DNA of 17,024 bases from Planctomicrobium sp. (GTDB lineage: Bacteria > Planctomycetota > Planctomycetia > Planctomycetales > Planctomycetaceae). Below are positions 1-17,024 of the stretch, piece by piece. The first letter of the stretch is position 1. Every line of letters begins with the position of its first letter. The notes under the pieces were generated by a model, which saw only the letters and a program-made list of their open reading frames with translations, did no database searches and was not told the DNA's origin. The position numbers and the translations under genes are program-made. Where the stretch lies: positions 1-17,024 of the forward strand of contig JABJMI010000864.1 of assembly GCA_018659505.1 (NCBI GenBank), written 5' to 3'.

Positions 1-3000
1 GGGTCGAACGATAAATGCTATTCCTTTTGTGAAATCAAAGCCATTTTCTGGAATCTGGACCGGACTGGGTTCACCTTCGGGGGCAGCAGGTGTGAGTGGG
101 ATTTCAACACTCTTCGTTTCTCCATCGAGAGGGAGCTCTTGAAATTGTGGCCACAGTCGACTTTCTGGTTCACCAGATTCGTCTAACGTGGCAATGTTCA
201 CCATCACAGACTTCGCAAAGGAGCTTTCCGGCTGAAGTAGCATCACCGTGATCGGTAACGGTTCTTCCCCAGTTTGAGGAGGTAATGTAATGACCTTTTC
301 CTCATCCGAGAGATCAATCTCAGGAAGTCTGACCCCTTTCGACAAGAAGCGAACTTTCCAACCTGTCGCCTCAAAAGCAACACCCACATGAAGATTCTGG
401 AAATCTTGCACGATGCCCTCTTGATCGACGACAGCGATCACCGGATTCGCTGTCCCTCTAAATTTAGAAGTTGCTTTAAGGTTTGATTGTGCCTGACTCC
501 AAGGTCCGACTTGCCAGCCATTCACGTCTCGGAAGTTCGGATTTTGTAATCGTACGCCATCAGGGTAGTAATAAAGTAAAGTCCCATCAGGGATTTGAAG
601 TCCTAAATTTGTTGTGCCGCTGGAGATTTTGAGTTCTCCTGCGACTGGTTGTAAGCTGGTCACCTTTGTCGAAGAAGGCGATTCTTCAAAGATTCTTCTG
701 TAACGCCCTGAGTAGCGACTGCCTGCGAAATGTGCGTGCCGCTCAAGATCTGTTGAAACGAGAGACCGTACTCCTTCAAAGTTTACAGGCTGAAACGTGA
801 CAATCGGGTTCTTTGAGAGAGACTGCCAATTCTCCTGGAGCAGACTTGCCAGCACTGCTCGTTTAGCAGAAATTGTTTCTGGCGTTTTTTCATCAGCAAT
901 GGATTGCACAAGTTCAAGCCAAGCGTCCATTAACTCTGCACCAATTGCTTTGTTGCTCAACGCCTGTAAAGAACGGATCGACCAGAAGCTTAACCAAATC
1001 CCCTGATGGACCATCGGAGATTGAAACTCTTCAACAGCAGTTAACACTTGCTCGGTGTCAGAGAGTTCTCGAAATCGGTTGATTGCAAGTTCAGTCTCGT
1101 TGATAAGTTGTCGTGGAGATTGAGTGGTCAGCTTGGTTGTCATTTGTAGTAATGCCAGGGCGTCATCACTCGAGACTTCACGCGAAAATGAAGCTTGCGG
1201 GAAATTGACAGCTGAAAAAATCAGTAAGTCGGACGCCGAGAGTTTACTTAATGACTGCAACTGTTCAGGCGACAGGATAATGGAATTATGCTGAAGAGCG
1301 ATCGGTCCAATGGCTGCAAAGATCTTTAATCGCCGTTGAGTCAAAAAATCGTATCGATCACCCGCTTCGCCAAGGATCTGATCGATTTCAGCGAGAGATT
1401 TCTCGGCGGCAAGGAGATGCGTTTCCAGAATTCCTGTCGCAGTCTGTCCAAGCAGAAAGCTTCGTTCGGCAGCTGTTGTTTCTTTTAACAATTCTTTCAA
1501 TTGCGGTTCAATGAGTTTGAATGTGTCTTGATAAAGACGATTTGATCCATCTGCTTTCCAACCCGATGCGAGAAGTAGCCCCTCGCTTCTATGTAACTGA
1601 ATATTTAAGAAAGCAGCGAACTGGGAGTCTGTCCAGTCATCGTTGATCCCTCGCAGCAAATCGGACGCTAAGAGAAACTGATGAGGCCACTCCGAACCAT
1701 GCCAACCCGCTTTTTTGGCGAGTCGCTGAAAGAACTTTCTCCAATCCTGAATTTGTGCAACCCGTTGCATTTTTGCCTCGGGAGTGTCGACTTCAATTTC
1801 TTCTTGAGCATGCTTGCAAACAGACAGAAATGACAACAGAAGTTGATCTCTCGACTCACGTGTCTTGAGTTTCTCTACGACCTGAGGGCTGCGTTGATCT
1901 TCACCATCATTGACCTCAGCGAGAACGGCACTGAAAAAGGCGCTTGTACCTCCATTCCGAACATCAATCGGTGGAATCCAAAGTTGAAGTTCTTCTTTCT
2001 GTTGGATGTCCGAACTCGACTTCGCAGCCGATTGGACTTGCAGGATGAGTCGCTCGCCCTGGTCGAGAATGGTGCCGAAAGCACCCAGATCTCCATGGTC
2101 TAACGTGTATTTCAGATCGCTGGCATACTGCTTGAGTTGTAAGAGATCATTGATCGACAATGAGTTAAGTTCGTATCCATCTAACAGCCCAGAAATTTTC
2201 TTCCTAAAGGCGATGAATTTCCCATCAGGTGATTGCTTAACGTCGTCTGCCGGTTCTTTCTTTTCAGGAGGACTTTCTTCCTCAGCCGTTTCCTCTTCGT
2301 CGCTTTCTACAATTGCCTCTACGACAACAGTATGTTTCTCTCGAATGATGTCGACCGGCTCTTCTGAAGTATAAGTCGCGTACCTCTGCGGAGATTGATC
2401 GCCACGGAAGTTTGTCGAAACATAATTTTCAACTCCCGAGGTGATCTCTTTTGCCAAGTCATCAATCGTCCAGAATTCACCAGCTTCAAAAACTTCTGCA
2501 ACAGTTTGTCCAAACGCAGTGCCTGAGATGACCTCTCTGTCTTGATCGAATTCTTCCAGATCGGGCAGACTCTCGGCGGCTACTAGAAACGGATAGCTGG
2601 AATTCAATTCAGCGGTCGAAGAAATGACCGTGAGTTTCAAATCTGGATGTGATTCCACAAATCGTTGAACAGCTGCCTCCAGAAGTGCCGGACCTTCTAT
2701 GGCCAGAAACTCGGATGAGATTTCAGGTCGTTCATGTGCAACCTCAAGAAGTAAAATGACCTCGCGGAATTTTGCCTCTTCGAATTTAAGGACGAGCTCT
2801 TCAAATCCAATCGTCTGACGATCCGATCCAAACTGAAGTTGTAGCCGTCCCTCATCATTATCATTCAACACGGCACGTGAAAAAGCGTTAAGGAAGACGA
2901 TGCCAACTCTTTTGCGACCATCAAGATCTTCAGCAGGCATTCCTTTCAGCTTGCCAACAGGAATCTGTTTTGCTGAAACGACCGACTGAACTTGCTCAGC

Positions 3001-3270
3001 GAGTTTGGCAAAGACATTGAAGACTGCTTCGTTATCAACTTTCGCAGTGTGGTAGCGAGCGAGACGCTTCCCATCGTATTCCACTTCTTCATCGGCGGAG
3101 ATAACAAACAGTTGGACTTGAACCATCGGGCGCGGCCAAATCGCCCAGATTAAAACCGCTGCCAGAGCGCATAAAGTAAGCACCAATCCGAAAACCTGAG
3201 GATTCGCTTTCTTTTTACGAGCTCCCTTTTTACCGGATTTCCAGCTGCGATTCTCTTTCGGGGTTGCCAA
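1..3270 (-). CDS. Large membrane-anchored protein with degenerate caspase-like domain (partial, N-terminal 1090 residues)
   Basis: The frame is open from the left edge to 3270 with no stop, so the C-terminus lies outside the window. I chose the TTG at 3270 because a strong GGGGAGAG ribosome binding site lies about six bases upstream. Residues 1-22 are basic (many Lys/Arg), followed by one transmembrane segment at about 26-45, which suggests an N-in, C-out anchor. Residues about 50-300 resemble the caspase-family (peptidase C14-like) domains found in planctomycete proteins. The hydrophobic strand that should end in the catalytic His-Gly reads NAFS (128-131), the strand that should end in Asp-x-Cys reads LLLEVAH (173-179), and later blocks VISSTAE (215-221) and GTAFGQTVAEVF (250-261) fit the small-subunit part. 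Both catalytic residues are missing, so a pseudoenzyme is likely. Residues about 314-345 are a Glu/Asp-rich linker; the rest is unrecognised, mainly helical and then strand-rich. The coding call is firm; the fold is inference. Confidence 0.85.
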   Translation of the reverse strand, partial: MATPKENRSWKSGKKGARKKKANPQVFGLVLTLCALAAVLIWAIWPRPMVQVQLFVISADEEVEYDGKRLARYHTAKVDNEAVFNVFAKLAEQVQSVVSAKQIPVGKLKGMPAEDLDGRKRVGIVFLNAFSRAVLNDNDEGRLQLQFGSDRQTIGFEELVLKFEEAKFREVILLLEVAHERPEISSEFLAIEGPALLEAAVQRFVESHPDLKLTVISSTAELNSSYPFLVAAESLPDLEEFDQDREVISGTAFGQTVAEVFEAGEFWTIDDLAKEITSGVENYVSTNFRGDQSPQRYATYTSEEPVDIIREKHTVVVEAIVESDEEETAEEESPPEKKEPADDVKQSPDGKFIAFRKKISGLLDGYELNSLSINDLLQLKQYASDLKYTLDHGDLGAFGTILDQGERLILQVQSAAKSSSDIQQKEELQLWIPPIDVRNGGTSAFFSAVLAEVNDGEDQRSPQVVEKLKTRESRDQLLLSFLSVCKHAQEEIEVDTPEAKMQRVAQIQDWRKFFQRLAKKAGWHGSEWPHQFLLASDLLRGINDDWTDSQFAAFLNIQLHRSEGLLLASGWKADGSNRLYQDTFKLIEPQLKELLKETTAAERSFLLGQTATGILETHLLAAEKSLAEIDQILGEAGDRYDFLTQRRLKIFAAIGPIALQHNSIILSPEQLQSLSKLSASDLLIFSAVNFPQASFSREVSSDDALALLQMTTKLTTQSPRQLINETELAINRFRELSDTEQVLTAVEEFQSPMVHQGIWLSFWSIRSLQALSNKAIGAELMDAWLELVQSIADEKTPETISAKRAVLASLLQENWQSLSKNPIVTFQPVNFEGVRSLVSTDLERHAHFAGSRYSGRYRRIFEESPSSTKVTSLQPVAGELKISSGTTNLGLQIPDGTLLYYYPDGVRLQNPNFRDVNGWQVGPWSQAQSNLKATSKFRGTANPVIAVVDQEGIVQDFQNLHVGVAFEATGWKVRFLSKGVRLPEIDLSDEEKVITLPPQTGEEPLPITVMLLQPESSFAKSVMVNIATLDESGEPESRLWPQFQELPLDGETKSVEIPLTPAAPEGEPSPVQIPENGFDFTKGIAFIVRP

Positions 3271-3335
3271 TGTTTTCTCTCCCCAACTTTCTTAAGTCAG
3301 CCCTAAGTTATGAATAGCTTTTGATAGTAGTTTCC

Positions 3336-3470
3336 GTAGGGTGGGTGAAGCAATCCGTTGACGGAAAGGTGGGTTACGTTCTCCATTTTCCCGATGAAGA
3401 ACAGTTAGTTTTGTTTCACGACTCATTGCGCAACCCACGGTACATGTGGATCGTCGAACTTCACCCTACC
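3336..3470. repeat. Palindromic intergenic repeat, left copy
   Basis: The segment starts GTAGGGTGGGTGAAGC (3336-3351) and ends CTTCACCCTACC (3459-3470), an imperfect inverted repeat. A nested pair, GTGGGTTACG at 3369-3378 and GCGCAACCCAC at 3428-3438, adds a second stem, and TCCGT/ACGGA forms a small hairpin near the left end. The first 16 bases match the start of the element at 6718 in 15 positions, so both belong to one repeat family. No coding function is seen; REP- or MITE-like DNA is the likely nature. Confidence 0.6.
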
Positions 3471-4203
3471 CCACGTCGCTAACATCTTAATGAAGAAAAC
3501 ATTCTAACAGCATGACAGAATGTATTGAAAGCCATCCGACTTCGAAATAGTCGCATCTTCTTACTGATTCAGTTTTTAGAACATTGGGGAAAGAAGTCAG
3601 AAGTACCGTTTACGCGGATGGTCGAACTTCACGCACCTTACGGCGCTTGCTTGAGTCGAATCAAACAGATCCCGGCAATTCCAAAACCATCGACTATTTG
3701 CGGTCGAAACGGAGCAGGGCAAACCTTTGCAAGCACATCTGGATCTACACGAAAGTTGGTCAATGATCCCTCGAATCGCTGGCACTCGCATTTCTGTTTC
3801 TTTAAGGTCGGATCTATTTACATGATACCGAGAAATCTCTGGGTACTTCACTCAGTAATAGACTTATTCAGCGACATATGGCGGACCTACATCGCTACCA
3901 CGATTTGTCCCAAGCTTCTTCACTGCAAGTATTTCATCAGTGGCATCCTGCGCCTGCCCTACAGAGACTTATCCATTCACCAATGTCCGAGAGTTATTCA
4001 TTCTCTGTGGACGAATATTTATAATGTCTTAATTTTTTAGACGAATCCTCAGCTTGGGCTCATGAAACGATATAACATAAACATAATGAATGATAACACT
4101 TACGCGACATGCGCAACTCAAGATTGTTATATAAACGCGACATACACGTCATGTAAATTTTACAGATATTCAAAAGTATTCGTTACACTACTGAAGTATT
4201 CAC
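3471..4203. other. Non-coding or decayed stretch
   Basis: No convincing intact gene is present over about 730 bases. Open frames here (longest 3525-4040, plus strand) have unnatural composition, no ribosome binding site and no recognisable motif. The frame beginning ATG at 3512, stopped at 3548 and open again to a TGA at 3764-3766, gives a charged, protein-like sequence and could be a decayed gene fragment, but I cannot name it. From about 4040 the DNA becomes AT-rich, which is typical of acquired or regulatory DNA. Short direct repeats occur (ACGCGACAT at 4102 and 4135; AAGTATTC at 4174 and 4194), but pairs of this length are expected by chance. Confidence 0.5.
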
Positions 4204-4232
4204 TTGATTTCGGAGCATTTCGGGACGATACT
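4204..4232 (+). promoter_or_regulatory. Candidate sigma-70-like promoter upstream of the structured segment
   Basis: TTGATT (4204-4209) and GATACT (4227-4232) are separated by 17 bases. Each hexamer matches the consensus at four of six positions. Transcription would start near 4239, just before the GC-rich segment at 4241-4313. Before the IS insertion this would have been the nearest promoter to the Abi_2 gene. This is a pattern match only, and planctomycete promoters are poorly defined. Confidence 0.35.
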
Positions 4233-4238
4233 AAATCT

Positions 4239-4317
4239 AACGCACCTGCCCCGCCTATCCCAGAAATGGTGACGCGCATCTCGGGCGGGTATTTTTATGC
4301 GCTATCGGGCGGGACCA
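4239..4317 (+). ncRNA. Candidate structured RNA (possible AbiF-type antitoxin or leader RNA)
   Basis: A GC-rich patch sits in otherwise AT-rich DNA. GCGCAT (4274-4279) pairs with ATGCGC (4297-4302) around a 17-base loop. The loop holds GGGCGGG (4283-4289), and a second copy lies just after the hairpin (4307-4313). Either copy can pair with CCCCGCC at 4249-4255, giving a pseudoknot-like or an enclosing stem, so two mutually exclusive folds are possible. The two copies form an exact 9-base direct repeat, TCGGGCGGG, 24 bases apart. Structured RNAs upstream of abiF genes are an established class, which makes this position suggestive. An overlapping open frame (4062-4325) has no recognisable motif and I do not call it. 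The assignment is inference. Confidence 0.35.
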
Positions 4318-4326
4318 TCTATTGAG
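4318..4326. repeat. Left target-site duplication of the IS
   Basis: TCTATTGAG directly abuts the left inverted repeat and recurs exactly at 5785-5793 outside the right end. Nine bases fits the 8-9 bp duplications made by IS256-family transposases. Confidence 0.85.
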
Positions 4327-4352
4327 GAGTTATTGTTGAAAGTTGTGTTCTG
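4327..4352. repeat. IS left terminal inverted repeat
   Basis: Starts GAGTTATTGTTG and ends GTTGTGTTCTG. It matches the reverse complement of 5759-5784 at 22 of 26 positions; the last 11 bases are identical. Confidence 0.85.
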
Positions 4353-4368
4353 TTGAAATGAAGAAAGG

Positions 4369-4429
4369 TGGCGTATTCTGCTGAAACCTTGAACCTTCAG
4401 CGGCTCGAAATGAGCACAGGAATACGCCA
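4369..4429 (+). promoter_or_regulatory. Hairpin sequestering the transposase ribosome binding site
   Basis: TGGCGTATTC (4369-4378) is the exact reverse complement of GAATACGCCA (4420-4429), which covers the spacer and the A of the ATG start and ends beside AGG at 4418-4420. An inner stem, GCTGAA (4380-4385) with TTCAGC (4396-4401), stabilises the structure. In an RNA entering from outside the element the hairpin can form and block translation, a strategy known from IS10 and IS50 against read-through transcription. The pairing is seen; the role is inferred. Confidence 0.6.
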
Positions 4430-5748
4430 TGAACAAGACTACGACAACCACAACCCAAGCACCAGTCCAACGAGATTCTCGTGATCAGAGTCTCGACCCG
4501 GAGGTACTCGCGTTTCGAGCGAACTTCGAGTCTCGCAGCCCGCTCGATGAGATCATTCGTGAAGGAGCCAGGCGAATGTTGCAGACAGCCATCGATGCCG
4601 AAGTCGAAGACTTCATCGCAACACATTCTCAACACGTTGACGAACAGGGACGTCGACAGGTCGTTCGCAACGGACATCTTCCATCTCGTGAAATTCTCAC
4701 CGGAGCGGGACCTCTGGAAGTTCAGCAGCCACGCGTGCGAGACAAGTCATCGGACAAAGAGAACCGAGTTTTCTTCTCTCCAAATGTGTTACCGCCGTAC
4801 TTGAAGAAGTCGAAGACCATTGAAGAATTGATTCCGTGGCTGTACCTCAAAGGAGTTTCGACGGGAGATTTTGCTGAGGCGTTACAAGCTCTTGTCGGCG
4901 AACAAGCGAAAGGCCTCAGTGCCAATGTCATCGTCAAACTCAAAGAGAAATGGAGCCAGGAATACGAAGAGTGGTCGAAGAGAGATCTTACTGACAAGCA
5001 GTACGTCTACATCTGGGCCGATGGCATTCACGTGAAGGTTCGCCTGGAAGATGATGCGAATAAGAAGCAGTGTATGCTGGTTGTCATCGGTGCGACTCCT
5101 GATGGCAAGAAGGAGTTATTGGCGATTCAGGATGGCTACCGCGAGAGTGAACAAAGCTGGAACGAACTCCTTCTGGACTTGAAGAATCGAGGGCTGGAAG
5201 TCTCACCCAAGCTGGCGATCGCTGATGGTGCTTTGGGCTTCTGGGCGGCCTTGAGGAAGATTTCACCAGAGACGAAAGAGCAACGCTGCACCGTGCACAA
5301 GACTGCCAATGTGTTGAATAAACTTCCGAAATCCGTTCAACCCAGAGCCAAGTCTGACCTGCATGAAATCTGGAATTCTGCGACTAGGGAAGATGCCAAT
5401 AAAGCTTTCGATCACTTCTTAAAGAAATATGAAGCCAAGTACGAAGGAGCCGCAGGGTGTCTGAAGAAAGACCGCGATGAGTTGCTTACGTTCTACGATT
5501 TCCCAGCTGAGCAATGGGCCCATTTGAGAACCACCAATCCCATTGAATCAGCATTCGCGACAGTTCGCCTCCGACATAAACGAACCAAAGGGAGCGGCAC
5601 CAGGAGAACGAGCTTGGCAATGATCTACAAGCTCGCGCAATCCGCCGCGAAGAACTGGAGACGCTTGCGAGGTCACCAACAAATTATCCATATCATCGAA
5701 GGACGTTCCTTCCAAGACGGAATATTAAAGCAAGAATCCGCCGCCTAA
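4429..5748 (+). CDS. IS256-family (mutator-type) DDE transposase
   Basis: The 439-residue protein is the transposase of the surrounding IS and is full length for the family. The catalytic triad is visible: Asp198 in WADG, Asp266 in IADG and Glu373 in the typical NPIES block. The Cys-x2-His pair (Cys287, His290) characteristic of this family lies between the second Asp and the Glu. The N-terminus contains the usual helical DNA-binding region, including an RNGHLPSR-type block at 80-87. The ATG at 4429 has AGGA about seven to ten bases upstream, within a hairpin. No frameshift or internal stop is seen, so the enzyme is expected to be functional. The left inverted repeat lies 76 bases upstream and the right one begins 11 bases after the stop. 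Confidence 0.95.
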   Translation: MNKTTTTTTQAPVQRDSRDQSLDPEVLAFRANFESRSPLDEIIREGARRMLQTAIDAEVEDFIATHSQHVDEQGRRQVVRNGHLPSREILTGAGPLEVQQPRVRDKSSDKENRVFFSPNVLPPYLKKSKTIEELIPWLYLKGVSTGDFAEALQALVGEQAKGLSANVIVKLKEKWSQEYEEWSKRDLTDKQYVYIWADGIHVKVRLEDDANKKQCMLVVIGATPDGKKELLAIQDGYRESEQSWNELLLDLKNRGLEVSPKLAIADGALGFWAALRKISPETKEQRCTVHKTANVLNKLPKSVQPRAKSDLHEIWNSATREDANKAFDHFLKKYEAKYEGAAGCLKKDRDELLTFYDFPAEQWAHLRTTNPIESAFATVRLRHKRTKGSGTRRTSLAMIYKLAQSAAKNWRRLRGHQQIIHIIEGRSFQDGILKQESAA

Positions 5749-5758
5749 TTCAAATTCT

Positions 5759-5784
5759 CAGAACACAACATTTGACAATATCTC
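5759..5784. repeat. IS right terminal inverted repeat
   Basis: Reads CAGAACACAAC at the inner side and ATATCTC at the outer tip. It contains an outward-facing TTGACA (5772-5777), a perfect -35 hexamer. Confidence 0.85.
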
Positions 5785-5793
5785 TCTATTGAG
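5785..5793. repeat. Right target-site duplication of the IS
   Basis: TCTATTGAG is an exact copy of 4318-4326. It contains the TTG start codon (5789-5791) of the Abi_2 gene, so the insertion point is the translation start region. Confidence 0.85.
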
Positions 5794-6715
5794 TAATAGC
5801 AATCTACAGAATTACTCTAAACCTTGGCTTAATGTCGAGCAACAGGTTGCCGTTCTTGAATCAAGAGGGCTTACGGTCGCTGACAAGCAAGCTGCTATGT
5901 CATTTCTACTACACGTCAATTACTACCGATTTTCCGGGTATTGCCTCGCATTTGAAGATCAGCGTCATGTTTTGGTGGATGGCACGACCTTCGAAGAAAT
6001 AAAACAGACGTATGACTTTGACTCTAAAATTCGTGATTTATTCACCGAAGCTCTGGAGTTAATAGAGATCGATCTCAGAACGACAACGGCGTATTCCTTT
6101 GGTGAAACCTATGGTGCATTCGGGCACACTCTATCAAGGAACTTTCACGACAGGTTTGACTATAATGCCAACCACTGCGACTGGCTATCACGATTGAACG
6201 AAGAGACTGAAAGGTCAAGCGAACTATTCGTGAGGCATTTTTCACGCAACTATCATGACTATCCGAATATCCCAATTTGGGTCGCAACAGAGATTATGTC
6301 ATTCGGTGGAGTTTCAAGAATGATTGCCGGAATGAAAAAGAAGGACCGAAAGAAAATCTCCACTGAATACCAATTGGCACCTCGCGTACTTTCCAAACTT
6401 ACGCACCATTTCGCTTATGTTCGGAATCTCTGTGCACATCATTGCCGACTCTGGGATCGTAGATGGAAGGTAAAGCCTGAATTGCCTGATCGTGCTGCAT
6501 TCAGGAGCCCACATCTTATTTCTAATAGTGGTCTCTACTCTACAGTTCTGTTGCTTGAAATGATGTTGAGTAGATGTCCAGCGATCAGTACGGAAGCATC
6601 ACTCTGGAAAGATCGGATAATTTCAATTCTAGATCACCCACCAAACTGCCCTGACTCAATTCTGAAAATGGATGTACCAGTAAACTGGAAACAACATCCA
6701 GCGTGGTCTCAGTAA
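5789..6715 (+). CDS. Abi_2 family (AbiD/AbiF-like) abortive infection protein
   Basis: The 308-residue protein has the signature blocks of the Abi_2 family: an N-terminal KPWLNVEQQVAVLESRG region, YYRFSGY at 45-51, a long helical section, IPIWVATEIMSFGG at 161-174, and RNLCAHHCRLW at 212-222. The last block contains Arg212-x4-His217, the Rx4-6H motif of HEPN ribonucleases. Family members stop phage spread by arresting the infected cell, and AbiF types act as RNA-cleaving toxins held in check by a structured RNA. Length is normal, so the protein looks intact. The TTG start is the first possible start in this frame; its present upstream sequence (IS end) has no ribosome binding site, whereas the pre-insertion sequence had a purine-rich GGGCGGG eight bases before it. 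Expression is therefore probably altered by the IS. The next in-frame Met is residue 37. Confidence 0.85.
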   Translation: MSNSNLQNYSKPWLNVEQQVAVLESRGLTVADKQAAMSFLLHVNYYRFSGYCLAFEDQRHVLVDGTTFEEIKQTYDFDSKIRDLFTEALELIEIDLRTTTAYSFGETYGAFGHTLSRNFHDRFDYNANHCDWLSRLNEETERSSELFVRHFSRNYHDYPNIPIWVATEIMSFGGVSRMIAGMKKKDRKKISTEYQLAPRVLSKLTHHFAYVRNLCAHHCRLWDRRWKVKPELPDRAAFRSPHLISNSGLYSTVLLLEMMLSRCPAISTEASLWKDRIISILDHPPNCPDSILKMDVPVNWKQHPAWSQ

Positions 6716-6717
6716 TC

Positions 6718-6917
6718 GTAGGTTGGGTGAAGCCAATTAGCATTGGATGTTGATTGCATTGGCTTCCGCGGTGTTGAATTGATCGCATGTTCTACCAAAG
6801 ATTGCGTTACCCAACATCTTGGTCGTTCCAATGATAAGATTGTTCAATTGATGCAACCTTTATGCAATCTCGAAACCGCATGAATGTTGGGTTACGCTTC
6901 GCTGTACCCAACTTACA
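6718..6917. repeat. Palindromic intergenic repeat, right copy
   Basis: The 200-base element starts GTAGGTTGGGTGAAGC (6718-6733) and ends with GTACCCAACTTACAG (6903-6917), whose complement reads CTGTAAGTTGGGTAC. Inside are GCGTTACCCAACAT (6804-6817) against ATGTTGGGTTACGC (6884-6897), with one mismatch, and a perfect hairpin GAAGCCAAT/ATTGGCTTC (6729-6737, 6758-6766). The left end is nearly identical to that of the 3336 element. It is a multi-stem REP- or MITE-like element with no coding frame. Confidence 0.65.
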
Positions 6918-6944
6918 GTTACTTTTTCTTATTGAGAACAGAAT

Positions 6945-7364
6945 ATGCCTTGGACCCAAAAACAATTTTCATTGCCGAGCTATCGTCGTGGTTTTCACAT
7001 CATCACTCGACATGTGAAAGAAGCGATCCCTGAGTTGGCAGAGATTGAAGTGGGGTTGCTGCATGTTTTCATCAAGCACACGTCTGCATCTCTGACAATC
7101 AACGAAAACGCTGACCCGGATGTGCTGATCGATATGGAATCGTCGGTCAATGCGATTGTTCCCGAAGAATTCCCTTACGTTCACACTTGTGAGGGACCAG
7201 ACGATATGCCCGCTCATGTGAAAGCCTCCATGATGGGTAGCTCAGTCAGCGTTCCCGTCAATCAAGGACAGCTACAACTCGGAACCTGGCAAGGCATCTA
7301 CCTGTGCGAACACCGCAACCACGGTGGCTCGCGAAAACTGGTTTTGACATTGCAAGGGGAATAG
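6945..7364 (+). CDS. yjbQ: YjbQ family protein (UPF0047)
   Basis: The 139-residue protein matches the small YjbQ/UPF0047 family over its whole length. Visible blocks are HTSASLTINENADPDV (45-60), EGPDDMPAHVKASMMGSS (83-100) and GTWQGIYLCEHRNHGG (113-128), with the conserved His, Glu and Asp positions of the trimeric fold. Members can supply weak thiamine phosphate synthase activity in Escherichia coli, but the physiological role is uncertain. It is cytoplasmic, with no signal peptide. The ATG has a GAGAACAG purine stretch just upstream. It stands alone: a palindromic repeat precedes it and a convergent gene follows. Confidence 0.9.
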   Translation: MPWTQKQFSLPSYRRGFHIITRHVKEAIPELAEIEVGLLHVFIKHTSASLTINENADPDVLIDMESSVNAIVPEEFPYVHTCEGPDDMPAHVKASMMGSSVSVPVNQGQLQLGTWQGIYLCEHRNHGGSRKLVLTLQGE

Positions 7365-7402
7365 AACCAATAGACATCAGCTTTAACTCCTTGATTGTAT
7401 CT

Positions 7403-7500
7403 TTTGTCACAGAGATCACTAAGGACTCAGAGGAAAGTATTTTGTGAGTTAAGCTCCAATTCAACCTTTCTCAGTGTTCTCTTCGTCCTCTGTGGTTAAA
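7403..7500. repeat. Imperfect inverted repeat between convergent genes
   Basis: The left arm (7403-7436) contains TTTGTCACAGAGATCAC and GGAAA. The right arm (7467-7500) contains TTTCTCAG and CCTCTGTGGTTAAA, whose complement begins TTTAACCACAGAGGA. The arms match imperfectly over about 34 bases. The CACAGAG/CTCAGTG pattern is a common type of intergenic repeat. It could act as a bidirectional terminator between yjbQ and the convergent hydrolase gene, but it lacks a clean stem with a U-run. Confidence 0.45.
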
Positions 7501-7588
7501 CATGACGCAGGGTTACTTGTGATTGATCTATTACGTTTTGCTTTAAATCGGAATTTGTGAATTTGACCTTCTTTCGATGACGCCCCTA

Positions 7589-8893
7589 TCACCAGAACTT
7601 TAATCTCGACCAGAAACTTTTCTTCGGCACTGCAATCTCAGTCTCTGCAGAAACGGTCTTGATCGGTGACACCTCGACCTCGGGTTCGGATGAAGCGAAG
7701 ATGCTCCAGGCGGGCTTGATTTTGTGGGGTTTTAATTTCCTCAGCTCAGGTTCTTTGCCAGCGAGTGCATAATTGATGTCTGCGAGTAATTCATCGCCGT
7801 AGGCAGAGTGACCTAGTGTGATCAATCCGAGATCGAGTCCTGTTGCATCAATCACTTGAATCAATGGGTTGTTCGGGAACGTGACGAGATCATCTCCACC
7901 TAATCCTAAGCGCGATCCTTGGTGGAGCAACTTGGAAGCCTGCAGCGCCCTGTCTGTTGAGGAAGTATAAATCGTCACCCGGCTGGACGCCTTGACGATT
8001 TCAGGAGCGATCACTTCTCGGAAAGTTTTCGCGTCGACGTCCGGGGCAGCGAGGATGACTTCGTTCAGTTTCGGAATCTGTCGATAGGCACTCTGTTCAC
8101 CAAGCCGTTGCAATGCTTTCGTGACAAGTCGATTCCCCATGCTGTGGGCAACGAGATGGACCTGCTTTGCTCCCGATCTGGCAGCGACCGTTTCCAGAAA
8201 CTCGATAAACTTCGCTTCCGAAGCATCGGCATGACTAATATCGGAAGGGTAATTGAGGAACGCACCATGTGATGGCCAGCTATACATGACTGGTGCCCCA
8301 GTGAACTTTAAGTCATGAAACATTTGTGCCGTGCGGTAAGATGCTTCCGCGAATGTAACATTGAAGCCATGCACAAAAATGAGAGCCGCCTGACTTTCCG
8401 ATTCAGCAACCGAGCTTGACAGCCCCGCGCCGAAGTCATCGATAGAGAGGGGAGTTACGGTTTGCAGTACAACATGTTTTTCGGGATCTTCCGAGAATTC
8501 AAACTTCCATATTTTCGGTCGTTCGACTTCTCCGTAATCATGTGACTCTGGAATGCTGACATCACAGTAACCGAACTCTAAGTTGCCGAGATCGGATGAA
8601 TAGAACTTGTTCGCTTCGGAGGTGTCTCCGTTCCGCGCCCGATTCGTCCCGTAGAAGACTCGGACCTTCCAAAACGAATCTCCGGCACTACACACTTGCG
8701 GTTCTGCGACATCATCATAAGCCATGCCTGCAGAGAGACTCTCTTCAGGCATGCTGCCTTCAAATTCCTCAGAATTTTGTTGAGGCTGGAATTGAGACGT
8801 TTCTTGCTGCTCGAAAGAGGCACACGCTGCAACCAGCAATAAAGCGCCTGCCGAACACGTTAACAGAAACTTTCGAATTTGAATTCGGCCCAT
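7589..8893 (-). CDS. Lipoprotein alpha/beta hydrolase (DUF900 family)
   Basis: I start the gene at the ATG at 8893 (434 residues) because AAAGGAAT lies just upstream and a lipoprotein signal peptide follows directly: basic MGRIQIRK, a hydrophobic stretch, then VAAC with Cys24 as the lipidated residue. A longer in-frame start at 8965 would bury this signal. The mature protein has the esterase/lipase-like DUF900 domain: VFYGTNR at 79-85, the oxyanion-type HGFN at 175-178, SWPS at 205-208, and the nucleophile elbow AHSMG at 249-253 with Ser251. Likely triad partners are Asp285 (APDVD) and His362 (LGHS). The substrate is unknown. It probably sits on a membrane facing the periplasm. The extreme C-terminus is basic and aromatic. 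The next gene upstream in the same direction begins about 260 bases away, so separate transcription is likely. Confidence 0.88.
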   Translation of the reverse strand: MGRIQIRKFLLTCSAGALLLVAACASFEQQETSQFQPQQNSEEFEGSMPEESLSAGMAYDDVAEPQVCSAGDSFWKVRVFYGTNRARNGDTSEANKFYSSDLGNLEFGYCDVSIPESHDYGEVERPKIWKFEFSEDPEKHVVLQTVTPLSIDDFGAGLSSSVAESESQAALIFVHGFNVTFAEASYRTAQMFHDLKFTGAPVMYSWPSHGAFLNYPSDISHADASEAKFIEFLETVAARSGAKQVHLVAHSMGNRLVTKALQRLGEQSAYRQIPKLNEVILAAPDVDAKTFREVIAPEIVKASSRVTIYTSSTDRALQASKLLHQGSRLGLGGDDLVTFPNNPLIQVIDATGLDLGLITLGHSAYGDELLADINYALAGKEPELRKLKPHKIKPAWSIFASSEPEVEVSPIKTVSAETEIAVPKKSFWSRLKFW

Positions 8894-9153
8894 GACGATT
8901 CCTTTCGACAGCGGTGTTCGATAATAGTCTGAAAGCGATTGGCAAAAGAGGCTTAACAAATACAAGCACGACGCGCGAGCGAGTGGATTGATGTACTCAC
9001 TTGCGCAGCGTGCCGGTAGATCGTTCTCAGCCGTTCGCCTACATAGAAAAGTATGCCACTAAGCTGAAATCACATAGAGAAGCAACGGCATGATGATCGA
9101 GCAGACGCATGTTTCGGCATTTTCTGCGCTTTATTTAAGCAAAACTCATTCGG

Positions 9154-10176
9154 TCAGTTCGAGAGCACTGGCGCTAAATACATATTTCGATACGACACTG
9201 CGGTATGATCACCTTGTAAGTAGATCGGACCCGGCTTAGCAGGATTCGTCTGGATTGCTCCGGCGGTCGGTGCAGAGACCGGCTGATTGTCGATCACTTT
9301 TTGTCCATTCAACACCACAGTGATGTGACGATCAACCAAGGTGATGTCATACGTTTGCCACTCTCCTCCAGGTTTTCCGGCGTTGAATTTAGGAGCGATT
9401 GTCCCGAAAATTGCGCCGACACCTTGAATGCCTTGCATCCGGCTGTTTCGATCAACAACCTGCGCTTCGTACATGCCTCGCAAGTAGATGCCGCTGTTCC
9501 GATTCTCTTCGACAAGAAATTCGACATGCAGCCAGAAATCTTCAAACTTCGCTTCCGTCTTCAGGTTTGCAAAAGCACCCGTGGGACTGAAGTCAGTTTT
9601 GGGTGTTGTATTTTTTAAGAGACCGTCCTCCAGGCTCCAGCCATTCACTTTGTCAGTCTCATGAGGTTGCCAACCTGACAAGTCTTTCCCATTCAATAGG
9701 GCAATCGGATGACCAAATCTAACTTTTGAAAGATCAGGAGCACTCGCTGGCATGGGTGGAATTTTAGAGCCTGTAAATTTATCCCGTTCTGATGTTCCAT
9801 CAGCGAGTTGACGATGAATCATTCCATCCAGTGTTCCGTTTGTTAAGCCAACATCAACTTTCGTTACAGTCGCTGCTCCCTGCTTCTTTTTCCGTTTGAC
9901 TTCGAACTTCAGCCGCCCTGCAACCAATTCAGCATCATACGGACCTGTTGGACCGATGTAGAAACGGATGTAGACTTTCGGTTGACCCTCCTTTTCAACC
10001 ACTCGCATCCAAGCAGGCATGCCTGAGTCAAGATTCAGCGACCAATCTCCGACAAGACCTTCTGGTAGCTGATCCGCACGAGCTGTCGGTGACAAGAACA
10101 TGAATGTCAAAGCAAGGCAAAGTGCAAACCGAAAGGGGGCAGAAAGGTTATTGATTCTCAGGAAGTGATTATTCAT
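9154..10176 (-). CDS. Secreted 3-keto-disaccharide hydrolase domain protein (DUF1080)
   Basis: The 340-residue protein begins with a signal peptide (basic start, hydrophobic core about 15-30, cleavage near ARA-DQ at 34-36). Residues about 37-135 form a separate strand-rich N-terminal domain. Residues about 155-336 are the DUF1080/3-keto-disaccharide hydrolase domain, a concanavalin-like beta sandwich. Typical blocks are LLNGKDLSGWQ (160-170), WSLEDGLL (180-187), FEDFWLHVEFLVEENRNSGIYLRG (211-234), GGEWQTYDI (270-278) and the closing GPIYLQGDHTAVSYRNMYLAP. Proteins with this domain are very numerous in planctomycetes and are thought to act on sugars or polysaccharides outside the cytoplasm. 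The substrate cannot be read from the sequence. Confidence 0.9.
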   Translation of the reverse strand: MNNHFLRINNLSAPFRFALCLALTFMFLSPTARADQLPEGLVGDWSLNLDSGMPAWMRVVEKEGQPKVYIRFYIGPTGPYDAELVAGRLKFEVKRKKKQGAATVTKVDVGLTNGTLDGMIHRQLADGTSERDKFTGSKIPPMPASAPDLSKVRFGHPIALLNGKDLSGWQPHETDKVNGWSLEDGLLKNTTPKTDFSPTGAFANLKTEAKFEDFWLHVEFLVEENRNSGIYLRGMYEAQVVDRNSRMQGIQGVGAIFGTIAPKFNAGKPGGEWQTYDITLVDRHITVVLNGQKVIDNQPVSAPTAGAIQTNPAKPGPIYLQGDHTAVSYRNMYLAPVLSN

Positions 10177-10298
10177 GATTCCGAACTTTTGAAGTGATTT
10201 GCAGGACTTATCTTAAGCTTCACCTGATCAGTATGAATAGAGTGTCACGATTCAAGAACCAAAGAGTCTAAATGGATGCAATCGAATTGTTCGGGCAT

Positions 10299-10844
10299 TC
10301 ATCTCCATACTCGATACAATACGTGAATCAGTCTTGAGTTGAGTTCTTTGGACGCACGCAAATCGACATCCAGCATTGAATCTGGAATACAGAAAACCTT
10401 GAAGACTCTTCGGCGCTGCAGCTGCTTGACTCTCTGCTTTGCGAGACTGAATCCTTTGATGATCGCTTGGTGAAGTTGATAGACATGAGTGATCTCAGTG
10501 GCATCGGTTTCCGCCGAATCATCACGCTTGGGGTGCAGCGAGCGAAACTGTGCGTTGATCTCATCTAGTATCGAATTCGCTCGCTCGAAAGTTTGTGGAG
10601 ACATTTGCCACGCATGGACGTCAAACTTTTCGCCCAATAATCGCTCCAGCAGAGGCATGCTGCGTTCGGCGGAATCGTATGCAGCCACGAGAGATTCCAC
10701 CCGGTCATCTTCTCCCGTCAGAATTGCGTAACCAGTGACTGGTTTCTGAATTTCTGATAGATGTGTCTCGATGTCCTCAGCGATCACCTCACTGAAATGA
10801 GCATGATCACTGTTTAGAAACGCATGTAGCTGGGAGTCATTCAA
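10299..10844 (-). CDS. DUF4303-like protein
   Basis: The 181-residue protein has no signal peptide or membrane segment. Its pattern fits DUF4303: a strand ending GYAILTGEDDRVESLVAAYDS (38-58), a central Trp (79), a helix FERANSILDEIN (86-97), a second helix HQAIIKGFSLAK, and a C-terminal VFCIPDS followed by SKELNS. The function of DUF4303 is unknown; some relatives sit near toxin-immunity loci. The start is a TTG that overlaps the stop of the upstream gene by eight bases (TTGAATGA), so the two genes are very probably co-transcribed and translationally coupled. The family call is from remembered pattern and is moderate. Confidence 0.7.
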   Translation of the reverse strand: MNDSQLHAFLNSDHAHFSEVIAEDIETHLSEIQKPVTGYAILTGEDDRVESLVAAYDSAERSMPLLERLLGEKFDVHAWQMSPQTFERANSILDEINAQFRSLHPKRDDSAETDATEITHVYQLHQAIIKGFSLAKQRVKQLQRRRVFKVFCIPDSMLDVDLRASKELNSRLIHVLYRVWR

Positions 10845-12030
10845 ATATGTATCTTCTGGCGATTTTCATTGTTTTTGGGTCTGCCTCTTCAAGGGTCTTG
10901 ATATTTTGTCGAGCTTGAATGACATATGCGGGTACTACTTCTTTGGAGGTTTCATCCCAGCTTCTGTCTGCCATGAGGAAGTAGCGAGCAATCGCACGCT
11001 TGATTATTGGGGCATTAAATTTCTCGTCGTTATACATCGTCATTAACCGATCTCCGATTGACCAATCTGACCATTTCGCAAGGTCGAGAATGATAAGGTC
11101 CACCAATTTCGGATCTTCCAGAAGAATCCGCATGGACTGACACAACCGATCAATCGAGATTTGCTCGACTTCATATTGCCGCATAAATCGCATAGCCTGC
11201 AGTGCGGCAAATTTTTGAGAGAAAGCGACATCTGGAGAGTTAAGGATCGATTTGTCGAGAAACTGAAACCCTTTGTCTCCCGTAAGCAGTAAATAGCCGG
11301 TCACCATACCATCGATTCCGAATGGAAAGTCATCTCGCATCTCGCGAATGGTTTCTTCCATGAAAACGACATCCGTTTTATTACCGCAGTGTCCTAGCAT
11401 GATTGCATACATTCCAACTCGTTCCATGTGCTGAAAGCGGTATTTCTCAAGCCATTGCCGAAGTTCCGTTCGATCAAGAAAATCAGTTGCTTCATTGTCC
11501 GCAATCAACTGCCAATTCTCTTGAGTGTTGATTTCCAAATATGAATCATGAGCAAGCAAATGATTTTGATGCTCAAGGAATTGCAGGAAGTAAATGAGTT
11601 GCTCTTTCGGAGTTGCAGCATACTCAGGTGCATTCAATAGATAGTCCTGTACAGCGGAAGAACTCTTCTCAACCAGCCACCACCTAAGCTTTTCTTGCTT
11701 AAGCTCTCCAGCTAAGAGAAGTTGTTCTCCTTTTGCTAGCTTGAGATCTCGCTGCAAGGTCAGGATTTCTCCGATCTCATATTTCTTAGACGTATCTTTA
11801 ACGATGTGCCGAATCTTAACAGCAGAGGTTCCGGCAAATTTTTGTTCCTCATTCGCTGGAACGACCTTAATTAACTCTCCAAAAACAACGACATCTGATT
11901 CTTCGTGATACTCACGTAATGTCTGTGGACCAGGATCCCAGGTTGGACAATAGGCGTGACAGGTAGGCTGGAATTGTGAGTAAACCGAAAAGAGAGCTAC
12001 TGCCAGAACTGCTGTTGTCTGAGATTTCAT
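10837..12030 (-). CDS. Secreted helical-repeat protein, planctomycete-type family of unknown function
   Basis: The 397-residue protein starts with a signal peptide (MKSQTT, hydrophobic core to about 18, cleavage near CHA-YC at 24-28). The mature N-terminus (YCPTWDPGPQTLREYHEESDVVVFGELI) and following strands to about residue 130 look like a small beta-barrel domain with a Cys-containing start. From about 138 onward it is helical, with HEAT-like units such as LIYFLQFLEHQNHLLAHDSYLEI, MYAIMLGHCGN and FAALQAMRFM. I recognise this as a family recurrent in planctomycetes, always annotated as hypothetical; no catalytic motif is evident. It is the first gene of a coupled pair with the DUF4303-like gene. 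A palindromic repeat lies about 40 bases upstream of the start. Confidence 0.85.
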   Translation of the reverse strand: MKSQTTAVLAVALFSVYSQFQPTCHAYCPTWDPGPQTLREYHEESDVVVFGELIKVVPANEEQKFAGTSAVKIRHIVKDTSKKYEIGEILTLQRDLKLAKGEQLLLAGELKQEKLRWWLVEKSSSAVQDYLLNAPEYAATPKEQLIYFLQFLEHQNHLLAHDSYLEINTQENWQLIADNEATDFLDRTELRQWLEKYRFQHMERVGMYAIMLGHCGNKTDVVFMEETIREMRDDFPFGIDGMVTGYLLLTGDKGFQFLDKSILNSPDVAFSQKFAALQAMRFMRQYEVEQISIDRLCQSMRILLEDPKLVDLIILDLAKWSDWSIGDRLMTMYNDEKFNAPIIKRAIARYFLMADRSWDETSKEVVPAYVIQARQNIKTLEEADPKTMKIARRYIFE

Positions 12031-12062
12031 AGGAACCGTCCCGTAGTTAATATCTCAATATT

Positions 12063-12131
12063 AGCCGTTTGAGCGTTAGCCCCGGTTTTGAGCGTGTGAG
12101 AGATTCAAACCGGGGCTAACGCCCTGCGGCT
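12063..12131. repeat. REP-like palindrome upstream of the secreted-protein gene
   Basis: GCGTTAGCCCCGGTTT (12073-12088) and AAACCGGGGCTAACGC (12107-12122) form a perfect 16-bp inverted repeat with an 18-base loop. AGCCG before it and CGGCT after it extend the stem with a small internal loop. The core resembles repeats that are common between genes in planctomycete genomes. It lies between two genes on the minus strand and could stop transcription from rsmF or protect mRNA ends. Confidence 0.65.
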
Positions 12132-12196
12132 TATGAAACTCGTTGCATTGTGGTAACTGCAAAGCCATTCTCACTGATATCTCTACTCCAAGTCAA

Positions 12197-13672
12197 TTAC
12201 TTTTTCAGAATCGACCAGAGTTGTTCTTCCGGTAATGACATGCGGATTCGCCACTCTTGGGGATACCAATTGTTAGAGCGGGGACCGATTTGTTTGACCC
12301 AGCCGAGGGGGTGACCTTGGTAGCTGACGATTCCGATTCCGTCGGGGAGCGAGGTTTCAATCGGTTCGCGTCGCAGGTAGCGGAGTGCGGTTTGCCAATC
12401 GACTTCAACACTTGGGAAGCTTTCTCGGTTGAAGATCGACGAGAGTGCGAGCCCATGTGCCGGGATGGCTCCATGCTTCTTCATTTCACAGACATGCACA
12501 CCGAGAGTGATGACTTTCAATTGATCTTGAATCCTTAGCAACTCTTCGACCCACCTTTTAGGGAAGGCTGAGACTTGTTCTCCTCGATTGATAAAGCGGA
12601 GCGTTCTCTCTTCATTGAGCCAGTTCTCGAAAGGTTCAGCTGTTCTTCTGGTGGTGAGTTCATAACCTTTTCGGACTTGTGGAGTTGGTTCGTCTTCACA
12701 CGGAGTACAGCGACCTCGTTTTGACTTTTTCGGTTTGCGTTTTCTCTGTTGTTGAGTTGACTTCGGGACAGTCTTTGATGGTCGCTGCTTCTGTAAAACC
12801 GCGAGGAAGAATCCTTCGCCTCGAACTTGATGAGGATACGCCTGATAAGCTTTACCGGAGTCGATTTCGAGTTCTGTGAATCCCCACGACTCATCTAATT
12901 GCAAATCGACGAGCTGATACCCCTCATCTTGAATCAACCAGCGGACGATCTCTTCATTCTCAGTCGGGTTAAAAGTACATGTACAATAGACCAGATACCC
13001 ACCGACATTGAGAGACGGTAAGGTGTCGCTGAGGATTCGTTTTTGTCGCCGCGAGCAAAGCTGTAAGTTCTCTGGTGTCCACTGGTTAACGCTTTCCTCG
13101 TCCTTGCGAAAGAGACCTTCTCCGGAGCAGGGTGCGTCGACAACCATGACGTCGAAGAGCTCTCCCAACGCTCCAAAGTCAGCTGGGTCGTTATTGGTGA
13201 CGACGGTATTCGCACCGCTCCATTTGGTGACATTCTCAGCGAGGATCCAGGCACGGCTGCGGATAACTTCATTCGAGACGATCAGCGACTCTTCAGGCAG
13301 CAAACTCATGAGGTGAGTCGTCTTTCCACCGGGAGCGGCACAGAGATCGAGAATGGTCTCGGGATTCTCGCGCCTTTTGATCCATTCAATCGCCTGTTCA
13401 AGCAGCATGCTGGATGGTTCTTGAACGTAGTAACAACCGGCATGCAGTAATGGATCACAGGTGAACAGTGGTCGCTCAGCGAGGTAGTAAGCATCCGTTG
13501 CCCACGGGACCGCTTCAAGCTGCAAATCTTGCTCGTTTTCTCCCGCTCGAATCTTTATACTATTCAGCCTGAGACTGACATTCGCTGGTCGCTGTAAAGC
13601 TTCCAGAAACGTCTCAGTTTCGCTGCCGAGTTGAGCAGTGATTCGATCCAGAAATGGCTGTGGCAGATTCAT
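12197..13672 (-). CDS. rsmF: RsmF-type rRNA (cytosine-C5) methyltransferase
   Basis: The 491-residue protein belongs to the NOL1/NOP2/Sun m5C methyltransferases. Residues about 1-95 are the RNA-binding N-terminal part, with the NVSLRLNSIK and YYVQEPSSML blocks. The SAM-binding motif is DLCAAPGGKTT (109-119), motif IV is VVDAPCSGEG (177-186, Cys182 for product release), and motif VI is YCTCTF (229-234, Cys232 as nucleophile). After a Lys/Arg-rich linker (about 295-340) comes a PUA-like C-terminal half with LKVITLGVHVCEMKKHGAIPAH, IVSYQGHPLGWVKQIG and NNWYPQEWRI, as in RsmF, which methylates C1407 of 16S rRNA in E. coli. Target and symbol are by analogy. The gene diverges from dnaN. Confidence 0.9.
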   Translation of the reverse strand: MNLPQPFLDRITAQLGSETETFLEALQRPANVSLRLNSIKIRAGENEQDLQLEAVPWATDAYYLAERPLFTCDPLLHAGCYYVQEPSSMLLEQAIEWIKRRENPETILDLCAAPGGKTTHLMSLLPEESLIVSNEVIRSRAWILAENVTKWSGANTVVTNNDPADFGALGELFDVMVVDAPCSGEGLFRKDEESVNQWTPENLQLCSRRQKRILSDTLPSLNVGGYLVYCTCTFNPTENEEIVRWLIQDEGYQLVDLQLDESWGFTELEIDSGKAYQAYPHQVRGEGFFLAVLQKQRPSKTVPKSTQQQRKRKPKKSKRGRCTPCEDEPTPQVRKGYELTTRRTAEPFENWLNEERTLRFINRGEQVSAFPKRWVEELLRIQDQLKVITLGVHVCEMKKHGAIPAHGLALSSIFNRESFPSVEVDWQTALRYLRREPIETSLPDGIGIVSYQGHPLGWVKQIGPRSNNWYPQEWRIRMSLPEEQLWSILKK

Positions 13673-14230
13673 ATCGGAAGTGGGTCTATGTGCTGAACGA
13701 CTGTATTCGTTGGTTGTGAGTTGTAATTGCAGTTCAGTATCAACTTTGATTCTGGTTGAGGGTTTAGCGTTGAGAGTTTAGAAAATTTGCAATGTAAGTG
13801 TTCTCAACGATAAACGATAAACGCAAGTAAGAGATTAGCAAAATCGTTAGATGTCACCTTCAAACAACCCTATCCGTCTTCTACAAAATGGACCTCTCAA
13901 CGCCTCCTGAAGTCGATAAGTTGTTGATATCAATCGGAGAACTGCGGCACAACTCTGATGAGAACTCTCTCTTCAAAAAGGGGTGTTCATAAACCCTGTT
14001 GTCATCGACACTTCAGACACAGACTACAGACTGGAAACTAACAAATTATCGACGTGATTTTCCTGCCTGCGAATTGTATTAAAGCTCTATTTTTCATACA
14101 CTTACAAATTCTGAGTAGTTGCTTATCATCAGCAAGTAAGTCCCTTTGATAATACTGCTGATAATAATTAAATAGTTCTTATTAAAGAGTGGCTTTTGCA
14201 AAGCCCATTGTCATTAACTGAAGCATTACA
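13673..14230. other. Divergent intergenic region upstream of dnaN
   Basis: These 558 bases between rsmF and dnaN contain no gene I can support. Near the rsmF side, CGTTGAGA (13768-13775) and TCTCAACG (13802-13809) form an inverted repeat flanked by GTTTAG units on the left and two tandem ATAAACG units (13810-13823) on the right, resembling an intergenic repeat. The part from about 14080 to 14190 is AT-rich. One DnaA-box-like site, TTATGAACA on the minus strand (13984-13992), differs from the relaxed consensus TTATNCACA at one position; a cluster is lacking, so an origin cannot be claimed. Confidence 0.6.
14146..14173 (+). promoter_or_regulatory. Candidate dnaN operon promoter
   Basis: TTGATA (14146-14151) and TTAAAT (14168-14173) are separated by 16 bases in an AT-rich stretch 57 bases before the dnaN start. 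TGATAATA occurs twice here (14147 and 14158). Pattern match only; sigma-factor preferences in this group are not well known. Confidence 0.3.
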
Positions 14231-15343
14231 ATGAAGCTGACATGTTCTCGAAGCCGACTCTCGGCAGCCTTTCAAATCGTCGGTAGTGTTGTCCCTACCA
14301 GAACACCTAAAGAGATCCTTCGAAATGTGAAGCTGACTCTCGCTGACGGCCGTGCCACTCTCTTAGGAACAGATCAAGAAGTCGGTATTCGTTACGAAAT
14401 CCCTGAAGTCGAAACTGACTCTGTTGGCGAGGTGTTACTACCAACCAAACGGGTGAATGACATCTTACGAGAAGTCAAAGATGAAGAGATTAGCCTGGAA
14501 GTAAATGAAGAGGCACTTTGGATTCGCACCAGTCAGTCTGAGTTTCGCCTCAGCGTGGAAGACCCGGCAGAATTCCCGAATGTGGCTGCCTTTGAAGATG
14601 AGAACTACTACGTCATCCCAGGGAAAGCACTTAAGCAGGGTATTCAACGCACGATCTTCTCGACCGACGTCGAGAGTACACGCTACGCACTCGGTGGCGT
14701 TTTGATGGAAATTGATGCTGAAAATCTCACTCTTGCCGCGACAGATAGCCGCCGGTTAGCAGTTTTCAAAACAGGTTGTTCTGCTCAGGGGAATGTCTCA
14801 GAAGAAGCTGGGCAGCCTGTCATCCCGGCTAAAGCGATGTCGTTGATTGAGAAATCGATCAATGATGATGACAGTGAAGTCAAGATCGCGATTCATCAGA
14901 ATGAAGTTCTCGTCCACAGCGGAGCATCAACAATTTACGCTCGCTTGGTCGAAGGTCGCTTCCCACGTTATCAGGATGTCATTCCAGCCGAATTCAAAGT
15001 GAAGATTGACTTAGTTGCAGGTCCATTTTTGTCGGCAGTTCGCCAAGCGATGATTGTTACGAACGAAGAGAGTCGCGGAGTCGATTTCACGTTCGAAGAT
15101 GGCTCACTGACCTTGACCAGTCTGGGACAAGATGTCGGTTCTTCGAAAGTGGAAATCCCGATCAGTTTCGATTCGGACCCAATTGTTGTCACGTTTGATC
15201 CACGTTTCGTACAGGATTTCCTGAGGGTACTGGATTCGGCAGGGCCGTTAACACTCAACATGATTGACGGCAACAACGCAGCGGTCTTCATGGCAGATGA
15301 CACTTATACTTACGTGGTGATGCCGCTTCCGCGTGATGATTAG
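14231..15343 (+). CDS. dnaN: DNA polymerase III beta sliding clamp
   Basis: The 370-residue protein has the length and pattern of the bacterial beta clamp (366 in E. coli): three tandem clamp domains at about 1-125, 126-245 and 246-370. Recognisable blocks are an N-terminal MKLTCSRSRLSAAFQIVGSVVPTR-type segment, LGGVLMEI and LAATDSRRLAV at about 155-176, VEGRFPRYQDVIP near 240, and the C-terminal YVVMPLPRDD tail of the protein-binding pocket. It dimerises as a ring that tethers polymerase to DNA and also anchors mismatch repair and initiation control proteins. It is the first gene of a plus-strand set with dciA and gyrB. The ribosome binding site is weak (GAAG). No dnaA precedes it; the upstream gene is the divergent rsmF. 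Confidence 0.97.
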   Translation: MKLTCSRSRLSAAFQIVGSVVPTRTPKEILRNVKLTLADGRATLLGTDQEVGIRYEIPEVETDSVGEVLLPTKRVNDILREVKDEEISLEVNEEALWIRTSQSEFRLSVEDPAEFPNVAAFEDENYYVIPGKALKQGIQRTIFSTDVESTRYALGGVLMEIDAENLTLAATDSRRLAVFKTGCSAQGNVSEEAGQPVIPAKAMSLIEKSINDDDSEVKIAIHQNEVLVHSGASTIYARLVEGRFPRYQDVIPAEFKVKIDLVAGPFLSAVRQAMIVTNEESRGVDFTFEDGSLTLTSLGQDVGSSKVEIPISFDSDPIVVTFDPRFVQDFLRVLDSAGPLTLNMIDGNNAAVFMADDTYTYVVMPLPRDD

Positions 15344-15415
15344 CATCGTATAGCTGCACAAATTTTGTGTGCATACCATTAGCGGCTCAGTAGAAATTCT
15401 TGAACGGAGAAAACG

Positions 15416-15763
15416 GTGAGTCGTCGTCCTGGTGAGCGAAGTCGACGTTACGATAAATCAGAGCCGGCTGCACTCGGTGATGTGATTTCACAGTTATTCG
15501 CCCTTCGCGGATATGGACGGACTCAGGGAAACAAACAACTTGAGAATAGCTGGGCCGAAGTGGTCGGCAGCGACATCTCAGAACAAACCAAAGTAATGGG
15601 ACTGAAGAATGGAGTGCTGCAAATTGGAGTTTCCAACTCAGCATTGATCAGCGAACTCTCTGCGTTTCTTAAACCGGAGTTCCTTGAAAAATTTCAGACA
15701 GATTATTCCCATCTCAAAATAAAAGATATCAAATTCAAACTGCGTGGCAGCCTGTCCAAGTGA
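15416..15763 (+). CDS. dciA: DciA-like helicase-loading protein (DUF721)
   Basis: The 115-residue protein starts at a GTG with GGAG about eight bases upstream. After a basic N-terminus (SRRPGERSRRYDK), it follows the DUF721 pattern: LGDVISQLFALRGYGR, a Trp-containing WAEVVGSDISEQTKVMGLKNGVLQIGV block (46-72), NSALISELSAFLKPEFLEKF and a final KIKDIKFKLRGS. DciA is the widespread, ancestral loader or operator of the DnaB helicase in bacteria that lack DnaC. Its place between dnaN and gyrB matches the conserved replication block seen in other phyla (often recF-dciA-gyrB), which strengthens the call. It is 72 bases after dnaN and 59 before gyrB, so an operon is likely. Confidence 0.85.
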   Translation: MSRRPGERSRRYDKSEPAALGDVISQLFALRGYGRTQGNKQLENSWAEVVGSDISEQTKVMGLKNGVLQIGVSNSALISELSAFLKPEFLEKFQTDYSHLKIKDIKFKLRGSLSK

Positions 15764-15822
15764 GTATTTCAGCTGGACGGTTATCCTCAGTGCAGGTGTG
15801 ATCGAAGGAAAGAATCAGACCC

Positions 15823-17024
15823 ATGAGTGAAGAAACAACGAACAAACCCGACGATTATAAAGCAGATTCCATTCAGCATCTGGAAGGGATCGAAGGGATT
15901 CGGCACCGACCAGCGATGTACATTGGCGGCACCGATTCCGCTGGTCTGCATCATCTGGTCTATGAAGTTTCTGATAATGTCCTGGATGAATACTCCAATG
16001 GCTATGCTAAGACAGCCAGTGTGACGATTCATGGTGATGGATCGATTACGATCTCAGACGATGGTCGCGGGATTCCTGTAGACATCATGAAGGACAAAGG
16101 GAAGTCGGCTCTCGAAGTCGTCTTCACCGAGATTCATGCTGGCGGAAAGTTTGATCGCAAAGCGTACGCTGTCGGAACAGGTGGTCTGCATGGTGTCGGG
16201 ATTACAGCTGTCAACGCTTGTGCTGAATGGTTGGAAGTTGAAGTTTGCCGAGACGGCTTTGTTTATCGCATGGAATTCGCTCGCGGACGATTAACATCCG
16301 ATCTCGTGAAAGGTGGTCCGACCGAGAAGACTGGCACGAAGGTCACATTCAAACCTGATTCGCAAATCTTCCCCAATACGACATTCAGTTACGACATCAT
16401 CCATAAACGACTGCAAGATTGCTCTTTCCTGAATGCAGGTGTGAAGATCAATGTCGAAGATGAACGGACAGGTCAGTCTGATACTTTCTGCTATGAAGAT
16501 GGACTCGCTGAGTTTGTGAAATGGATCAATCGTACAGAGACGCCGATCCATCCCGAAGTGATTCGTATTATTGGTGCCGTTGACACCGTTGAAGTCGATA
16601 TCGCTTTGCAATGGAACGATGGATATTCCGAAAGTATTCGTTGTTTCGCGAACGGGATTTCCAACTCTGAAGGGGGAACACACTTCTCCGGTTTCAAGAC
16701 AGCGATGACTCGTACGCTCAACAGCTACGGCAAGAAGAACAATCTGTTCAAGGACATGACACCCGCCGGCGATGACTTCCGAGAAGGTCTGGCTGCGGTG
16801 ATTACCGTCCGGATTCCGAATCCGCAGTTTGAGTCGCAAACAAAGATCAAGCTCACCAACGCCGAAGTGGAGGGGGTTGTGAACTCTGTGGTGGGTGAAG
16901 TTCTCACTAAGTATCTTGAAGAGAACCCCTCGATCGCCAAGGGAATCTGCCAGAAGTCTCTCCGAGCCGCTGAAGCGAGAGAAGCTGCCAAGAAAGCCCG
17001 AGACATGGCGCGCAGCCAGGGTAA
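15823..17024 (+). CDS. gyrB: DNA gyrase subunit B (partial, N-terminal 400 residues)
   Basis: The frame runs off the right edge after 400 codons. The GHKL ATPase domain is clear: IEGIRHRPAMYIGG (23-36), Glu48 in YEVSDN with Asn52 for magnesium, SDDGRGIP (78-85), and the ATP-lid GGLHGVGITAVN (120-131). The transducer domain shows the SEGGTHFSGF block (282-291) and the QTK loop (339-341) that contacts the ATP phosphates. Gyrase introduces negative supercoils together with GyrA. The Toprim and tail regions lie outside the window, so a ParE assignment cannot be fully excluded, but the dnaN-dciA neighbourhood favours gyrB. GAAGGAA about 12 bases upstream serves as ribosome binding site. The two ATPase residues needed for activity are conserved. 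Confidence 0.93.
   Translation, partial: MSEETTNKPDDYKADSIQHLEGIEGIRHRPAMYIGGTDSAGLHHLVYEVSDNVLDEYSNGYAKTASVTIHGDGSITISDDGRGIPVDIMKDKGKSALEVVFTEIHAGGKFDRKAYAVGTGGLHGVGITAVNACAEWLEVEVCRDGFVYRMEFARGRLTSDLVKGGPTEKTGTKVTFKPDSQIFPNTTFSYDIIHKRLQDCSFLNAGVKINVEDERTGQSDTFCYEDGLAEFVKWINRTETPIHPEVIRIIGAVDTVEVDIALQWNDGYSESIRCFANGISNSEGGTHFSGFKTAMTRTLNSYGKKNNLFKDMTPAGDDFREGLAAVITVRIPNPQFESQTKIKLTNAEVEGVVNSVVGEVLTKYLEENPSIAKGICQKSLRAAEAREAAKKARDMARSQG

Follow-up and report, generated by a model that had tools for sequence, protein, structure and literature searches.

IS256-family insertion between a predicted abiF-type RNA and an AbiD/F gene in Planctomicrobium sp.

In a contig of Planctomicrobium sp. (17,024 nucleotides, analyzed as a whole and called the window in the following), an insertion sequence (IS) is located directly at the start codon of an abortive infection gene of the Abi_2 type. 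This raises the question of what the insertion has separated the gene from and what this would mean for its expression. A preliminary description of the locus proposed that the coding region is left whole but cut off from its own 5′ signals, and that the gene might thereby be silenced. Here, the element, the gene and the segment upstream of both were compared with related loci, and the features are summarized in Table 1.

Table 1. Features of the split locus (positions in the window)
Feature	Position	Strand	Basis or detail
−35-like hexamer TTGATT	4204–4209	+	17-nt spacer to −10
−10-like hexamer GATACT	4227–4232	+	12 nt before RNA outer stem
abiF-type RNA (putative RNA antitoxin)	4239–4298	+	covariance model R1; U-tract 4290–4298
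Core fold of the abiF RNA	4245–4289	+	R1 alignment, covariation
Outer stem	4245–4250/4284–4289	+	R1
Inner stem	4252–4254/4274–4276	+	R1
Apical loop	4255–4273	+	19 nt
Bulge	4277–4283	+	7 nt
Partial repeat of the RNA's 3′ half (GCGC..TCGGGCGGG)	4299–4313	+	includes GGGCGGG 4307–4313
Left copy of target duplication TCTATTGAG	4318–4326	+	9 bp, read from sequence
IS256-family element	4327–5784	+	1,458 bp, complete
Inverted repeats	4327–4352/5759–5784		26 nt, 85% complementary
Transposase ORF	4429–5748	+	439 aa, no internal stops, same direction as abi gene
Outward-facing TTGACA	5772–5777	+	in right inverted repeat
Right copy of target duplication TCTATTGAG	5785–5793	+	9 bp; TTG start 5789–5791 inside
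AbiD/F (Abi_2) HEPN protein gene	5789–6715	+	308 aa, intact ORF; Pfam, PADLOC
HEPN RNase motif codons R212-N-L-C-A-H217	6422–6439	+	alignment of relatives

The element and the AbiD/F gene

The trace that transposition leaves is a perfect 9-bp duplication flanking a matching pair of inverted repeats, and in the IS256 family the target duplication comprises 8–9 bp. Exactly this arrangement is present here, with two perfect copies of TCTATTGAG bracketing the element, and 9-bp duplications also flank seven of the ten related IS copies in another genome (G046). The IS in the window is therefore a real transposition event. The duplication finder reported none at the other three G046 copies nor at L171–L173, of which L172 and L173 are short or contig-end pieces, resulting in seven of 13 overall. 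The transposase matches Pfam Transposase_mut (E = 4.3e-66) as well as NCBIfam transpos_IS256 (322.9 bits with a cut-off of 150). Together with the size of about 1.46 kb, the 26-nt repeats, the 9-bp duplication and the outward-facing −35 sequence in the right repeat, which is also found at the right ends of seven G046 copies, this corresponds to the IS256 family. Among the 99 searched genomes, the closest transposases have identities of 90% (G004) and 83% (G015). The insertion at the abi start codon, as stated in the preliminary description, is confirmed by these data. The left duplication contains an orphan TTG (4322–4324), which opens a frame of five codons ending with a TGA (4337–4339) within the IS.

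One could suspect that an IS copy was wrongly joined here during assembly, since the 4.65-Mb draft, in which one copy of the IS was found, is fragmented (951 contigs, 75% complete) and 17 contigs are on record for the exact transposase. Furthermore, the longest contig recorded for P0001, a one-residue variant (S4G) of the window Abi protein, has 102,944 bp and exceeds those recorded for the exact transposase (57,967 bp at most). Due to this, an IS-free sister allele may exist, an argument that depends on how the database counts contigs. However, a chimeric join is not expected to yield a perfect 9-bp duplication at ends matching those of related elements, and an artefact appears extremely improbable. 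P0001 is marked as the window's own protein in the list of relatives, though residue 4 differs.

The protein encoded behind the element matches the Pfam domain Abi_2 (PF07751) over its full length (180.3 bits, E = 6.1e-53, profile positions 2–184 of 184) and is called AbiD by PADLOC (E = 8.9e-70). The Abi family profile also matches the PDB entry 8vz6, "Abi family protein" (E = 1.1e-54, profile positions 7–305). Within the RxxxxH motif of HEPN RNases, R212, N213 and H217 are invariant among 21 aligned relatives. The protein is thus a putative toxin, for which an RNase activity neutralized by an RNA is predicted. No other match to this protein was found in the draft genome, and its four closest named relatives are from Planctomycetota (L005–L008).

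The TTG codon is supported as the predicted start, since most of the 21 aligned proteins begin within a few residues of it (P0008 is predicted to be nine residues longer), a relative with 58% identity (L002) has ATGAGT where the window has TTGAGT, and the ORF caller begins at 5789, which means that the frame contains no ATG, GTG or TTG from the preceding stop up to this position. In the old leader, inspected by eye back to 4259, no in-frame ATG, GTG or TTG was seen either.

The protein does not appear to be clearly decaying, because it departs from only three of the 73 positions at which at least 95% of the other proteins agree (L to I twice, W to F once), placing it at rank 9 of 100 relatives for such departures. 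For this comparison P0001 stood in for the window protein, one residue apart, and the set comprised 100 of the 120 proteins listed.

The RNA upstream of the insertion

To the left of the IS, on the same strand as the abi gene, a segment is present which in relatives is located directly upstream of the gene and which is now 1.5 kb away from it. A covariance model (R1), trained on 31 relatives with the window excluded, recognizes this segment with 50.9 bits (E = 2.6e-10), and this is the sole match up to E = 10 on both strands of the 17 kb. All nine pairs of the match are standard, and the stems, covariation, bulge and U-tract of the wider abiF family are present. In relatives the same layout is repeated: AACA.A is followed by a 6-nt arm, a single base, a 3-nt arm and a loop. 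The partners of the two arms come next, the 3-nt one first, with a short bulge between them, and then the U-tract and the gene.

The model of the abiF RNA in Rfam (RF03085) does not report the window RNA at its gathering threshold of 37 bits, and over positions 4040–4340 it finds nothing at E ≤ 10. It likewise misses the planctomycete loci tried (L002, L005–L008, L012, L017). In a first set of 20 loci, the layout of one, L019, is RF03085 itself (43.8 bits), and in a second set the threshold is reached at the places of the R1 matches in 14 of 20 loci. Below the threshold, at E ≤ 10, RF03085 was found among 11 loci only in L018 (32.5 bits) and L015 (26.2 bits).

Across 90 related loci (461 kb), comprising the best 80 of 552 confirmed contig relatives and ten from whole genomes, R1 yields 80 matches on 78 loci at E ≤ 1, and 74 loci are matched at E ≤ 0.01. 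Outside the training set, 47 of 59 loci are matched, one of which (L007) repeats the training sequence L006. Another 40 viral loci were scanned by a layout script, separately from the R1 search. The matches are located upstream of the abi gene with the exception of one weak match in L073 (3957–4011, E = 0.035), which lies downstream, while upstream of the gene this locus has a match that is even weaker (E = 0.38). The nearest following ORF with 120 aa or more in L073 (4370–5653) is not Abi-like and, judged by eye, looks similar to an AAA ATPase.

Twelve of the 90 loci have no R1 match at E ≤ 1 (L048, L053, L055, L057, L058, L066, L071, L075, L077, L082, L084, L090). In L055 the contig start leaves too little sequence ahead of the gene for the RNA, and in L048, L053, L058, L071 and L077 the layout is visible by eye. 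At the position of the abiF RNA, L057, L082 and L084 carry, as seen by eye, a different, GGCCGGC-type hairpin with a U-tract, and something similar is seen in L066 and L075; this may be a further variant class of the RNA.

The 31 seeds were picked by a scan demanding 6 + 3 standard pairs, so that the percentage of paired positions is given by construction and the evidence lies in the double changes only. Sequences whose bulge has 6 nt were excluded from the training, since MAFFT misaligned their 3′ arm. In the seeds, 49 cells with two-sided changes are found, compared to 8.8 in shuffled alignments and 1–10 when the partner was slid. For 48 distinct R1 matches (alignment A4, which was fitted to the model and whose sources were selected among its matches), two-sided changes occur at eight of the nine pairs, with 63 cells vs. 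10.7 shuffled and 2–5 slid. Folded alone, 4239–4298 adopts exactly the abiF fold with a pair probability of 1.0 for the outer stem. The surrounding segment 4225–4326 has no excess stability in RNAfold over its shuffles (z = −0.06), and the predicted structure is one that rests on comparison, not on energy.

Taken together, these comparisons suggest that the segment is a divergent abiF RNA, which is missed by the standard model of Rfam and which is very probably an antitoxin. Among open-licence papers, a search for Abi_2 together with planctomycetes found none, a scope that leaves its absence from the literature unproven, and the available parts of the open-licence literature on AbiF and planctomycetes do not mention this RNA.

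The preliminary description had also pointed to a GGGCGGG eight bases ahead of the TTG, and this is indeed present, relative to the TTG of the left duplication. It lies in a segment that partially repeats the RNA's 3′ half and affects the predicted folding of a longer transcript. In 4239–4317, the 5′ arm of the outer stem prefers this second GGCGGG (4308–4313), with −27.0 vs. −24.9 kcal/mol; the outer abiF pairs then have a probability of 0.04 and the alternative of about 0.82. Since the longer transcript refolds in this way, the antitoxin fold would be favored for the terminated RNA only. A conserved switch was considered and rejected, as a second GGCGGG that can pair completely with the 5′ arm occurs in three of 81 sequences (window, L060, L062) compared to about 1.6% in shuffles; it is kept as a lineage-specific possibility only.

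Further structural candidates were discarded. Pairing of CCCGCC with GGGCGGG as the main stem was given up in favor of the abiF register CCTGCC/GGCGGG seen in the relatives. An H-type pseudoknot, in which GCGCAT pairs with ATGCGC past the U-tract, was suggested by the window and L002 and is not general (81 sequences, mean longest pairing 3.40 vs. 3.88 in shuffles). Among the 52 loci whose loop has 13 nt or more, a hairpin in the apical loop scores above the mean of its own shuffles in 48; in the window it is within chance, with 42% of 500 shuffles being as good.

Upstream of the RNA, two promoter-like hexamers are found. The hexamers, their spacing and the distance to the RNA are identical in L006, L007 and L017; in L002, L003 and L005 the spacing is kept with one or two letters changed, and in L012 and L008 the region is more different. 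Scores of at least 8/12 for the sigma-70 consensus are reached in 59 of 80 relatives vs. 19% of shuffles. A stricter scan of 4040–5830 listed neither a promoter nor a terminator (1.7 and 1.8 expected by chance), and it requires at least 9/12 matches, one more than the promoter of the RNA has, and loops of at most eight, by which it misses the stem of the U-tract. The hexamers and the GC-rich structured segment noted earlier as 5′ signals of the gene are present and conserved, but are better understood as belonging to a small RNA of its own, the hexamers as its promoter and the segment as its body. Judged by these features, promoter-like hexamers, RNA and U-tract are whole to the left of the IS.

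Consequences of the insertion

When the IS and one duplication are removed, 32 bases lie between the outer stem of the RNA and the TTG, a distance which is now about 1.5 kb. In seven relatives (L002, L003, L005–L007, L012, L017) the RNA lies so near the gene that an IS would not fit between them, which supports the earlier statement that the element parts an intact coding region from its upstream signals. Relatives without the upstream segment, or genes starting far upstream, had been named beforehand as observations that would speak against it, and the outcome favors the finding.

We consider it probable that the locus is an AbiF RNA-antitoxin/HEPN-toxin cassette split by the IS, with the antitoxin on, the toxin mostly off and the coding sequence preserved. 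In the intact cassette, an RNA carrying a promoter of its own and a terminator-like U-tract would be closely followed by abiF/abiD, and under normal control this RNA would bind the HEPN RNase protein and limit read-through. The IS256 element would have entered between the RNA and the toxin gene, at the start codon of the latter, and presumably did so recently. The RNA would still be produced and able to act in trans. The output of the toxin gene would be low, because the source of read-through and the leader are lost. What expression is left would come mainly from read-through of the transposase gene, which is possible since this gene is co-oriented and ends 40 bases before the TTG. Full-length AbiF would thus be produced in small amounts or not at all, and the antitoxin RNA would still be made. 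Against a split cassette speak the silence of the Rfam abiF model on the window and the preference of the longer transcript for another fold. The silencing proposed in the preliminary description fits the separation from the leader; the description had overlooked that the split system is probably a two-part one of RNA and protein.

Co-orientation and the short distance, together with the fact that no terminator-like site is listed between the two genes, would also fit the opposite effect, namely that the transposase promoter or a hybrid promoter drives AbiF apart from its RNA, which in trans would provide tolerance. The outward TTGACA in the right repeat points in the same direction, and −35/−10 fusion promoters are known for IS256 according to an excerpt of PMC9330008. 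However, the possible −10 sequences TAATAG (5794–5799) and AATAGC (5795–5800) are poor and located within codons 2–4, so that a transcript from a hybrid promoter would start past the TTG and give no full-length protein. Between the end of the IS and the TTG no Shine-Dalgarno-like sequence is seen by eye. The strict scan, too, lists no promoter-like site there, which is weak evidence since it also misses the RNA's own promoter and U-tract stem. An activation of the gene by the IS is, on this basis, unlikely.

Very unlikely is a more elaborate version, in which the cis cassette has turned into a trans pair, with toxin made only by transposase read-through and, in addition, the GGGCGGG acting as a two-state leader that hides the bases before the start in the read-through RNA. 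If the trans-pair reading were true, a rise in transposition activity would raise AbiF as well.

The split cassette is compatible with two views on selection, and it is on selection alone that a neutral insertion into a dispensable defence locus differs from it. A sequence-driven choice of the target, considered in the preliminary description, is not supported by the seven 9-bp duplications of the approximately 70% identical ISs in G046, which all differ and none of which is like TCTATTGAG; this diversity is in favor of neutrality. Since such abi genes are sporadic (four of 197 relatives and ten of 392 genomes in a phylum draw, the window's own genome counted in both), their absence is tolerated. 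The position between RNA and toxin, sparing both, would be the least damaging place and argues against neutrality, but n = 1. Overall, we lean toward a neutral insertion. That the insertion was selected, silencing a costly toxin and sparing the antitoxin, would agree with a promoter and RNA left whole and the toxin alone severed; it is rather unlikely given a single event and a gene without clear decay. For the same two reasons, selection for silencing cannot be shown from this one event.

A search for the empty site gave the following picture. The neighboring gene (6945–7364) is present in same-genus genomes, and the abi gene is absent from the five examined. With blastn, no shared flank was detected in the four loci where the neighboring gene aligned (L151–L154), nor was anything found in L155, L159 and L160. 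The pattern of the left flank had no match in viral contigs, and a first single-protein scan of genome contigs found no relative. Two genes that on visual inspection resemble dnaN and gyrB follow each other at 14231–17022 of the window, and due to this the cassette may be located near the replication origin.

Comparison with known systems

A paper by Zilberzwige-Tal reportedly deals with AbiF and Cas13. The present locus shows that a single insertion can separate a putative antitoxin from its toxin with both sequences unharmed, and it offers a naturally occurring case in which trans action of the RNA and a need of the toxin for its own leader can be examined. Furthermore, the predicted divergent abiF RNA occurs together with AbiD/F genes both in Planctomycetota and in further phyla.

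With RF03085 the RNA shares the outer 6-bp stem, the inner 3-bp stem and the 3′ bulge, and matches of both models coincide in L019 and 14 of 20 further loci. In contrast, the window RNA stays below the reporting level, its apical loop has 19 nt instead of 11 in the Rfam consensus and its bulge has seven nt instead of six, the former number being also found in L019, which RF03085 does match. The protein belongs by profile, in a comparison of the protein sequence alone, to the family of PDB 8vz6, which is PbAbiF with its ncRNA (PbAbiF-AbiFr complex) according to a figure legend in PMC12737573. In excerpts of PMC12373285 and PMC12737573, AbiF is proposed as ancestor of the Cas13 nuclease and its RNA as forerunner of the guide RNA.

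The closest counterpart described is AbiF/RCd22 from the phi027 prophage of Clostridioides difficile (PMC12373285, in excerpts). There, RCd22 with its two abiF motifs is located directly upstream of abiF and possesses a promoter and a terminator of its own; it lowers read-through into abiF and neutralizes the toxic AbiFCd in cis and in trans by binding. Toxicity of AbiFCd and its neutralization have been reported, as has the binding of the antitoxin RNA to the toxin protein, a trait of type III toxin-antitoxin systems (PMC12373285, in excerpts). The window differs in having one copy of the motif instead of two, in the IS between RNA and gene and in an RNA that the Rfam model misses. A tandem pair, which recalls the two motifs of RCd22, is seen in Allochromatium palmeri (L025), where abiF RNA matches at 2212–2281 and 2400–2461 precede one abi gene. 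Both systems have in common an Abi_2 HEPN protein with an RNxxxH motif (RNQCAH in C. difficile, RNLCAH in the window) and an upstream abiF-motif RNA with promoter and terminator of its own, both of which are predicted in the window. The locus holds a defence system of a known kind, with an RNA that the public model misses.
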